Source: Acetobacteroides hydrogenigenes (GTDB lineage: Bacteria; Bacteroidota; Bacteroidia; Bacteroidales; ZOR0009). Taken from it: 64,000 nucleotides of DNA. The notes beneath the pieces are model-generated. The model was not told the DNA's origin and searched no databases. It saw only the letters and a list, made by a program, of their open reading frames with translations. The stretch lies in contig NZ_SLWB01000006.1 in NCBI RefSeq assembly GCF_004340205.1, positions 124,001-188,000 on the forward strand, in the 5' to 3' direction. A program made the position numbers and the translations under genes. This document shows positions 1 to 64,000 of this stretch, one piece after another; the stretch's first letter is position 1; each line of letters opens with the position of its first letter.

Positions 1-569
1 TTACGGTGAGTAAAGATGAGCAATACAGCCACAACGTTACCAAAAATAACCAGTGGCATTGGTGCATTGGGCTGTAATAGGCTAATAAAAGCAGGGTAAC
101 AAACGCCTGCTATCATAGAGCCTACCGAGACGTACCGTGTAGCAACAAAAACTACAGCAAACACTAAAATGCAGAGCAATGCGCTAACTGGGCTTAAAGC
201 AACCCCAATCCCCGCTAAAGTCGCCACACCTTTCCCTCCTCGAAATCCTGCAAAAATTGGAGCTATATGCCCAATCACAGCAAGAGCACCCAGCAGCAGC
301 TGAAAATTTACGAACTGGCTCGTTCCTGGAGTATAATCAGAGAAATGAACTAGCATAACAGCAACAAATCCCTTCACAAAGTCTAAAGTAAAAACGGGTA
401 GCGCAGCTTTTGGACCTAAAACCCTAAGCGTATTAGTTGCACCTGCATTTTTACTGCCATGCTCCCTTACATCTACCCCATAAAATCTCCTACCAATCCA
501 AACAGCGCTAGGAATCGAACCAATGATGTAAGCAATGAAAAGCTGAATTCCATTCAAAGCTAATTCCAT
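1..569 (-). CDS. plsY: Glycerol-3-phosphate acyltransferase PlsY (C-terminus cut by window edge)
   Basis: PlsY moves an acyl group from acyl phosphate to glycerol-3-phosphate, the first step of phospholipid synthesis, in the inner membrane. Translating the minus strand from the ATG at 569 gives about 189 residues that run off the left edge. The three family motifs are visible: GSIPSA near residue 17, GSKNAGATN near residue 38 and GFRGGKGVAT near residue 109, set between hydrophobic segments. The family is usually about 200-215 residues, so only a short C-terminal tail is missing. It is divergent from nth. Confidence 0.93.
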   Translation of the reverse strand, partial: MELALNGIQLFIAYIIGSIPSAVWIGRRFYGVDVREHGSKNAGATNTLRVLGPKAALPVFTLDFVKGFVAVMLVHFSDYTPGTSQFVNFQLLLGALAVIGHIAPIFAGFRGGKGVATLAGIGVALSPVSALLCILVFAVVFVATRYVSVGSMIAGVCYPAFISLLQPNAPMPLVIFGNVVAVLLIFTHR

Positions 570-846
570 AATCTCTAAAAATTTGTCCCTGCAAAGAAGT
601 GTAATTTATTTCTTTTGAACAAGTCGCTTACAACCTATTTTACAATAAAGAAATAAACCTCAATAACTTACAGGATGTTTTTTAACAAAATCTACCTTTT
701 ACTACCACTTTGTAATCTGTAAAACACCATAAGTTAGAGATTTAATCACGCTCCAACTATTGGTTCATCCAAAATGCAGTTAGCAATAAAAATCAACACA
801 TTAACAATCTCACAAATTTAAAGCCAACCTGTTAATCAAAAATGCG
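570..846. other. AT-rich divergent intergenic region
   Basis: Spacer between plsY and nth. It presumably holds the plsY promoter. No gene, RNA or strong repeat was seen. The nth -7 box lies just downstream of it. Confidence 0.5.
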
Positions 847-854
847 TATTTTTG
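847..854 (+). promoter_or_regulatory. Bacteroidota -7 box for nth
   Basis: TATTTTTG fits the Bacteroidota -7 consensus TAnnTTTG and sits 18 bases before the nth start codon. No convincing -33 TTTG lies about 20 bases upstream, so the call rests on the -7 box alone. Confidence 0.45.
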
Positions 855-872
855 ACAAATTAAGCCTAGATT

Positions 873-1517
873 ATGACTAAAAAGCAAAAATACGAGTTCA
901 TTGTTAAGTATTTCAGCGAGAAGATGCCAGACCCAAAAACAGAGCTGAAATACACAACCCCTTATGAGCTACTAGTTGCCGTAGTTCTATCGGCACAATG
1001 TACTGACAAGCGGGTAAACATGGTTACACCCAACTTTTTTAAAAGATTTCCAACGGTTGACACCCTTGCAGAGGGCAGCATTGAAGAAATATTTGACCTT
1101 ATTCGATCAATATCATATCCAAACAACAAGTCAAAGCATCTACATGGTATGGCTCAAATGTTGCTAAAGAGTTTCAACGGAGAAATTCCCTCGGATGTTG
1201 ACGAGCTGCAAATGCTTCCTGGAGTTGGACGAAAAACTGCAAATGTCATAGCATCAGTAATATTCAACAAACCTGCAATGGCTGTAGATACGCATGTATT
1301 CAGGGTTAGTAAACGATTAGGGCTAACCCCAAATGCAAAGAATCCTCTTGATACAGAAAGAGAACTTGTAAAACATTTTAAGGAAGAGCAGATCCCTAAC
1401 GCGCATCATTGGCTAATACTCCATGGCAGGTACACCTGCTTTGCTCGCAAGCCAAACTGCAAAGAGTGTGGATTAACCCCAGTATGCAGCTACTATCTTG
1501 ACTCTAGTTCAATGTAA
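873..1517 (+). CDS. nth: Endonuclease III (DNA glycosylase/AP lyase)
   Basis: Base-excision repair enzyme that removes oxidised pyrimidines and nicks the abasic site. The protein is 214 residues, the normal length. The helix-hairpin-helix LPGVGRKTANVI carries the catalytic lysine, and VDTHVFRV carries the catalytic aspartate. The C-terminus has the [4Fe-4S] ligand pattern C-x6-C-x2-C-x5-C (CFARKPNCKECGLTPVC). The ATG at 873 matches the usual N-terminus. It is a single gene divergent from plsY. Confidence 0.96.
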   Translation: MTKKQKYEFIVKYFSEKMPDPKTELKYTTPYELLVAVVLSAQCTDKRVNMVTPNFFKRFPTVDTLAEGSIEEIFDLIRSISYPNNKSKHLHGMAQMLLKSFNGEIPSDVDELQMLPGVGRKTANVIASVIFNKPAMAVDTHVFRVSKRLGLTPNAKNPLDTERELVKHFKEEQIPNAHHWLILHGRYTCFARKPNCKECGLTPVCSYYLDSSSM

Positions 1518-1575
1518 TATCTTTTTAGCAGCTTCCATAGATGCATCTATCCTCCTTGTTCCAAAACAATCGAAT

Positions 1576-2937
1576 ATGAAAAAGCTACCACTTATAATAG
1601 CATTCTTTCTAGCACTTACTTCTGTATTCGGGCAAAAAACAACCCTTACCATTAGGCTAAAAGAAAAGGCACCCATATCCGCCTACCTATACCTTAATCA
1701 AGGATCTACACTAGTTCCTGTCGATTCAATATTACTCGGCAAAGGTGTTTTTAGCTTTAACACCACAAAGTTCGTTCCTGGTGTATACTCTTTCGTACTA
1801 AGCGAAGACATGTTTGCACGATTCATCATCAACCACGAGAATGTTGAAATATCAACAACCTTGGAAGGGCTGGCCGACAGCGTGAGGATTATACAGTCGG
1901 AAGAAAATAAGGTTTACTATAAATTTTTGCACGAAAGAAGCAACTACAACAAGAAGAGCAATGCAATTAACGAACTTCTTAGCAGCTATCCTGTCAAGAA
2001 TAAGTTTACCAGACTTCTTGCAAAAGAAAAAAAGGCGCTCGAAAGCAACTACAATAAAGTTATTCAATACCTTATCAACGCCCAAGGCAACCTTTTGGCC
2101 TCGCAAATAATACTTTCGGAAATACCAACCAAAGCCCCCGAGAACCTTTCTCCCGAACAAAAACAACAGTACCTGATAGCCAACTGGTGGAATACCTTTC
2201 CTTTCGAAAACCCCAACATTACCAACACGCCAGGTATTGCCGAAAAACTCTGGGATTACTTCGACCTGTTTTACGTTGATGGAGTATCGCGCCAAGAGCA
2301 GGATAGCTACTTTAAACGAGCCATTGACGAGGTGATGAACCAGCCAAGCATATCTAAAGAGGTACAGACCTTTTTTGTAAGCGAAATGGTAAAAACATTT
2401 TCGCAATCGTCGCACGATGCCCTCATCGACTATATCAAGAAAAGCTACTCCCAAAATGCGCCTCCAAATCTAGATGCCGAGTTCGACAGAATTACCAACA
2501 CTGCAATTGGACGTATTGCCCCAAACTTCACGGTTCAAACCGACTCTACAAAAACAGAACTCCTGAAGATGAAAAGCCAAGGAGTTGTACTGATTTTCTG
2601 GTCCATGCAATGTTCGCACTGCCAAAAGCTTCTTCCAGAGATTAAAAAGAATTATGCCAAACTCAGGGCGTCCGGTTTTGAAGTAATTGCGGTAAACCTC
2701 GATGCTTACCGCCCCGCATGGAAGCTTGACGTTGCAAAAAATGGCTACCCATGGATTAATATGAACGTGCAAAATCCGTATAACGACCCCATCACAGCTA
2801 GCTACAACGTCACAGGAACTCCTACCATATTCATCCTCGATTCCGAAAAACGTATTGTCGAAAAACCAAACGACATAAAGGAGATCATGAAAGCAGTAGA
2901 ATCCATCAACCATAAAACAAAAGAGGAAGGCAATTAG
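1576..2937 (+). CDS. TlpA/ResA-like thioredoxin-fold protein, exported
   Basis: A periplasmic thiol-disulfide protein of the large Bacteroidota TlpA-like group. The start at 1576 is chosen over an in-frame codon at 1498 because it begins a clear signal peptide (MKKLPLIIAFFLALTSVFG) and because 1498 lies inside nth. The 453-residue protein has an N-terminal beta-rich region and a helical middle of the kind common in this group. A C-terminal thioredoxin domain from about residue 315 holds the redox pair in MQCSHCQ and the cis-proline in TGTPT. Its substrate cannot be read from the sequence. It is convergent with pyk, and a hairpin overlaps its stop codon. Confidence 0.85.
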   Translation: MKKLPLIIAFFLALTSVFGQKTTLTIRLKEKAPISAYLYLNQGSTLVPVDSILLGKGVFSFNTTKFVPGVYSFVLSEDMFARFIINHENVEISTTLEGLADSVRIIQSEENKVYYKFLHERSNYNKKSNAINELLSSYPVKNKFTRLLAKEKKALESNYNKVIQYLINAQGNLLASQIILSEIPTKAPENLSPEQKQQYLIANWWNTFPFENPNITNTPGIAEKLWDYFDLFYVDGVSRQEQDSYFKRAIDEVMNQPSISKEVQTFFVSEMVKTFSQSSHDALIDYIKKSYSQNAPPNLDAEFDRITNTAIGRIAPNFTVQTDSTKTELLKMKSQGVVLIFWSMQCSHCQKLLPEIKKNYAKLRASGFEVIAVNLDAYRPAWKLDVAKNGYPWINMNVQNPYNDPITASYNVTGTPTIFILDSEKRIVEKPNDIKEIMKAVESINHKTKEEGN

Positions 2938-2957
2938 CCTTCCTCTTTTGTTTTATG
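2911..2957. terminator. Bidirectional terminator hairpin between the TlpA-like gene and pyk
   Basis: Perfect inverted repeat: 21-base arms at 2911-2931 and 2937-2957 around a 5-base loop. The A/T-rich arm ends supply T-rich tails in both directions. The left arm and loop lie inside the last codons of the TlpA-like gene, whose stop codon (2935-2937) reaches the first base of the right arm. It serves two convergent genes. Confidence 0.88.
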
Positions 2958-2978
2958 CTGCTAACGTTAGATGAGGAC

Positions 2979-4403
2979 TTATTCTCCTCCTGTCATATTC
3001 TTTACGTTCGAAATCTCCATAAAAGAAGCCCCACTATTTTTTCCGAAGCTTCCGCCTACAACAATAATCAAATCTTCTGGATTAAACTTTCCCTTATCGC
3101 TAACGATCTTTACTGCATCTCGAATAAACTCGTCTCGACTTTCGCGAGGAGAGAAATACTCTGAGTAAACACCATAAGAAAGGGCAAGCTCGCGCACAAC
3201 GCGTTTTTTATAGCATTTTGCAAATACGGGCAACTTCCCCCTAAATGCGGCCATATATCTACCTGTACGACCTGTATTTGTATCTATAATCACTGCTTTA
3301 ATAGGCAAACTCAATGAGGCCTTAACCGCCGAACGTGCAAGTTGCGCAGTTATCTCATTATTTACTCGAATGTAGCTAATCTCTTCTTCTGGGTTAAGGT
3401 GCTTTTCAATCTCAACAGCAACACGACTCATTGTTTTTACTGCATCAATCGGATATTTTCCATATGCAGTTTCACCGCTAAGCATGATAGCATCTGTACG
3501 CTGATATATTGCATTGGCAATATCGCTCACCTCTGCACGCGTTGGACGTGGATTATCAATCATAGTGTGGAGCATCTGCGTTGCAATGATAACCGGCTTG
3601 CGCATCTGCATTGCTGCACGAATCAGCTTACGCTGAACCACCGGAATCTGCTCAGCAGGAAGTTCTACCCCTAAATCGCCACGAGCAACCATAATCCCAT
3701 AAGAATAGTTAAGAATCTCTTCAATATTCTCAACCCCTTCCTGATTCTCGATCTTTGATATGATCTTAACGTTGCTATTCTTCTCGTCAAGAATTCTTTG
3801 AATAGCCATCAGATCGTGCTTGTTACGAACAAAAGAGTGAGCAATAAAATCGATGTCGTTATCGATAGCCCAATGTATAAAATCAATATCTTTATCGCTA
3901 AGAGCTGGCAATTTTACCTGTACTCCTGGCACATTAACGCTCTTCTTTCCCTTTAAAGTTCCATTATCCTGCGATTCGCAGAAAAGGTATTCATCGTTTT
4001 TATCGATTACCAAGAAGGCCAGTTCTCCATCATCAACAAGGATGGATGAGCCAACAGGAATGTCCTTCACAAAATCGTTATACGAAACGTATACGGTATC
4101 CCCAAATGATAATCCGTTACTATCCCCCTTAAACTTAAGCTTATCTCCATGCTTTACAACGATATTCTCCTCATCCTTCATCTTGCATGTGCGCACCTCA
4201 GGCCCTTTGGTGTCAACAAGGATGGCGATTTTTTCGGATACAGCCCTAACATTTTCAATTACTCGTGTAGAATCTTCCGGAGTTTGATGAGCAGTATTTA
4301 AACGAACAACATCCATTCCAGCTTCGTAGAGTTGACGAATAAATTCAATATCACACCGTCTGTCTGAAATGGTTGCTACAATTTTCGTTTTCTTTAGCAT
4401 CAT
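2979..4403 (-). CDS. pyk: Pyruvate kinase
   Basis: Converts PEP and ADP to pyruvate and ATP, the last step of glycolysis. The 474-residue length is normal. The N-terminus (KTKIVATISDRRCD) is the Bacteroidota form of the usual ATxGP segment. The substrate-binding stretch ISKIENQEGVENIEEI carries the catalytic lysine and the metal-ligand glutamate. It is followed by MVARGDLGVELP and the ATQMLHTM and PTRAEVSDIANAI stretches. The C-terminal regulatory domain is complete. Two consecutive ATGs at 4403 and 4400 make the exact start ambiguous by one residue. A -7 box lies 41 bases upstream. Confidence 0.97.
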   Translation of the reverse strand: MMLKKTKIVATISDRRCDIEFIRQLYEAGMDVVRLNTAHQTPEDSTRVIENVRAVSEKIAILVDTKGPEVRTCKMKDEENIVVKHGDKLKFKGDSNGLSFGDTVYVSYNDFVKDIPVGSSILVDDGELAFLVIDKNDEYLFCESQDNGTLKGKKSVNVPGVQVKLPALSDKDIDFIHWAIDNDIDFIAHSFVRNKHDLMAIQRILDEKNSNVKIISKIENQEGVENIEEILNYSYGIMVARGDLGVELPAEQIPVVQRKLIRAAMQMRKPVIIATQMLHTMIDNPRPTRAEVSDIANAIYQRTDAIMLSGETAYGKYPIDAVKTMSRVAVEIEKHLNPEEEISYIRVNNEITAQLARSAVKASLSLPIKAVIIDTNTGRTGRYMAAFRGKLPVFAKCYKKRVVRELALSYGVYSEYFSPRESRDEFIRDAVKIVSDKGKFNPEDLIIVVGGSFGKNSGASFMEISNVKNMTGGE

Positions 4404-4443
4404 AATGCAGTTTTACTGAGTTCGCTTGTATTACTATTTAGCA

Positions 4444-4451
4444 CAAAGGTA
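4444..4451 (-). promoter_or_regulatory. Bacteroidota -7 box for pyk
   Basis: TACCTTTG on the minus strand, 41 bases before the pyk start codon, matches TAnnTTTG exactly. A TTTA about 20 bases further upstream is a weak -33 match. Confidence 0.6.
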
Positions 4452-4633
4452 GTCTTTTAAAAGTATCCCTAAAGCGTTGTACGCCAGCCTTCACTCATTT
4501 TAACAGAACGATTTTCACCCTAGTTGCACACCCTGTTTTTGCATTAACCAAAAAAACACCTTAAGCAAGTCAAGTACTATAAAAAACCGATCAAGATCGC
4601 TATATTCGCAACTTTGAATAATATGGTGTGGAG

Positions 4634-5539
4634 ATGGAATGGATCAATTACAAAACCGACTATTTGAATTTCCTACGGTTGGAAAAGTCGCTCTCTGAAA
4701 ATTCTTTAATGGCCTACGAAAGAGACTTCAACAAGCTGAGTTCTTTCGTGGAAAAGAACTATCCAAAACTACCTCCAACGGCAGTCAGCCAACAGCACCT
4801 CGAAGAATTTTTAGCGTCGCTATACGACGATGGTCTAAACGCTCGCTCTCAGGCAAGAGTTTTGAGCAGCATTAAAGGCTTCTACAAGTTTCTTATGCTA
4901 GAAGATGAAATTGAAGAAGATCCAACCGAGCTTATTCAAGGTCCAAAATTAGACAGAAAACTCCCCCATGTTCTTTCAGTCGAAGAAATAGATCTCCTTA
5001 TTAACGCCATAGACCTTAGCAAGCTTGAAGGATCACGAAATAGGGCGATACTCGAAACGCTATACAGCTGTGGCCTACGCGTATCGGAAGCCATCAACCT
5101 TCGCCTTAGCGACTTATTCTTTAAGGAAGAGTACATCAGAATAATAGGAAAAGGAGACAAAGAACGCCTTGTCCCCATCAACCAAAAAGCAATAGGATAC
5201 ATAGAAAAGTACCTTGTAGACCGAAGTAGGCTAAACATAAACCCAAAATCGGAGAATATACTCTTCCTAAACCGGCGGGGAAATCAGCTTACCAGAGTTA
5301 TGGTGTTTACCATTATTAAGGATCTAAGCCGAAAAGTTGGGTTAAACAAAAAGATAAGCCCTCACACCTTTCGTCATTCATTCGCATCCCACCTTTTTGA
5401 AAGAGGGGCCGATTTAAAAGTAATCCAAGAACTTCTTGGTCACGAAACCATTATTACAACCGAAATTTACACACATCTCGAAAAAGAGCATTTACGCGAA
5501 GTACTGCTAATGCATCACCCTCGAGCAGTTGCGCCATAA
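4634..5539 (+). CDS. xerD: Site-specific tyrosine recombinase, XerD type
   Basis: Resolves chromosome dimers at the dif site together with a partner recombinase. The N-terminal SAM-like domain (about residues 1-90) is followed by the catalytic domain. The catalytic residues are the first Arg in SCGLRVSEA, HTFRHSFASH with the second Arg and a His, LLGHETI with a further His, and the nucleophilic Tyr in TTEIYTH. The length of about 300 residues is typical. ATG 4634 is preferred, but an in-frame GTG at 4628 would add two residues. With no adjacent integron or phage genes, a housekeeping role is likely. XerC versus XerD is assigned by general similarity only. Confidence 0.88.
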   Translation: MEWINYKTDYLNFLRLEKSLSENSLMAYERDFNKLSSFVEKNYPKLPPTAVSQQHLEEFLASLYDDGLNARSQARVLSSIKGFYKFLMLEDEIEEDPTELIQGPKLDRKLPHVLSVEEIDLLINAIDLSKLEGSRNRAILETLYSCGLRVSEAINLRLSDLFFKEEYIRIIGKGDKERLVPINQKAIGYIEKYLVDRSRLNINPKSENILFLNRRGNQLTRVMVFTIIKDLSRKVGLNKKISPHTFRHSFASHLFERGADLKVIQELLGHETIITTEIYTHLEKEHLREVLLMHHPRAVAP

Positions 5540-5656
5540 ACCTTTAGCCGAAATCCAAACAAACTCCAAACCGCTACTATTCAATCAATTAGTACTGATT
5601 CGCACTGTTGCTTAAGCTATAACACAGTTTAAGAAAAGCAATTTTGTAAAATTTCA

Positions 5657-5664
5657 TACCTTTG
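5657..5664 (+). promoter_or_regulatory. Bacteroidota -7 box for ppdK
   Basis: TACCTTTG matches TAnnTTTG exactly, 59 bases before the ppdK start codon. No clean -33 element is seen at the expected spacing. Confidence 0.6.
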
Positions 5665-5723
5665 AAGCCCTTATTGAGTTGTATCACAAAGCGAAATAAC
5701 AACCTAAAAACAATTTCGATAAA

Positions 5724-8462
5724 ATGTCACAAGTAAAACGCGTGTATACCTTCGGAAACAAGCAAGCCGAAGGTAATGGTAAGATGCGTGAGCTTCTTGG
5801 CGGTAAAGGTGCTAACCTTGCCGAAATGAACCTCATCGGCATGCCAGTTCCTCCCGGATTCACCATCACTACTGAAGTATGTACAGAGTACTACAAGCTA
5901 GGTAAGGACCAAGTTGTAGAACTTCTTAAGCCAGAAGTAGAGAAAGCAGTTAAGTACGTTGAAGAAATTATGGGCGTTAAGTTTGGTAATAACGAAGACC
6001 CTCTTCTTCTTTCAGTACGCTCTGGTTCTCGCGCTTCTATGCCAGGTATGATGGATACCATTCTGAACCTAGGCTTGAACGACGAGGCGGTTGCTGGTAT
6101 TGCTAAGAAGAGCGGCAACGAAAGATTTGCTTGGGACTCATACCGTCGTTTCGTACAAATGTACGGTGACGTAGTACTTGGTATGAAGCCAGCTTCTAAG
6201 GAAGAAGAAGATCCATTCGAAGTTATCATCCACACCCTTAAAGAAGAAAAGGGCGTTCATAACGATACAGACCTTACTACCGAAGACCTCAAGGACCTTG
6301 TAAAGCGCTTTAAGGCAGCCGTTAAGGAAGTTACTGGACACGATTTCCCAACATCTCCATGGGAGCAGCTTTGGGGTGCCGTTTGCTCGGTATTCGACAG
6401 CTGGATGAACGAGCGTGCTATCCTTTACCGTCAGCTTAACAAGATCCCAGAAGAATGGGGTACTGCAGTTAACGTTCAAGCGATGGTATTCGGTAACATG
6501 GGCGAAACCTCTGCTACTGGTGTATGTTTCTCTCGCGACTCAAGCACTGGCGAAAACCTATTTAACGGTGAGTACCTAGTTAACGCACAAGGCGAAGACG
6601 TAGTTGCAGGTATCCGTACCCCACAAGAAATCACCATCATCGGTTCACAACGTTGGGCTGAGCGTAAGGGCATGTCTGAAGCAGAAAGAAAGGCAACTTT
6701 CCCTTCTCTTGAAGAGGTTATGCCAGCTGCTTACAAGGAACTATTCGATATCCAGAAGAAGATGGACACCTACTTCAAGGATATGCAAGATATGGAGTTC
6801 ACCATCCAAGATGGTAAACTTTGGATGCTTCAAACCCGTGCTGGAAAGCGTACTGGTGCTGCTATGGTTAAGATCGCCATGGACATGCTTCGCGAAGGTC
6901 TTATCACCGAAGAAGAAGCCATTCTACGCGTTGAGCCAAACAAGCTAGACGAGCTACTCCACCCAGTATTCGATAAGGCTGCTATCAAGAGCGCAAAGAC
7001 GATTTCTCGTGGTCTTCCAGCTTCTCCAGGTGCAGCTACCGGCCAAATCGTTTTCTTTGCTGATGACGCTGAGGCTTGGGCTAACCAAGGAAAGGAAACC
7101 ATCCTTGTTCGTATCGAAACCTCTCCAGAAGACCTTAAGGGTATGAACGTTGCTAACGGTATCCTTACCGCTCGTGGTGGTATGACCTCTCACGCTGCCG
7201 TTGTGGCTCGTGGTATGGGTAAGTGCTGCGTATCGGGTGCTAGCAACCTTAAGATCGACTACAAGGCTCGCACTCTAGAAATCGACGGAAAGGTTTACAA
7301 CGAAGGAGACTTTATCTCGCTAAACGGTACCACCGGTGAAGTTTACGAAGGTAAGGTTGCTACCCAAAAGCCAGAGCTTAGCGGTGACTTCGGCGAAATT
7401 ATGAAGCTTGCCGACAAGTACGCTAAGATGCTTGTTAGAACCAACGCTGATACCCCACACGATGCTAAGGTGGCACGCGAGTTCGGCGCTCAAGGTATTG
7501 GCCTTTGCCGTACCGAGCACATGTTCTTCGAAGGCGACCGCATCAAGAGCGTTCGCGAGATGATTCTTGCTAACGATGAGGCTGGCCGTCGTAAGGCGCT
7601 TGCTAAGCTTCTTCCTATCCAACGCGAAGACTTCGAAGGCCTATTCGAAGTTATGGCTGGTCTTGCCGTAACCGTACGTCTACTTGACCCACCATTGCAC
7701 GAGTTCGTTCCTCACGAAGAAAAGCAACAGCGCGAAATGGCTGCTGAGCTTGGCATCACCTTCGAGGAAGTACGCGAAAAAGTACACAGCCTTGCTGAGG
7801 TTAACCCAATGCTTGGACACCGTGGCTGCCGCCTAGGTAACACCTACCCAGAAATCACCGAGATGCAAGCTCGCGCTATCATCGAGGCTGCTCTTAACCT
7901 TAAGAAGAAGGGCGTTGATGCTGCTAAGGTAGAAATCATGGTTCCTCTTGTTGGTAACGTTAAGGAGCTTGAGTACCAAAAGGACATCATCGAAACCACC
8001 ATCGCTAAGGTATTCGAAGAGTACGGTGATACAGTTGAGTACACCATTGGTACCATGATCGAGGTTCCTCGTGCTGCTGTAACCGCTGACGAGATTGCTA
8101 AGGTTGCTCAGTTCTTCTCATTCGGAACCAACGACCTTACCCAGATGACCCTTGGTTTCTCTCGCGACGATATCGGTAAGTTCCTTCCTGAATATCTTAA
8201 GAGAGGTATCCTTAAGGTTGATCCATTCGAAGTACTCGACCAAGACGGCGTAGGCCAACTTGTTAAGGGTGCTGTTGCTAAGGGTCGTAGCACTCGCGAA
8301 AACCTTAAGTGCGGTATCTGCGGTGAGCACGGTGGAGAGCCATCATCAGTTGAATTCTGCCACTTCGCAGGACTTAACTACGTTTCTTGCTCGCCATACC
8401 GTGTGCCAATCGCTCGCCTAGCTGCTGCTCAAGCTGCTATCAAGGAAAGCAAAATGAAGTAG
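5724..8462 (+). CDS. ppdK: Pyruvate, phosphate dikinase
   Basis: Interconverts pyruvate + ATP + Pi and PEP + AMP + PPi. The 912-residue protein has the whole architecture. An ATP-grasp domain begins with GGKGANLAEM. The swivelling phosphohistidine domain carries the catalytic His in GGMTSHAAVVARGMGK near residue 490. The C-terminal PEP-binding barrel includes GIGLCRTEHMF, LGHRGCRLG, FGTNDLTQ and the catalytic Cys in KCGICGEHGG. Codon use is strongly biased (GCT, AAG, CTT and GGT preferred), as in the mmdA operon, which suggests high expression. With pyruvate kinase 1.3 kb away and a membrane pyrophosphatase at 33 kb, it may run in the PPi-linked direction. Confidence 0.97.
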   Translation: MSQVKRVYTFGNKQAEGNGKMRELLGGKGANLAEMNLIGMPVPPGFTITTEVCTEYYKLGKDQVVELLKPEVEKAVKYVEEIMGVKFGNNEDPLLLSVRSGSRASMPGMMDTILNLGLNDEAVAGIAKKSGNERFAWDSYRRFVQMYGDVVLGMKPASKEEEDPFEVIIHTLKEEKGVHNDTDLTTEDLKDLVKRFKAAVKEVTGHDFPTSPWEQLWGAVCSVFDSWMNERAILYRQLNKIPEEWGTAVNVQAMVFGNMGETSATGVCFSRDSSTGENLFNGEYLVNAQGEDVVAGIRTPQEITIIGSQRWAERKGMSEAERKATFPSLEEVMPAAYKELFDIQKKMDTYFKDMQDMEFTIQDGKLWMLQTRAGKRTGAAMVKIAMDMLREGLITEEEAILRVEPNKLDELLHPVFDKAAIKSAKTISRGLPASPGAATGQIVFFADDAEAWANQGKETILVRIETSPEDLKGMNVANGILTARGGMTSHAAVVARGMGKCCVSGASNLKIDYKARTLEIDGKVYNEGDFISLNGTTGEVYEGKVATQKPELSGDFGEIMKLADKYAKMLVRTNADTPHDAKVAREFGAQGIGLCRTEHMFFEGDRIKSVREMILANDEAGRRKALAKLLPIQREDFEGLFEVMAGLAVTVRLLDPPLHEFVPHEEKQQREMAAELGITFEEVREKVHSLAEVNPMLGHRGCRLGNTYPEITEMQARAIIEAALNLKKKGVDAAKVEIMVPLVGNVKELEYQKDIIETTIAKVFEEYGDTVEYTIGTMIEVPRAAVTADEIAKVAQFFSFGTNDLTQMTLGFSRDDIGKFLPEYLKRGILKVDPFEVLDQDGVGQLVKGAVAKGRSTRENLKCGICGEHGGEPSSVEFCHFAGLNYVSCSPYRVPIARLAAAQAAIKESKMK

Positions 8463-8481
8463 TTGACACTTCCTTAAATAT

Positions 8482-8512
8482 AAAGAGCCGCCTTTGTGCG
8501 GCTCTTTTTTTT
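8482..8512 (+). terminator. Rho-independent terminator of ppdK
   Basis: A 10-bp stem (8482-8491 with 8498-8507) and a 6-base loop are followed by a run of eight T, 20 bases after the ppdK stop codon. Confidence 0.92.
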
Positions 8513-8520
8513 GTTCTACA

Positions 8521-8720
8521 CCACCTGTCACTCTGACATAAAGAGAATGAGACCACATCGGAAGATCTACGTAGGAGTCCGTAGGATGTACGTAGGATCT
8601 CTGCATGACAAATTGTCGCATTTTCCTCAAAGCTCATAGTACATTCTTCTGCCCCCCCATAAAGCGCCTCTTGCAACCAAAAGGTGATAAATATCATATC
8701 AGCCCCAACTTTTGCCCCAA
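8521..8720. repeat. Low-complexity intergenic repeat upstream of copA
   Basis: No gene. The motif CGTAGGA recurs three times between about 8569 and 8599, bounded by GTCACTCTGA and GCATGACAA. This resembles the short repeat tracts found between Bacteroidota genes. Its function is unknown. Confidence 0.4.
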
Positions 8721-8726
8721 TCATCC

Positions 8727-8734
8727 TATTTTTG
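8727..8734 (+). promoter_or_regulatory. Possible -7 box for copA
   Basis: TATTTTTG fits TAnnTTTG and lies 15 bases before the copA start codon, which would give a very short leader. No copper-responsive operator could be recognised. Confidence 0.4.
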
Positions 8735-8749
8735 TAGAAAACCATTGCT

Positions 8750-11161
<2,412 letters not shown>

Positions 11162-11199
11162 CGTAGAATGTTACTAGGGAAACCGTAAAATAGAATACC

Positions 11200-11409
11200 A
11201 TGACCAAGTTTGAGTTTAAGACAACAATTAACTGCGGCGGATGCCTGGCAAAGGTAAAGCCAGTACTCGACGCCAACAGCAGCATAAAAAGCTGGAAAGT
11301 CGACACATCGACACCCGAAAAGGTACTAACCGTGGAAACCGACAGTGCAACGCCCGAGCAAATCATCGAAGCGCTGTCCAAAATTGGGTATAAAGCAGAG
11401 CTTAAATAA
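11200..11409 (+). CDS. Small heavy-metal-binding (copper chaperone-like) protein
   Basis: A 69-residue, single-domain HMA protein, the usual size of CopZ-type chaperones. Its metal site is INCGGC, with the CxxC cysteines near residues 10 and 13. The rest follows the beta-alpha-beta pattern ending IIEALSKIGYKAEL. It lies directly after copA on the same strand and probably delivers Cu(I) to the ATPase. CGGC replaces the more common MxCxxC, so metal preference is not certain. Confidence 0.85.
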   Translation: MTKFEFKTTINCGGCLAKVKPVLDANSSIKSWKVDTSTPEKVLTVETDSATPEQIIEALSKIGYKAELK

Positions 11410-11448
11410 GCAACACCTTTTGATTGATTCATACGATAATGCAAGATT

Positions 11449-11467
11449 GAGCAACGTGCTCTTTTTT
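11449..11467 (+). terminator. Terminator of the copA operon
   Basis: A 5-bp GAGCA/TGCTC stem with a 3-base loop is followed by six T. Outer complementary AATGCAA/TTGCATT segments extend the structure. It sits 39 bases after the chaperone stop codon. Confidence 0.7.
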
Positions 11468-11549
11468 GCATTATTTGCATACGCGCAGCCGTAACCCCGC
11501 GCTTGGTGATAATTAATATTTATCTTGCCCAAAAGAATACAGAGCAGCA

Positions 11550-12032
11550 ATGATACGACCAGCAACATCCGCAGATGCCTCCGCCATCTGCAGCATTTAC
11601 AACCATTACATAGAAAATACGGTAATTACCTTCGAGGAAAATCCCCTTACCGAAGACGAGATGGCCGAACGAATACGAGCATACAGCGAGAAGTACGCCT
11701 ACATCGTGTACGAAGAGGATGGAGAGGTGATTGGATATGCTTACGGTTCTAGTTGGAGAACACGTAGGGCTTACAGATTCAGCACCGAGACCACCGTTTA
11801 CCTAAAGGATGGAGCAGCCGGAAAAGGAATCGGCTCTTTACTCTACTCCGAGCTTATTGAAAGGCTAAAGGGAAAAGGCTTCCATTCACTGATAGGCTGC
11901 ATAACCCTACCAAACGAAAAGAGCGTGAGGCTCCACGAGAAGATGGGCTTTAAAAAAGTAGCCCACTTCCACGAAGCGGGCTGGAAATTCGATCAATGGC
12001 TCGATGTTGGATTTTGGGAGTTACTTGTTTAA
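11550..12032 (+). CDS. GNAT-family N-acetyltransferase (phosphinothricin acetyltransferase-like)
   Basis: A 160-residue acetyl-CoA-dependent N-acetyltransferase. The N-terminus MIRPATSADASAICSIYNHYI, the TFEE segment and the acetyl-CoA loop around GAAGKGIGSLLYSEL are typical of the Pat/Bar/YncA-like subgroup. A later LHEKMGFKKVAHFHEAGWK segment also fits. Members acetylate small amines such as phosphinothricin or methionine derivatives, but the natural substrate cannot be told here. Its 3' end overlaps the convergent neighbour by four bases. Confidence 0.85.
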   Translation: MIRPATSADASAICSIYNHYIENTVITFEENPLTEDEMAERIRAYSEKYAYIVYEEDGEVIGYAYGSSWRTRRAYRFSTETTVYLKDGAAGKGIGSLLYSELIERLKGKGFHSLIGCITLPNEKSVRLHEKMGFKKVAHFHEAGWKFDQWLDVGFWELLV

Positions 12033-12745
12033 ACAGCTCTTAGTTCACCTACCGATAACCCTTTTAGCCTATTAATGACGGATGAAAAGATGAAGAGTTC
12101 TCGCTTTTTTGCCTTTTTCTCGAAGAAGGTAGATGCAATAGTACAAATACCCTCAACCTCGTTGTAAAGCGAACAAAGAACAGCAATCTCCGGCTCTTTC
12201 ATCTTCTTATTTGGGAGCATAAGCATAGCCTGAACTTGCCCCATTTCATTAAGAAGTGCAGCTTGCTGGGCAAGCTTATCGAGTAGAAAAGGGTTTACCC
12301 CATTAGCCACCAGTTCGCTTCGCCTGCTAGGCGACAAATTTACTGCAAAATGTTCTAGCACTCTAATTAGCTCCTCTTCCGATAGCATGTTTGGCCTTTG
12401 CTGGAACATAGTAAACCCCAAGGCCGAAAGGAATTCATTTTTCTTCTCCACATTGTCTTGGTTGTCAACCTCTATTTGTATTTTCAAGCAGCTTAAGTCA
12501 AAAGCGGCATGCTGCAACGATTCGTAAATATCAAACTTCAAAAAGCGATAAATGCTCGGGAGCTCAACTCCAAGTATTCCGGAAAAAGCATTATCCAATC
12601 GGCTATCAAGATCTGTGATATAGCCTCTTGTCCACAACGAACGAATTTCGGAAAGTTCCTTTATGCAGCAGCGCAAGCTTGCCGCAATAACCTTTCCGCC
12701 TGCAAGCATTAAGGCATCATTGTAAGGGTAGTTGCGAGTTATCAT
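12029..12745 (-). CDS. Uncharacterised protein
   Basis: I do not recognise a characterised family. The 238-residue protein is soluble, mostly helical by composition, and has no signal peptide or membrane segment. Cysteines occur in RCCIKE near residue 26, in LSCLKI and in AVLCSLYN, with no metal-site spacing. The second half has charged helices (EEELIRVLEHF, SPSRRSELVANGVNPFLLDKLAQQAALLNEMGQ). It stands alone between a convergent GNAT gene and the promoter region of the decarboxylase operon. Confidence 0.6.
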   Translation of the reverse strand: MITRNYPYNDALMLAGGKVIAASLRCCIKELSEIRSLWTRGYITDLDSRLDNAFSGILGVELPSIYRFLKFDIYESLQHAAFDLSCLKIQIEVDNQDNVEKKNEFLSALGFTMFQQRPNMLSEEELIRVLEHFAVNLSPSRRSELVANGVNPFLLDKLAQQAALLNEMGQVQAMLMLPNKKMKEPEIAVLCSLYNEVEGICTIASTFFEKKAKKRELFIFSSVINRLKGLSVGELRAV

Positions 12746-13212
12746 AGCTTTTATTTTAAAAGTAACCTGAAGATTTGCCTACATTTTAAGCTACCTAAAG
12801 CTACTTTAATCGTTAAACTATCGCAAGTTTTTGAGCAACTTTATCGCGACCAAAATACAATAGTCTAAATACAAGCACGTTTAACGACACATTACTTTAA
12901 AAAAAATGCAGCCACCAGAACCTCTATTGCATTAGCATTACTGGTAAACTAAGACGAAGAATTACGTCTTCGACAGCCTTACATTTACATTTTCCCCGCC
13001 TGTACCTCCAAGAACAAATAATTCCAAAAGCAAACCCGCAAAGAAGCTACAGTTTAAAACTAAAACATCAATAATAAAAATAAATCAAAAACACAATACT
13101 ATACATATGCTTCAAATCAACATCATATTAAAGAAAACATCGTATGTTTTTAAACAATAAAAAGCAGCGCGTTTTTTTTGTCTTTTTCTTCGGTAATCCC
13201 AACGGGTTCAAC
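12746..13212. other. AT-rich region before the methylmalonyl-CoA operon
   Basis: No gene is supported. A short 6-bp AAGACG/CGTCTT hairpin sits near 12951-12970. A longer in-frame extension of the epimerase frame to 13144 exists but is rejected because it contains the -7 box and a low-complexity T-rich stretch. Confidence 0.5.
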
Positions 13213-13220
13213 TACATTTG
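13213..13220 (+). promoter_or_regulatory. Bacteroidota -7 box for the methylmalonyl-CoA decarboxylase operon
   Basis: TACATTTG matches TAnnTTTG and lies 25 bases before the epimerase ATG at 13246. This supports that start and gives a leader of roughly 20 bases. Confidence 0.6.
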
Positions 13221-13245
13221 CTCGAAATCTTTTAATATAACGTTT

Positions 13246-13656
13246 ATGAAACTTTCGCATATCGAGCACATCGGGATTGCTGTTAAGGATTTAGCAACTG
13301 CAATACCTTACTACGAAAAGGTTTTAGGTCTAACCTGCTACAATGTTGAGGAGGTTAAGGACCAAAAGGTTAAGACTGCCTTTTTCATGATCGGACAAAC
13401 CAAAATCGAGCTTCTTGAGTCGACCGATCCAGAAGGACCAATTGGTAAGTTTATTGAGAAGAAAGGCGAAGGCGTTCACCACATTGCATTTGCGGTAGAA
13501 GGTATCGAAAATGCTCTAGAATTTGCAGCAGAGCAAGGCGTACAGCTAATTGACAAGGCTCCTCGTAAGGGTGCTGAAGGCCTAAGCATTGCATTCCTAC
13601 ACCCAAAATCAACCATGGGCGTGCTTACCGAACTTTGCGAAGACAAGAATAAGTAG
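13246..13656 (+). CDS. mce: Methylmalonyl-CoA epimerase
   Basis: Interconverts the (2R) and (2S) forms of methylmalonyl-CoA, feeding the decarboxylase encoded next to it. The 136-residue protein is a vicinal-oxygen-chelate fold with two beta-alpha-beta halves. Metal ligands are expected at the His in IEHIGIAV, the His in [10 protein letters not shown] and the Glu in VLTELCED. The ATG at 13246 gives the standard N-terminus [10 protein letters not shown]. First gene of the operon, 23 bases before mmdA. Confidence 0.94.
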
Positions 13657-13679
13657 AAAACAACCTGATATTACTCCAA

Positions 13680-15239
13680 ATGACCCAACACGAAAAAATC
13701 CAAGAGCTACTCAAGCTTCGCGAAGAGGCTAAGCTTGGTGGTGGACAAAAGAGAATTGATTCTCAACACAAGAAGGGCAAGTACACTGCTCGCGAGCGTA
13801 TCGACATGCTTCTTGACGAAAAGAGCTTCGAAGAGTTCGACATGTTCGTTAGCCACAGATGTATTGATTTCGGCCTAGAAAAAGAAACTTACCTATCTGA
13901 CGGCGTTGTTACCGGTTATGGTACCATCGACGGACGACTTGTTTATGTTTTCTCGCAAGACTTTACCGTATTCGGAGGATCGCTATCCGAAATGTTTGCA
14001 GCAAAGATCTGCAAGGTTATGGATATGGCTATGAAGACTGGCGCTCCTGTTATCGGTATCAACGACTCGGGTGGTGCTCGTATTCAAGAAGGGGTTAAGG
14101 CTCTTGGTGGCTACGCAGATATCTTCCAGCGTAACATTATGGCCTCTGGAGTAATTCCTCAAATCTCTGCAATGTTTGGTCCATGTGCTGGTGGTGCAGT
14201 ATACTCTCCTGCGCTTACCGACTTCAACATTATGACCAAGGGAACCAGCTACATGTTCGTAACCGGACCAAAGGTTGTTAAGACCGTAACCGGCGAAGAT
14301 GTAACACAAGAGCAACTTGGTGGTGCTAGCATCCATGCAACTAAGTCGGGTGTTGCTCACTTTGTAGCAGAAAACGAAGAAGAAGGTATCATGCTTATCC
14401 GTAAGCTGCTTAGCTACCTTCCTCAGAACAACCTCGAAGAGGCACCTCTTAAGCTTACTGCCGATCCAATCAACCGTATCGAAGAGCGCCTAAACGAGAT
14501 CATTCCTGACAATCCTAACAAACCTTACGACGTTAAGGAAATCATCCACCTACTGGTAGACGATAAGGAATTCCTAGAGGTACACCGCGACTACGCTCCA
14601 AACATCATCTGCGGATTTGCCCGTTTCAACGGCATGTCGGTAGGGGTTGTTGCTAACCAGCCAATGTACCTAGCAGGTGTGCTTGACATTAACGCTTCGC
14701 GTAAGGCAGCTCGCTTTGTTCGCTTCTGCGACGCCTTCAACATTCCATTGGTAACCCTTGTTGACGTTCCTGGATTCCTTCCTGGTACTGCTCAAGAGTA
14801 CGGTGGTATCATCCTTCACGGTGCTAAGCTTCTATTCGCTTACGGCGAAGCTACTGTACCAAAGGTTACCATCATCCTCCGCAAGGCTTACGGTGGTGCA
14901 TACGACGTAATGAGCTCTAAGCACCTTCGTGGCGACATCAACTACGCTTGGCCAGGTGCTGAGATCGCAGTTATGGGACCTAAGGGCGCCATCGAAGTTC
15001 TTCTTAGCCGCGAAATTGGCAGCATTGAAGACGAGAAGGCTAAAGTTCAATTCCTCCTTGAGAAGGAACAGGAATATCGCGACAAGTTTGCCAACCCATA
15101 CGTGGCTGCCAAGTTTGGCTACATCGACGATGTAATCGAGCCTAAGAACACCCGTTTCCGTATTGCTCGTGCACTTCAGTCGCTTGCTACTAAGAAGGAT
15201 GTGAATCCACCTAAGAAGCACTCGAATATTCCATTGTAA
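13680..15239 (+). CDS. mmdA: Methylmalonyl-CoA decarboxylase alpha subunit (carboxyltransferase)
   Basis: Transfers the carboxyl group of (S)-methylmalonyl-CoA to biotin on the carrier subunit, giving propionyl-CoA. The 519-residue length is typical for acyl-CoA carboxyltransferases. Landmarks are the N-terminal [18 protein letters not shown], the first oxyanion region [31 protein letters not shown], and the second-half [18 protein letters not shown] and [11 protein letters not shown]. Without context it could be called propionyl-CoA carboxylase beta. The OadG-like, carrier and OadB-like genes that follow make the Na+-pumping decarboxylase far more likely. Codon use suggests high expression. 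Confidence 0.94.
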
Positions 15240-15250
15240 TATAAAACCCT

Positions 15251-16171
15251 ATGAACAGACTTTTTAATTCGTTAAGAAGTTTGGTTATCATCATATCGCT
15301 ATGCGCTTTTGGGGGCAACGCTGTTGCCCAAAGCGCTAGCGACTTGAGGATAAACGAATTTCTTGTAAACAACGTCAACAACTACCAAGACGATTTTGGG
15401 GTTCAAGGCTCGTGGATAGAAATCTTCAACTCCGCCTACAACACGGTGAACATTGCAGGTTGCTACCTCACCAACGACCCCAACAATCCAAAAATGTATA
15501 GAATCCCCAAAGATCCTATTACTAAGATTGCACCAAGAAGCTATTTGGTTTTTTGGGCCGATAACAAGACCACACACGGGACACTACACCTTAACTTCGA
15601 CCTAAAAAGCTCAAAATACTTAGCGCTTTACGACCAAAGCGGAAAAATTCTTATTGACAGCGTATCGTTTAATCCTGCCGTACAAAAGGCAGACACCAGC
15701 TGGGGACGCGTTTTTGATGCGGATGCCAAATGGATTGCGATGGGTAAGCCTACTCCTAACGGCAATAACGATACCGTTGAACGCCCTTCGGCAGGTGCTA
15801 TATTCTTACATTTCGACCCATCGGGTGCTACTATGGCTATCATTTCGATGAGCGTTGTTTTCTCGGCTTTGATTCTTCTTTACCTATCGTTCAAGTTTAT
15901 TGGCAAAGCCAACATCAACCATGCACGTAGAATGAAGGAAAAAGAGCTTAAGAAGCAAGGCATCGTAGTTACAGCAAAGGAAGAAGGAGAGGAAACCTCT
16001 GGCGAAACTCTTGCAGCAATTGCCATGGCCATTCAGCTCTTCGAAACCGAGAAGGAAGATCTCGATTCGACCATTCTGACCATCGAGAAGACCTCTCGTA
16101 CCTACTCGCCCTGGAGCTCGAAGATTTACAGCATGAGGCAGATTCCACAAAAGACAACCCAAAAACGCTAA
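15251..16171 (+). CDS. Lamin-tail domain / OadG-type gamma subunit fusion
   Basis: Small membrane anchor subunit of the sodium-pumping decarboxylase, here with an added exported domain. The 306-residue protein starts with a signal peptide (residues 1-27). A lamin-tail domain covers about residues 31-165 (LRINEFLVNN, GSWIEIFNS, PRSYLVFWADN). One membrane helix lies near residues 193-217, and a cytoplasmic charged tail follows (RRMKEKELKKQG). The helix and tail match OadG-type gamma subunits, which alone are usually under 100 residues. It sits between the alpha and biotin-carrier genes, where a gamma subunit is expected. The role of the lamin-tail part outside the membrane is unknown. Confidence 0.82.
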   Translation: MNRLFNSLRSLVIIISLCAFGGNAVAQSASDLRINEFLVNNVNNYQDDFGVQGSWIEIFNSAYNTVNIAGCYLTNDPNNPKMYRIPKDPITKIAPRSYLVFWADNKTTHGTLHLNFDLKSSKYLALYDQSGKILIDSVSFNPAVQKADTSWGRVFDADAKWIAMGKPTPNGNNDTVERPSAGAIFLHFDPSGATMAIISMSVVFSALILLYLSFKFIGKANINHARRMKEKELKKQGIVVTAKEEGEETSGETLAAIAMAIQLFETEKEDLDSTILTIEKTSRTYSPWSSKIYSMRQIPQKTTQKR

Positions 16172-16174
16172 TCC

Positions 16175-16612
16175 ATGAAAAACTTTAAATTCAAGATAAA
16201 CGGGAACGACTACAACGTTCACATCTCTAACGTAGACGGCAATATCGCCGACCTTGAGGTTAACGGAACTCCTTACAAGGTTGAAATTGACCGCGAGCTT
16301 AAGCAAACCAAAACTCCTAAGCTGGTTCGTCCAGAAGCGGTTCCTTCAACCGATTCTCACCCATCGGTTGCCAAAACCGTTAGCCCAGGCGTTGCAACCT
16401 CGGGTGCCGTTAAGTCGCCACTTCCAGGCGTTATCCTTAGCCTTGCCGTTAAGGTAGGGGATACCGTTAAGGTTGGCCAACGTCTTCTCGTTCTCGAAGC
16501 CATGAAAATGGAAAACAACATCGACTCCGACAAGGAAGGTCGCATTGCAGCCATCAAGGTTAACCAAGGCGACAGCGTAATGGAAGGCGATGTTCTAGTT
16601 GTAATCGAATAG
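16175..16612 (+). CDS. Biotin carboxyl carrier subunit of methylmalonyl-CoA decarboxylase
   Basis: Carries the carboxyl group on biotin from the alpha to the beta subunit. The 145-residue protein has an N-terminal beta-rich segment, a flexible Pro/Ala/Ser linker (about residues 48-80) and a C-terminal biotinyl domain. The attachment lysine is K111 in LEAMKMEN. It begins three bases after the gamma-fusion gene and ends ten bases before the beta gene, so it is cotranscribed and probably co-translated with them. Confidence 0.95.
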   Translation: MKNFKFKINGNDYNVHISNVDGNIADLEVNGTPYKVEIDRELKQTKTPKLVRPEAVPSTDSHPSVAKTVSPGVATSGAVKSPLPGVILSLAVKVGDTVKVGQRLLVLEAMKMENNIDSDKEGRIAAIKVNQGDSVMEGDVLVVIE

Positions 16613-16622
16613 GCTCTAAACT

Positions 16623-17786
16623 ATGGAACAAACCCAGAGTTACTTTTCGTTTCTGTCCGACCAAATAAGCCAGTTTCTGAGCTACACGGCTTTTGCAAAC
16701 ATTACGCTCGGACACGCCATAATGATTATCATTGGTCTAGCGTTTATCTACCTAGCCATTAAGAAAGAGTACGAACCCCTACTCCTTGTCCCAATCGGTT
16801 TCGGTATTGTTATTGGCAACATTGCCTTTACCCCCGGTTTCCAGGTTGGTATCTACGAGAGCGGTAGCGTGCTTAACTACCTATACTTTGGCGTATCGCA
16901 AGGGGTTTATCCTCCTCTTATCTTCTTAGGTATCGGGGCGATGACCGACTTCTCGGCGCTAATCTCTAACCCTAAGCTAATGCTTATTGGTGCGGCTGCC
17001 CAGCTCGGTATCTTTGGAGCCTACGCTGCAGCTCTATGGCTTGGTTTCTCGCCAGAAGAGGCTGGTGCAATTGGTATCATTGGCGGTGCCGACGGTCCTA
17101 CAGCTATCTTCCTTTCGGGAAAACTTGCTCCTAGCTTAATGGGTGCTATCGCAGTATCTGCATACTCTTACATGGCTCTTGTTCCGGTTATCCAGCCTCC
17201 TATCATGAAGTTGCTTACCACCAAGAAGGAGCGCGTAATCCGCATGAAAGCTCCTCGCCAGGTATCGAAGCTAGAGAAGATCCTCTTCCCTATCGTAGGA
17301 TTGCTGCTTACCTGCTTCATCGTTCCAACTGGTCTTCCACTTCTTGGTATGCTCTTCTTCGGCAACCTGCTTAAGGAAAGTACCGTTACCAAGCGTTTGG
17401 CCGATACCGCTAAGGGTCCACTTATCGATATCGTAACCATCCTTATCGGTTTAACCGTTGGTGCATCGACACAGGCAACCACCTTCCTTAAAACGGAATC
17501 GGTGCTTATCTTCGGACTAGGTGCTGCCTCGTTCATCATCGCAACCTTTGGTGGGGTAATGTTCGTTAAGATCCTTAACCTATTCCTTAAGGAGGGTAAC
17601 AAGATCAACCCGCTTATCGGTAATGCAGGGGTTTCGGCTGTGCCCGATAGCGCCCGCGTATCGCATGTGGTGGGATTGGAGTACGATAAGACCAACTATC
17701 TGCTAATGCACGCCATGGGGCCAAACGTGGCCGGTGTGATCGGTAGCGCCGTTGCTGCCGGTATTATGCTTAGCTTCCTTAGCTAG
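16623..17786 (+). CDS. mmdB: Sodium-pumping decarboxylase beta subunit (OadB/MmdB family)
   Basis: Integral membrane subunit that decarboxylates carboxybiotin and exports Na+. The 387-residue protein has many hydrophobic helices. Conserved family stretches are LIFLGIGAMTDFSALISNPK, GIIGGADGPTAIFLS with the ion-path Asp, and GNAGVSAVPDSARV near the C-terminus. Last gene of the operon, followed by a strong palindromic terminator. The name follows from the methylmalonyl-CoA context. OadB and GcdB homologues look very similar. Confidence 0.93.
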   Translation: MEQTQSYFSFLSDQISQFLSYTAFANITLGHAIMIIIGLAFIYLAIKKEYEPLLLVPIGFGIVIGNIAFTPGFQVGIYESGSVLNYLYFGVSQGVYPPLIFLGIGAMTDFSALISNPKLMLIGAAAQLGIFGAYAAALWLGFSPEEAGAIGIIGGADGPTAIFLSGKLAPSLMGAIAVSAYSYMALVPVIQPPIMKLLTTKKERVIRMKAPRQVSKLEKILFPIVGLLLTCFIVPTGLPLLGMLFFGNLLKESTVTKRLADTAKGPLIDIVTILIGLTVGASTQATTFLKTESVLIFGLGAASFIIATFGGVMFVKILNLFLKEGNKINPLIGNAGVSAVPDSARVSHVVGLEYDKTNYLLMHAMGPNVAGVIGSAVAAGIMLSFLS

Positions 17787-17804
17787 TTTTAAAGAAAACC
17801 ATAT

Positions 17805-17846
17805 AAAAAAAGGAGAGGCGTTGCATGCAACGCCTCTCCTTTTTTT
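17805..17846 (+). terminator. Terminator of the methylmalonyl-CoA decarboxylase operon
   Basis: Perfect 42-base palindrome (21-base arms) beginning with seven A and ending in seven T, 18 bases after the mmdB stop codon. Its central 24 bases recur exactly at 24737-24760. Confidence 0.9.
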
Positions 17847-17878
17847 GGATAGCCTAGAAACCCTCACCACCACCAAAC

Positions 17879-17905
17879 AAAAAAGGCCCTACGCACTGTA
17901 GAGCC
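17879..17905 (-). terminator. Terminator of the cold-shock gene
   Basis: On the minus strand an 8-bp stem (17898-17905 with 17885-17892, one G-U pair) with a 5-base loop is followed by six T, 30 bases after the cold-shock stop codon. Confidence 0.8.
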
Positions 17906-17935
17906 TCCTCTGATGATGTCTTTTATAGCTTAAAA

Positions 17936-18127
17936 CTATGCAAGCTTCACGTTTACGGCATTGATTCCCCTTTTGCCTTCTTCAAGGTCGAAGGTTACCT
18001 CGTCGTTATCCTTGATTCGGTCTACCAAACCAGATACGTGTACGAAATACTCCTTTGGAGAATCTGCATCTTTAATGAAACCGAAACCTTTGGTCTCATC
18101 AAAAAACTTTACTGTTCCTTTGCTCAT
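17936..18127 (-). CDS. Cold-shock domain protein
   Basis: A 63-residue single cold-shock domain that binds single-stranded RNA or DNA and acts as an RNA chaperone. RNP1 is KGFGFI and RNP2 is YFVHVS, the Bacteroidota variant of FVHFS. The N-terminus MSKGTVKFF is standard. It stands alone with its own promoter-like box and terminator. Whether it is cold-induced cannot be told. Confidence 0.95.
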   Translation of the reverse strand: MSKGTVKFFDETKGFGFIKDADSPKEYFVHVSGLVDRIKDNDEVTFDLEEGKRGINAVNVKLA

Positions 18128-18147
18128 TATGAAAAATTTAATGGATG

Positions 18148-18155
18148 GAAAGGTA
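18148..18155 (-). promoter_or_regulatory. Probable -7 box for the cold-shock gene
   Basis: TACCTTTC on the minus strand, 20 bases before the start codon, is one base off TAnnTTTG. Confidence 0.4.
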
Positions 18156-18540
18156 CGATTAATAATTTGATATTATCATCCCCTTCATTTTTGCTATGCC
18201 GATGGGGTTTTTCGGCCCAAAACAGCAGTACAGCATACTACAATAGGCTTTCAACGAAGAAAGCCCTCCTATTTCGGCCCATTAGGCTAAACTAAAAGCT
18301 AATTATGGGCGCATTTTTTGCCCATTTAGCCCTCTTTTTTCGACAAATCGCATACATTTTCCATCTATTTAGCTGATGCCAGCATGCGAAAAGGGCGCTA
18401 CGCCCCTCATTTACCCCGAAAGAAGGCCGAAAAAGCGGGGTGTTTTGGGATGAAAGATGCCATTCTGTTGATTTTTTGGGTGGAGCTAAGCACCAAGAAG
18501 CCCAGGAATCAGCACCCGTAAAAAATAGCGCACCCCTTAC
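18156..18540. other. Intergenic region without recognisable genes
   Basis: Contains scattered GGCCCA/TGGGCC-like short palindromic pieces and T-runs. ORFs here run through the repeat tract on its right and look like non-coding sequence. Nothing else seen. Confidence 0.4.
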
Positions 18541-18792
18541 CTTCACCTCGACTCCGCTCGGTGGACAATAAAAAGGTCGCCGAGCGAAACCGAGCGGTAT
18601 CCGAGCAAAGCCGAGGAGAACGATCACCAAATCCGAGGTAGCCGCTACGCAGAGTAGAGGCGGAGAATGCTGATGCCACCTCGACTCCGCTCGGTGGGCA
18701 ATAAAAAGGTCGCCGAGCGAAGTCGAGTGGTCGCAGAACGGAGTCGAGGAGAACACCATCAAATCCGAGCGGTCGCCGAGCGGAGTCGAGGC
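18541..18792. repeat. REP-like palindromic repeat cluster (CTCGACTCCGCTCGG family)
   Basis: Two imperfect direct copies of about 54 bases (near 18544-18597 and 18677-18730) share CACCTCGACTCCGCTCGGTG and a following CAATAAAAAGGTCGCCGAGC segment. Inverted copies of the same core (CCGAGCGGAGTCGAGG) follow up to 18792. The alternating orientations can fold into stem-loops, as in REP/BIME elements. The same core recurs at 20031-20124. Confidence 0.75.
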
Positions 18793-18862
18793 GCCCCCAA
18801 AAAAAAACGAAACCCATACAAGCATCAGCAAGTATGGGCTTCGGTATAGGAGAACGCCGAGG

Positions 18863-19495
18863 CTACAATCCGAGGATCTCGCACTCGCGCTTATCGAGGG
18901 CTAGCTTTGCCAGCTGGCGCAGCTCGTCGTACCAGCTTTTTAGGGTGTCGAAGGCATCGTTACGCTCGGAGGTTGCCATACGCGCCTCTCCGGTCTCCTT
19001 TAGCTGAACCTGGTTGGCCGCAATGGCATCCTCCACCAGCTTCTTTGCAGCGGTAAGGTCTTCGGCCTTGATGTTGTACTTGCCCAAACGCTCCATAACT
19101 ACCGGAATCGAAAGCGCATTGGTGTAGAAGTCGAGCCGAGATTGCGCCCAGCCATCGAACGTCGATTTTTCCAACGATACAACGCCCAGCTGATCCTGCA
19201 AACCCTTTTCCTTGATGGCAACTCGCGAAATCTTGTAGATCACCTTAAACCGCACATCGGCCAAGCCGAATAGCTCGTTACAGCGCTCGGTGGCGCTATG
19301 CTGTTCGCCCTCTTCCATCTTCTGCTTTTGCGATTTTTGAGTAGCAGTAGCAAAAAGCAGCTTGCCCTCGGCCAACGATTCGTTGGTGAAGCCAAAACCC
19401 TGCAGCTTGGCCGCAAGGGTCGGGTTCGACTCTAGGTTAGCGATAGATGTTCCGATCCTCTGAAGATCTTCATCCTTTGTTCGATACTTTGACAT
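18863..19495 (-). CDS. Uncharacterised helical protein
   Basis: I do not recognise a characterised family. The 210-residue protein is rich in Lys, Glu, Ala and Leu, looks almost wholly helical, and has no signal peptide, membrane segment or cysteine pattern. Two stretches have a similar layout: SIANLESNPTLAAKLQGFGF with LAEGKLLFATATQ, and LSIPVVMERLGKYNI with TAAKKLVEDAIAANQ. Each is followed by a polar ERCNE or ERNDA segment, so the protein may be an internal duplication of about 100 residues. Repeat-rich DNA lies on both sides. Confidence 0.65.
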   Translation of the reverse strand: MSKYRTKDEDLQRIGTSIANLESNPTLAAKLQGFGFTNESLAEGKLLFATATQKSQKQKMEEGEQHSATERCNELFGLADVRFKVIYKISRVAIKEKGLQDQLGVVSLEKSTFDGWAQSRLDFYTNALSIPVVMERLGKYNIKAEDLTAAKKLVEDAIAANQVQLKETGEARMATSERNDAFDTLKSWYDELRQLAKLALDKRECEILGL

Positions 19496-19612
19496 AATTT
19501 TATTGGGTTAGTTTTGACTTGGGCCTACGCAGCGTAAACCCGTTTGCTATAAAAAATTAATAGTTACCGCTTATATATTGCTCGATCTCGCGCACACCAG
19601 ATAGTCTACCAT

Positions 19613-19822
19613 CGGAAAGGGATTTCTGCCAACCGGAAAATGACTTCCGCCTGCCGGAATGTCATTTCTGCCAACCGGAAAACGATTTATGCCCGCCGGA
19701 ATGTCACTTCTGCCGATCGGAAAGCCATTTCTGCCTGCCGGAAAATGATTTCTGCCAATCGGAATGCCATTTCTGCCTGCCGGAAAACGGTTTCTGCCAA
19801 TCGGAAAGCCATTTCGGCCAAC
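19613..19822. repeat. Tandem array of 21-bp repeats
   Basis: The tetramer CGGA recurs at exactly 21-base intervals ten times (19613, 19634, 19655 and so on to 19802) in units like CGGAAAnnnATTTCTGCCnnC. Because the period is a multiple of three, both strands show open frames with heptapeptide repeats (GRNxFPx or SANRKxI). No start signal or function supports translation. A related array lies at 32380-32496. Confidence 0.85.
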
Positions 19823-20030
19823 CTGCCTCCTATTTCTCCCCACCGGCTAGCGGCCTCTCCCACCCTTCGCGGCTACTTCGCTAAGGCGCTAGCTGGTTTG
19901 TTGGCCATCGGAGCCTGATCAGCTAACCAATCTGGTAAAACATGCCTTCAAAGAACGAGCAATAGCTAATTTATAAAAATATTCGTTGGTTGATTCTTTT
20001 TGATGTTTTTTTGTTAATTTTTTCGTCGGA

Positions 20031-20124
20031 TAGCCTCGACTTCGCTCGGCTACCACGGGCAGATGAAAACCTAAAGCCGAAATACTAGGAGCCGAAGCTC
20101 TGGAAGCCGAGCGGAGCCGAGGCT
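20031..20124. repeat. Inverted pair of REP-like units, plus a dispersed-repeat copy downstream
   Basis: Twenty-base arms at 20032-20051 and 20105-20124 are complementary with two mismatches and belong to the CTCGACTTCGCTCGG family seen at 18.6 kb. Just downstream, 20177-20198 is an exact 22-base copy, in opposite orientation, of part of the inverted-repeat element at 32775-32796. The rest of the 19.82-20.34 kb gap shows no gene. Confidence 0.7.
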
Positions 20125-20339
20125 CGACTCCCCTTCACCCCCACCCTGAAATTACCTCGTTTGACTGAAGTTGCGCCCCATTGCCGTCAAGCTAAGGCCA
20201 TGGGCTGAAGCCTTCGCCTAGCCGCGAACACCTTCTATCCGCTACTACAGCACCTGGGCATTCGGGAGATGCGCTTTAGGTACTTGAAAACGGGGCAGGC
20301 ATGGCGTACCTTGCTGCTGTTTACAAAAAATCGAAGCGT

Positions 20340-21809
20340 ATGAAATGGATAAAAAAGCTGCTAACCAGCATTTCTGGAGCGCCAGTGGCCGATAACCAGA
20401 ACGTGCTAACGGCGGGCAGGCGGGGGCCAATGCTCCTTCAGGACGTGTGGTTTCTCGAAAAGCTCGCCCATTTCGACCGTGAGGTAATCCCCGAGCGGAG
20501 GATGCACGCCAAGGGCTCTGGCGCCTTTGGAACCTTTACGGTAACCAACGATATCACCAAGCACACCAAGGCCAACATCTTTTCGAAAGTGGGCAAAAAA
20601 ACCGACCTCTTTGTTCGCTTCTCCACCGTGGCGGGCGAGCGGGGCGCCGCTGATGCCGAGCGCGACATCCGTGGATTTGCCATAAAGTTCTACACCGAAG
20701 AGGGAAACTGGGATTTGGTGGGGAACAACACCCCCGTTTTCTTCCTACGAGACCCCCTTAAGTTCCCCGACCTGAACCATGCCGTAAAGCGCGACCCGAG
20801 AACCAACCTGCGCAGCGCCAAAAATAACTGGGACTTCTGGACTAGCCTGCCCGAGGCGCTCCATCAGGTCACCATCACAATGAGCGATAGAGGTATTCCC
20901 TACTCCTACCGCCACATGCACGGGTTTGGGAGCCACACCTTCAGCCTCATCAACGCCAAGAACGAGCGCATTTGGGTAAAGTTCCACCTGACAACCCACC
21001 AGGGCATCAAAAACCTTACCGACCAAGAGGCCGAAGCCGTTATCGGTAAATGCCGGGAAAGCCATCAGCGCGACCTCTACGACAGCATCGAACGCGGCGA
21101 CTTCCCCCGGTGGACGATGAAGATTCAGCTCATGACGGAGGAGCAAGCCAAAAAGAGCCCATTTAATCCGTTCGACCTCACCAAAGTTTGGCCGCACAAG
21201 GAGTACCCGCTTATCGATGTAGGGATTCTCGAACTCAACAAGAACCCCGAGAACTACTTTGCCGATGTCGAGCAGGCGGCCTTTAATCCGGCAAACGTTG
21301 TTCCCGGCATAGGCTTCTCGCCCGACAAGATGCTACAAGGACGGCTCTTCTCCTATGGCGATGCCCAGCGCTACCGGCTCGGAGTCAACTTCCACCAGAT
21401 TCCGGTAAACAAGTCGAGGTGCCCCTTTCTGAACATGTTCCACCGCGACGGGCAGATGCGGGTTGACGGCAACTGCGGCTCTACGCTGGGCTACGAGCCC
21501 AACAGCTACGGCGAATGGCAGGATAGCGCCGAATTCCTAGAGCCCCCTCTGGAAATTGATGGGGCCGCCGATCACTGGGATCACCGTCAGGACGATGCCG
21601 ACTACTACAGCCAGCCGGGCATCCTATTCCGGTTGATGAGCAAGGAGCAGCAGCAGGTGCTATTTGAGAATACGGCACGCGCCATGGGCGATGCCCCCAA
21701 AGAGATCAAGCTAAGGCATATTAGGAACTGCCTAAAGGCCGACGAAGCCTACGGCAACGGCGTTGCTAAAGAGCTGGGCCTCGATGTGGCCGAAGCACTC
21801 AGGAGCTAA
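20340..21809 (+). CDS. katA: Haem catalase (small-subunit type)
   Basis: Breaks down hydrogen peroxide to water and oxygen in the cytoplasm. From the ATG at 20340 the protein is 489 residues, typical of small-subunit catalases. An in-frame start at 20301 would add 13 unusual residues. The catalytic His lies in [12 protein letters not shown], and the haem-ligand Tyr in [19 protein letters not shown]/haem-pocket stretches [10 protein letters not shown] and [21 protein letters not shown] are intact. Position 62-69 after the start ([17 protein letters not shown]) follows the family N-terminus. Codon use is more GC-rich than in the neighbouring repeats. It implies exposure to oxygen. Confidence 0.95.
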
Positions 21810-21829
21810 TGCTTAACAGAAAGCCCCAC

Positions 21830-21865
21830 AAAGCACCCATGCCTTTTATGGAGCATGGGTGCTTT
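21830..21865 (+). terminator. Terminator of the catalase gene
   Basis: A 13-bp perfect stem (21830-21842 with 21853-21865) with a 10-base loop lies 20 bases after the stop codon. The T-tract is short and interrupted (TTTCGTTT). Confidence 0.7.
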
Positions 21866-21990
21866 CGTTTGAAAGAGGCCTTAGGCCGCAACGAAACAAA
21901 GCGTAGATGGGCTAAAATGTAACGTTAGGGGAAGATTTTCGTCTATGGTAACGTAAAGCATATAGCAAACCAACCTAAAATCTTTATAGG

Positions 21991-23133
21991 ATGAAACGCA
22001 CAAAGAACTACGCTCAGATTGCCATACCTACAATAGCCATAGTCCTAGTACTATTCCTGTGTAATGGCTTCAAAACCGCATCGAGCAAGTATGATTCGAC
22101 ATTTAGGAGCATCGTCGGCAACGAGCTAACCACCGAGAATGTGGGCATCCTTGCAAGCATCATCTCCCCAAAAAAACATATCGAATGGAGCGGGGCATCG
22201 GGATACGCCGACAAGGAAACAAAAAAGGAGCTGCAGCCAAACGGCAAGTTCAGAATAGCAAGCGTTACCAAAACGTACGTTGCGGCAACCATCCTTAGGC
22301 TATGGGAGGATAAAAAATTAGTCCTCGACGATCCTATTACGAAGTACATCTCGAAAGCGTATGCAGATACCCTTGTAAAGGGAGGCTACGATCCGAATCG
22401 GATAACCATTAGGCACCTGCTCACCCACTCGGGAGGGCTATCGGAGCATACCCAATCGCCAAAATTCGAAAACGAGTTCCTCAAAACACGCCACGTTTGG
22501 AGTCGCGAAGAGCAGGTATCCGATCTAATTAAGTACACGAAGCCGGTGGGGCTACCGGGGGAGCAATTCGGCTATTCGGATACAGGGTATATTCTACTGG
22601 GTGATATTATAGAGAGTATTACGAAACAATCTATGGGCGATGCCATCTGCGAGCAGCTACATTTTAAGCAGCTGGGTATAAACGACACGCATATGGAAGC
22701 GTTTGATGGCGATTTTACGGGCGCTCGCATCCATCAATACCATAACGGATTCGACACCTACAACTTCCACCCATCGATGGACTACTATGGAGGCGGCGGG
22801 CTGCTATCCACCACTGCCGATTTAAGCCGTTTTTTCCACTGCCTTTTTAACCATAAAGTATTTCGCCATAAGTCGACCCTAGACACCATGCTTACCCCTG
22901 TTAAGTACAACACTAAACAGGCGTTGGATTACAGAATGGGGATTTGGAGGATAGAGATTAATGGCATGACAGCCTACACCCATTCGGGTTTCTGGGGAAC
23001 TCAGGTTGTGTATATACCTGAGATTAATACAGCTTTAGCAGCAAATTACAGCCAGCGCTGGAACGTTAAAGGTCCAGCGCCTGTAATTCAGAAACTGGTT
23101 GATGCCGTACAGGCAAAAGGTGTGGAGAAGTAG
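21991..23133 (+). CDS. Serine hydrolase of the beta-lactamase class C / penicillin-binding family
   Basis: A 380-residue exported or membrane-anchored hydrolase: a hydrophobic stretch at about residues 9-27 follows a basic N-terminus. The class C motifs are SVTK (nucleophile Ser and Lys), YSD in FGYSDTGYIL (the Tyr-x-Asn position, here Asp) and HSGFWG (the KTG position). GGGGLLSTTADLSRF is also typical. Relatives include D-aminopeptidases, esterases and carboxypeptidases, so resistance to beta-lactams should not be assumed. It is a single gene with a hairpin just after its stop. Confidence 0.85.
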   Translation: MKRTKNYAQIAIPTIAIVLVLFLCNGFKTASSKYDSTFRSIVGNELTTENVGILASIISPKKHIEWSGASGYADKETKKELQPNGKFRIASVTKTYVAATILRLWEDKKLVLDDPITKYISKAYADTLVKGGYDPNRITIRHLLTHSGGLSEHTQSPKFENEFLKTRHVWSREEQVSDLIKYTKPVGLPGEQFGYSDTGYILLGDIIESITKQSMGDAICEQLHFKQLGINDTHMEAFDGDFTGARIHQYHNGFDTYNFHPSMDYYGGGGLLSTTADLSRFFHCLFNHKVFRHKSTLDTMLTPVKYNTKQALDYRMGIWRIEINGMTAYTHSGFWGTQVVYIPEINTALAANYSQRWNVKGPAPVIQKLVDAVQAKGVEK

Positions 23134-23140
23134 ATATCTG

Positions 23141-23168
23141 CTAAGCGTTGCGTCCTCGCAACGCTTAG
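23141..23168. terminator. Stem-loop after the serine hydrolase gene
   Basis: A perfect 12-bp stem (23141-23152 with 23157-23168) with a 4-base loop lies 8 bases after the stop codon. There is no T-tract, so termination is likely but not certain. Confidence 0.6.
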
Positions 23169-23274
23169 TGCATCCTAGCCTTTGGACAAAGAATGCGGCT
23201 GGAGGCCGCAAGGGAATAAAGCGTAGGTAGAGCCATTTTTTCAAATCCTAAAATGCATAATCAGGGTAGGTTAT

Positions 23275-23469
23275 CCCCTCCTTGGAGGGGGCTGGGGGTG
23301 GGTTTGCTCGTTAAAATCAACATTTTTCACACCACTTAGCGTTCTTAACCCATCCCTACCTCCCGCATAAGCGGGAGGATAAGCAGTTTCAATCATGCGT
23401 TGATGCTTGATATCTATACTTTCCTTTCAAAAACAGAGTTCTTGCATCAGCTTAGCGTGACGGCTATGG
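23275..23469. repeat. Cluster of intergenic palindromes between the serine hydrolase and glsA
   Basis: CCCCTCC/GGAGGGG (23275-23290) is followed by a G-rich GGGGGTGGG. This resembles half of the fold-back element at 24537-24672. A perfect 8-bp hairpin CCTCCCGC/GCGGGAGG occupies 23359-23378. At 23451-23469 is a 19-base copy, with two mismatches, of the CTTAGCTTGACGGCAATGG repeat found at 20.2 and 32.8 kb. No gene seen in 23134-23549. Confidence 0.6.
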
Positions 23470-23549
23470 TCTAAAGCCGTCGCATAACGGAACACCTCAT
23501 TTCTACGCAAAAAACCGCCCACTCTGGAATACCTGTAGCCAAATATGGC

Positions 23550-23557
23550 TACCTTGC
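23550..23557 (+). promoter_or_regulatory. Possible -7 box for glsA
   Basis: TACCTTGC is one base off the Bacteroidota consensus and lies 23 bases before the start codon. Confidence 0.35.
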
Positions 23558-23579
23558 GCCCGCATTTTCACCTAAGCAT

Positions 23580-24494
23580 ATGGATTACCAGAGAATATTC
23601 GAAGAGATAAACGAGGAGATCAAGAATGATGCTCCCTGCGGCGAGGTTGCCTCGTACATTCCCGAACTGGGTCGTGTTGATCCCAACAAGTTTGGCGTTC
23701 ACCTAACCACGGTAAATGGCGAGCACTACAGTTTTGGCGATTCCGACGAGAAGTTCTCCATCCAGAGCATTGCCAAGGTGCTATCGCTGGCAATGGCCTA
23801 CAACATGGAGGGCGAGGCGCTCTGGGAAAGGGTTGGCGTAGAGCCTTCGGGAACGCCGTTCAACTCGCTCGTGCAGCTGGAGTACGACATGGGCATTCCG
23901 CGCAACCCGTTTATCAATGCCGGTGCGCTGGTAATAGCCGATATTCTGGTTAGCCACCTGGCAAATCCGAAGGAGGAGCTTATTCGCTTTGTCAGGGAGG
24001 TGTCGGGCAACAATGAAATAGACTACTGTACGCGCATTGCCGAATCGGAAAAGTCGATGGGTTACCGAAACGCGGCGCTCATCAACCTGATGAAGTCGTT
24101 TGGCAACATCAAGAACGACATCGATGTGGTTATGGACTTCTACTTTAACCTCTGCTCCATCGAAATGACCTGTAAGGAGCTTTCGCGCACGTTCCTTTTC
24201 CTTGCCACCTACGGCATCTGTCCAGAAACAAAGCAAACCATCCTAAGCGTGAGCAAGGCAAAGCGCATAAACGCCATTATGCAGCTGTGCGGCTTCTACG
24301 ACGAGGCTGGGGAGTTCTCCTTTAAGGTGGGACTTCCGGGAAAGAGCGGCGTTGGCGGAGGTATTGTGGCCATCTACCCCAACAAGTACAGCATTGCCGT
24401 TTGGAGCCCTCGCTTAAACAAGAAGGGCAACTCCAGCAAGGGAATTAAGTTCCTGGAGCTGCTTACGACAAAGACGCAGGCGTCGATTTTTTAG
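23580..24494 (+). CDS. glsA: Glutaminase A
   Basis: Hydrolyses glutamine to glutamate and ammonia. The 304-residue protein has the serine-dependent beta-lactamase-like fold of the family. The nucleophile motif is FSIQSIAKV (Ser-x-x-Lys). NPFINAGALVI and LPGKSGVGGGIVAI near the C-terminus are family signatures. The start MDYQRIFEEINEEIK is typical. It stands alone between repeat clusters. A role in acid resistance or nitrogen metabolism is possible, but the sequence does not decide. Confidence 0.95.
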   Translation: MDYQRIFEEINEEIKNDAPCGEVASYIPELGRVDPNKFGVHLTTVNGEHYSFGDSDEKFSIQSIAKVLSLAMAYNMEGEALWERVGVEPSGTPFNSLVQLEYDMGIPRNPFINAGALVIADILVSHLANPKEELIRFVREVSGNNEIDYCTRIAESEKSMGYRNAALINLMKSFGNIKNDIDVVMDFYFNLCSIEMTCKELSRTFLFLATYGICPETKQTILSVSKAKRINAIMQLCGFYDEAGEFSFKVGLPGKSGVGGGIVAIYPNKYSIAVWSPRLNKKGNSSKGIKFLELLTTKTQASIF

Positions 24495-24536
24495 GGGGAA
24501 AACGCACCTCTATGGTTTGCTTAAGGCAAAATCAGC

Positions 24537-24672
24537 GCTATTCCCCTCCTTCTCAAGGAGGGGTCGGCGTAGCCGGGGGTGGTTGCTGTTGAAAAATCTA
24601 AGAATTACTCGCTATTCCGACTTAAACCACCCCACCCTTCGGGCACCCCTCCTTGAGAAGGAGGGGAATAGC
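24537..24672. repeat. Fold-back repeat element with perfect 28-bp arms
   Basis: Positions 24537-24564 and 24645-24672 are perfect reverse complements. Inner segments GGGGTGGTT (about 24575-24583) and AACCACCCC also pair, so the 136 bases can fold almost end to end. The core CCCCTCCTT/AAGGAGGGG resembles the unit at 23275. The element carries no gene; ORFs across it are a by-product. Confidence 0.85.
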
Positions 24673-24732
24673 ACCTGTGCATCCTTTGCCTATAACATCA
24701 AAACAACACATCAAATTGAGGTTCGCATAAAC

Positions 24733-24761
24733 GAAAAGAGGCGTTGCATGCAACGCCTCTA
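24733..24761 (-). terminator. Terminator of the hydrogenase-like operon
   Basis: A perfect 24-base palindrome (24737-24760) lies 29 bases beyond the last stop codon of the minus-strand operon. A TTTT follows on that strand. The palindrome is identical to the core of the terminator at 17805-17846. Confidence 0.75.
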
Positions 24762-24789
24762 AAATATTCTATACCCTTTACGGAACAAT

Positions 24790-25551
24790 TTACCTATCCT
24801 CAATACCCAACATATCCATCAGCCCGTTGATAAAGGTAAGCGGATGGGCGGGGTTGCCGGGCACGTACAGGTCGATGTGGTGAGCCTCAACAAACGAGCG
24901 ATCGAGGGCAGGACTATCGGCAAAGAGTCCTCCGCTGATGGCATCGGAACCTACGAGCACCACCACCTTTGGGTCGGGCGTGGCATCGAAGCACACCTGA
25001 AGGGCTTGCGCCATATTCGCCGAGATAGGACCTGTTATCACCACCCCATCGACATGGCGAGGCGAGGCTACGAACTCGATACCGAAGCGCCCCATGTCGA
25101 AGTTGACGTTTCCGGCAGCGTTTAGCTCCATCTCGCCCGAGTTTTCTCCCGCAGCCGACACCTCGCGTAGCTTAAGAGAATTCCTTAAAGTCTTACGTAT
25201 TTCGGGACGAATGGCAGACTCGTCCAATCTGATAGGCTTATCCTCCCCTGCCCTCACGATTAAGTCCTCGCGACGGTTGGCGGCAATCCTAAAGTCGTTG
25301 GTAAACTGAATGGCCGTTGGGAAGGCAAACTCGCACTCGCGACAGAAGACGCATTTGCCCAAATCGATGGATAGCGGCGACGATCCGATGGCTTTTGAAG
25401 GGCACATGGACACCAGCGCATCCACATCGGCTTGTGGTACCTCGAGGTTAACTACAGGACGGCCCCTGAAAAGCGGGGTAAGCGTTGCGCCACGTAAATC
25501 TTTTACGTACTGGATTCCGTGGTCGCGGAGTATTTTTAGTTCGTCGAGCAT
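24790..25551 (-). CDS. Ferredoxin/NuoB-like small-subunit fusion of an Ehr-type complex, without NuoB cluster ligands
   Basis: Homologue of the hydrogenase-4 small subunit (HyfI/HycG, NuoB fold) with an N-terminal ferredoxin-like part, 253 residues from the ATG at 25551. The ferredoxin part keeps C50 (in MCPSKAI) and C67, C70, C73 (in GKCVFCREC). The other three-cysteine motif is absent and F77 replaces its partner. This is exactly one full [4Fe-4S] ligand set of a normal two-cluster ferredoxin. In the NuoB-like part the four ligands of the proximal cluster are replaced: N148, F151, D203 and N233 (PGNPAHP). The fold context RFGIEFVASPRHVDGVVITGP is intact, and the frame is open. A 223-base repeat mosaic separates it from its partner. 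This is a subunit of a complex that cannot be a normal [NiFe] hydrogenase. Confidence 0.82.
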   Translation of the reverse strand: MLDELKILRDHGIQYVKDLRGATLTPLFRGRPVVNLEVPQADVDALVSMCPSKAIGSSPLSIDLGKCVFCRECEFAFPTAIQFTNDFRIAANRREDLIVRAGEDKPIRLDESAIRPEIRKTLRNSLKLREVSAAGENSGEMELNAAGNVNFDMGRFGIEFVASPRHVDGVVITGPISANMAQALQVCFDATPDPKVVVLVGSDAISGGLFADSPALDRSFVEAHHIDLYVPGNPAHPLTFINGLMDMLGIEDR

Positions 25552-25774
25552 TCTAAAATAGATTTTAGATATTTCATCAAGACACAAGACATAAGATACA
25601 AGACGCAAGACGCGAGTATCACGACTAAGCAGTAAGGGTTCTTAAACTTCTACTCTTTGTGTTTCTCTGTGCACACCTTCGTGGCCTTTGTGGTTAAATT
25701 AAATCAGCGTAAATCAGTGTTATCAGTAAAATCAGTGTTCTTATTTTTCTTCTAAGGACGCAAGCCTTGCGTCC
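25552..25774. repeat. Repeat mosaic inserted within the hydrogenase-like operon
   Basis: The spacer is built of short repeats: ACAAGACATAAGATACAAGACGCAAGACG-like tracts near 25580-25615, a CTTTGTGTTTCTCTGTG/CCTTTGTGG tract near 25665-25695, AAATCAGCGTAAATCAGTG/AAATCAGTG units near 25703-25738, and a 9-bp hairpin GGACGCAAG/CTTGCGTCC at 25756-25774. The hairpin touches the stop codon of the large-subunit gene. All other gaps in the operon are four bases or fewer. Confidence 0.7.
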
Positions 25775-27286
25775 CTACAAGTCATTCCCGCAGTACGAGA
25801 GGTTGAAGCTCTTGTTGCAAATAGGGAAATCGGAGATCTCCTGATCGCGAACGGCTAGGGCTAGGGCAAACCAGTTATGGAACGATGGATCTTTCACCTT
25901 GTAGTGATCGATTGCTCCTTCATCGTTGGTTATTGCCACGTGACAAATCTCGCCGCGCCAGCCTTCCACCAGCGAAATGGCTAAGGTGTCGGGAGCAAAT
26001 GCTAAGCCGAAGTTGGGAGTAGCAGAGGTGGCCTGATAGTCGAGCTTATCGAGCATATCCAGCACCCTATCTATCGACTGTACCACCTCGTCGGCACGCA
26101 GCTTAGCACGAGCCATTACGTCGCCCGAATCCATGAGTATTGGTTCGTGTTCAAGGTTCCTATATGCAAGGTAAGGGTTGCTCTTTCGGGTATCGCGGTT
26201 AAGGTTGGATGTTCGGGCAGCCATTCCAACGGCACCAATTCCGCGAGCCTGCTCGGTGGTAACAATGCCAATCCCCTCGAAACGGGCAAGCACGGAAGGA
26301 AGCGAGAAGAGCCTATCGGTAAACTGCCCGTACTCGCGCTTTACCTTGGTTAGATTCTTTACAATTTCATCGCGAACATCAGCAGTAAGCGGATAACGCG
26401 TTCCGGCAGGACGAATAATGCCTTTACCAAAACGGTTGCCGCACCAGAACTGCGTAGTATTTATCATTACTGTTCGCAAAGCCTCGCAAACTACCTGTCC
26501 GAGCTGATAGGCTACGTCGCCACAAAGAGCAGCGGTATCGCCAATATGAACGGCAACACGCTCCATCTCCTGAGCAATCACTCGCTCCTGGGCAAGACGC
26601 TCGTCAACCTCAACACCAGAAAGCGCTTCGGTAACGAGGGCAAAGCCAAGGCCATGCGACACGGCGCTATCGCCCGCAATATTTTCTGAAAGAATTGTCT
26701 TTTTAAGAAGCGAAGAATCGTCGGCCATTAGGGTTTCCACCCCACGATGCTGGTAGCCCAGCTGAATTTCGAGATGCAGCACCTTTTCGCCATTGCAGAT
26801 AAAGCGGAAGTGCCCCGGCTCGATAACCCCGGCATGAATTGGGCCAACGCCCACCTCGTGCAGCTCCGTTCCATCAATCCTATAAAACGGATAGGAGTCC
26901 ATCCAATCCGAATACGAACGGTTGTAGGGGTAGCGAACAGGCTTAAGCCAGGGATGCCCTTCGAAGGTTACCCCAAAATTTTCGGCAATCTCGCGCTCGT
27001 AGATGTGCATTGCAGGAATCTTCGCCGTTAGAGAAGGTAACGTTGCACGCTCGTTGCACCTATATCCGTATATTATGATATCGCCAGCGCCATCCGAAAG
27101 AACGATGAAGCAGGTTAACGCCCCATTGTCGGGCTTGGCGAAGTAGCTAACGCAACGGCAATCGGGATTATGAAGGATATGGATAGCTTGCTCGAAGAAT
27201 AGATCATACTCCAGCATTGGGATATCGGCAAGCTTTACAGTTGCCGGATTTCCTTTTATCCTAACGTACTGATGATACTGGTTCAT
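25775..27286 (-). CDS. Large subunit (NuoC-NuoD/HyfG-like) of an Ehr-type complex, without NiFe ligands
   Basis: Homologue of the hydrogenase-4 and formate hydrogenlyase large subunit, 503 residues. An N-terminal NuoC-like domain (about 1-135, MHIYEREIAENFGV) is fused to a NuoD-like domain (GPIHAGVIEPGHFRF, LQLGYQHRGVE-type stretch at 175-185). In [NiFe] enzymes CGxC and CxxC motifs hold the metal. Here the first is A204-G-D-S207 and the second, at the C-terminus, has S497 and G500, with a cysteine at 499 out of register. No NiFe site can form. The C-terminus KSFNLSYCGNDL keeps the family shape. The other subunits are intact, so this looks like an energy-converting hydrogenase-related (Ehr) complex. 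Confidence 0.86.
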   Translation of the reverse strand: MNQYHQYVRIKGNPATVKLADIPMLEYDLFFEQAIHILHNPDCRCVSYFAKPDNGALTCFIVLSDGAGDIIIYGYRCNERATLPSLTAKIPAMHIYEREIAENFGVTFEGHPWLKPVRYPYNRSYSDWMDSYPFYRIDGTELHEVGVGPIHAGVIEPGHFRFICNGEKVLHLEIQLGYQHRGVETLMADDSSLLKKTILSENIAGDSAVSHGLGFALVTEALSGVEVDERLAQERVIAQEMERVAVHIGDTAALCGDVAYQLGQVVCEALRTVMINTTQFWCGNRFGKGIIRPAGTRYPLTADVRDEIVKNLTKVKREYGQFTDRLFSLPSVLARFEGIGIVTTEQARGIGAVGMAARTSNLNRDTRKSNPYLAYRNLEHEPILMDSGDVMARAKLRADEVVQSIDRVLDMLDKLDYQATSATPNFGLAFAPDTLAISLVEGWRGEICHVAITNDEGAIDHYKVKDPSFHNWFALALAVRDQEISDFPICNKSFNLSYCGNDL

Positions 27287-27289
27287 GTA

Positions 27290-28690
27290 CTACTTTATTG
27301 CTTCGTTAATAAGGTTCATCACAAATCCATCTTTAAAAAAGAAGACGTAGAAGGCTAATCCTATAAGGAGGTATTGAACAGCCGTAAGCGACATCGAGAG
27401 CTTAAATCCGGTTGGCTTTACCGTTTCTTTAGCGTACAGGATGGATAGCAACTTTTGTACAATGGCGTATACGCAGCATAGCAGCACCAGCACAAGAACC
27501 GTGAAAAGAATCCAACGCTCCTGCGCCAGCATGGCTTTAAATATCGTCAGCTCCGAAACGAACAAGCCGGATGGAGGAAACGCAACAATGCCAAGCGTTC
27601 CGAGCATTAGCACCAGCGCTCCGGCCGAATAGTGCCTTATGTAGCCGCCCATCTTAGAGATTTCGTAGGTATCGAAGGTGTTGCGCACCTGACGAACCTG
27701 AAAGAAGAGCGCCGCTTTAAGGAAGGTGTGGGCAATGATATGGATAAATGCAGCGTAACGGGCAACGCCTCCAATCCCGAGGGCAATGGCAACCAATCCC
27801 ATGTTCTCGAGGGTAGAGTAGGCCAGCAGACGCTTCAGGTTGTTCGATTTAAGCAGGTAGGTTGCCGCAACTATCACCGAAAGAATCCCAGAAAGTATTA
27901 GCACATTCGAAGCCCACTGCCCAACGATGGTTCCATCGAGGATGTTTAGCAAACGGTAGATTGCCACAAAGCCACCGTTCACCATCAGAGTAGACATAAC
28001 GGCAGAGATTGGAGGCGGCGCAATGGTGTTTGCATCGATACCCACCGTATGCATGGGGAAGAGCTCCATCTTGGTGCTGAATCCAACCAGCACAAAAAGA
28101 AAGGCAATTCGCAGATAGGCTGGATTGGCGTTTGCAGCCAACACTTCAAGACCTTTATACGATAGAGGAATATCACCGCTATTAGAAACGATGGTTCCTA
28201 GGAAAAGGATTCCCATATAGGCCAGCGCAATACCAATGGAGCTAACAAAGATATACTTCCAGGTAGCTTCCAGCGCATGCGTGCTGCGGTGATGGTATAT
28301 GAGCACCGATACAGTAAGCGTGGTGGCCTCCATAAAAACCCACAGCACGATAAGGTTATTGGATAGGTAAACGCCCACAAGCGAGGTAAGCAGACCTGTA
28401 AGCCCCGCAATGTATAGAGGAATTCCTCGTTTAGACTCGTGTGTCAAATAGTAAAAGCTATGAATGAAGGCTGGAATAGCAACCACCACCATCAACGAAA
28501 GCATTATAACGGCAGTACCATCGAAGGTAAAGTACACCAGCTCGGTTTGCCCCTTGCTTGCATAGGCTCGCACCAAAAGCGCAATAAGGTTGACAATAAA
28601 TAAACCCGAAAGCACCTTACTCGCTAAAGGATTTCGGAGAGAGAGCATCAGCCCAACTAAAACAACAGATATGATAAAAAAGTACAGCAT
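27290..28690 (-). CDS. Antiporter-like membrane subunit (HyfF/NuoN-like)
   Basis: One of two proton or sodium-translocating subunits of the complex. From the ATG at 28690 it is 466 residues. An upstream in-frame codon at 28726 would overlap the preceding gene. About 13-14 hydrophobic helices are visible. Family features are the NLIVLWVFMEATTL segment with a buried Glu, the discontinuous-helix region and LLAYSTLENMGLVAIALGIG with a lysine/serine channel motif. Four bases separate it from the HyfE-like gene, and three from the large subunit. Confidence 0.88.
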   Translation of the reverse strand: MLYFFIISVVLVGLMLSLRNPLASKVLSGLFIVNLIALLVRAYASKGQTELVYFTFDGTAVIMLSLMVVVAIPAFIHSFYYLTHESKRGIPLYIAGLTGLLTSLVGVYLSNNLIVLWVFMEATTLTVSVLIYHHRSTHALEATWKYIFVSSIGIALAYMGILFLGTIVSNSGDIPLSYKGLEVLAANANPAYLRIAFLFVLVGFSTKMELFPMHTVGIDANTIAPPPISAVMSTLMVNGGFVAIYRLLNILDGTIVGQWASNVLILSGILSVIVAATYLLKSNNLKRLLAYSTLENMGLVAIALGIGGVARYAAFIHIIAHTFLKAALFFQVRQVRNTFDTYEISKMGGYIRHYSAGALVLMLGTLGIVAFPPSGLFVSELTIFKAMLAQERWILFTVLVLVLLCCVYAIVQKLLSILYAKETVKPTGFKLSMSLTAVQYLLIGLAFYVFFFKDGFVMNLINEAIK

Positions 28691-28694
28691 CCCC

Positions 28695-29327
28695 CTAATC
28701 CTTAAGTGATGATAAATCCTCCACATCGGGGTCGTTCAACCGTTTCCCGATACGCGAAGCAAAAACGCCCAAAATTAAAACGCTGGCAAAAAGGTCGAGT
28801 AGGATACCTACGTTAACCAAGAACGGCATCTCGGAACCAACGGCCAACGAGAACATGAAAACGCCGTTCTCCAGCACAAGAAATCCCACCAAATGAGGGA
28901 ATATCTTCTTATGGGTAATTACAAGAATCAACCCTGTGAAAACCGAAAAGAGCGCGGTAATCATAAATATCTTTTCGATGTTGCCGATCTTAAGCATATC
29001 GCCCAGAACCACGCTAACGCCCATTGCCACCAGCACAAGCAGCAACGAGTAGAAGGCAGGAACGGCCTTGGCATGCACCTTAGCAACCTTCATCTTTTTA
29101 ACGATATTCCTCAGCAGCACCGGAACAGCAATTGCCTTGAAGATGAGGGTTTCTGCGACAACAAATATCAGCGAAGCGAGGTCGTTGGCCCCCGAGAGCT
29201 CGGAGAAGGCCAAGAAGAACAGAAGCACCCCCTGCAATGCAACCAGCTTGAGGTAGGTTGCAAACCGCTCGGCAATGGAGATGTACATTAGCGTTACGCC
29301 AAAAAGTACGATAATAGCGAGATTCAT
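28695..29327 (-). CDS. HyfE-like membrane subunit (NuoK-like)
   Basis: Small membrane subunit of the hydrogenase-4-like complex, 210 residues, close to HyfE (about 216). Hydrophobic helices cover most of the chain, with a charged loop NIVKKMKVAKVHAKA near residues 75-90 and a conserved Glu in FLVLENGVFMFSLAVG that corresponds to the NuoK channel Glu. It lies four bases from each neighbouring gene or less. Confidence 0.85.
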   Translation of the reverse strand: MNLAIIVLFGVTLMYISIAERFATYLKLVALQGVLLFFLAFSELSGANDLASLIFVVAETLIFKAIAVPVLLRNIVKKMKVAKVHAKAVPAFYSLLLVLVAMGVSVVLGDMLKIGNIEKIFMITALFSVFTGLILVITHKKIFPHLVGFLVLENGVFMFSLAVGSEMPFLVNVGILLDLFASVLILGVFASRIGKRLNDPDVEDLSSLKD

Positions 29328-29330
29328 ACG

Positions 29331-30239
29331 TTAAGCTATTTTTTGCATTAGAATAAGAGCCACAATCAGGCCAAGCAGGCCAATGGCGGTAAGCGTAAGC
29401 AGGTATTGAGGGTTTTTCGCCATCTTGTTACGCGCCCTAAACGATTCGAGCAGCCCGACAACAACGGCAAACCCAACAGCGATCACCCCGAAGTAGAGGA
29501 ACTGGTAGCCAATTTTCCACGATGGAGGAATAAGCATATTGGCCATGAGCATGGAGAATACGCCAAACTTTAGCGACGAGGTAAGATGAATCAGCCCTAA
29601 GTCAAATCCAGAGTTGTCGAGAATCATAACCTCGTGCACCATGGTAAGCTCTAGGTGCGTTTTTGGGTCATCGACAGGAAGTCGGCTATTCTCGACCATG
29701 GCAATAAGGATTACGAGGCAGGCAAATAGAGCGCCCAGCAGCAACGAGTAGTCGCCAACGGTGTTAAACGCCTTGAAGATCTCGGTAAACGAGGTGCACC
29801 CTGTCATCATGGCCATAACGCCCATCATAACGAACAGGGCCGGTTCGACGAGCAGCGCGTAGAGCGTCTCGCGGTTGGCTCCCATCCCCTCGAAGCTGCT
29901 GCCCGTATCGAGCGCGGCAATAATCATAAGAAAACGACCCAACGCAAGCAGGTAGGCGAAGAAGACAAAATCGCCGTTAAAAGAAATCAGGGCATTGCCA
30001 CCCGCAAACGGGATAACCAGCATTGCAGTAAGCACGCAGGCAAGGCCTACAGTAGGTGCGATACGAAAGATCGAACTTGTGGTAGTGCTGTAAACGCTAC
30101 CCTTTCGTAGCAGCTTCACGATGTCGCGCACAGGCTGAATAATACGTGGCCCTTTACGCCCCGAGGCAATGCTTTTGGTTCGAGCAATGATCCCTGGAAA
30201 GAAGAATGCCGCGAGTATAATAAGTAGGTATCCGGTCAT
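29331..30239 (-). CDS. HyfC/NuoH-like membrane subunit
   Basis: Subunit that joins the peripheral arm to the membrane arm, 302 residues with about 8 helices. The NuoH family loop is present: SGRKGPRIIQPVRDIVKLLRKG near residue 30, then MVENSRLPVDDPKTHLELTMVHE near residue 190 with conserved acidic residues. In complex I these loops line the quinone cavity. It lies one base from the HyfB-like gene. Confidence 0.9.
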   Translation of the reverse strand: MTGYLLIILAAFFFPGIIARTKSIASGRKGPRIIQPVRDIVKLLRKGSVYSTTTSSIFRIAPTVGLACVLTAMLVIPFAGGNALISFNGDFVFFAYLLALGRFLMIIAALDTGSSFEGMGANRETLYALLVEPALFVMMGVMAMMTGCTSFTEIFKAFNTVGDYSLLLGALFACLVILIAMVENSRLPVDDPKTHLELTMVHEVMILDNSGFDLGLIHLTSSLKFGVFSMLMANMLIPPSWKIGYQFLYFGVIAVGFAVVVGLLESFRARNKMAKNPQYLLTLTAIGLLGLIVALILMQKIA

Positions 30240-30240
30240 A

Positions 30241-32208
30241 CTAAATCAGCTTAAAGTAGGTTAGCACCAAAATGGCAACAATAAACAGCAACGCGTAGAG
30301 CACGTAGTGCTGCACATGCCCGGTTTGAAGGATGGCGGCCTTACGGATGATCTTCAGGAGCCTGTTGGTTGGATGCACCGTAACCATTTCCTCGAAAACG
30401 TCGTTGCTTCCGGTCTTAAAGCTGGTTGCATGAGGGAAGAAATCGGTCTTCTCGAGCGGCTCAAAATCTTTCGTAACCTTCACCAACGGCTTAGATATGG
30501 AGATCAAGCTATCGGCATACGAGGTAGAGGTATACTGCTGCGTAGCATTAACGGCAGAGTAGCCGCATCCCCAGGTTGGTCCTTCAGTAATTATAACATC
30601 CTGCTGCATCTTTTTGCGGAAGAAAAATATCACCGCAATAAAACCTACAAACGCCAACGATATCCAGGTGATGCTGCTGGTTGTATTTAGTATAGGCTGC
30701 AAAAGTTCGGTCGAAGTATTTACCTGTGGGAACTGGGCAACAACCGGAAGTATTAGCTTAACGGCAATGGATGGGAACAAACCTATTGCTAGTATTCCTG
30801 CAAGAAGAACGTACTGAGGAACGAGCATCCATCTACTTACCTCTTTAACATGGTCTATCGGCTTACGGGGAGCGCCCAAGAATGCAATGCCCACCGCCTT
30901 TGAGAAGGCAAACACGGCCAATCCGCCAATCAACGCCAGAATCATCGAAGAGGTGATGAGCAAGATGGTTTCGCGGAGCGACTGCCCCACCAAGCTGTCG
31001 AACATCCCTACATATATAAGTAGCTCCGATATGAAGCCGTTAAACGGAGGAAGCGCACAGATGGCCATTGCGCCAACAATAAAGAGAAGCGAAGTGTGCG
31101 GCATCTTCTTGATAAGTCCGCCTAAATCGTTCATGTTACGCGTATGGGTTGCCGTGTACACCGAACCTGCCCCCATAAACAGCATGGGCTTAAACAGCGA
31201 GTGGTTTACGATATGCAGTACGGCTCCTGCAAAGGCCAAAAGCGATAGCTGAGGGTACTGAATATGAAGACCGATGAAACCTAAGCCAAGCCCAATTCCA
31301 ATGATACCGATGTTCTCGATACTGCTATAGGCAAGCACCTTCTTCAAATCCTTTTGTACGATGGCGCTTACTACCCCCCAAACTCCGGTAAGAAGGGATA
31401 CCGCAAGCAAGATCATTCCTACCTCTAAATATTGGCTGTGCATTGCAAAAAGAACACGAAGCAATCCGTAAATCCCCATCTTTATCATAATGCCCGACAT
31501 GGCGCCCGAAACGTGCGAGGGTGCCGCAGGGTGGGCGTTCGGAAGCCAGGTGTGCAGCGGCACAAAGCCTGCCTTAAGCCCAAATCCTAAAAAGAAAAGA
31601 AGGAATACGGGAATACCATTATTGGTAGCAAAGTAGGACGATAGGCCATCGAAACCAAAGATTCCGGTTTTTACGTAGGCAACCACAAATCCGGCAAGGA
31701 TAAGGAAGAAGCCAACGTGCATCTGAATAAGGTACGATATTCCAACCTTAAACGTTTCGTGCTTCTCGGCCTCGAACATCACCAGAACGAATGAAGCCAA
31801 TGTCATGGCCTCCCACGCTGCCAGAAAAGCAAAGCCTTCGCGAAGCGTTACCACCAGTATCATGGACACCTGCAGCCAAACCAGCGCAGCACCATGAATG
31901 GCCAGCTCACTCCTATTCTTCTTTTCCATATAAGGGGCGAGATACCCCTTAGAGTATACCGTTGTGAGCACACAAACGAGGTTAATAGCAGCAATAAAAA
32001 GGAATGATAATGGATCGATAGCAACAGAGCTACTCCCATTATTAACCAACCCTGTGTCAAAAAGACCTAATGCGCCTACCGCTGTAACAACGGTATAAAA
32101 TGCCACTACCAGTTGGGTAAATAATACTACGGCAAATTGTCGTTTTTTAGATAGAAAGAAACTGAGTAGTGGCAGAAACGCAGCTGAAATGAGAAAAGAG
32201 ATATTCAT
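30241..32208 (-). CDS. HyfB/NuoL-like antiporter subunit
   Basis: Largest membrane subunit and first gene of the operon, 655 residues from the ATG at 32208. A start at 32238 is rejected because it lies in the -7 box. The antiporter domain has AFLAAWEAMTLASFVL with a buried Glu, GLKAGFVPLHTWLPNAHPAAPSHVSG, and KVLAYSSIENIGIIG. The C-terminal third adds further helices and a polar segment with TWGCGY. Such subunits carry ions across the membrane when the peripheral arm drives them. Confidence 0.9.
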   Translation of the reverse strand: MNISFLISAAFLPLLSFFLSKKRQFAVVLFTQLVVAFYTVVTAVGALGLFDTGLVNNGSSSVAIDPLSFLFIAAINLVCVLTTVYSKGYLAPYMEKKNRSELAIHGAALVWLQVSMILVVTLREGFAFLAAWEAMTLASFVLVMFEAEKHETFKVGISYLIQMHVGFFLILAGFVVAYVKTGIFGFDGLSSYFATNNGIPVFLLFFLGFGLKAGFVPLHTWLPNAHPAAPSHVSGAMSGIMIKMGIYGLLRVLFAMHSQYLEVGMILLAVSLLTGVWGVVSAIVQKDLKKVLAYSSIENIGIIGIGLGLGFIGLHIQYPQLSLLAFAGAVLHIVNHSLFKPMLFMGAGSVYTATHTRNMNDLGGLIKKMPHTSLLFIVGAMAICALPPFNGFISELLIYVGMFDSLVGQSLRETILLITSSMILALIGGLAVFAFSKAVGIAFLGAPRKPIDHVKEVSRWMLVPQYVLLAGILAIGLFPSIAVKLILPVVAQFPQVNTSTELLQPILNTTSSITWISLAFVGFIAVIFFFRKKMQQDVIITEGPTWGCGYSAVNATQQYTSTSYADSLISISKPLVKVTKDFEPLEKTDFFPHATSFKTGSNDVFEEMVTVHPTNRLLKIIRKAAILQTGHVQHYVLYALLFIVAILVLTYFKLI

Positions 32209-32235
32209 CAGATGTTTTCTGTCGAAGTAATGCCG

Positions 32236-32243
32236 CAAAGGTA
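32236..32243 (-). promoter_or_regulatory. Bacteroidota -7 box for the hydrogenase-like operon
   Basis: TACCTTTG on the minus strand matches TAnnTTTG and lies 27 bases before the ATG at 32208. It sets the start of the HyfB-like gene. Confidence 0.6.
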
Positions 32244-32379
32244 GGGTAATTGAACGGGGTAATAGATATTATACAGCAGTTTTTGAAAAAATATAAATGA
32301 ATTATTCATACCAAATCATATAAATAACTAGTAAAATGGCGCTTATAGCAAAGAAAAAAACAATCTTTACCCAGCCTTG

Positions 32380-32496
32380 AGAAATGATTTCCTAAAGCGA
32401 GGAAGCCGTTTCCGAATGCTGGGAAATGATTTCCTGAAGCGGGGAAGCCATTTCCGAACGCTGGGAAATGATTTCCTGAAGCGGGGAAGCCATTCC
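32380..32496. repeat. Tandem 42-bp repeat with a 21-bp sub-period
   Basis: GGAA-start units occur at 32381, 32402, 32423, 32444, 32465 and 32486, exactly 21 bases apart. Two types alternate (GAAATGATTTCC and GAAGCCATTTCC), giving a 42-base superperiod of three copies. The units resemble those at 19613-19822. No function is visible. Confidence 0.8.
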
Positions 32497-32501
32497 CTCG
32501 T

Positions 32502-32812
32502 TCGGATGAGGCTCCTGCCCATAGCCGTCAAGCTAAGCGGTAACATGCTACGAAGTAGCTAACCCTTAGTAACCGCGGATGAAATCCGTGGATGCAGAGT
32601 GTCTCCCTCTTTAGCAGCCCCGAATGGGGCTGAACCTTTTAGAGAACGCGTAGCATTTGGGGCAACCCCTTCGGGGCTGATTGTTTTCTGCCAAATGACC
32701 GTGGGCTTACACCCACGGTTACTCAAGTGGCGCTACGTTGTAGCGCTTTAATGCAACCGCAGCTGTCGTTTGAAGCCTTAGCTTGACGGCAATGGGCTCC
32801 TGCCTCATCCGA
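32502..32812. mobile_element. Candidate non-autonomous element with 36-bp inverted ends
   Basis: Ends 32502-32537 and 32777-32812 are inverted repeats matching at 31 of 36 positions. Four of the five differences are one tetranucleotide, TCCT in one end and its complement AGGA in the other. Inside lie hairpins at about 32572-32592, 32615-32633, 32664-32678, 32698-32719 (perfect 8-bp stem) and 32730-32746 (perfect 7-bp stem). There is no ORF for a transposase. No clear target duplication was seen. It may instead be a composite of REP units. The stretch 32813-33012 holds only the hppA leader. Confidence 0.5.
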
Positions 32813-33012
32813 CTCTATGCAGCAGACTACAACCTACAATGATAGAGCTGACGAAGACAAGAGCCGTCGCCAAACAACGCCGTCCTCAAACATTGAGTTG
32901 CACCCCGAGAATTTTTTTTTCAACCCTACCATAGATTATGGAGCTTTAAGATGCCAACCAATGTTAATTATTCCTTACTTTTAGCCCGAAACTTAATCTA
33001 AACTTTCAACCA

Positions 33013-35196
33013 ATGTTAAGTATTTATTTTTGGATAGTTCCGGCATGCGCAGCAGTCGCATTACTATTCGCCTACATCTTCTTCAAGGGAATGATGAAGG
33101 AGTCAGAGGGCACAGAGACAATGGCTCGCATAGCCAGCCACGTTCGAAAGGGAGCAATGGCCTACCTTAGGCAACAGTACAAGGTAGTAGGAATCGTATT
33201 TATTGTGCTCTGCGCACTGTTTGCCTATATGGCCTATGGGCCAGGCTTGCAGAATAAGTGGGTTTGGTTTGCCTTCCTTACCGGCGGCTTCTTCTCGGGG
33301 CTTGCAGGTTTTATTGGGATGAAGACCGCCACCTACGCATCTGCTCGTACTGCAAATGCTGCCCGCCGCAGCCTCAACGATGGTCTTAAAATCGCCTTCC
33401 GTTCGGGAGCAGTTATGGGATTGGTGGTAGTTGGCCTAGCCCTTCTCGACATCTCGCTTTGGTGGATTCTTCTCGACTACTTTGTAGAAGAGGCAACATC
33501 CTCCGAAAAGGTTGTCGTAATTACAACCACCATGCTTACCTTCGGTATGGGTGCCTCTACTCAGGCGCTATTTGCAAGAGTTGGTGGTGGTATCTTTACC
33601 AAGGCTGCCGACGTTGGCGCCGACCTAGTAGGTAAAGTAGAAGCAGGCATTCCTGAAGATGACCCCCGCAACCCTGCCACTATTGCCGACAACGTGGGCG
33701 ATAATGTGGGCGACGTTGCCGGTATGGGTGCCGACCTTTACGAGTCGTACTGCGGATCGATTTTGGCTACTTCGGCCCTTGGTGCTGCTGCATTTGCAAC
33801 AAATCCCGAGCTGCAGTTTAACGCCATCCTTGCCCCAATGCTTATCGCCGCATTTGGCGTAGTGCTTTCGCTTATCGGAATCTTCCTTGTAAAGACCAAA
33901 GAAGGCGCATCGCAGCAGCAGCTGCTAAGCGCACTAGGAAGAGGCATCAACATCAGCTCGGTGCTAATCGTTTTTGCATCGTTCCTTACCGTATACCTGC
34001 TTGGGCTAGACTACATGATCTGCGGATCGATCATCACAGGTCTGGTTACGGGTATCATCATTGGTAAGTCTACCGAATACTACACCTCGCATGCCTACGC
34101 GCCAACCCAGGGTATCGCCATGAGCTCGAAAACCGGGCCTGCTACCGTAATCATTAAGGGTATTGGTACGGGTATGATCTCTACGGCAATTCCAGTTATT
34201 ACAATCGTAATTGGAATTATCCTATCGTTCCTTTTTGCCGCCAACTTCAGCTTCGCCAATATGTCGATGGGACTTTACGGCGTGGGTATCGCCGCTGTAG
34301 GTATGCTATCGACCTTGGGTATCACCCTTGCGACCGATGCCTACGGTCCTATTGCCGATAACGCCGGTGGAAACGCCGAAATGAGCAAGCTAGGCGAGGA
34401 AGTACGCCACCGTACCGATGCGTTGGATGCTCTTGGAAACACCACCGCTGCAACTGGAAAGGGCTTTGCTATCGGATCGGCAGCGCTTACCGGCTTGGCC
34501 CTTCTTGCCTCGTACGTCGAGGAGATCAAGATTGCCCTACTCCGTGTTGGACAAGCTACCATAGAGGTTAGCGGTCAGGTTGTGAATACGGCCGAAGCTT
34601 CGCTCACCGACTTTATGACCTACTACGATGTTACCCTGATGAACCCTAAGGTACTTGCAGGCGTATTCATTGGCTCGATGATGGCCTTCCTATTCTGCGG
34701 ATTAACCATGAACGCCGTAGGCCGTGCCGCTCAAAAGATGGTGAACGAAGTACGCCGCCAGTTCCGCGAAATCGCCGGCATTATGGAAGGAAAAGCCGAG
34801 CCAGACTACGCTAAATGCGTGGAGATCTCTACCCGTGGTGCTCAGCGCGAAATGATGTTCCCTTCGCTACTTGCCATCGTTACCCCTATCGTTACCGGAA
34901 TTATCTTCGGCGTTTCGGGCGTAATGGGACTTCTTGTTGGTGGATTAGGTTCTGGCTTTGTGCTTGCCGTATTCATGGCCAACGCTGGTGGTGCCTGGGA
35001 TAACGCCAAGAAGTACATCGAGGAAGGAAACCTAGATGGAAAGGGATCGAACAACCACAAGGCTACCGTTATTGGCGACACCGTGGGCGATCCATTTAAG
35101 GATACCTCTGGCCCTAGCCTCAACATCCTTATCAAGCTAATGAGCATGGTAGCCATCGTTATGGCTGGACTAACCGTTGCCTACAGCTTATTGTAA
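33013..35196 (+). CDS. hppA: Membrane-bound ion-pumping pyrophosphatase
   Basis: Hydrolyses pyrophosphate and pumps H+ and/or Na+ out. The 727-residue protein has about 16 helices. The substrate site contains [39 protein letters not shown] with its Asp/Asn cluster, and [15 protein letters not shown] near the C-terminus. [10 protein letters not shown] has Ala rather than Lys at the position linked to potassium dependence, so a K+-dependent enzyme is likely. DLYESY suggests the Na+-pumping branch; this is an inference that needs phylogeny. It has its own terminator and probably reclaims PPi made by biosynthesis or by pyruvate phosphate dikinase. Confidence 0.95.
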
Positions 35197-35216
35197 AAGT
35201 TTTTTTTATCCATACA

Positions 35217-35255
35217 AAAGGGGGATGGCGCTATGCTATCCCCTTTCTTTTTTTG
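35217..35255 (+). terminator. Terminator of hppA
   Basis: A stem of about 9 bp (AAAGGGG.AT / ATCCCCTTT, one bulged G) around an 11-base loop is followed by a T-rich tract, 20 bases after the stop codon. Confidence 0.75.
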
Positions 35256-35491
35256 CTACATTTGGTAGGATAGATAAAGCCCTATCTTTACTAACCCAAT
35301 TAGCTCTGAATGATGGAAGTTGTCGTTTGAAACTAGAAAGTTGAAGTTTTTTTCGACAAAGCCGAGGGTTTGAGCGAGAATAAGATTCCTCCAGCTTCGA
35401 GAAAGTAGATGGAACAGATCTTTTTGTTGTTTCAAGCGAGAAAAAGGTCACTTTTTTTGAGAAAAGGCCGGTCTGAACTACTTAATAGTAC

Positions 35492-35743
35492 CTCGAAAGT
35501 ATTTAAAAGTACTTTCAATCGACCTAATAATACTTTTCATCGACTTTTTTGCAGTTTGAAACTATTTTAAGGTCCAAAAAAAGTAGTAAAAAGTACTTTC
35601 CAACTACTTTTTTATAGTTTGAAAGTACTTTTAAGTCCCCCAAAGTGAGAAAAAAGTACCTCTCAGCGACTTCTTTATAGTTTGAAAGTACTTTTAAGTC
35701 CCTAAAACCGAGAAAAAAGTCCAAAAAAGTGAGAAAAAAGTCG
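35492..35743. repeat. Tandem 63-bp AT-rich repeat array
   Basis: The segment GTTTGAAAGTACTTTTAAGTC recurs with its start TTT at 35555, 35618 and 35681, exactly 63 bases apart. A more degenerate copy starts at 35492. Sixty-three is three times the 21-base period of the two other arrays. A minus-strand frame stays open with a 21-residue repeat, but nothing suggests it is translated. The rest of the 35256-35824 gap is AT-rich with no gene. Confidence 0.75.
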
Positions 35744-35824
35744 CTTTTAAAGTGGCAGAATATACAGAAAGGGGTTGCCTAATATGGCCACCCCTTTTCT
35801 ATATATGCTTTCCAGAAAAAGCAT

Positions 35825-38656
35825 TTACTGCTTTATTGGTTTAGTCACCCGATCCACCAGGTAAACGATGGACATGTAGGGAATCTTTCCGTTGGTGGTT
35901 AGCCCAATCTCGCAGGTACGGCTGTTGGAGAAGCCCTGCCTAACGTTTGCCGTCTCCAGCTGTGGGCGCAGCTTGCGCAAGGCATAGGCGTTAACCTCGG
36001 GGTTGGTAAATCCCTTATCGCCGGCAAAGCCGCAGCAGCCCACCTCTTGAGGAACGAGCACATTTGTAGAACAGCGCTTCGCCAATCCAATAATGGTGTC
36101 GCGCAGCTGCATTTTTGTAGTCGAGCAGGTTATATGAAGCGCCACAGGCTCGTCGATGGGCGTAAACTCTAGCTTATCCACCAAGAATGCCTCTATAAAC
36201 TCGGCAGGCTCGTAAAGCTTCATAGACTTTATGCAGGTACGCATACGGTACAGGCAGGGGCTTTGATCGCATAGCACAGGGTATTCCCCGTTGTTGCTGG
36301 CCTTCCAGAGCGCCTCCTCCAGCTGCTTAGTCTTACGATCGGCAATATCGGGCATGCCCTTGCTTTCCCAGATGGTACCGCAGCAAAGCTGCTCCATATT
36401 TTCGGGGAAGATAACCTCGTAGCCGGCTTTATGAAGCAACCCCATCATCTTATCGGGCAGCGGCGTTTGATCCGGATCACCCTTTGCTGCGCCCATCGTC
36501 TGGTTGATACAGCTAGGGAAGTACACCACCTTTAATGCAGATGACTTTTGCACTACAGGTTTTACCTTATTGCTTTTGGGCATCGATGGAGTCCAAAGCG
36601 GAATCCCCGTTGTCTTATGCAGCGTACGGGTTACAGCCCCCAATGCGGCCGATCCCATAACGGTATGGGCCATGTTGGCTGCAGAAAGAACCGGACGTAG
36701 GGTAGACTTAATCCCAGCAAAATGGTTGGCCGCAAAGTTGCCCACCTTCCAGGCAAAGCTCCCCTGAGGGATGTTGGCCTGGCGAACATCGTGGGTAAGG
36801 TGCGCCGTGTTGATGCCCATTGGGCAGCTGGTGGCGCAGAGGCCATCGCCGGCGCAGGTAGCATCGCCAAGGTAGGCGTATTCTTTTCGCAGGTCGGTTA
36901 AAAGAGCGGCATCTTCGCCGCTAGCCTCAAGTCGGGCTATTTCGCGCTGCACAATAATTCGCTGGCGCGAGGATAGCGTTAAACCATAGGTTAGGCAGTT
37001 AACCTCGCAAAAGCCACATTCGATGCATTTATCAACATGAGGGTTGGTTAACGACAGCTCTTTTAGATTCTTGATATGGCAGTGCGGATCGTCGTTAAAG
37101 ATAACGCCCGGATTAAGGATGCCCCGTGGGTCGAACAGCACCTTAATACGCTTCATGATGGAGAACGCCTCAGCGCCCCACTCGTACTCTACAAATGGAG
37201 CCATGTTGCGGCCCGTTCCATGCTCGGCCTTCAGCGAGCCCTTGTACTTATCCACTACCAGGTGGATAACATCGTTCATCAGGGCCTCGTAGCGGTCAAT
37301 TTCGCTTTGGCTGTCGAAGCTTTGGTTGATGATGAAGTGGTAGTTACCCTCCAGCGCATGCCCGTAGATAACGCCATCGGCATACCCATGCTTAGCAATG
37401 GTTTGCTGTAGCTCGGCAGTTGCCTCCGGAAGGTTATCCATATGGAAGGCAACATCCTCGATAAGGCACGATGTACCTACAGGACGCATTGCGCCTACCG
37501 AAGGGAAGATGCCAGAGCGAATAGCCCAAAGCTTGCTGTACTCCTTCTCATCATCAAGGAACTCGACGGGCATCAAAATCTTATAGCTCTCGATGATTCC
37601 CTTAATCAGGGCAACATTCTCCGCCAGCTCGTGCTGCGATTCGGCCTTTGTCTCAAAGAGAACCGCAGTAGCAGAATCGGGAAGCGTTTTAAGAAAATCG
37701 GGCATTCCCGGCTTATCCTCAACCGATTTTAGCGCCAACCTATCGAGCAGCTCAGCACCAATAACAGGCTCCGTCTTCAATCGCTGAATAGCTAAGCAGG
37801 CCTCCCGTATGCCATCGAAGTATACCATAGCGCTTGCCCGGAATGGAGCAAGAGGCTCGGTAGTAACGGTAGCCTCCTCCAAAAACGCCAGCGTTCCCTC
37901 CGACCCTACCATTAGGTGGGTGATGATGTCGAACGGATCGCTATGCTCTATAAGCGGAAGGATATTCAGTCCAGTAACATTCTTGATCGAATACTTATAG
38001 CGAATCCAACGATGCAGCTCCTCATTGGCTAAAATTTCCTTGCGCAGCTCGTGCAAATCGTTGCAGAAGGTTGGATAGCGGTTGTTAAACTCTGTACGCG
38101 ATTTCTCATCGCCCGTATCTAACCTAAAGCCATCGGGCATAATCATTCGAACCGAGCGAATAACCTTATCGCTATTGGCATGCGTGCCGCAGTTCATCCC
38201 CGATGCGTTATTCATGATAATGCCCGCAAGCATGGCCGACTTAAGCGACGCCGGATCGGGCGAGAACTTACGACCTAGCGGAGCCAGAATCTCGTTAATC
38301 CGCTGGCCTACGATGCCGCACTGCAGCGTAATTTGCGAGGCATCGGGAGCAATCGAATACTTTTCCCACTTCTTACCCGCAACAACAAGAACCGAATTGG
38401 TGATACTTTGCCCCGATAGGCTTGTTCCGGCAGCCCTAAACGTAACAGGAATGTTATGCGAGGTAGCACACTTCAGGATATACGAAACCTCCTCAGGGGT
38501 TTCAGGAAAAACAACCACCTGGGGAATCTGGCGGTAGAAGCTCGCATCCGTACCCCAGGCAAGACGATCAATTGCTCTCGTGGTAATGTATCGGCGATTT
38601 ACCTTCGCCGATATCTTTTGTATAAAAGCCCTATGGGCAGCATCAATGGTCTCCAT
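35825..38656 (-). CDS. FAD-linked and Fe-S dehydrogenase (D-lactate/2-hydroxyacid dehydrogenase type)
   Basis: A 943-residue fusion that oxidises a 2-hydroxyacid, probably D-lactate or glycolate, and passes electrons to a quinone or other carrier. The N-terminal FAD domain has the PCMH motif TFRAAGTSLSGQS near residue 55 and a GlcD-like C-terminal half ending SLKAEHGTGRNMAPF. Two [4Fe-4S] motifs follow: CIECGFCEVNC near residue 540 and CAGDGLCATSCP near residue 600. Two CCG domains (CCGTIWESKG near 760 and GCCGFAGDKG near 875) complete the GlpC/LldE-like part. It stands alone. The substrate is inferred from the family only. Confidence 0.88.
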   Translation of the reverse strand: METIDAAHRAFIQKISAKVNRRYITTRAIDRLAWGTDASFYRQIPQVVVFPETPEEVSYILKCATSHNIPVTFRAAGTSLSGQSITNSVLVVAGKKWEKYSIAPDASQITLQCGIVGQRINEILAPLGRKFSPDPASLKSAMLAGIIMNNASGMNCGTHANSDKVIRSVRMIMPDGFRLDTGDEKSRTEFNNRYPTFCNDLHELRKEILANEELHRWIRYKYSIKNVTGLNILPLIEHSDPFDIITHLMVGSEGTLAFLEEATVTTEPLAPFRASAMVYFDGIREACLAIQRLKTEPVIGAELLDRLALKSVEDKPGMPDFLKTLPDSATAVLFETKAESQHELAENVALIKGIIESYKILMPVEFLDDEKEYSKLWAIRSGIFPSVGAMRPVGTSCLIEDVAFHMDNLPEATAELQQTIAKHGYADGVIYGHALEGNYHFIINQSFDSQSEIDRYEALMNDVIHLVVDKYKGSLKAEHGTGRNMAPFVEYEWGAEAFSIMKRIKVLFDPRGILNPGVIFNDDPHCHIKNLKELSLTNPHVDKCIECGFCEVNCLTYGLTLSSRQRIIVQREIARLEASGEDAALLTDLRKEYAYLGDATCAGDGLCATSCPMGINTAHLTHDVRQANIPQGSFAWKVGNFAANHFAGIKSTLRPVLSAANMAHTVMGSAALGAVTRTLHKTTGIPLWTPSMPKSNKVKPVVQKSSALKVVYFPSCINQTMGAAKGDPDQTPLPDKMMGLLHKAGYEVIFPENMEQLCCGTIWESKGMPDIADRKTKQLEEALWKASNNGEYPVLCDQSPCLYRMRTCIKSMKLYEPAEFIEAFLVDKLEFTPIDEPVALHITCSTTKMQLRDTIIGLAKRCSTNVLVPQEVGCCGFAGDKGFTNPEVNAYALRKLRPQLETANVRQGFSNSRTCEIGLTTNGKIPYMSIVYLVDRVTKPIKQ

Positions 38657-38685
38657 AGATAGTAATATAATGCCGGTAAAAAGTA

Positions 38686-38718
38686 TAGAAAAAGAGGATG
38701 CAACAAAGCTGCATCCTC
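38686..38718 (-). terminator. Terminator of the susCD operon
   Basis: On the minus strand a perfect 9-bp stem (38710-38718 with 38694-38702) with a 7-base loop is followed by a T-rich tract, 24 bases after the susD stop codon. Confidence 0.85.
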
Positions 38719-38741
38719 AAATATAAAAGACCAATTAATGA

Positions 38742-40490
38742 TTACTTATTCCAGCCTGGATTCTGAGTCAATTCAACACCCTCGGTTGCATATAGCGTAA
38801 TTTCACTTAATGGAATAGAGTTCAAATAATTTTTAGGTGACTCAAAAGTACGAACTGAAGATGAAGTGTATGGTAAGATATAACCATCTGCATTCACTTT
38901 CGTATTTTTCAAAGTTACACCTACCAACTTGGCTCCAAGCATAACATCAGGATTTTTACTAGAATCTAGATATTCACCTTTATTCCATCTCATTAAATCA
39001 TAATATCTAATAAAGGTCCAAGTCATTAATTCTGATCTTCTTTCTCGTCTAATTTCCCACAAAAGAGGAGAAACAATGCCACTGATTGATTCCAATGTAG
39101 AAGTACGCTTAGGATCATTTATGACAACACCATTAACAGTTACATCCGAACCTAAGATTGTTAAATTTGGTAAACCAGCACGAGTCCTCAACTTATTAAT
39201 CGACTTATCAAGATCTGCTTGAGTACAAGTTCCCAATTCAGCACATGCTTCTGCATAATTCAATAATACTTCTGCATAAGTATAAACTGGAGCATCAATA
39301 TGGTTCTGTCCATTAGTAGTGTTCTCCGTTACAGGCTTTACAGGAGGAATCCAACTATTATACAAACAAATAATATATCCAGTTGAAGAGGTAAGACCTC
39401 CCAATGTTTTATCTGCATACCCATAACCTTGAGCATCTACAACAGCAGACATTCTTTTATCGCGCTCTGTAAGAACATCATTTAACGAATTATCACCTTT
39501 GTATTTAGATGATTGGTTGATTGGCAACCCATCTGAACACACATAACTTTCTGCGGCAACCTTTGTTAAACCATTTATTGCAGAAGAAGTATTTGTATAT
39601 GATTGAATTGAATGCATCAATACAGCTGGGAGATATTTCTTATAGAAAATAACCTCTCCTTTTGCTGAACCACTAGACAAGTCTATAGAATTATATACTG
39701 CTTTAAAATCTGATCCAATTGTGTATTTAGCAGAAGTAATAATCGCATCTGCAGCATTTTTAGCAACTGTTAAGTATTCGGCACCATTCCCAATTCCATG
39801 GTACTTAACATAAGTCCCTTCAAATAATGCAACTCTTGAAAGCAATGCATAAGCAGCATATTTATTTATTGAAGTTGCTCCGTCATTAACTCTCATATTT
39901 TCAGAAGCAAATGTCAAGTCCTCAATAACCTTCGCCATAACAGTTGCTCTTGCAGTTCTTGGTATGTATATACCTGCATCATCTGTGTAAGATGCAGCCT
40001 TATCAATATAAGGAACATCTCCATACCTTTGAACTAAAGCAAAGTAACAATATGCTCTAAAAAACCTTGCAACACCTTCCCAATGCTTTGCTGCTTCGCT
40101 ACTCATTGGTACAGTTGGCAACTTTTCGAGCATTACATTAGCTGCTCTAATTTGGTTATAGTAGTTATTCCATTCTGAACTTGTTGTAACCGAAGTTGTA
40201 TTATACTTCAAGAAAGTAGCATTAGCTAAATCATCCGAAATATTAATACACCCAGCAGTAGGCGAATTTTGGAAATAAAATTCAGATGAAGTTCCCGTTC
40301 CATTTCCATATCCTAAAAATAAGTCATAGAATTTCCATGCATAAAGCTTTACATTAGCTTCAGATGTCCAGTAGTTATCCTTTGTAAAAGTATCCTCTGG
40401 ATCAATGGTAAGAAACTTGTCGCAACTCGTTGTACCAACAATGGCACACAACCCAAGAAGCAAGTATATATTACGTAAAATCCTTTTCAT
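38742..40490 (-). CDS. SusD/RagB-type outer-membrane nutrient-binding lipoprotein
   Basis: Surface lipoprotein that captures a glycan or peptide and hands it to the SusC transporter. The 582-residue protein has a lipoprotein signal with the lipobox Cys near residue 23 (GTTSCDKFL). SusD features follow: TFTKDNYWTSEANVKLY, the helical repeats around RAANVMLEKLP and ARFFRAYCYFALVQRYGDVPY, and the C-terminal RRERRSELMTWTFIRYYDLMRW. It is 35 bases downstream of the SusC gene. The sequence is AT-rich compared with the genes to its right in transcription. No glycosidase gene is adjacent, so the substrate is unknown. Confidence 0.95.
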   Translation of the reverse strand: MKRILRNIYLLLGLCAIVGTTSCDKFLTIDPEDTFTKDNYWTSEANVKLYAWKFYDLFLGYGNGTGTSSEFYFQNSPTAGCINISDDLANATFLKYNTTSVTTSSEWNNYYNQIRAANVMLEKLPTVPMSSEAAKHWEGVARFFRAYCYFALVQRYGDVPYIDKAASYTDDAGIYIPRTARATVMAKVIEDLTFASENMRVNDGATSINKYAAYALLSRVALFEGTYVKYHGIGNGAEYLTVAKNAADAIITSAKYTIGSDFKAVYNSIDLSSGSAKGEVIFYKKYLPAVLMHSIQSYTNTSSAINGLTKVAAESYVCSDGLPINQSSKYKGDNSLNDVLTERDKRMSAVVDAQGYGYADKTLGGLTSSTGYIICLYNSWIPPVKPVTENTTNGQNHIDAPVYTYAEVLLNYAEACAELGTCTQADLDKSINKLRTRAGLPNLTILGSDVTVNGVVINDPKRTSTLESISGIVSPLLWEIRRERRSELMTWTFIRYYDLMRWNKGEYLDSSKNPDVMLGAKLVGVTLKNTKVNADGYILPYTSSSVRTFESPKNYLNSIPLSEITLYATEGVELTQNPGWNK

Positions 40491-40525
40491 TGCGCTGAAT
40501 TTAAAATTACTTTTTTACTTAAAAG

Positions 40526-43500
40526 TTAGAAATTTACTTGAAGACCAAATGAGAATGTACGGCTATATGGGTATGTACGTCCCCAGTTTGCTTCAGTATC
40601 ATCAATCTCTGGATCAACAGGCAATCTGCTATCTTTCTTCTCTGCCAAATTCTGACCACTAAAATAAACTCTGATCTTGTCAATCTTTACCTTCTTTGTT
40701 AGATCCATAGGCAACGTATATCCTACAGTCAAATTCTTGAATCTAAAGTACGACATGTCTAGCAGATAGCGCGTTTGCGTAACAAAGTTATTAGAGCCTG
40801 AGGTTCCTGCTGACAATGCATTTGCAGCATGTCCTGGATAAGGACGAGGGAAGAAGGCTCCAGTATTTGTAGAAGTCCAGTAATCAGACTGGTTTGCGTA
40901 CATTGCATCAGTTCTGTTATAGAACGGAAGGATCAAGTCTGAAGAAGCCCAGTAATCGCGTTTCCCAACACCTTGGAAGAACATTTCAACATCAAATCCA
41001 TAATAAGAACCTCCCATACGGATACCATACAAGTAACGAGGAGTTGTATTACCAATCTTCTTTAAATCACCGTGATCATCAGCAGTACGCTTTCCTGCAT
41101 TTATGACACCATCATTATTTAAGTCTTTATACATTACGTCCCCTGGTCCAAAGGTAAAATTACCCTTAGCCAATGCAGCTTGCGATGGAAGACCAGAATT
41201 TAAAACATATTTTCCAGTTCCATCAACAGTAAAATCGGATTCTTGGTACAAACGATCTGTTTCAAGTCCCCAGATCTCGCCAAGTTCCATTCCTGAATAA
41301 TATTGACCTAAAGTCTTAGAAGCATTGTTCCATTTTGTCACAACAGTTTTAGAGTCAGAGAATGTTAGATTTGCATAAACAGAAGCATCCTTACCTATAC
41401 TTTTATTAAAATCCAAGGTAATTTCATACCCTCTGTTCCTTAAGTTACCTGCATTTGTTTGAGGAGCTGATGTACCAAATGAACTTGGCAATGTTTTATC
41501 GACAGCAAACATGCCCTCAGTTTCACGTTGATACCAGTCAAAACTTACAGCAAACATGCTATTCAGGAATTTCATATCAACTCCAAGGTCAGTTGTCTTT
41601 ATATTTTCCCAAGTTAAATCTGGATCAACAACTGTAGGCTGACTAACAGTTTGAACCTGCTTTTCACCATTGATCCAACTTGCTTTGTATGTTGGCATTG
41701 TTGGAAGGAATCTAAACAATCCAACATTTTGGTTACCAATAGATCCATACGACACTCTTAATTTAGCATCGTTCATAATTTTAGTCACTCCCTCCATAAA
41801 TGGTTCTTGAGTAATACGGTAACCTAAAGATGCAGATGGGAAGAATCCCCACAACTTACTTCCAGGGAAACTAGAAGAACCGTCTAAACGACCATTTAAT
41901 TCAACAAGATATTTACCTTTATAATCATAGTTAATTCTAGTGAAGAAACCTGCATTTGCAGTTTGATATACAGAAGGAGAATAAGTTCCAGTTACAAAAG
42001 GATCTCCATACGCCAACTTAAATTCAGGCATAGATCTATCCATTAACCCTCTCACTTCTGCATACAATTGGTTATTATCAAACCATTCTATATTGGCACC
42101 TCCAATTACTTTAAGATTATGAGCTTCATTGAAACTTTTTGTAAAAGTGGCAAATGAGTTAAACACATTGTTCCTTGTAGTTAGTCTTCTTTCAGCAACT
42201 CTATCATCAGAAGCTAAAGGAGCAATTACATATGTAGGTAAAGCCGTTGTTTGAATTGTATTAGCATCCATTGGGCTCCAGAAGTCCCATAACTTCACCT
42301 CTCCTCCATTCAGTCTGCTTTTATAATTCTTTGTCTCTACGCTATACTCATTTCTCCAAGACAAATTTTTAGTAATATCAGCAACTAAAGCGGCACTTAA
42401 TCTAATTGTATTAGAGGTAAACTCATTCATATTAGCATTAGCAAGATAGCCTGGAGCATGTCTAAAATAGTTCCCTTTATAGGTACCATAAGGAAAGAAT
42501 TTGCCCCAGCGCATGTAGTATCCAAAATAACCATTTGCACCATTCCCATAAATACCAGGACCGTAATAATTATAAGGCTCTTCAAGTTTTGTATCTACCG
42601 AATAGAGTTTCAAGTCAGCTTTCAACCACTTTTTTAGTTGGGTATTAAATCCAAAGTTTATAGTAAACTTTTCGTTACTTTCTGTGTTTTTTTTCATCAA
42701 TCCCTTTTCAGAAGCATAGCCAACAGATGCAATATAAGAGGAGTTTTCACCAACCTTACCTGTAACTTGCAAATTGTGGGTAGTTTGGGGAGATACTGAA
42801 TTCAACATTTCTTTATGAGGATCCCAAACACGATAAAAATATGCACGACCGCCAATTAATTCCCAATCCTCGCCATATACCATTTCATTGCTAGTGCGAT
42901 TATTGGCATACTTCTGTTTCCAATTCACAATACCAGGAAGTAGAGTCTTATAAAGCATACCAAACGACTCTGCATTAGCATTTCCGGCTCTCTCTTGAGC
43001 CGCAATCATAACAGGCAATTCTTGCTCAGGATCCATAAAATCTACAAGTGTTGTAGGTTTGTTAAATCCAACGTTTCCGCTGTACGAAAAACTTACTTTT
43101 TCTGCAGATTTACCTGTTTTTGTGGTTATAAGGATAACCCCAAAAGCAGCTCTTGCTCCATAAATTGAAGCTGATGCAGCATCTTTAAGTACAGAGATAT
43201 TAGCAACATCCTCAGGGTTAACTAAGTCTAATGATGAAGGAACGCCATCCACAAGTACCAGAGGCGATACTGATCCAGAAAGAGAACCAACACCACGAAT
43301 GTTAAGCGATGCGGTTGAGCCTGGCCTACCATTACTAAAAGAAATAGACAACCCTGGAGCAACACCTTGTAGTCCTTTAGACAAATTGGTTACAGGCTTG
43401 CTTTCTAATGCTTTTTTAGCATCAATCGCAGTTACCGCTCCTGTTAGATTTTCTTTCTTCTGCGTTCCAAATCCAACCACAACAACCTGCTCGAGCGATA

Positions 43501-43867
43501 CATTATCATTCTCAAGAATAATAACCAAGTTGTCCGTCTTAGTAGCCTTAACCACCTGAGACTTATAGCCCATAAACGAAATGGTTAAGTTAGATCCAGC
43601 AGGAACATCAATACTAAACTTACCATCAATGTCCGTTACCGTACCCGTAGTTGTCCCTTTGATGCTTATTGATGCACCAATAATAGGATTCTTCGTCTGA
43701 TCCAGGATAGTTCCCTTCACCTTTACCTTATTCTGCTGAACAGCAATTGCTGTGTTTGCAGCAAAACTTGCCTCAGGATTGAGCATTGCTAAGAATGCCG
43801 CTGACCCTAAGATTACTAAGCCTCTCCTTGCTCGGGAGATCGCCATGAAACAATCAAGTCTTTTCAT
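40526..43867 (-). CDS. SusC/RagA-type TonB-dependent outer-membrane transporter
   Basis: TonB-dependent channel for large nutrients, 1113 residues. A signal peptide (about residues 1-36) is followed by a carboxypeptidase-regulatory-like domain (VKGTILDQTKNPIIGASISIKG), the plug domain (VVVGFGTQKKENLTGAVTAID, then PLVLVDGVPSS) and a beta-barrel ending RTFSFGLQVNF. It pairs with the SusD gene downstream. A well-formed -33/-7 promoter precedes it. No adjacent anti-sigma or hybrid two-component regulator is visible. Confidence 0.96.
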   Translation of the reverse strand: MKRLDCFMAISRARRGLVILGSAAFLAMLNPEASFAANTAIAVQQNKVKVKGTILDQTKNPIIGASISIKGTTTGTVTDIDGKFSIDVPAGSNLTISFMGYKSQVVKATKTDNLVIILENDNVSLEQVVVVGFGTQKKENLTGAVTAIDAKKALESKPVTNLSKGLQGVAPGLSISFSNGRPGSTASLNIRGVGSLSGSVSPLVLVDGVPSSLDLVNPEDVANISVLKDAASASIYGARAAFGVILITTKTGKSAEKVSFSYSGNVGFNKPTTLVDFMDPEQELPVMIAAQERAGNANAESFGMLYKTLLPGIVNWKQKYANNRTSNEMVYGEDWELIGGRAYFYRVWDPHKEMLNSVSPQTTHNLQVTGKVGENSSYIASVGYASEKGLMKKNTESNEKFTINFGFNTQLKKWLKADLKLYSVDTKLEEPYNYYGPGIYGNGANGYFGYYMRWGKFFPYGTYKGNYFRHAPGYLANANMNEFTSNTIRLSAALVADITKNLSWRNEYSVETKNYKSRLNGGEVKLWDFWSPMDANTIQTTALPTYVIAPLASDDRVAERRLTTRNNVFNSFATFTKSFNEAHNLKVIGGANIEWFDNNQLYAEVRGLMDRSMPEFKLAYGDPFVTGTYSPSVYQTANAGFFTRINYDYKGKYLVELNGRLDGSSSFPGSKLWGFFPSASLGYRITQEPFMEGVTKIMNDAKLRVSYGSIGNQNVGLFRFLPTMPTYKASWINGEKQVQTVSQPTVVDPDLTWENIKTTDLGVDMKFLNSMFAVSFDWYQRETEGMFAVDKTLPSSFGTSAPQTNAGNLRNRGYEITLDFNKSIGKDASVYANLTFSDSKTVVTKWNNASKTLGQYYSGMELGEIWGLETDRLYQESDFTVDGTGKYVLNSGLPSQAALAKGNFTFGPGDVMYKDLNNDGVINAGKRTADDHGDLKKIGNTTPRYLYGIRMGGSYYGFDVEMFFQGVGKRDYWASSDLILPFYNRTDAMYANQSDYWTSTNTGAFFPRPYPGHAANALSAGTSGSNNFVTQTRYLLDMSYFRFKNLTVGYTLPMDLTKKVKIDKIRVYFSGQNLAEKKDSRLPVDPEIDDTEANWGRTYPYSRTFSFGLQVNF

Positions 43868-43895
43868 TCAAGTGTATTTAATGGTTAGAGCAGCT

Positions 43896-43927
43896 CAAAT
43901 ATATCTCTTGCTTATTGTCTTTGCAAA
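43896..43927 (-). promoter_or_regulatory. Bacteroidota promoter of the susCD operon
   Basis: On the minus strand a -33 TTTG (43924-43927) and a -7 TATATTTG (43896-43903) are separated by exactly 20 bases, the expected Bacteroidota spacing. The -7 box is 28 bases before the susC start codon. This is the clearest complete promoter in the window. Confidence 0.8.
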
Positions 43928-44341
43928 CATTTTATTAAAAATATCAAGATTTGTTAATGCATTTTTTTTGTAAAAACCCTCATTATAAGTTTTAAACTAT
44001 TATTTTACAACATCTTAAAAAATTGCAGAAATGCGCAAAAAAAATGAGTTTGCAGTGCAAAGCAATTATGCAAACACACTTATTCAGCTAAACAATTTCC
44101 TTGCAATAGATACATATAGCACAAGCAATTATCCAATTCTCCCGTCTTACCACCAAGTATACACAAGTAGAATGGCGAAAGTTCTTGTTTTATACTTGTA
44201 CCATTAAAAGGACCAGCCTACTTTTTGCGGGTGTTTTATAGGCTCCGAATCTGTTCATCCGTATTGTATTTGGGAGGTACAAATGCATAAAAATTTAGCT
44301 ACGTTTGGCTTACACATCAAGCAGCGTTCCAATAGTTTATA
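43928..44341. other. AT-rich region upstream of susC
   Basis: No gene seen. AT-rich DNA that could hold regulator sites for the susCD promoter. No clear inverted repeat was recognised here. Confidence 0.4.
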
Positions 44342-44381
44342 ATAAAAAGCCTATATCCCCTTACAAAAAAGGATACAGGCT
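44342..44381 (-). terminator. Terminator downstream of the metallophosphoesterase gene
   Basis: On the minus strand an 11-bp stem (44371-44381 with 44348-44358, one mismatch) and a 12-base loop are followed by five T. It lies after the perfect hairpin at 44383-44429. Confidence 0.7.
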
Positions 44382-44382
44382 A

Positions 44383-44429
44383 ATCAGCTAGAATGGCGAG
44401 ATAAGGATTATCTCGCCATTCTAGCTGAT
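44383..44429. repeat. Perfect 22-bp inverted repeat with a 3-base loop
   Basis: Arms 44383-44404 and 44408-44429 are exact reverse complements around GGA, 33 bases after the metallophosphoesterase stop codon and directly before a T-tailed hairpin. It may be part of a two-hairpin terminator or an RNA 3' stabiliser. Confidence 0.75.
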
Positions 44430-44462
44430 TGAAGAGGAGATTGCAGCTGGCGTACCATCAAT

Positions 44463-46283
44463 CTATTTTGTAGCAACTTTAAGTACAGATCCCTCTATTA
44501 GCGAAGCCCAAATCTCCCCCTTGCTGTCAACCGTAAATCCATTAACAGACGAATAACCAACCTTTTCCACCCAAAGTAGTTTATGAGTAATGGCATCAAC
44601 AGCTACGATTTCGCCTTTACGGCTCCCCATGTATACTATGCCCTTATGCTCTACAATTGGACATGGATTGTGCTCGTAACCAATGCCCGTATCAACTTTC
44701 CAAAGCAAATTAAACTTTTCAGCATTAGGCTCTACCGCTATCAGCATTCCATCCATCGTTTTTGCATATATAACATTACCATCAGCAGATACCCCCATCG
44801 ACTCCCGCACCATATATTCTTTTGAACGCCACAATTGTTTTCCAGAATTAGCATCCAAGGCAGTCATAAACCTATCGGGAGCTACGAGAAAAACAGCCTT
44901 TTCATTGGCTACGATTTCTACATTTCCGGGCGAAAGAAGATCTGCTTTTTTACCATTATTCCAACTCCACAACAACCTACCGCTCATCTTATCAAGGCAG
45001 TAAAGGTTCGTATCCCATGCTCCAAAAATCACCTTGTTGCCTATAACAAAAGGAGTTCCTTGCGAGTATGAGCGTGGAATATTACTACGCCATTCAACTT
45101 TACCTGTTTTTACATTAACCTTCAAGAACTCCTTTGACGAAGCCACATAGGCAAAACCGCCTTCCAGTTTAGGCTTACCTACAATAATTCTATCCGAGTG
45201 TATTTCCCAAAGTGTTTTACCATCCTTTGTGCTAAGTCCATACAACTGTCCGTTTATAGTACCTATAAGTAGAATGTTCCTGTAGATAGTAGGACGTGCA
45301 TAAATAGCCCCATCAAACTGCCTACACCAAACCAGCCCTCCTTTTTTAATGCTTATGGCTTTCACCTGCCCCAAAGAATTGGCGAACATCAACAAATCTT
45401 TCGAACGTTCTACACCATTAAATATCGAAGCGTTATCTTGATATTCCTTAGATACATACTTGAATTTTTCTACATGAAGCAATTCTGTAGAATCGGCCTG
45501 ATAAGATAGGGTGTCGTCATTAAGTGATAACGCAATCCTTAGCATACGCTGACCGCCCAAAATCTTCTCATAGACAAAAGCAGAATCTTTAGTTAATTCC
45601 ACCTCGTTGTAACCAAAAGATGAACCATCAAAAGATGTATTCGCACGCCCCATCACACCATTAATACCGCTAAATTTTAACAGTTTGAGTCGATGTCCAT
45701 GCCCACAAAAAGCAACTGCAGTTCGATTTCTTTTTAGAATAGGAGTAATCATCGAATAGTTGCTTACACTCTCATCAAGCGGATAATGCGCAAAACTGAT
45801 TATTTTCATTCCAGGCTTTAGCTTCTCTGCAATTTGTTCCTTCACCCAAAGAATATCCTCATACTTAATAAAACCATCACCCATTTTCATATAAGGGCCA
45901 CAAGGAAATCCTATATATAGGAAACGATCATCTGTAAAGGCAAACCGATCTTTTCCCCATAGGTTAGTAAAAGATTCACAACCACTTTCACTCCAGGTAG
46001 TTTCGTGGTTCCCCGATATAACAAAGCAGGGAATGGCAAGCCTATCTAATATTTGCTTCACATTTTGAAGTTCTATATCACTCCCTTGATTAGTCAAATC
46101 GCCTGTTACAAAAACATACTTAGCATTACTTCTATTAATTTCACTCACAATTAATCTCAACGTAGAATCATTTGCATTACCACTAACAACATGTAAATCA
46201 GTAAGTACAATAAACTTTTCCGCTTGAGACCTAGCAAGTAAAAAAGCAAAACAAAGCACAGTTAAAAGTGTTATTTTTCTCAT
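44463..46283 (-). CDS. Exported metallophosphoesterase fused to a PQQ-like beta-propeller
   Basis: A 606-residue secreted protein with signal peptide (MRKITLLTVLCFAFLLARSQA). The N-terminal calcineurin-like phosphoesterase (about residues 22-270) has the metal-ligand motifs TDLH, VTGDLTNQG, SGNHE, SFAHYPLDE and GHGHRLKL. The C-terminal half (about 290-606) has repeated blades of the PQQ/outer-membrane beta-propeller kind (GGLVWCRQFDGAIYARP, DGKTLWEIHSD, SGRLLWSWNNG, SGKQLWRSKEY, THKLLWVEKVG). The propeller probably binds a partner or substrate. It is on the same strand as susC and, like it, AT-rich, but terminators separate them. The substrate is unknown. Confidence 0.87.
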   Translation of the reverse strand: MRKITLLTVLCFAFLLARSQAEKFIVLTDLHVVSGNANDSTLRLIVSEINRSNAKYVFVTGDLTNQGSDIELQNVKQILDRLAIPCFVISGNHETTWSESGCESFTNLWGKDRFAFTDDRFLYIGFPCGPYMKMGDGFIKYEDILWVKEQIAEKLKPGMKIISFAHYPLDESVSNYSMITPILKRNRTAVAFCGHGHRLKLLKFSGINGVMGRANTSFDGSSFGYNEVELTKDSAFVYEKILGGQRMLRIALSLNDDTLSYQADSTELLHVEKFKYVSKEYQDNASIFNGVERSKDLLMFANSLGQVKAISIKKGGLVWCRQFDGAIYARPTIYRNILLIGTINGQLYGLSTKDGKTLWEIHSDRIIVGKPKLEGGFAYVASSKEFLKVNVKTGKVEWRSNIPRSYSQGTPFVIGNKVIFGAWDTNLYCLDKMSGRLLWSWNNGKKADLLSPGNVEIVANEKAVFLVAPDRFMTALDANSGKQLWRSKEYMVRESMGVSADGNVIYAKTMDGMLIAVEPNAEKFNLLWKVDTGIGYEHNPCPIVEHKGIVYMGSRKGEIVAVDAITHKLLWVEKVGYSSVNGFTVDSKGEIWASLIEGSVLKVATK

Positions 46284-46366
46284 GACAAATCGACCGGTTT
46301 TAAATTTAAAAGTAAGGGTAAATATAAATAAATATCAAAGCCATTATGATCGCATTAAAAATAAGT

Positions 46367-46374
46367 TACCTTTG
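46367..46374 (+). promoter_or_regulatory. Bacteroidota -7 box for the cell-wall recycling cluster
   Basis: TACCTTTG matches TAnnTTTG, 118 bases before the first gene of the cluster, which implies an untranslated leader of roughly 110 bases. No riboswitch was recognised in it. Confidence 0.55.
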
Positions 46375-46491
46375 CTAAAGTTGACGTTGCTAAAACTAGC
46401 AATAGTTTTACATACAAACATCTCATTTTAAGACTGTTTAAAAACAGCAATAAAAGAGCAAGCCTAAAGCAATCGTAAAAAACAAACGGCA

Positions 46492-47952
46492 ATGAAGAAA
46501 AAAATCAACTGCTTTATCCCTGCTGCAAACGTTGCGCAAGTAGAAAGCACAGTACAAATTTTGAAGGGTTCTGAACTTGTAAATGAAATTTACCTTCTCG
46601 TTACTGGAGACGATAAATTTGAGAGCCTAGGGTGTCCAACCATTAAGGTTGATTCATTGGTATCTAGCAACACCGTTAAAGCTATTGCAGCCCATGCTGA
46701 TACCGAATACTCCCTTATATACACAAAGTACACTACGCTTGAACTCGGCTATTTCTCTCTAGAACGCTTTCTATTTATTGCCGACAGTTCAGAGGCTAGC
46801 ATGGTATATGCAGATCACTACCAAGTAATTGACGGAGTTCGTAAAGCAAACCCTCTAATTACGTATCAAGAAGGCAGCCTTCGCGACGACTTCAATTTTG
46901 GTTCAGTACTGATCTACCGCAGCGGAATCTTAAAAAAAGTTATAGAATCGACAAAGGAAGAATACCCATTTGCGGGAATGTACAACCTACGTCTTGCATC
47001 ATCTTGCCTTGGACCAGTAGAGCACATCAACGAATATCTTTATGCTGAAGTAGAAACCGATACACGCAAATCAGGCCAAAAGATATTTGACTACGTTGAT
47101 CCTAAAAATCGCGAAGTGCAAATTGATATGGAAAAAGTTTGCACAGCCCATCTAAAAAGAATTGGTGCCTACCTCGAACCTATCTTCACCCCCATTAAGT
47201 TTGATTCTGTTGACTTCCCCGTTGAAGCATCTGTTATAATCCCTGTGTATAATCGTGTACGAACAATATCCGATGCTATCAAATCGGTTCTAATCCAAAA
47301 AACGAACTTTAAGTTCAACCTTATCATTATAGACAACTACTCTACTGATGGGACTACAGAAGCAATTAAAGCTTTTAACGATCCACGTCTAATCCATATC
47401 ATTCCAGAAAGAAAAGACCTTGGCATTGGCGGTTGCTGGAACACCGGAGTTCATCATTCGCAATGTGGTAAATTTGCAGTTCAGCTCGATAGCGATGATG
47501 TATACTCATCGGAAAATACGCTCCAGACTATGGTAAACGCCTTTTACGAGCAAAACTGTTCGATGGTGGTTGGCACCTACATGATGACTAACTTTAATAT
47601 GGAGATGATTGCTCCCGGAATCATCGATCATAAAGAATGGACTCCGGAAAATGGACGCAACAATGCACTCCGCATCAACGGGCTGGGCGCTCCAAGAGCA
47701 TTCTATACGCCAATGCTTCGTGAAATCAAAGTACCCAACACCAGCTACGGCGAAGACTACGCACTTGGGCTATATTTCTCGCGCCACTTCCAAATTGGCC
47801 GCGTTTACGACGTCGTTTACAACTGCCGCCGCTGGGAGGACAATTCGGATGCTTCTCTCGATGTAGTTAAAATGAATGCACACAACCTTTATAAAGATCG
47901 TATTCGCACTTGGGAAGTTCAAGCACGCAAACAGTTAAACAGAAAGAAGTAG
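46492..47952 (+). CDS. Two-domain family 2 glycosyltransferase
   Basis: A 486-residue cytoplasmic protein. The C-terminal half (from about residue 245) is a family 2 GT-A domain. It opens with ASVIIPVYNRVRTISDAIKSVL, and the nucleotide/metal-binding QLDSDDVYS motif follows. The N-terminal half (1-240) has a similar overall layout (a Val/Ile-rich start, then FLFIADSSEASMVYADHY) but lacks a clean DxD, so it may be a degenerate second GT-A domain. It has no membrane segment. It is the first gene of a tightly packed cluster with cell-wall recycling enzymes. The sugar donor and acceptor are unknown. Confidence 0.82.
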   Translation: MKKKINCFIPAANVAQVESTVQILKGSELVNEIYLLVTGDDKFESLGCPTIKVDSLVSSNTVKAIAAHADTEYSLIYTKYTTLELGYFSLERFLFIADSSEASMVYADHYQVIDGVRKANPLITYQEGSLRDDFNFGSVLIYRSGILKKVIESTKEEYPFAGMYNLRLASSCLGPVEHINEYLYAEVETDTRKSGQKIFDYVDPKNREVQIDMEKVCTAHLKRIGAYLEPIFTPIKFDSVDFPVEASVIIPVYNRVRTISDAIKSVLIQKTNFKFNLIIIDNYSTDGTTEAIKAFNDPRLIHIIPERKDLGIGGCWNTGVHHSQCGKFAVQLDSDDVYSSENTLQTMVNAFYEQNCSMVVGTYMMTNFNMEMIAPGIIDHKEWTPENGRNNALRINGLGAPRAFYTPMLREIKVPNTSYGEDYALGLYFSRHFQIGRVYDVVYNCRRWEDNSDASLDVVKMNAHNLYKDRIRTWEVQARKQLNRKK

Positions 47953-47953
47953 T

Positions 47954-48889
47954 ATGAATAGTATGAACAGTACTGTAAATACACTTTTAATAGAGCAGTG
48001 TAACGAATGGCCGCAATGCAGTGAAAATTACGCGGCACTTAAAACTGTTGAGGTTCGCGACACCGAAGTTGATGGTTATAAGTTTAAGGTGCAGTTCAAC
48101 CCTAAACGAATCCAGTCGTCGGCAGCCAAGGTTGACCCCAAAAGTATTCAGGAGCGCAAATGCTTCCTATGCGAGATCAACCGTCCTGAAGTTCAGCGGG
48201 GCATTCCGTTCGCATCGAAGTTGGGAAATACGTACACCATTCTGGTAAATCCATTTCCTATTTTCAAAAAGCATCTTACTATCCCTTCTGTTGCCCATAC
48301 AAATCAGCTAATAGAAGGAAAAATTGGAGATATGCTCGAACTTGCCAGACTGCTAGATGACTTTCTGATCTTCTACAATGGTCCAAAATGTGGAGCTTCG
48401 GCCCCCGACCATTTCCACTTTCAGGCTGGCAACAAAGGATTCCTGCCAATTGAAATGGATATCGAAGCAATCCTAAGCGCACATTCAAGACAGATAGAGC
48501 AAGATGTTTACATTCTGAAGAACGCACCTGCTAACACAATAGTATATAAATCGGCTAACGTAGATGCTATTATCTGCTGGTTCAACCAATTCTACGCCAA
48601 GTTCAAGCAAATATCTAATTCGGAAGAAGAACCGATGATGAATCTGCTTTCATGGTTTCAGGATGACTACTACTACCTTGTTGTTTACCCACGCAAAATG
48701 CATCGTCCTAGTCAGTTTTTTGCAGGGGGAGAAGAGAACATCCTCATAAGTCCTGCATCGATCGATTTAGGTGGCGTATTTATTACTCCACTCGAAAAGG
48801 ATTTTACGAAAATCACCAGTGCAGACATTAAGGATATTCTTGAACAAATCACAGTTACCCCTGATGATTTAAAAAAGCTTATCAAATGA
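47954..48889 (+). CDS. DUF4922 protein, GalT/GDP-sugar phosphorylase-like
   Basis: A 311-residue protein of the HIT/GalT superfamily, usually labelled DUF4922. It has a CxxC pair in ERKCFLCEINRPEVQRG near residue 73 and the active-site motif SAPDHFHFQAG near residue 155. HxHxQ marks nucleotidyltransferases and phosphorylases of the GalT type rather than HIT hydrolases. NTYTILVNPFPIFKKHLTIPS is the typical preceding strand-turn. A second in-frame ATG lies at 47963. One base after the glycosyltransferase gene and overlapping the SpoIID gene by four bases, it is clearly cotranscribed. It may make or split a nucleotide sugar; this is inference. Confidence 0.8.
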   Translation: MNSMNSTVNTLLIEQCNEWPQCSENYAALKTVEVRDTEVDGYKFKVQFNPKRIQSSAAKVDPKSIQERKCFLCEINRPEVQRGIPFASKLGNTYTILVNPFPIFKKHLTIPSVAHTNQLIEGKIGDMLELARLLDDFLIFYNGPKCGASAPDHFHFQAGNKGFLPIEMDIEAILSAHSRQIEQDVYILKNAPANTIVYKSANVDAIICWFNQFYAKFKQISNSEEEPMMNLLSWFQDDYYYLVVYPRKMHRPSQFFAGGEENILISPASIDLGGVFITPLEKDFTKITSADIKDILEQITVTPDDLKKLIK

Positions 48890-50181
48890 AAAGTCCTGAG
48901 ATAACTGTAGGGATAATGTTTCAACCCTCCATCGAGTTCATTCTCGATGGAGTGTTTACGTTTAGCGGCAAGGAGCATAGCGGTTTATATGAAGTTAAAT
49001 ACCAAGAAGGGCAAATAGCCTTTGATGGCCAACTTTACGATAAGCTATCCTTCGATGCCACTAGCGAAAAATCCACCTTCCTACTAAAAGATGTTGTTAT
49101 TGGCATAGGCTTTCATTGGGAACGTAAAGAAGACCAGCGCTTCGAAGGGAGCCTCGACTTCATTGTCGAAGATGAAAAGGTAACCGCCATAAACCGCATA
49201 TCGATAGAGAGGTATCTCGTTAGCGTAATTTCGTCTGAGATGAGCGCAACGAGTTCGCTTGAACTGCTCAAGGCACATGCCGTGATCTCCCGAAGCTGGA
49301 TGCTCTCACAAATTCAGAAGCGCACAACTCTCGAGAATTCATCAAAGGCCTATATCAGCGATATTCGAACTAACGAAGAATGGGTAAAATGGTGGGATAG
49401 AGAAGATCACACAAACTTCGATGTATGCGCCGACGACCATTGCCAGCGCTACCAAGGTATAACACGTGCCAGTCAATCGCTCGAAATGGTAGAGGAAGCA
49501 ATTACCCAAACCTTTGGAGAAATGCTAATGAACGGCGACAGCATTTGCGACGCTCGCTTTTCTAAATGTTGCGGAGGTGCCGTTGAGGAGTTCCAAAACT
49601 GCTGGGAGCCAGAGAAACATCCATACCTCCTAAAACTCTACGACAATGCAGAAGGAGAATTACCCGATTTAACCATTGAAGCGAATGCTGACAAATGGAT
49701 ACGTAGCGCTCCAGCCGCATTTTGCAACACTAACGACGCTCAGGTGCTTTCGCAGGTGCTCAACAACTACGATCAGGAAACGACCAACTTCTATAGATGG
49801 AAGGTTGACTTTGAAGCGCAAGAAATGAGCGAACTCGTTAAACGTCGCATAGGAATTGACTTCGGAACTATACAAGAGTTTATTCCTGTAGAACGTGGTA
49901 CGTCTGGTCGTCTCATCCGTTTAAAAGTTGTTGGTTCAAAGCAAACGCTTACCCTTGGCAAAGAACTGCTTATACGAAAGGCCTTTTCGGAATCGCACCT
50001 CTACAGCTCTGCTTTTGTTATCGACAAAACTGAAAAGGGCTTTACATTTACAGGAGCAGGCTGGGGACATGGTGTAGGACTGTGCCAAATTGGAGCAGCC
50101 GTTATGGCACATAAAGGGTATAAGTATAAGCCTATTCTTAACCACTACTTTCCAACCGCAGCAATCGAAAAGAAATACTAA
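48886..50181 (+). CDS. SpoIID/LytB-domain protein without a visible signal peptide
   Basis: A 431-residue member of the SpoIID family, which contains lytic transglycosylases that cut peptidoglycan glycan strands. Family features are INRISIERYLVSVISSEMSATSSLELLKAHAVISRSW near residues 100-140 with a conserved catalytic-type Glu, the CGGAVEEFQNCW stretch, and WGHGVGLCQIGAAVMAHKG near the C-terminus. The N-terminus MKSPEITVGIMFQPSIEF has no hydrophobic export signal, which is unusual for a cell-wall enzyme. It overlaps the DUF4922 gene by four bases. Confidence 0.85.
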   Translation: MKSPEITVGIMFQPSIEFILDGVFTFSGKEHSGLYEVKYQEGQIAFDGQLYDKLSFDATSEKSTFLLKDVVIGIGFHWERKEDQRFEGSLDFIVEDEKVTAINRISIERYLVSVISSEMSATSSLELLKAHAVISRSWMLSQIQKRTTLENSSKAYISDIRTNEEWVKWWDREDHTNFDVCADDHCQRYQGITRASQSLEMVEEAITQTFGEMLMNGDSICDARFSKCCGGAVEEFQNCWEPEKHPYLLKLYDNAEGELPDLTIEANADKWIRSAPAAFCNTNDAQVLSQVLNNYDQETTNFYRWKVDFEAQEMSELVKRRIGIDFGTIQEFIPVERGTSGRLIRLKVVGSKQTLTLGKELLIRKAFSESHLYSSAFVIDKTEKGFTFTGAGWGHGVGLCQIGAAVMAHKGYKYKPILNHYFPTAAIEKKY

Positions 50182-50219
50182 ACTAAAAGGTTCGCACTAT
50201 TTAGCAACCACCTAAAGAG

Positions 50220-51521
50220 ATGAAAGAACTAGAAAAGAAGAAAAATCACTGGTCGTGGATTCCCACTCTGTACTTTGCACAGGGGCTTCCCTACGTTGCA
50301 GTTATGACCATCGCTGTGATTATGTACAAGAGACTGGGACTTTCCAATACCGATATTGCCCTTTACACGTCATGGCTATATCTACCATGGGTAATAAAAC
50401 CGCTATGGAGCCCGTTTGTAGATATTGTTAAGACAAAACGCTGGTGGATAATTACCATGCAGGGGCTTGTCGCTGCAGCATTTGCAAGTATTGCGTTCTT
50501 TATTCCAACAAGCAACTACGTCCAAATTACGCTTGCCTTTTTCTGGCTAATGGCCTTTTCATCGGCAACACACGATATTGCTGCTGACGGATTCTACATG
50601 TTGGCCCTAAAAACTGGCGAACAATCCTTTTTCGTAGGAATTAGAAACACATTCTACCGGCTTGCCAATATTACAGGACAAGGTCTTCTTGTTATGTTTG
50701 CAGGTGCGCTAGAAGATGGCATTATCCACCCTTCTACAAAAGGAAACATTCCGGTTGCTTGGAGTATGACATTCTACCTTCTTGCTGCACTATTTATTGG
50801 ATTCACCATCTACCACTTTATTGTTCTTCCAAAACCGAAGGATGATTCTAAGGAAAATGAAACGGTAAACGCCAAAAATCTTATAAAAGAGTTCTGGCTT
50901 ACATTCGTGTCCTACTTCAAAAAGAAGAATATAGGCCTTGCCCTATTTTTCCTCCTCTCGTACAGACTAGGGGAATCACAGCTTGCAAAAATAGCATCAC
51001 CGTTCCTTCTTGACAAAACCTCATCAGGAGGACTAGGTCTATCAACATCAACCGTTGGACTTGCATATGGGACTATAGGAGTTGCAGCCCTTCTCCTAGG
51101 GGGTATTCTTGGGGGGCTTCTCGTAAGCAAAAATGGATTTAAGAAGTGGATAATACCAATGGCTCTTGCCATAAATATTCCTGATTTACTCTATGTCTAC
51201 ATGGCTCACACTCAACTTCAATCAATTCCGATGATAGTTGGAGCAGTAGCTCTTGAGCAGTTAGGATATGGTTTTGGATTTACCGCCTACATGCTTTTTC
51301 TGATTTACGTTGCAGACGGGCCTCACAAAACGGCACACTACGCCATTGGAACTGGATTTATGGCATTAGGAATGATGCTCCCAGGAATGGCTGCTGGTAT
51401 AATTGAAGAATGGCTTGGCTATACCAACTTCTTCTGGTGGGTATGCGCTTGGACGCTACCTGGCATTTACGCTTCGTATCTCGTATACCGAAAGATAGAG
51501 CCTGAATTCGGCAAGAAATAG
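50220..51521 (+). CDS. ampG: AmpG-like muropeptide permease
   Basis: Major-facilitator transporter of 433 residues and about 12 helices that likely imports cell-wall fragments (GlcNAc-anhydroMurNAc peptides or MurNAc). AmpG-type features are IPTLYFAQGLPYVAVMTIAVIMYK, PWVIKPLWSPFVD and FSSATHDIAADGFYMLAL with its Asp. It lies 38 bases after the SpoIID gene and upstream of NamZ. Whether it prefers anhydro-sugars or MurNAc cannot be told. Confidence 0.88.
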   Translation: MKELEKKKNHWSWIPTLYFAQGLPYVAVMTIAVIMYKRLGLSNTDIALYTSWLYLPWVIKPLWSPFVDIVKTKRWWIITMQGLVAAAFASIAFFIPTSNYVQITLAFFWLMAFSSATHDIAADGFYMLALKTGEQSFFVGIRNTFYRLANITGQGLLVMFAGALEDGIIHPSTKGNIPVAWSMTFYLLAALFIGFTIYHFIVLPKPKDDSKENETVNAKNLIKEFWLTFVSYFKKKNIGLALFFLLSYRLGESQLAKIASPFLLDKTSSGGLGLSTSTVGLAYGTIGVAALLLGGILGGLLVSKNGFKKWIIPMALAINIPDLLYVYMAHTQLQSIPMIVGAVALEQLGYGFGFTAYMLFLIYVADGPHKTAHYAIGTGFMALGMMLPGMAAGIIEEWLGYTNFFWWVCAWTLPGIYASYLVYRKIEPEFGKK

Positions 51522-51608
51522 AAGTTTGAAGCCTTGCTAAAACAAAATTAACACAAGAGATTGCGCCAAAAACTGGAGCAAAACACTCTTGATTTAAAGA
51601 TTACACAA

Positions 51609-52832
51609 ATGAAAAGAATTTGCCTAACTACAATGGCTTTACTACTTAGCCTCCCTATATGGGCTATAGTAAAGCCAGGAGTGGAAGTTCTTCGAGATAG
51701 GGACTTCTCCGTACTTAAAGGAAAAAGGGTTGGACTTATAACCAACCCTACGGGGATTGATCGATCTTACAAAAGTACCATCGACATCCTTAAGGAGGCT
51801 AAAGATGTAAAGTTGGTAGCCCTCTTTTCTCCCGAACATGGCGTTCGCGGCGACATTCATGCTGGTGACAAGGTTGACACATATATAGACCCAAAAACTG
51901 GCGTTACCGTTTACTCTATTTACGGAAAAACCCAACGCCCAACAAAGGAAATGCTCGACAACGTAGATGCAATAGTCTACGACATCCAAGACATCGGTAG
52001 TAGGTCGTACACCTTTATTAGTACAATGGGGATCGTAATGGAAGAGGCTGCTAAATACGGCAAGGAATTTATCGTGCTTGACCGCCCAAACCCTGTGGGC
52101 GGCGAAAAGGTTGAAGGCAGCCTTGTTGAAGATGGCTTCTACTCGTTTGTAAGCCAATTTCGCATTCCTTACGTTTACGGTCTAACACCTGGCGAAGTGG
52201 CCCTTATGCTTAACGGAGAGGGCATGATTAAGGGGAAATGCAAGCTTACGGTAATCCCTATGAAAGGATGGAAGCGCTCTATGACATATGCAGAAACCGG
52301 ACTCGATTGGGTTGCTCCTTCGCCTCACATACCAAACGCCAATGCGGCTTTGTACTATGCAACAACGGGCATACTTGGCGAATTGGGCGTTGTATCAATT
52401 GGAGTTGGCTATACCATCCCATTCCAGATGGTTGCCAGCGACTCTATATCTGCGAATCAGCTGTCCGATAGCCTTAATGCTCTAAAACTGGAAGGCGTTC
52501 ATTTCCGTCCTATATACTGCAAGCCGTTCTACAGCGTTGGCAAAGGGCAAAACTACCAAGGAGTTCAAATACATATTACCAATCCAAAGACCGTCGTCCT
52601 TTCGGACATCCAATTTTGGATTATGCAGGAAATGTACAAGCTAAACCCAAGCCTCGACTTCTTTAAGCGCTGCGAGAAAAGCCGCATTACCATGTGGAAT
52701 AAGGTTTGTGGTACCGACTATATCTTCAAGGAGTTTGGGAACGGCTACAACTTTGCCAAGATCCGAGAATACTGGCATAAAGACGACAAGGCCTTTAAGG
52801 AAATGTCGAATAAATACTACTTATACAAATAG
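51609..52832 (+). CDS. namZ: Exo-beta-N-acetylmuramidase NamZ (DUF1343)
   Basis: Releases MurNAc from the non-reducing end of peptidoglycan fragments. From the ATG at 51609 the protein is 407 residues with a signal peptide (MKRICLTTMALLLSLPIWA). The earlier in-frame codon at 51561 gives an implausible N-terminus. DUF1343 features are KGKRVGLITNPTGIDRS, FSPEHGVRGD, YDIQDIGSRSYTFI and WVAPSPHIPNANAAL. Periplasmic location and the neighbours (permease, sugar kinase, MurQ) match the known MurNAc salvage route in Tannerella-like Bacteroidota. Confidence 0.93.
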   Translation: MKRICLTTMALLLSLPIWAIVKPGVEVLRDRDFSVLKGKRVGLITNPTGIDRSYKSTIDILKEAKDVKLVALFSPEHGVRGDIHAGDKVDTYIDPKTGVTVYSIYGKTQRPTKEMLDNVDAIVYDIQDIGSRSYTFISTMGIVMEEAAKYGKEFIVLDRPNPVGGEKVEGSLVEDGFYSFVSQFRIPYVYGLTPGEVALMLNGEGMIKGKCKLTVIPMKGWKRSMTYAETGLDWVAPSPHIPNANAALYYATTGILGELGVVSIGVGYTIPFQMVASDSISANQLSDSLNALKLEGVHFRPIYCKPFYSVGKGQNYQGVQIHITNPKTVVLSDIQFWIMQEMYKLNPSLDFFKRCEKSRITMWNKVCGTDYIFKEFGNGYNFAKIREYWHKDDKAFKEMSNKYYLYK

Positions 52833-52834
52833 AG

Positions 52835-54010
52835 ATGGATACACCACTAACCCCATCACCTAAAAGGCTGCTGTCGCTAGATGTACTTCGCGGCATTACC
52901 ATCTCAGGGATGCTACTGGTAAACAATCCCGGTTCGTGGGGCCATATATACACCCCGCTGGAGCACGCTGCTTGGCACGGACTAACGCCAACCGACTTGG
53001 TATTCCCATTTTTCATGTTCATAATGGGCGTATCCATGTACATATCGCTAAGCAAGTTCAACTTCACCTTTTCGGGTAGCTACTTTAGGAAGCTGGCGAA
53101 GCGCAGCCTCCTCATCTTCTTGGTGGGTACTGCTATTGCATGGTTTTCGTTAATGTGCTTCGGCACTTTCGACGTTAGCTCCGACCAACCTTTTTGGGAG
53201 CGCTTTACATCCTCGGTGTTCCCCTTCGATAGGATTCGAATTCTTGGAGTAATGCAGCGACTCGCGCTTAGCTCATTCTTTGCTTCGCTTTTGGTTGTGC
53301 TTATACCATCGAAGCATTGGCTAAAGGCTGCGGCAGCTATTCTTGTTGGCTACTACCTTATTCTTCTATTTGGTGATGGTTTCGAGCTAACTCCAAACAA
53401 CATCATCATCCGGGTAGACACGGCTCTTTTTGGAGAGGAGCACATCTACCATGGCGAGAGTATCCCGTTTGATCCGGAAGGGCTGCTAAGCACCATACCC
53501 TGCCTTGCCCATGTAATCCTTGGGGTTTACTGCGGTAAGCTGATAAAGACAACGCCCAACCTAACCGAAAAGATCAGCAAGATATTTATATTCGGCACCA
53601 TACTCCTCTTTGCCGGACTGCTGCTGAGCTACGGAATTCCGATCAACAAAAAGATTTGGTCTCCAACCTTTGTGCTGACCACCTGCGGCCTGGCTTCGCT
53701 GCTGCTGGCATTGCTCGCTTGGATTATAGATGCCAAGGATAAGAAAAGATGGAGCGTTTTCTTCGAATCGTTTGGCATCAACCCCCTATTCTTATACGTT
53801 CTAGGAGGGGTGCTATCCATCCTTCTTGGCAGCATTCGCTTCTTTCAGGGCACCGAAGCGGTAAGCATAAAAGGGTTTATCTACAACGGGATGACTGCTG
53901 CGGTTGGCAACGAGACATTTGCCTCGCTCATCTTTGCGCTGTTCTTCATCAGCATTTGCTGGGTTATTGGACACCAGCTCTACAAACGTAAAATTTACAT
54001 CAAACTATGA
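52835..54010 (+). CDS. NagX/HGSNAT-like membrane acyltransferase
   Basis: A 391-residue integral membrane protein with about 10 helices from the family related to heparan-alpha-glucosaminide N-acetyltransferase and bacterial NagX. It starts PKRLLSLDVLRGITISGMLLVNNPGSWGHIY, with the family's RG and NNPG motifs, and includes PFFMFIMGVSMY and RILGVMQRLALS. Such proteins are thought to transfer acetyl groups to amino sugars across the membrane. It begins two bases after namZ and overlaps the kinase gene by four bases. Confidence 0.83.
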   Translation: MDTPLTPSPKRLLSLDVLRGITISGMLLVNNPGSWGHIYTPLEHAAWHGLTPTDLVFPFFMFIMGVSMYISLSKFNFTFSGSYFRKLAKRSLLIFLVGTAIAWFSLMCFGTFDVSSDQPFWERFTSSVFPFDRIRILGVMQRLALSSFFASLLVVLIPSKHWLKAAAAILVGYYLILLFGDGFELTPNNIIIRVDTALFGEEHIYHGESIPFDPEGLLSTIPCLAHVILGVYCGKLIKTTPNLTEKISKIFIFGTILLFAGLLLSYGIPINKKIWSPTFVLTTCGLASLLLALLAWIIDAKDKKRWSVFFESFGINPLFLYVLGGVLSILLGSIRFFQGTEAVSIKGFIYNGMTAAVGNETFASLIFALFFISICWVIGHQLYKRKIYIKL

Positions 54011-54840
54011 TACTTATTGCAGACAGCGGGTCAACCAAAACAGAATGGGTGGCCGTTGAAAATGGTACAACGGTAGCCGCTACCATTACGTTGGGCATTA
54101 ATCCCGTTTACCAAACTGTAGAAGAAATACAAAATGACGTTGCGGAAAACGTTGCCCCTACATTTAAGGAATTTGCGATTAGCGCGCTCTACTTTTACGG
54201 AGCAGGATGCCTCCCCGAAAAAATAGAGGGGGTACGCCAAGCCCTTGCCCACTCGTTCCCCAGCGCAACCATCAGCGTTCAGAGCGATTTGGTTGGTGCT
54301 GCACTTGCGCTATGTGGCAATAGGCCCGGCATTGCCTGCATCCTAGGAACCGGATCGAATACCTGCTTTTGGGATGGCGAAAAGATAGCTAAGAACGTTT
54401 CGCCGCTGGGCTTTATCCTCGGAGACGAGGGTAGCGGCGCCGTTATGGGCAAAACTTTTGTTGCCGACGTGCTCAAAAACCAAGTATCGGCGCGTCTAGC
54501 CAAAAAGTTCATGGAGCAGATGAGCCTTACCCCTGCCGAAATCATTAATAGGGTGTACCGACAGCCGTTCCCAAACCGGTTTCTGGCAGCTTTCACCCGT
54601 TTTATGAACGAGAATCGGCACGAGAAGGAGATTAGCGACCTCATCACCCGCAACTTCACCCTCTTCTTCGAGCGCAACATTATGCAGTACGACTACAGCA
54701 CCTACCCCGTGAACATCATCGGTTCCGTAGGGTTTCACTTCTGTGAGATGCTGGAGGCGGCCGCAGCCCCACTTGGCGTTAAGCTCGGCAAGGTTGAACA
54801 GAGCCCAATAAAAGGGCTAATAGAGTATCACTCCCGCTAA
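54007..54840 (+). CDS. murK: N-acetylhexosamine kinase (BadF/BcrA ATPase family, MurK-like)
   Basis: A 277-residue sugar kinase of the ASKHA fold. It opens with ILIADSGSTKTEWV (phosphate loop) and has SDLVGAALALCGNRPGIACILGTGSNTCFWDG (phosphate-2 loop) and a third Gly-rich loop IIGSVGFHF. In Bacteroidota such kinases phosphorylate MurNAc and/or GlcNAc at C6. The MurQ gene 13 bases downstream uses MurNAc-6-phosphate, so MurK is likely. GlcNAc kinase activity is an alternative. Confidence 0.85.
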   Translation: MILIADSGSTKTEWVAVENGTTVAATITLGINPVYQTVEEIQNDVAENVAPTFKEFAISALYFYGAGCLPEKIEGVRQALAHSFPSATISVQSDLVGAALALCGNRPGIACILGTGSNTCFWDGEKIAKNVSPLGFILGDEGSGAVMGKTFVADVLKNQVSARLAKKFMEQMSLTPAEIINRVYRQPFPNRFLAAFTRFMNENRHEKEISDLITRNFTLFFERNIMQYDYSTYPVNIIGSVGFHFCEMLEAAAAPLGVKLGKVEQSPIKGLIEYHSR

Positions 54841-54853
54841 AGATTACACGACT

Positions 54854-55678
54854 ATGGCTTTTAAAAAGATCACAGAGCAACCGTCACTATACAACGACCT
54901 AGAGAAGAAGAGCGTCTCGGAGCTGCTCTTCGACATCAACAGCGAGGACCAAAAGGTAGCCCTTGCCGTACGCGAAACCATTCCCCAGATTGAGAAGCTC
55001 GTGGAGGGCATCGTCGAGCGCATGAAAAAGGGAGGACGCATCTTCTACCTTGGTGCAGGGACTAGCGGCCGCTTAGGGGTGCTCGACGCATCGGAAATTC
55101 CGCCCACCTACGGGATGCCCCAGGGCAAGGTAATCGGGCTGATTGCCGGAGGCGACAAGGCTCTTCGCAACCCCATTGAAGCGGCCGAGGATAACCCCGA
55201 AAAATCGTGGGAGGAGCTTACAGCCTACAACGTAAACGAGCTCGATGTGGTTATCGGCATAGCCGCATCGGGAACCACCCCCTACGTAATTGGAGCTCTG
55301 GAGAAGGCCCGATCGCTGGGCATCCTCACCGCATCGATATCCTGCAACCCCGATGCTCCCGTTAGCAAGGCCGCCGAAATAGCCATCGAGCCAATTGTTG
55401 GCCCCGAATTCGTAACCGGATCGACCCGAATGAAATCGGGGACAGCCCAGAAGCTGGTGCTCAACATGATTACCACCTCTACCATGATTAAGCTAGGTAG
55501 GGTAAAAGGCAACCGGATGGTAAACATGCAGCTCACCAATAAGAAGCTGGTAGACCGCGGCACTCGAATGATCGTGGATGAAACCGGGCTTAACTACGAG
55601 GCAGCCAAGGCGCTGCTTTTGGAGCATGGATCGGTAAAAAAGGCGATTGATGCCCACAGGCAATCCCCCAAACGCTAG
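54854..55678 (+). CDS. murQ: N-acetylmuramic acid 6-phosphate etherase
   Basis: Removes the lactyl ether of MurNAc-6-phosphate to give GlcNAc-6-phosphate and D-lactate. The 274-residue protein has the SIS sugar-isomerase fold. Conserved stretches are GAGTSGRLGVLDASEIPPTYG, IAGGDKAL.NPIE and the catalytic-Glu-containing AEDNPEKSWEEL, GIAASGTTPYVIGAL and TGSTRMKSGTAQKLVLNM. It is slightly shorter than the E. coli enzyme (298). It is the last gene in the tight cluster before a repeat array. Confidence 0.96.
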   Translation: MAFKKITEQPSLYNDLEKKSVSELLFDINSEDQKVALAVRETIPQIEKLVEGIVERMKKGGRIFYLGAGTSGRLGVLDASEIPPTYGMPQGKVIGLIAGGDKALRNPIEAAEDNPEKSWEELTAYNVNELDVVIGIAASGTTPYVIGALEKARSLGILTASISCNPDAPVSKAAEIAIEPIVGPEFVTGSTRMKSGTAQKLVLNMITTSTMIKLGRVKGNRMVNMQLTNKKLVDRGTRMIVDETGLNYEAAKALLLEHGSVKKAIDAHRQSPKR

Positions 55679-55708
55679 CCTACGACCAGAATCGTCATAG
55701 CCCCAACC

Positions 55709-55872
55709 GTAGGAAGAAAAGTGCAGCTGCGCTTTTTCTCCTACTGCCCGTGGGAACAAAAGTGCAGCTGCACTTTTTCTCCTACTGCCCGTGGGAACGA
55801 AAATGCAGCTGTACTTTTTCTCCTACTGACCGTGGGAACGGAAGTGCAGCTGCACTTTTATTGCTACCAACA
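55709..55872. repeat. Four tandem 41-bp repeats with a palindromic core
   Basis: Units start at 55709, 55750, 55791 and 55832, exactly 41 bases apart. Each holds the palindrome AAAGTGCAGCTGCACTTT (with small changes) and a CTCCTACTG/CCGTGGGAAC link. They could fold as a row of hairpins in RNA, or act as a binding array. Because 41 is not a multiple of three, no protein repeat is possible. They lie between murQ and the amidase promoter. Confidence 0.85.
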
Positions 55873-55936
55873 GTAGGAGAAAAAGCTACTACCCAAATAT
55901 TCGACCATATCTTCGTATCTCAGCTCGTTTAATCGC

Positions 55937-55944
55937 TACTTTTG
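55937..55944 (+). promoter_or_regulatory. Bacteroidota -7 box for the amidase gene
   Basis: TACTTTTG matches TAnnTTTG and lies about 110 bases before the ATG at 56054. It suggests the amidase is transcribed separately from the recycling genes. Confidence 0.5.
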
Positions 55945-56053
55945 CGAGCTAAAGTAAGAATAGCAATCGGCATAATCGTTGATGCTCTTTTCGAGCCAAT
56001 ACCGCTCAAAAAGCATCAGCAAAATTCGAGAACTGAACCAAATCTTCGTTCAA

Positions 56054-58693
56054 ATGAATAAAAAAAGCATAGCCTTGCTTGCTGCCCTGCTGTCCGTAGC
56101 AACCGCTAACGCTCAGCAAACCCAGCTTGTGAAGGAACCCATCAAGGGCGATTTCCCCCTAGGTCTTTCGGGAAAGCACATCGCCATGTGGCACAGCCAC
56201 GGCTTCTACTACGAATCGAAGCTCGATCGGTGGGAGTGGCAGCGCGCCCGCTGCTTCAGCAACGTAGAGGACATCGGCAACATGCCCTACGTGGTAAAGT
56301 ACCTCGACCCCATGCTTAAGAATGCAGGAGCCGTGGTGCTCATTCCCCGCGAGCGTGACTTCCAGAAGCAGAAGTTTATTGTTGACAACGACCTATCCAC
56401 CAAAGGAGGGATCGTACAAAAAAAGGGAAGTTGGGAAACAACTAAGGGGGGATACAAGCACAAAACAATTCTACGCCCCAACGAAAACCCGTTTAAAGGA
56501 GGAACCCATCTAGAAATTAAATCATCGGCAAAGGAAACCGCAACCCTTACGTACAAGGCTCCAGTAGCATCGAGCAAAAAGGGTGACTACGCCGTTTACG
56601 TTTCGTGGGGAAACACCCCCAACAACGTAAGCGACGTTACCTATAAGGTTTACCACACGGGTGGAGTGTCGGAGTTCGTAGTCAACCAAAAGATGTACGG
56701 CGCCACCTGGCAGTACCTCGGCACCTTTAGCTTTGACAGCGCCCACGCTTCGGTGGTAGTATCGAACAAGAGCCACGAAAAGGGGGTGGTAACCTCCGAC
56801 GCCGTACGCTTTGGCGGTGGAATGGGAATGGTTGCCCGACGCCCTTCCGCTTTTGTAACCAATAACGCCAAATCCAGCTCGAATGGGGAAACCCAAGGGC
56901 ATAAGCTCAGCCCCGAAGACTACGATTGGAAAACTAGCGGCGTCCCCAGCTACCTAGAAGCCTCGCGCTACTACCTACAGGCCGCAGGCATCCCCGACAG
57001 CGTGTACAGCCGCACCAAGTACCAGAACGACTACAACGACGATTACCAGAGCCGCCCCCACTGGGCAAACTTCCTAAAAAAGAATAACGTTCCGATCGAC
57101 CTTACGCTCGCATTCCATACCGATGCCGGCACCACACCCAACGACTCAATTGTGGGTACCCTAGCCATATACAGCACCAAGAATGGCAACTTTACCGATG
57201 GTAGAGGCCGCCAGCTAAGCGGGATTATGAGCAACCTCATACAAACGCAGATCTGCCACGATATTCAAATGCTGCACAACTCCAAATGGACTAAGCGAGC
57301 CCTTCGAGATGCATCCTATAGCGAGGCTTCGGTTGCTGATGCCCCCACCCTACTCTTAGAGCTGCTATCGCACCAAAACTTGGCCGATATGACCTACGGA
57401 CTCGACCCCCGATTCCGCTTCACCGTTGCTAGAGCCATATACAAGGGCATTGTTCGCTACCTAAACGGAGCCGAAACGCCCATTCAGCCCCTTGCCCCCA
57501 ACACCCTAGCCATAGAAAAGAAGGGAGGAAAGACGATCCGCCTATCGTGGAAGAATACCGAGGATCCGCTGGAGCCCACAGCAAATGCAGCAAGGTATCG
57601 CATCTACATGCGTACCGACGACAACGGATTCTCGCCAAAATTCAAAGAGGTAACCGGCGAATCAGCCGAGATAGAGCTTCCCGAATGGGGTAGGCGCTAC
57701 TCCTTTAAGGTTACAGGCGTAAACGATGGCGGCGAGAGCTTCCCCACCGAGCAGCTGTCAGCTTGCCTCTTCAACAATAGCAAAAAGCCGGCCCTTATTG
57801 TCAATGGATTTACCCGCATATCTGCTCCAAAATCTTTCGATTTAGGAGAAAAAGCAGGCTTCGAATGGTGGGAGGACGAAGGTGTTGCCGATGGTATGGA
57901 GCCAGCATTCCTCGGATATCAGCAGAACTTTAACCGCAACGAACCTTGGCTCGATGACGACAATACCGGATGGGGCTCGACTGGCGTTGAATGGTGGGGA
58001 AACACCGTGCATGGGAACACCCATGATTTCACCCACGTTCAAGGTAAAGCTTACCAAAAATGGGGCGTATCGTACGTTTCGGCAAGTCGCAAAGCCTTCG
58101 AAAAGTATCCCAAACTAGACGCATACCGATTTGTTGATGTACTCTTTGGAGAACAGCGCACCGTTAAAAACTTTAGGGAAGAACGCGATACCTTTGCCGT
58201 ATTTACTCCAGGCATGATATCGGCATTGAGGAATGCTCTTGACAAAGATATCCCGATAGTTCTCTCAGGAGCCTACATCGGAACCGATATGGTGGAGCAA
58301 AAGGATTCGGTAGCCATAAAGTTTGCAGCCGAAAAGTTAGGCTTCCGATGGATGACCAATCACGCCAGCACCACGGGTTCTGTCTATTCAACCGACAACG
58401 CAAAACCATACATCAGAGGTATATGGAACTTCAACTGCGCCACCTTAAGCCCCGAAGTTCTTAACGGCAGCAGCGTTCGTATAGAGTCTCCCGATGCAAT
58501 TGAGCCCACACAGAAAGCGATCCGAATAATGCGCTACCACGACACACAAACCAGTGCAGGAACACTTCTGAAATCGAATGGCAATAAGGTTGTAGTACTA
58601 GGTTTCCCTCTCGAAGCAATACCATCTACAAACCAAAAAAACGCTCTAATGAAGCAGCTATTTACCTTCTTTGGAGTAGAGTTTAAGAAATAG
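56054..58693 (+). CDS. Exported N-acetylmuramoyl-L-alanine amidase with inserted golvesin-like and fibronectin-like domains
   Basis: An 879-residue secreted protein. The start at 56054 gives a clean signal peptide (MNKKSIALLAALLSVATANA). In-frame starts at 55979/55982 do not. The amidase_3 fold is split. Its first part carries a zinc-ligand His in MWHSHGFYYES. A beta-rich golvesin/xanthan-lyase-like insert covers about residues 120-250. The second part has DLTLAFHTDAG and the catalytic Glu in TLLLELLSHQN. A fibronectin type III-like domain (about 480-570) and a large C-terminal region of unknown role follow (EWWEDEGVADGM, WGSTGVEWWG). It probably cuts peptide stems from the cell wall and so feeds the adjacent salvage genes. 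Confidence 0.82.
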   Translation: MNKKSIALLAALLSVATANAQQTQLVKEPIKGDFPLGLSGKHIAMWHSHGFYYESKLDRWEWQRARCFSNVEDIGNMPYVVKYLDPMLKNAGAVVLIPRERDFQKQKFIVDNDLSTKGGIVQKKGSWETTKGGYKHKTILRPNENPFKGGTHLEIKSSAKETATLTYKAPVASSKKGDYAVYVSWGNTPNNVSDVTYKVYHTGGVSEFVVNQKMYGATWQYLGTFSFDSAHASVVVSNKSHEKGVVTSDAVRFGGGMGMVARRPSAFVTNNAKSSSNGETQGHKLSPEDYDWKTSGVPSYLEASRYYLQAAGIPDSVYSRTKYQNDYNDDYQSRPHWANFLKKNNVPIDLTLAFHTDAGTTPNDSIVGTLAIYSTKNGNFTDGRGRQLSGIMSNLIQTQICHDIQMLHNSKWTKRALRDASYSEASVADAPTLLLELLSHQNLADMTYGLDPRFRFTVARAIYKGIVRYLNGAETPIQPLAPNTLAIEKKGGKTIRLSWKNTEDPLEPTANAARYRIYMRTDDNGFSPKFKEVTGESAEIELPEWGRRYSFKVTGVNDGGESFPTEQLSACLFNNSKKPALIVNGFTRISAPKSFDLGEKAGFEWWEDEGVADGMEPAFLGYQQNFNRNEPWLDDDNTGWGSTGVEWWGNTVHGNTHDFTHVQGKAYQKWGVSYVSASRKAFEKYPKLDAYRFVDVLFGEQRTVKNFREERDTFAVFTPGMISALRNALDKDIPIVLSGAYIGTDMVEQKDSVAIKFAAEKLGFRWMTNHASTTGSVYSTDNAKPYIRGIWNFNCATLSPEVLNGSSVRIESPDAIEPTQKAIRIMRYHDTQTSAGTLLKSNGNKVVVLGFPLEAIPSTNQKNALMKQLFTFFGVEFKK

Positions 58694-58712
58694 GACAAAG
58701 CAAGATGTAACA

Positions 58713-58746
58713 AATAAAAAAGGTGGCAATAGCCACCTTTTTTATT
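58713..58746. terminator. Bidirectional terminator between the amidase and the zinc-ribbon protein
   Basis: A perfect 15-bp stem (58713-58727 with 58732-58746) with a 4-base loop. A-rich and T-rich arm ends give a T-run in both directions. It serves two convergent transcripts. Confidence 0.88.
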
Positions 58747-58764
58747 GTATGCAAATAAGCTCTG

Positions 58765-59370
58765 CTACATTTCCACTTTAAAAACTTCGGTCTCTGCATG
58801 GTTAATCGCATTCAACATCATCTTCTTTATGGATGCCAATTGCGCCTCTTTAATCGATAAAAGGAGCTTTTCGGCCACCTCAAAGTTTCCCTGCTCTCTT
58901 GCAACTTCTGCCTTAATCATGCGCGAGTACACATCGCTTTCGTCTAGCAGCTCCAATAGCGCATCCATATTCGCCGACCATACTACTTTTTCATCCTCTC
59001 TCTCAAACAGAGGCTTTCCTTGCCTAACCCTATCGTTAAAAGCCCATAGAAGCTCCATTCTCAAGATTTCCTCCTCGTCTGTAGTTATCGTTTGAGCGCT
59101 ATCGGTTAGCATTGTCACGTACTCTTCAATGCTAAGGCTTCTCACCAATGGCAGTTCACCCTCCACAGGATTTTCCGCTACAGAAGCATCCTCTATCCAG
59201 TAAAACTCGTTGCACTTGCCACAGCGTGACACCTCCAATGCCTCATTTAGCTCTGGAGACAAGGTCTTACCGTCGGAGTACATCTCGAAAACTTTAAGCC
59301 TTTTGGCAGGCTTAACCATTCGATGCAAAGCCCCACAGTTAGGGCACTTTATCACTTGAAAATTCTGCAT
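58765..59370 (-). CDS. CpXC-like zinc-ribbon protein of unknown function
   Basis: A 201-residue soluble protein. Its N-terminus has two CxxC pairs, IKCPNCGALH and SRCGKCNEF, spaced as in a zinc ribbon, so one zinc ion is likely bound. The rest is acidic and helical (ELLDESDVYSRMIKAEVAREQGNFEVAEKLLLSIKEAQ), like a short repeat scaffold. It has no signal peptide. It is the third gene of an operon after a HAMP-domain protein and TrkH, 18 bases from TrkH. Function unknown; a regulator or adaptor of the transporter is a guess. Confidence 0.7.
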   Translation of the reverse strand: MQNFQVIKCPNCGALHRMVKPAKRLKVFEMYSDGKTLSPELNEALEVSRCGKCNEFYWIEDASVAENPVEGELPLVRSLSIEEYVTMLTDSAQTITTDEEEILRMELLWAFNDRVRQGKPLFEREDEKVVWSANMDALLELLDESDVYSRMIKAEVAREQGNFEVAEKLLLSIKEAQLASIKKMMLNAINHAETEVFKVEM

Positions 59371-59388
59371 TTCCTTAATGTTTATATT

Positions 59389-60831
59389 TTACTTCCACGA
59401 ATGAATAAACGCGATCATCAGCAGACCGTATATTTCGAGCCTTCCGAGCAGCATTAGAAGCGTTAGCCACCACATCGAAAAATCGGGAAGGCTTCCATAG
59501 TTACCCATCGTGCCAACAATTCCAAAACCAGGTCCTACATTGCCCATACACGCCGCCGAAGCCGAAAACGAGCTTATCATATCAAGCCCAAACATGCCAA
59601 GAACTACGGTGGATAAGAATATGATGATAACGTAAAAAACAATAAACAACAACGACGAGCTCACCACTTCATCTGCAATTATGGTTTTTCCTATACGGAC
59701 AGGAATTACCGCATTGGGATGCTGGAGCCGCTTTATTTGGGTGGTAATTGTGTTCCCAAAAAGCACAACTCTATCCACCTTAATACCTCCTGAAGTCGAA
59801 CCAGCACAGCCAGCCTGCATCATAAAAAGAATAAGCAGCATTATAGCAAACGGAGGCCAAAGCGAAGTATCAGCGTTATAAAAACCAGTAGATGAAGCCA
59901 ACGATGCTACCTGAAAAAAGCCATGCTTAAAAGCGTTAGCCCACCCTGTATTGGTAAAGATCTGAAGCCCCAAAGAAAGCATTAGAGCCCCAATTAAGAT
60001 TGATAATAAATAAAACTTTGCCACTCCAGACTTGAATACAGACACTTCTCTCCTCATAAAGGATGCAAATATGAGGCTAAAATTTAGACCCGAGATTACC
60101 ATAAAGATAAAGATGATTATCTCGGCTACAGAATTGTTAAGACCTGCAACATTGCTGTTGCTCATGGCAAAACCACCCGTAGAAATGGTGCTTAAAGAAT
60201 AAGCAATGGCATCAACCATCTTAAGCCCTGCAAGGTAAAGAAGTATAGATTGCAGAACAGTTAAGGTAATATACACAACCAGTATTGAACGTAATGAGCC
60301 ATACACCCCTTTAGACACATTCAACTTCGATAGTGACGACATCTCAATTTTAGAGAGGTTTGCATGTACCTTCCCTAGCGAAGGAAGAACTACCAACGCA
60401 AAAAGAACAACACCACCACCACCAATCCACTGGGTAGAAGCCCTCCAAAATCGAAGGCTCAGCGGAAGGCTATCAATATTGGTTAACGAAGTAGCCCCAG
60501 TAGTAGTATACCCCGAAACGCTTTCGAACCACGCTTTTGTTATCGAAAACTCGCCCCCCCAGAGCAAGTACGGAAGCATACCTATAGCACAGCACAAAAT
60601 CCAAGAAAAAGCAACAATTACGTAGCTTTCCTTCAGACTTATGTCACGATATGACGGAACAAAAAATAATGGGAAAGCCCCCATAGCCGTAGTAACTAAA
60701 AAGCTCAGGAGCAAAGGAAAAAAACCGTCATCAAAATGGTTTAAAGTCGATACGGTAGTTGCAATAAGCATGAATACAGCGTTAAGCAATAACCCCATCG
60801 ATATATACCTAACGATAACAAAAGGTCGCAT
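59389..60831 (-). CDS. trkH: TrkH-family potassium uptake protein
   Basis: Membrane subunit of a K+ (or Na+/K+) transporter, 480 residues with four membrane-pore-membrane repeats. Filter-like segments are ESVSGYTTTGATSL, LSTISTGGFAMSN, SLASSTGFYNAD and ACMGNVGPGFG, the last a typical fourth filter. No TrkA partner lies in the window. It overlaps the HAMP-domain gene by one base, so the two are translationally coupled. Confidence 0.92.
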   Translation of the reverse strand: MRPFVIVRYISMGLLLNAVFMLIATTVSTLNHFDDGFFPLLLSFLVTTAMGAFPLFFVPSYRDISLKESYVIVAFSWILCCAIGMLPYLLWGGEFSITKAWFESVSGYTTTGATSLTNIDSLPLSLRFWRASTQWIGGGGVVLFALVVLPSLGKVHANLSKIEMSSLSKLNVSKGVYGSLRSILVVYITLTVLQSILLYLAGLKMVDAIAYSLSTISTGGFAMSNSNVAGLNNSVAEIIIFIFMVISGLNFSLIFASFMRREVSVFKSGVAKFYLLSILIGALMLSLGLQIFTNTGWANAFKHGFFQVASLASSTGFYNADTSLWPPFAIMLLILFMMQAGCAGSTSGGIKVDRVVLFGNTITTQIKRLQHPNAVIPVRIGKTIIADEVVSSSLLFIVFYVIIIFLSTVVLGMFGLDMISSFSASAACMGNVGPGFGIVGTMGNYGSLPDFSMWWLTLLMLLGRLEIYGLLMIAFIHSWK

Positions 60832-61586
60832 CAGTCGTCGATCTTATTAGATTTATTTTGAATTATGAGCTTTTCAACCGAATTCTTCAACCGCTCCAGT
60901 TCATCCTTAGAATCTACCTTCACCCTAAAGGGAATAGAATGCTTCACGTAGCTCTCCACACCTTGAGAAATTCGAACTATTGGAGTTATAAAAAAGATGT
61001 TAACAAAATAGTTGAATAGGAAAACGAAAATAATTCCTACAAATATGGCAATAAAACCAGGCATCATCGCCCTGCTTGCTCCAGTCTTCATTTGATCAAC
61101 ATTTTGATAAACGGCTCTTTGATTAATGCCTATCAAACTGTCGATTGCACCTGTAAGCCTATTTTGCTGGGGAACGAAGGAATCAAAGTACCAGTCCGCA
61201 TTTCTAGAACTTAGCAATACACTATCTACTTGCGCCTTAAATACTACATAACAGCTATCAACAGCCTTTACATAGCGTTCTTCGCCTTCTACCGTAAGAT
61301 TATTTCGAGCAATATCATAGGACTTATCGAAGAGCATTTCCCCTTCATTAACTGAGACCTTTGCCTCATCCAACCTCCCGTTTATGGCAAGAAGAACTCC
61401 CTGATTAATTTTACTTGAAGCACTAATCATCTGCTTCGAAACCTCTATTGATCGCAAGTTGTCATTTAGCAGCCCTTGCACCGAGTTGCTCATACTATTA
61501 AGTTCGAAAAGAGTTATCGCCCCGGAAAGGAACAACAACAATCCTATAACAATAAAGCCTGCTAACATCTTCGATTTAATCCCCAT
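60831..61586 (-). CDS. Membrane sensor with a four-helix-bundle domain and HAMP, no output domain
   Basis: A 251-residue protein with a transmembrane helix (about 8-30), a periplasmic helical domain of the four-helix-bundle MCP type (about 31-165), a second helix (about 172-197) and a HAMP domain (ITPIVRISQGVESYV then SKDELERLKNSVEKLI). It ends right after HAMP, with no kinase, cyclase or methyl-accepting domain. Its stop overlaps the start of trkH by one base, so the partner may be the transporter itself. The frame is intact and there is no downstream remnant of an output domain. Confidence 0.8.
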   Translation of the reverse strand: MGIKSKMLAGFIVIGLLLFLSGAITLFELNSMSNSVQGLLNDNLRSIEVSKQMISASSKINQGVLLAINGRLDEAKVSVNEGEMLFDKSYDIARNNLTVEGEERYVKAVDSCYVVFKAQVDSVLLSSRNADWYFDSFVPQQNRLTGAIDSLIGINQRAVYQNVDQMKTGASRAMMPGFIAIFVGIIFVFLFNYFVNIFFITPIVRISQGVESYVKHSIPFRVKVDSKDELERLKNSVEKLIIQNKSNKIDD

Positions 61587-61704
61587 AACAGCACTTTAAT
61601 TCGTATTAATTTAAGACGAAAATAGGGAAGAAAAAGGAAATAATCATGCACATCCATTGATAATCTATTTTTAATATATTAGCAAAGCGTTTTCAAAGCC
61701 GTAA

Positions 61705-62277
61705 ATGTCGGACAAAGATCTTATAGAACAAATACTTAACGGAGACAATTCTCAATTTAGGCATCTGGTGGATAAATACAAGCAACAGGTGCTGCGAACG
61801 TGCTATGGGTTTACCCAATCACGTTCAGACGCTGAAGATATCGCTCAAGAAGTATTTATTGAAGTATTTGAATCGCTTAGATCGTTTCGTCACGAATCAA
61901 AGTTTAGCACATGGATTTATCGAATTGCTGTAAATAAATCTCTAAACCACTTAAGGAAACAGAAGCGAAAACAGATAATACAAAGTTTAGAAGATCTACT
62001 CATCGGTAAAGGAAAAGCAGAAGCAAGAGATTACGTGGACGACCATCGTCTCCCTGACGATTTCTCAGACCCAGACGAAAATCTGAAAAAGATGAAGAAA
62101 GCGCTAAATGAGCTGCCCAACAACCAACGAACAGCCATCACGCTTTATACCTACCAGCAGCTTTCTTACAAGCAAATTTCCGAGGTGATGAACATCTCAA
62201 TATCATCTGTCGAATCGCTAATATTTCGATCAAAACGAAACCTTAGGAAAATTCTGGTAGAAAGCGCTAAAAGTTAG
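61705..62277 (+). CDS. ECF RNA polymerase sigma factor
   Basis: A 190-residue extracytoplasmic-function sigma factor. Region 2 is DAEDIAQEVFIEVFESLRSF with KFSTWIYRIAVNKSLNHLRKQ. Region 4 is LPNNQRTAITLYTYQQLSYKQISEVMNISISSVESLIFRSKRNL. A polar linker of about 40 residues separates them. A zinc-finger-type membrane protein follows 54 bases downstream, the usual anti-sigma position. Target promoters are unknown. Confidence 0.94.
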   Translation: MSDKDLIEQILNGDNSQFRHLVDKYKQQVLRTCYGFTQSRSDAEDIAQEVFIEVFESLRSFRHESKFSTWIYRIAVNKSLNHLRKQKRKQIIQSLEDLLIGKGKAEARDYVDDHRLPDDFSDPDENLKKMKKALNELPNNQRTAITLYTYQQLSYKQISEVMNISISSVESLIFRSKRNLRKILVESAKS

Positions 62278-62331
62278 AAAGAAATCGCAAGTTTTCAATC
62301 AAAAGATTGTCAATAGAAAAAAGGTATACAA

Positions 62332-62712
62332 ATGAGATGCAAACAATTTAGATCAAAGTTCATCAACATTGAGCCATCACAGTTCGATGAGGTTGCCTTT
62401 TCCCATATGGATTCTTGTGCAAACTGTAAAAAGTTGTACAAATCATCGCTGGCAGTACTTAACCAACTAGAATTAGCAGCAACACCATCCTTCAATCCTT
62501 ACTTTACTGAAAAAGTAATGGGCAAGTTAGCTTGCAAAACACAACAAAATCATTCAAACAGCATCCGTTACGCCTTAGTAGTTTCTGTAGTGGTAACCTT
62601 TCTTATTGGAGGCCTTACGGTTTACATAGCGCACAGCAAAAACCAACCGCAACAATATGACATGCTAAGCCTCAACGATATTACAAAAGTTCCCATAGCT
62701 TTTGAAAAATAA
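62332..62712 (+). CDS. Probable membrane-bound anti-sigma factor
   Basis: A 126-residue protein with a zinc-finger-like motif FSHMDSCANCKK (H-x3-C-x2-C, near residue 24-31) and one membrane helix (about 81-102). This is the layout of ZAS-type anti-sigma factors. The cytoplasmic domain would hold the ECF sigma factor until a signal reaches the short periplasmic tail. It lies between the sigma factor and a CpxP-like gene. Confidence 0.8.
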   Translation: MRCKQFRSKFINIEPSQFDEVAFSHMDSCANCKKLYKSSLAVLNQLELAATPSFNPYFTEKVMGKLACKTQQNHSNSIRYALVVSVVVTFLIGGLTVYIAHSKNQPQQYDMLSLNDITKVPIAFEK

Positions 62713-62722
62713 CCATTTAAAC

Positions 62723-63175
62723 ATGAACTTCTTCCTTAAACAAAAAAACCTTCTTTGGGTCATTGCGCTGCTTCTGATTGCCAATGTTGCCACATTTATT
62801 GGCGTTGTCATTGCCTATACAGACAAAGAATCCTCTCCAGAAAAGGATCGCAACTTGTTTTTTAAGAAGTTAGAGCTTACAGAAAGCCAGAAAAAAGTAT
62901 TTATAGCCCGAAAAGCACTCTTCAGATCAATTAACGAGCCCCTTTACGATCGATATGACAGTATAATGATAAGGTTGCAGCATCAGGTTAGCATTACACC
63001 TACTGATACCGCAATTATTAGAAAGTACACTGACAGTTTAGGGTTGCTAAACGCTCAAATTCGAAGAAATTGGATTTCATACTCTATTGAAGTTCGCAGG
63101 TGCCTCAGCAAAGAACAGCAACTACGATACGATAAGCTTACGCTAGAGCATCTAAAATGCAAAATAGGAAAGTAG
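62723..63175 (+). CDS. CpxP/Spy-like periplasmic protein
   Basis: A 150-residue protein with an N-terminal membrane anchor (about residues 9-28) and an all-helical periplasmic part. It has two LTxxQ-like motifs (ELTESQKKVF and CLSKEQQLRY), as in the CpxP/Spy/CnrX group of stress chaperones and metal sensors. The ATG at 62723 is preferred to an in-frame TTG at 62702, which overlaps the anti-sigma gene. It may be the signal sensor of the sigma/anti-sigma pair. Confidence 0.75.
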   Translation: MNFFLKQKNLLWVIALLLIANVATFIGVVIAYTDKESSPEKDRNLFFKKLELTESQKKVFIARKALFRSINEPLYDRYDSIMIRLQHQVSITPTDTAIIRKYTDSLGLLNAQIRRNWISYSIEVRRCLSKEQQLRYDKLTLEHLKCKIGK

Positions 63176-63190
63176 TATAAATATGTAGCA

Positions 63191-63233
63191 AAAAAAGATG
63201 CGGGTATGTCGTAAACATATCCGCATCTTTTTT
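63191..63233 (+). terminator. Terminator of the ECF sigma operon
   Basis: A 13-bp stem (63197-63209 with 63215-63227, one G-U pair) with a 5-base loop is followed by six T. A run of A before it may let it work in the other direction too. Confidence 0.9.
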
Positions 63234-63266
63234 GCCGCTTAACCAAAGCCATTCTGGCTATAAACA

Positions 63267-63297
63267 AAAAAAAGAGCCAACCCTGTGGGTTGACTCT
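63267..63297 (-). terminator. Terminator of the small lipoprotein gene
   Basis: On the minus strand an 11-bp stem (63287-63297 with 63273-63283, one G-U pair) with a 3-base loop runs into a T-run, 23 bases after the stop codon. Confidence 0.85.
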
Positions 63298-63320
63298 AAT
63301 TTCTTGCTTATCGTTGCAAA

Positions 63321-63494
63321 TTACTTTACAGCAGGAGCAGCAGTATCAACAGCAGCAGTATCAACAGCAGCAGTGGTATCAGCTACAACAGCAGCAGTAG
63401 TATCAACAGCAGTAGTATCAGCTTGTTCAGCCTTGTTTCCACCGCAAGCTGCGAACATAGCAGCAACAGCAACGATAACGAGTAACTTTTTCAT
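63321..63494 (-). CDS. Small repeat lipoprotein (57 residues)
   Basis: A short gene with a lipoprotein signal (MKKLLVIVAVAAMFAACGG, lipidated Cys near residue 17). A mature part of only 40 residues follows, made of imperfect DTTAAV repeats and ending PAVK. Support comes from the lipobox, a -7 box upstream at 63540-63547 and a T-tailed terminator downstream. Such Ala/Thr/Val/Asp-rich small lipoproteins are seen in Bacteroidota. Function unknown; it may be a flexible outer-membrane-linked coat peptide. Confidence 0.8.
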   Translation of the reverse strand: MKKLLVIVAVAAMFAACGGNKAEQADTTAVDTTAAVVADTTAAVDTAAVDTAAPAVK

Positions 63495-63539
63495 TGTACA
63501 GTTTTTTGTTTTGTGAAACGATTAAATTCAATTGCACTG

Positions 63540-63547
63540 CAAATATA
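63540..63547 (-). promoter_or_regulatory. Bacteroidota -7 box for the small lipoprotein gene
   Basis: TATATTTG on the minus strand, identical to the susC -7 box, 45 bases before the start codon. No clean -33 at 20 bases. Confidence 0.55.
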
Positions 63548-64000
63548 ATGGCAGAATCCCAATGTTGTACCCCCTTTGTGTAAAAAAAACAAAGTTTTTA
63601 CACATATAATGCAAAAAGCAGGTCTATTCCCCTGAATTTCTTACAGAAGCCGCTTGACTTTAACCTCTACCAATAGTTCTAAACAAACAACCTTAACTAT
63701 AAAAATATGAAATACCATTTAGTGGACTACAGAAAGTAACTTTAATCTAAGAACGAAGATCAAAACAAGAACATGCCTCAATCCACCCTAATTCTACAAG
63801 AAGTTGAGCAAAAATGTACGATCAGGAATGCTCTCTACCCCAATACAAGGCAACCCTATTCAGCACATCCCTAAAATTAGCCGTTTTTAGACGTATAAAA
63901 AGACTGCTTTACGAGACAATGAACATCCAAATCATCTTTATAAATCAGCACTTTATATATTTTTTTGAGAAAAGTTAAAAATTAATAGAAAAGACTTCTC
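63548..64000. other. AT-rich tail of the window
   Basis: No gene, RNA or repeat was recognised on either strand. It could be the upstream region of a gene beyond the right edge. Confidence 0.4.

Follow-up and report, generated by a model that had tools for sequence, protein, structure and literature searches.

The operon described here raises the question of what a complex of the hydrogenase 4 and complex I type does when the residues that bind the metal centres of its core are missing. We analyzed a 64-kb stretch of DNA (the window) by ORF listing and Pfam/NCBIfam searches and identified six intact genes that follow one another on the minus strand (positions 24790 to 32238) in the order B-C-E-F-L-S (Table 1). 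The products were HyfB-, HyfC-, HyfE-, HyfF-, HyfG/NuoCD- and HyfI/NuoB-like, in agreement with the initial annotation, which had described six intact genes of these types at this place. E. coli hydrogenase 4 and formate hydrogenlyase (Hyf, Hyc) have the same B-C-E-F-G-I gene types in the same order; unlike them, the window has no HyfA, HyfD, HyfH or HyfJ genes, no NiFe ligands and no proximal cluster, and its genome has no HypD.

Table 1. Positions of the six genes and of the altered or retained ligand sites in the window
Feature	Position	Strand	Remark
HyfB/NuoL-like antiporter-type membrane subunit	30241..32208	-	NCBIfam hydrogenase 4 subunit B, 3.6e-148; ORF extendable to 32238
HyfC/NuoH-like membrane subunit	29331..30239	-	PF00146, 2.6e-29
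HyfE-like membrane subunit	28695..29327	-	NCBIfam hydrogenase 4 membrane subunit, 5.1e-16
HyfF/NuoM-N-like antiporter-type membrane subunit	27290..28690	-	NCBIfam hydrogenase 4 subunit F, 2.1e-66; ORF extendable to 28726
Large subunit (HyfG/HycE/NuoCD-like), without NiFe ligands	25775..27286	-	C-terminus ...NKSFNLSYCGNDL, no C-terminal extension
Small subunit: N-terminal one-cluster ferredoxin domain and NuoB/HycG-like domain	24790..25551	-	ORF extendable to 25608
Former first CxxC of large subunit, A204-G-D206-S207	26666..26677	-	Column of HycE C241/C244
Former second CxxC of large subunit, S497-Y-C-G500	25787..25798	-	Column of HycE C531/C534
Ferredoxin-domain cysteines C69, C86, C89, C92 (N6b-type [4Fe-4S] motif)	25333..25404	-	Small subunit
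Former proximal-cluster ligands 1 and 2, E155 and G158	25135..25146	-	D and mostly C in relatives
Former proximal-cluster ligand 3, D222	24943..24945	-	Small-subunit alignment
Former proximal-cluster ligand 4, N252	24853..24855	-	Small-subunit alignment

The host is a member of the Bacteroidota with a genome of 3.86 Mb, which also encodes Rnf/Nqr-family genes and a separate complex I (L001) whose NuoB keeps the N2 cysteines. HypD, needed for NiFe maturation, was found neither in this genome nor in most sampled relatives with the same operon type, indicating that no NiFe cofactor would be matured. On the upstream side of the operon lie a membrane H+-pyrophosphatase gene (33013-35196) and a large FAD/4Fe-4S/CCG fusion resembling D-lactate or glycolate dehydrogenase (35825-38656), neither of which is a conserved neighbour in related loci. 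Across 69 related loci no adjoining gene was conserved, and this spoke against the proposed tie to the nearby PPi pump and ruled out a recruited next-door partner enzyme such as formate dehydrogenase or PPase. The E, C, L and S genes themselves occurred together in nearly all long loci. In several Bacteroidota ehr operons (L078, L088, L094, L099, L103, L104, L113 and others) B and C are separated by 2 kb, in which a second HyfB-like gene may lie. The 64 kb gave no matches in Rfam and tRNA scans.

The NiFe site and the membrane arm

E. coli Hyc, Hyf and Nuo were included in alignments of 94 large subunits and 87 small subunits. The NiFe ligands of HycE, C241, C244, C531 and C534, fell on A204, S207, S497 and G500 of the window, and the earlier proposal that A204-G-D-S207 and S497-x-x-G500 replace the two NiFe-binding CxxC motifs of group 4 [NiFe] hydrogenases was thus upheld. 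The first motif was A at position 204 in 86/94 sequences and T or S at position 207 in 93/94, with cysteine in a single row of 94 at each of these two columns; the second was S at 497 and G at 500 in all 93. The large subunit as a whole carried the signature [AS]GD[ST]..H / NKSFNLSY.G.DL. Its predicted fold was nearest to HycE (7z0s_E). The subunit also matched 6u8y_L (MBS / Mbx) weakly. Residues 115-179 and 498-503, which contain core motifs, were poorly predicted when the subunit was modelled alone, and probably need the partner subunits. The quinone-site tyrosine of NuoD was not kept either; its column is Gly205, and A-G-D-S stands where E. coli NuoCD has E-Y-L-G.

In the membrane arm, the relay residues of complex I type (Glu/Lys/His in the NuoL/M/N-like and Glu/Asp in the NuoH-like subunits) were nearly invariant among the sampled homologues. 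In the HyfB-like subunit, E143, K222, K253, H342, H346 and K350 were conserved in 33/33 and E405 in 32/33; in the HyfF-like subunit, E133, K219 and E392 were conserved in 30/30; and R123, E132, D190, E197 and D208 of the HyfC/NuoH-like subunit were conserved in nearly all sampled members. The loop of the latter subunit, PVDDPKTHLELTMVHEVMILD, is of a type common to Ehr (energy-converting hydrogenase-related) complexes and is not found in E. coli HyfC/HycD, and the core-facing NuoH-like loop of Ehr relatives has the motif PVD[DN]P.THLELTM.HE instead of the hydrogenase or complex I sequence. From this conservation we infer that the membrane arm, which is very likely functional, still translocates ions. 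Intact relays and the predominance of membrane subunits in the operon would also fit a multisubunit cation/proton antiporter of the Mrp kind, to which L and S form only a structural cap. We regard this as very unlikely, given that the conservation of L and S equals that of the membrane subunits, that numerous residues of their pocket are invariant, and that they accompany E and C in almost all long loci.

The proximal-cluster site and the remaining ferredoxin domain

In the alignment of 87 small subunits the ligand columns of the proximal cluster were E155, G158, D222 and N252 (numbering of the 272-aa ORF), and HMMER pairwise alignments with MbhJ and HycG independently gave the same columns. 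The small subunit starts at M20 (ATG). Counted from there, D222 and N252 correspond to D203 and N233, which the initial annotation had named correctly; its other two replacements, N148 and F151, lie further along the chain than the true columns, which in that numbering are 136 and 139. The loss itself is genuine. Cysteines hidden at the ligand positions were ruled out by the alignment, apart from C158, which most relatives have and the window does not.

The four columns were filled in a specific manner. Column 155 is D in 99/101 sequences of the window's clade (E in the window), column 222 is D in 98/101 and column 252 is N in 99/101, while column 158 is C in 65/87 and A, N, T, G or S in about a quarter, the window with its G included. 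Two sets of relatives had C at columns 222 and 252 without exception (16/16 and 9/9), and Ehr relatives outside the clade had C at both 155 and 158. The Asp-(Cys)-Asp-Asn set is thus kept in about 98% of the window's Bacteroidota clade. When 101 cluster-less small subunits were compared with 16 cluster-bearing, ferredoxin-fused ones, only columns 155 (D versus C), 157 (S versus G), 222 (D versus C) and 252 (N versus C) separated the two at the thresholds used. AlphaFold2 predicted the small subunit with a mean pLDDT of 92.9, and the best Foldseek matches were HycG (7z0s_G) and MbhJ (6cfw_J), with an rmsd of 1.7 over 130 columns. The subunit therefore superposes on MbhJ of Pyrococcus Mbh (6CFW) and differs in its missing proximal ligands, as the large subunit does in the missing NiFe ligands. 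Taken together, the alignments demonstrated that Asp-(Cys or a small residue)-Asp-Asn now occupies the ligand positions of the former proximal (N2-equivalent) [4Fe-4S] site.

At its N-terminus the small subunit carries a fused HycF/NuoI-like ferredoxin domain of ~120 residues, not mentioned in the initial annotation. Its cysteines C69, C86, C89 and C92 were invariant in 87/87 homologues and share columns with C70, C99, C102 and C105 of NuoI, which we take to be the N6b ligands, with N6a and N6b named as in complex I. The N6a cysteine set is missing in the window and is absent from whole clades. The earlier statement that no obvious redox centre is left holds for the L/S core; outside it, in the small-subunit polypeptide, one redox centre is predicted to remain, the N6b-type [4Fe-4S] motif. 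Relative to complex I (NuoB, NuoCD, NuoH, NuoL/M/N, NuoI), with its homologous Q-module and membrane arm, the window thus keeps the N6b of NuoI and lacks N2, N6a and the quinone-site tyrosine.

The N6b cysteines were invariant in 119/119 ferredoxin-bearing members of our set, the only centre kept so universally. On this basis redox chemistry might be confined to N6b: a surface partner, reduced or oxidised by the ferredoxin domain, would drive the membrane arm, and the proximal and NiFe pockets would merely have been filled. Such an arrangement appears unlikely, as Ehr complexes without any ferredoxin domain carry the same L and membrane signatures and the filled positions are strictly Asp/Asp/Asn, with no drift.

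Distribution, repeated loss and selection

A tblastn search located operons of the same type on plasmids of Rhizobium, Azospirillum, Bradyrhizobium, Methylovirgula, Cupriavidus, Variovorax, Rhodococcus and others. These relatives lacked NiFe ligands and shared [AS]GD[ST] and NKSFN.SY.G.DL exactly with the window; N491, K492, S493, S497, Y498, G500, D502 and L503 were invariant between the two. The large subunits of the window and of the plasmid and Bacteroidota Ehr formed one group apart from HycE/HyfG (SH-aLRT 100, in a tree that did not contain Geobacter Ehr). The missing NiFe ligands, the shared signature and this grouping confirm the assignment first made to Ehr, and by these features the operon is an Ehr, the class with a group-4-like subunit set and without [NiFe] ligands. 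The window's clade differs from the sampled cluster-bearing members in its D-(C)-D-N proximal site and the loss of N6a; proximal [4Fe-4S] ligands, which the window lacks, are not known to define the class.

Published work names such complexes Ehr and states their function as unknown. They are described from Geobacter (GSU0739-0745), Nitrospira, ammonia-oxidising archaea, Margulisbacteria and M. tuberculosis (Rv0081-87). Our sampling leans to the window's relatives, one phylum and a few plasmids, and does not contain Geobacter, Nitrospira or mycobacterial Ehr. In the literature searched, which did not extend to the founding Ehr descriptions, we found no statement on the clusters of Ehr small subunits; an earlier notice is possible, and relative to the literature checked the apparent replacement of the Ehr proximal cluster by Asp-(Cys)-Asp-Asn in a Bacteroidota clade is new.

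An Ehr large subunit was present in 69/295 sampled genomes of the order, and no relatives were found in viral contigs. The predicted cluster content of the small subunits formed a graded series. Three clusters were retained in L136 and L139-L143 (Bacteroidota), N6b plus the proximal cluster in L137 and L138 (Bacteroidota), and N6b only in the window's Bacteroidota group; L077 kept both ferredoxin clusters and lost the proximal one. N6b alone was found in 102 of 129 distinct L/S pairs and in all 14 further pairs with a readable small subunit from a class-wide sample. Outside the cluster-less lineages the proximal cysteines were kept (25/25 cluster-bearing pairs, from rhizobia, Azospirillum, Rhodococcus, Variovorax and several Bacteroidota), Meiothermus silvanus being the exception among the plasmid relatives. 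The rhizobial type has no ferredoxin domain. A contrast in Rnf/Nqr between genomes that keep the proximal cluster and those that lack it tracked taxonomy and was set aside.

Several further arrangements were observed among the plasmids. In mostly aerobic plant and soil alphaproteobacteria (L119, L121, L122, L123, L125) the Ehr operon lies on large plasmids, has the proximal cluster only and no ferredoxin domain, and often adjoins a small HTH regulator gene. Plasmid 3 of Variovorax sp. PBL-E5 carries two different Ehr operons nearly side by side (L117:3935-11219 and L130:770-7954); one has a small subunit fused to a two-cluster ferredoxin domain, and the other is of the rhizobial type, without such a domain. 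A more divergent hydrogenase-like operon on Caballeronia/Burkholderia plasmids (L127:5777-13236, L129:5693-13109) has VSGVD and TISGCAR motifs, a two-cluster ferredoxin-fused small subunit and the NuoL-like gene last.

We count at least three losses of the proximal cluster, in the Bacteroidota clade, in L131 and in Meiothermus (L118), placed on a tree of the large subunits, which do not themselves carry the trait. Joining L131 to the Bacteroidota clade was rejected (AU p=3e-5), as was joining Meiothermus (p=0.013), ruling out one ancient loss common to the clade and either of them. Monophyly of the losses inside the clade was not rejected (p=0.19), and L136 and L077 were therefore not counted as extra events. 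L131 (539-7758 of its locus, G014 contig C386) is a single metagenome contig with an Ehr operon in the order S-B-C-E-F-L. Its proximal site is Asp-Cys-Asp-Asp, reached independently of the window's clade, in a small subunit that shares 53% identity with the rhizobial type, which bears the cluster. It has no ferredoxin domain, and its only cysteines, two in S and four dispersed through L, appear to leave neither subunit with an Fe-S motif.

Compared with the nearest, 88%-identical relative, dN/dS was 0.068/0.64 for L, 0.047/0.56 for S and 0.058/0.76 for F, indicating that the operon is under purifying selection. Two base changes are required to turn a Cys codon into one for Asp or Asn, whereas a single change suffices for Ser, Gly, Tyr, Phe, Arg and Trp, so the replacement at the proximal site is not simple decay; together with the convergence of L131 on DCDD, the two-step changes point to selection for the new residues. 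A decaying pseudo-hydrogenase operon would account for the absent metal ligands, and a study of Geobacter has termed Ehr non-functional on account of its inability to oxidise H2 (PMC13194489). For the present operon we consider decay extremely improbable: full-length frames persist in more than 100 genomes with dN/dS about 0.1, and the two-step substitutions are fixed and convergent. For the clade as a whole it was refuted by dN/dS, conservation and convergence. The initial annotation had likewise held that the locus is not decaying, which accords with the more than 100 homologues that share the changes and with the dN/dS ratios of about 0.08-0.11.

Possible modes of coupling

The L site and the pump have been kept while the wiring was repeatedly lost, and the most economical reading is therefore that the L/S pocket serves some purpose other than electron exchange with a proximal cluster. 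The operon most likely encodes a complex that works in ion translocation and in which the L/S site no longer takes part in such exchange. More specifically, we favour, at somewhat less than even confidence, a functional six-subunit Ehr complex in which the L/S pocket acts by ligand or cation binding or by non-redox chemistry coupled to the membrane arm. The L/S interface would form a polar, acidic pocket suited to either role. The proximal cluster, which would connect N6b with the L site, is missing in the window's clade, and judging by distances in complex I the gap left is too wide for rapid electron transfer; the remaining N6b cluster may therefore have a structural role, or may sense the redox state and gate the pump. 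A conformational or protonation change of the pocket would be passed to the membrane arm, by analogy with DAB2, in which the NuoL-like DabB is coupled to CO2 hydration (PMC13144422). DAB2 is a precedent for non-redox coupling through a cytoplasmic module and a likeness in working only, DabA having a carbonic-anhydrase fold unrelated to L and S.

A non-redox pocket best explains the pattern of conservation, with the Ehr L-site residues, the HycE-type fold and the membrane relays near invariant and the wiring dispensable. It also fits the recurrent proximal losses and the clades devoid of N6a, the rhizobial type without a ferredoxin domain, the lack of a candidate Fe-S motif in S or L of L131, and the small number of columns that set cluster-less and cluster-bearing Ehr apart. 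The two-base changes, the DCDD convergence, the low dN/dS and the absence of HypD are consistent with it as well. The main argument against it is the invariance of N6b, which is hard to explain without an electron role. In addition, the Asp-Cys-Asp-Asn site could hold another redox metal, no conserved neighbour in the 69 loci names a substrate, the cluster-free extreme is a single contig, and the distance argument comes from general knowledge of complex I and not from a model of this complex.

A serious rival, although rather unlikely in our estimate, is a redox pump with a replaced cofactor, in which electrons would pass from ferredoxin or flavodoxin through N6b to another metal or an organic cofactor at D155/(C158)/D222/N252 and on to an L-site substrate such as menaquinone. 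The retention of N6b while N6a was lost is what a shift of the donor's docking site to N6b would lead one to expect; the ligand set was replaced in a specific and conserved way; and ancestor-like, cluster-bearing forms (L117, L136, L139-L143) have the complete chain. However, residue 158 is A, N, T, G or S in about a quarter of the members, the window among them, L has not kept the quinone-site tyrosine of complex I, and L131 has a near-identical site yet no N6b whatsoever. Extending the non-redox reading beyond this operon, we put forward, more tentatively, that the catalytic core of a machine of the complex I superfamily has given up electron transfer for a non-redox reaction or for ion exchange gated by a ligand, its proximal pocket having been re-tooled several times independently into an acidic Asp-(Cys)-Asp-Asn/Asp site, with L131 lacking any candidate Fe-S motif in L and S.

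In the accepted view, complex I and the group 4 hydrogenases use electron transfer to drive ion pumping. A widespread lineage in which pump and pocket persist while the core metal ligands are precisely replaced is a natural experiment on what coupling needs, and the ordered intermediates with three, two, one and no clusters make the function of Ehr directly testable. Such machines may run on something other than the usual electron chain.

Follow-up and report, generated by a model that had tools for sequence, protein, structure and literature searches.

The last gene of a six-gene operon in the window (the whole 64,000-nucleotide stretch of DNA analysed here) encodes a subunit of a complex I-like membrane complex in which the ligands of one [4Fe–4S] cluster only can be recognised. 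Its ferredoxin-like domain keeps the complete ligand set of the medial cluster and has lost that of the distal cluster, and its small-subunit part is, as read from the sequence, also devoid of the ligands of the proximal cluster N2, a loss beyond that of the distal set which the first-pass annotation of this DNA did not mention when describing the ferredoxin-like segment. The ancestor of this complex almost certainly possessed three [4Fe–4S] clusters (distal, medial and proximal N2), with the medial ligands alone being kept in the window's lineage. The main interest lies in the exchange of N2, which leaves the predicted medial cluster alone, cut off from both donor and active site.

Gene organization of the operon

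The operon occupies the minus strand of the window, with the following features (window coordinates):

24737..24760, minus strand: terminator-like stem-loop, 10 pairs, directly past the last operon gene (consensus match only)
24790..25551, minus strand: fused ferredoxin (HycF/HyfH/NuoI-like) and small subunit (HycG/HyfI/NuoB-like), 253 aa (PF01058, E 1.9e-16)
25237..25551, minus strand: ferredoxin-like domain of the fusion, residues 1-105, with one complete [4Fe–4S] ligand set (top hit in the PDB: E. coli FHL subunit HycF, 7z0s_F, E 5.1e-06)
25775..27286, minus strand: large subunit (HycE/HyfG, NuoC-NuoD fusion type), NiFe cysteines absent (model pLDDT 89.9; Z 40.6 to 7z0s_E over 491 residues)
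27290..28726, minus strand: HyfF-like antiporter-type membrane subunit (PF00361, E 8.4e-40)
28695..29327, minus strand: HyfE-like (NuoK-type) membrane subunit (NF008556, E 5.1e-16)
29331..30239, minus strand: HyfC/NuoH-like membrane subunit (PF00146, E 2.6e-29)
30241..32238, minus strand: HyfB-like antiporter-type membrane subunit, listed from TTG, with an ATG 10 codons further in (PF00361, E 5.2e-51)

The fusion gene reads as an uninterrupted 253-aa frame from an ATG at 25551 to a stop at 24790 on the minus strand; the same interval on the plus strand is broken by stops. An AlphaFold model of the fusion has a pLDDT of 93.8. The HycG/NuoB-type small-subunit part comprises residues ~112-252, matches PF01058 with 60.4 bits (cut-off 27), and superimposes on HycG (7z0t_G) with Z 15.3 over 140 residues in a fold comparison covering residues 116-250. 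The PF00037 profile for 2[4Fe–4S] ferredoxins reaches 15.1 bits on the fusion, under its cut-off of 21.1, with one ligand set present instead of two.

The operon is of the Ehr type, i.e., it encodes a membrane complex that resembles both complex I and hydrogenases and has no NiFe site. Its order on the minus strand is HyfB-, HyfC/NuoH-, HyfE-, HyfF- and HycE/HyfG-like, followed by the fusion gene as the last of six, and the same order was found in the relatives inspected, N2-bearing and N2-less alike. The stem-loop past the fusion gene likely marks the end of the operon, judging from its predicted pairing and position.

Several features of the surrounding DNA were recorded as well. The spacer between the large-subunit and fusion genes measures 223 bp in the window (25552-25774) and holds near-repeats of the CTTGTGTCTTG type, whereas in most relatives inspected only a few bases separate the large- and small-subunit genes. 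The upstream region of the operon contains a 42-bp tandem repeat (2.7 copies, 94% match; window 32381-32494). Window 33013-35196 holds a gene divergent from the operon that, judged by eye, resembles a membrane pyrophosphatase; since no such neighbour was seen recurring in relatives, its presence here is probably due to chance.

Homologues and alignment

Homologues were gathered from several sources. A scan of a genome collection with six peptide patterns, one of which includes three of the cysteines and may thus have introduced a bias, gave 80 loci. Of 393 genomes from the same order, 89 gave a match in a homologue search, from which an 87-row set was made, with two rows from one genome (G252). 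Further homologues came from 395 genomes of the phylum (17) and from 82 genomes of another group (27, including 12 strong matches with a ferredoxin part). The final alignment contains 213 rows (175 distinct sequences); L239 and L241, which are partial, were left out, as were L182, L164, L165 and L166, in which the small subunit comes without a matched ferredoxin part.

The ferredoxin domain keeps the medial ligand set

The positions that matter in the ferredoxin domain are the following:

25402..25404, minus strand: Cys50 codon, retained medial ligand (C in 213/213 rows)
25351..25353, minus strand: Cys67 codon, retained medial ligand (C in 213/213 rows)
25342..25344, minus strand: Cys70 codon, retained medial ligand (C in 213/213 rows)
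25333..25335, minus strand: Cys73 codon, retained medial ligand (C in 213/213 rows)
25321..25323, minus strand: Phe77 codon, lost fourth distal ligand, variable in relatives (F 40, L 32, C 9, A 6 and others among 109 window-type rows)

In a crossed two-cluster ferredoxin, motif 1 provides three ligands of one cluster and gives its last cysteine to the other cluster. Residues 26-99 of the fusion align to HycF in such a way that C50 falls under Cys IV of motif 1 and C67, C70 and C73 fall under Cys I-III of motif 2; the positions of motif-1 Cys I-III are occupied by other residues in the window, and position 77, that of the last cysteine of motif 2, is F. Alignment with L132, an example of a relative with both ligand sets, which carries CVSGCTACIDVCP, leads to the same assignment of all five positions. 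By this sequence comparison, the ligand set that is kept consists of motif-2 Cys I-III together with C50. With Thermus Nqo9 as the reference, we take the kept set to be that of cluster N6b (medial, adjoining N2) and the lost set to be that of N6a, the distal entry cluster.

The first-pass annotation had named these four cysteines and F77, and all five are present exactly as numbered, on the minus-strand translation. It had also read the pattern as selection for one complete ligand set, with random variation at the four cysteines in orthologues as the observation that would speak against it. Conservation analysis looked for such variation and found none, the four positions being Cys in every one of the 213 aligned homologues as well as in 87/87 rows of the order set, which came from a whole-protein search of the 393 genomes free of motif bias. 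The four cysteines also make up 4 of the 10 invariant positions within the first 105 residues in a 61-row alignment. In addition, the gene shows dN/dS values of 0.08 and 0.12 against two congeners, and the distal set needs six changes on the concatenated tree while the medial set is lost instead in none of the rows. The medial ligand set is thus clearly under selection rather than in decay.

The proposal that the distal set had gone as a unit holds for motif 1 and fails in part at position 77. The motif-1 cysteine motif is missing in 166/166 rows of the window's type, and its three single positions (Cys I-III) are Cys in 0/109 window-type rows; however, position 77 is still C in 9 of the same 109 rows, so the distal set did not vanish wholly as a unit. 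Nor is F conserved there, as the spread of residues listed above marks a position that is free to vary. Orthologues with a restored second set, which would likewise have weakened the original proposal, are not apparent: both sets occur in 36/213 rows, and these look like a deeper state rather than a restoration, with L260 (see below) as one possible exception.

Exchange of the N2 ligands

The small-subunit ligands of N2, arranged as CxxC...C...C, read E136, G139, D203 and N233 in the window:

25144..25146, minus strand: Glu136 codon, at the place of the first N2 ligand (D 107, E 2 among 109 window-type rows; all 16 N2-bearing rows have C)
25135..25137, minus strand: Gly139 codon, at the place of the second N2 ligand, drifting (among 109 rows C 67, A 16, N 8, G 8, S 4, T 3, remainder other residues)
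24943..24945, minus strand: Asp203 codon, at the place of the third N2 ligand (D 102, E 3, A 3, N 1 among 109; all 16 N2-bearing rows have C)
24853..24855, minus strand: Asn233 codon, at the place of the fourth N2 ligand (N 108, D 1 among 109; all 16 N2-bearing rows have C)

All four positions are CCCC in 47/213 rows, and the pattern over the Bacteroidales relatives is D, (C/A/G), D, N; the cultured Rikenella microfusus DSM 15922 (L079), for instance, carries D, C, D and N. Three of the exchanged positions are near-fixed among the 109 window-type rows, and the second one (139) drifts. To turn a Cys codon into one for Asp or Asn, two bases have to change; the first products of decay would be Ser, Tyr, Arg, Phe, Gly or Trp. 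Because of these two base changes and the near-fixation of three positions, single-step decay does not explain the D/D/N set. The drift of position 139 serves as an internal control for lost constraint, and three of the four ligands were thus exchanged for a new set that has been kept.

An ordinary Ehr complex whose N2 loss is an artefact of alignment or assembly is barely credible. In its favour, NiFe-less Ehr complexes are already known. However, the residues around all four N2 positions align gap-free between N2-less and N2-bearing sequences (e.g., L084 vs. L118), and therefore the loss is not an alignment fault; it is also common to 144 distinct sequences. A search of the open literature found no description of N2 loss in an Ehr complex, and an earlier one may exist in literature outside that search; the passages on Ehr complexes in PMC6349859, PMC7304191, PMC10284858 and PMC6688271 make no mention of it.

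The residues themselves would allow other chemistry in the old pocket. A non-cysteinyl cofactor, e.g., a metal on D, D and N, is possible by sequence, and partial metal binding is possible in those N2-less rows that still have C139 (67/109), to which the window does not belong.

The large subunit and the membrane arm

The large subunit lacks the CxxC pairs that bind NiFe in Group 4 NiFe hydrogenases (Hyf/FHL), with the HycE loop RVCGIC reading NIAGDS in the window and the C-terminal DPC stretch reading NLSYCG. HypD is needed for NiFe assembly, and it was not found in the window's genome or its two congeners, while it is present in 8/19 genomes tested. The predicted complex is not a hydrogenase. 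Ehr complexes without NiFe ligands have been described before, in passages of PMC6349859, PMC7304191 and PMC10284858. The other five subunits of the operon contain no CxxC or CxxCH. The medial cluster is accordingly the only redox site of the complex that can be recognised from sequence, which supports in part the suggestion of the first-pass annotation that it could be the sole redox site of the whole complex; as a working redox centre it is putative.

The large subunit keeps the cavity known from complex I. The residue of the large subunit that by its motif corresponds to the complex I arginine packing against N2 is the following:

26744..26746, minus strand: Arg181 codon, HRGxE motif (R in 89/89 window-type rows)

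H151 and D257, by alignment the equivalents of complex I His38 and Asp139, presumably the quinone-site pair, are invariant in 62/62 rows, as are D206, R444, E446, H449, N491, K492, S493 and Y498. The position of the quinone-site Tyr (Nqo4 Y87), however, reads G205 by alignment, i.e., this feature of complex I is missing. The window's genome has a separate NuoB besides this operon. In complex I, the arginine equivalent to that of HRGxE lies 3.7 Å from N2, and losing it removes N2, according to a passage of PMC8042128.

Seven near-fixed cysteines (C45, C164, C255, C282, C448, C490 and C499) were observed in the large subunit (window 25775-27286). Three of them, C45, C255 and C448, first seemed specific to N2-less sequences (83/89, 85/89 and 78/89 rows vs. 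1/16, 0/16 and 0/16 N2-bearing rows) and were considered as a replacement of N2. This candidate was dropped, as all three are found in the N2-bearing L259, L261 and L262 and two of the three in L260; being already in N2-bearing near relatives, they do not replace N2. K288, which we take to align near a complex I residue next to N2, was likewise dropped as a correlate of N2 loss (88/89 rows vs. 3/16 N2-bearing rows), K being also found in the N2-bearing L132 and L134. A new cofactor site among the conserved cysteines of the large subunit is possible on the basis of their conservation.

In the membrane arm, E133, K219, K298 and K337 of the HyfF-like subunit and E143, K222, K253, K299 and E405 of the HyfB-like subunit are conserved in every or nearly every row; these acids and lysines presumably match the known ion channel positions. 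Comparison with two congeners gave dN/dS values of 0.04-0.12 over all six genes, which are under purifying selection. The kept ion-channel residues and the low dN/dS together show that the complex is a working one.

Distribution and order of the losses

Three cluster states are represented in the alignment, namely N2 with both ferredoxin sets (36/213 rows), N2 with the medial set only (11/213) and the medial set only (166/213), with all 166 rows of the last state being without the N2 cysteine set and without the distal motif. The window's type accounts for 83/87 rows of the order set from 393 genomes. Loss of the medial set, or loss of N2 with the distal motif kept, occurs in zero cases among the 213 rows.

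A concatenated operon tree of 54 rows was computed with the ligand columns removed; the distal set, scorable in 53 rows, needs 6 changes on it and N2 needs 3. The N2-bearing rows of the order with both sets (L259, L260, L261 and L262) either branch basally to the window's group or lie inside it, and L260 falls inside the N2-less group. A single clade of all N2-less rows except L182 is not rejected (p-AU 0.248), and thus one N2 loss in the window's lineage is still possible; because of the position of L260, a single loss is not certain and there may have been two. The L260 locus (L260:4275-6579) has large- and small-subunit genes with N2 and both ferredoxin sets, no membrane-subunit genes beside them, and an adjoining DUF349 gene.

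A second exchange lineage is represented by L182, from another genome of the same order, in which a different Ehr operon starts with a separate 175-aa small subunit (L182:7225-7752) whose N2 positions read D, C, D and D. No ferredoxin gene was found among the listed frames of this 8.4-kb contig, which may end before one. The L182 operon groups with the N2-bearing L145 and L146 with a support of 100 in the operon tree, and a topology that unites it with the window's type is rejected (p-AU 0.0001 for the operon and 0.009 for the small subunit alone), showing that the same kind of N2 swap arose twice.

Flanking genes

A shared partner gene as electron donor (formate dehydrogenase, NuoEF) was looked for among 79 loci of at least 9 kb (63 of them N2-less) and did not emerge, and the flanking genes give no pointer to a function. 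The commonest flanking family near N2-less operons, efflux adaptor-like (named by eye), occurs at 9 loci at most, in varying places and on varying strands. Of the 16 N2-bearing operons with long flanks, 11 have a same-strand gene of one family just upstream (e.g., L139:13720-14550), a representative of which contains an EIIA-type PTS domain and a helix-turn-helix, and 5 likewise have a SulP/STAS transporter upstream. Near the 63 N2-less operons, no member of these two families was found.

Possible roles of the complex

The favoured reading is that the N2 pocket has become a polar, cluster-free site, in which carboxylates would supply the negative charge of the lost cluster beside the HRGxE arginine and so hold the small and large subunits together. 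We consider its chances about even; the idea that the carboxylates face the arginine comes from knowledge of the family. There is a precedent for the replacement of Cys by Asp at a lost cluster, since passages of PMC8357420 describe Asp, Asp, Ser and Ser in place of the cysteine ligands of N7 in complex I, with waters in the gap. The medial cluster would then be kept mainly as a structural pin of the ferredoxin domain, or possibly as a redox sensor, and a structural or sensing role of this predicted cluster is somewhat probable. Having lost its distal and proximal neighbours, the medial cluster is left with no known partner to hand electrons on to, and for a cluster isolated in this way structure or sensing is at least as good an explanation as redox chemistry. 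It is also somewhat probable that no electron wire leads into the cavity any longer and that the membrane arm is driven or used otherwise, for ion/pH homeostasis or for ligand chemistry in the conserved cavity. Taken as a whole, the picture of a complex that has lost the distal cluster and N2 and kept the medial one, with a polar N2 pocket, a structural pin and no electron wire, may be right or wrong with roughly equal probability.

Alternatively, the complex may still be an electron-transfer enzyme, in which the medial cluster takes electrons straight from a soluble ferredoxin and a metal on D136/D203/N233 or the large-subunit cysteines pass them to the cavity. The near-fixation of the swapped positions and the similar set reached independently in L182 are what would be expected of a binding site, the 11 rows with N2 and no distal cluster show that the distal cluster can be lost by itself while the remainder of the wire stays, and there are conserved cysteines in the large subunit. 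However, the fourth member of the putative site (139) drifts, D203 is replaced by E, A or N in 7/109 rows, and C45, C255 and C448 precede the N2 loss; we know of no cofactor site of the D/D/N kind in this family. The leftover NiFe cysteines of MBS are not catalytic either, as judged from the MBS mutants described in passages of PMC7684303. On balance, we regard continued electron transfer as unlikely. The medial cluster as a redox or oxygen sensor, gating an antiporter-like ion-translocating complex with no catalytic electron flow, would agree with the ion-channel residues kept in the membrane arm, with the presence of a single isolated cluster and with the pH-homeostasis role that another group proposed for an Ehr operon (in a passage of PMC6688271). 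A regulatory partner common to the 63 N2-less loci with long flanks was not found, however, and a dedicated sensor appears quite improbable.

The loss of two of three clusters and of the NiFe site might also be read as that of a degenerating relic of a hydrogenase-like complex, with the last cluster on its way out. This is contradicted by the dN/dS values of all six genes, by the four cysteines being present in every aligned row, and by the intact genes, the operon order kept in relatives and the homologues in many families of the order, and we give it next to no weight.

A more far-reaching proposal, which is tentative and less likely than not, is that a branch of the complex I superfamily has taken the electron wire out of an otherwise complete ion-pumping machine, N2 having been exchanged in place, at least twice, for a conserved Asp/Asp/Asn site and one cluster being left stranded. 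Such complexes would pump or exchange ions with no electrons passing through N2; if this is true, delivery of electrons to the cavity is not the only way in which the complex I coupling machinery can be driven or used. For the unsolved problem of how ion pumping in complex I is coupled to electron transfer at N2, a widespread relative that lacks N2 and keeps the ion channels, the cavity and the HRGxE arginine represents a natural experiment, which separates the needs of the coupling machinery from those of the electron wire. The graded series of three clusters, medial plus N2, and medial alone allows the steps to be tested in related proteins. Should the medial cluster be structural, caution would be called for in annotating such proteins as redox subunits.

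Comparison with known systems

The Ehr complexes of Geobacter, Riflemargulisbacteria, comammox Nitrospira and others share with the window's complex a Group 4-like large subunit without NiFe cysteines, a PF01058 small subunit, and NuoH-like and Mrp antiporter-like membrane subunits. In contrast to them, the window's small subunit is also without N2 ligands and has a ferredoxin with one ligand set fused on, the expectation of N2 being drawn from relatives.

The closest folds are those of E. coli FHL (7z0s/7z0t; HycG and HycE), and the membrane subunits B, E and F are closest to the HMMs of hydrogenase 4 (Hyf). FHL contains NiFe, the proximal cluster and two ferredoxin clusters in HycF, whereas the window's complex has the ligand set of one cluster only. 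The archaeal sulfane sulfur reductase MBS (6u8y) is likewise complex I-like and without a NiFe site, with distal, medial and proximal positions present. However, according to passages of PMC7684303, all three clusters are present in MBS, and the proximal one, which is gone in the window, serves as its catalyst; MBS is therefore no model for the window's complex. The N7 loss in complex I resembles the exchange described here in that Cys ligands are replaced by Asp/Ser with waters (passages of PMC8357420). N7, however, lies off the electron path, whereas N2 is the terminal donor of that path.
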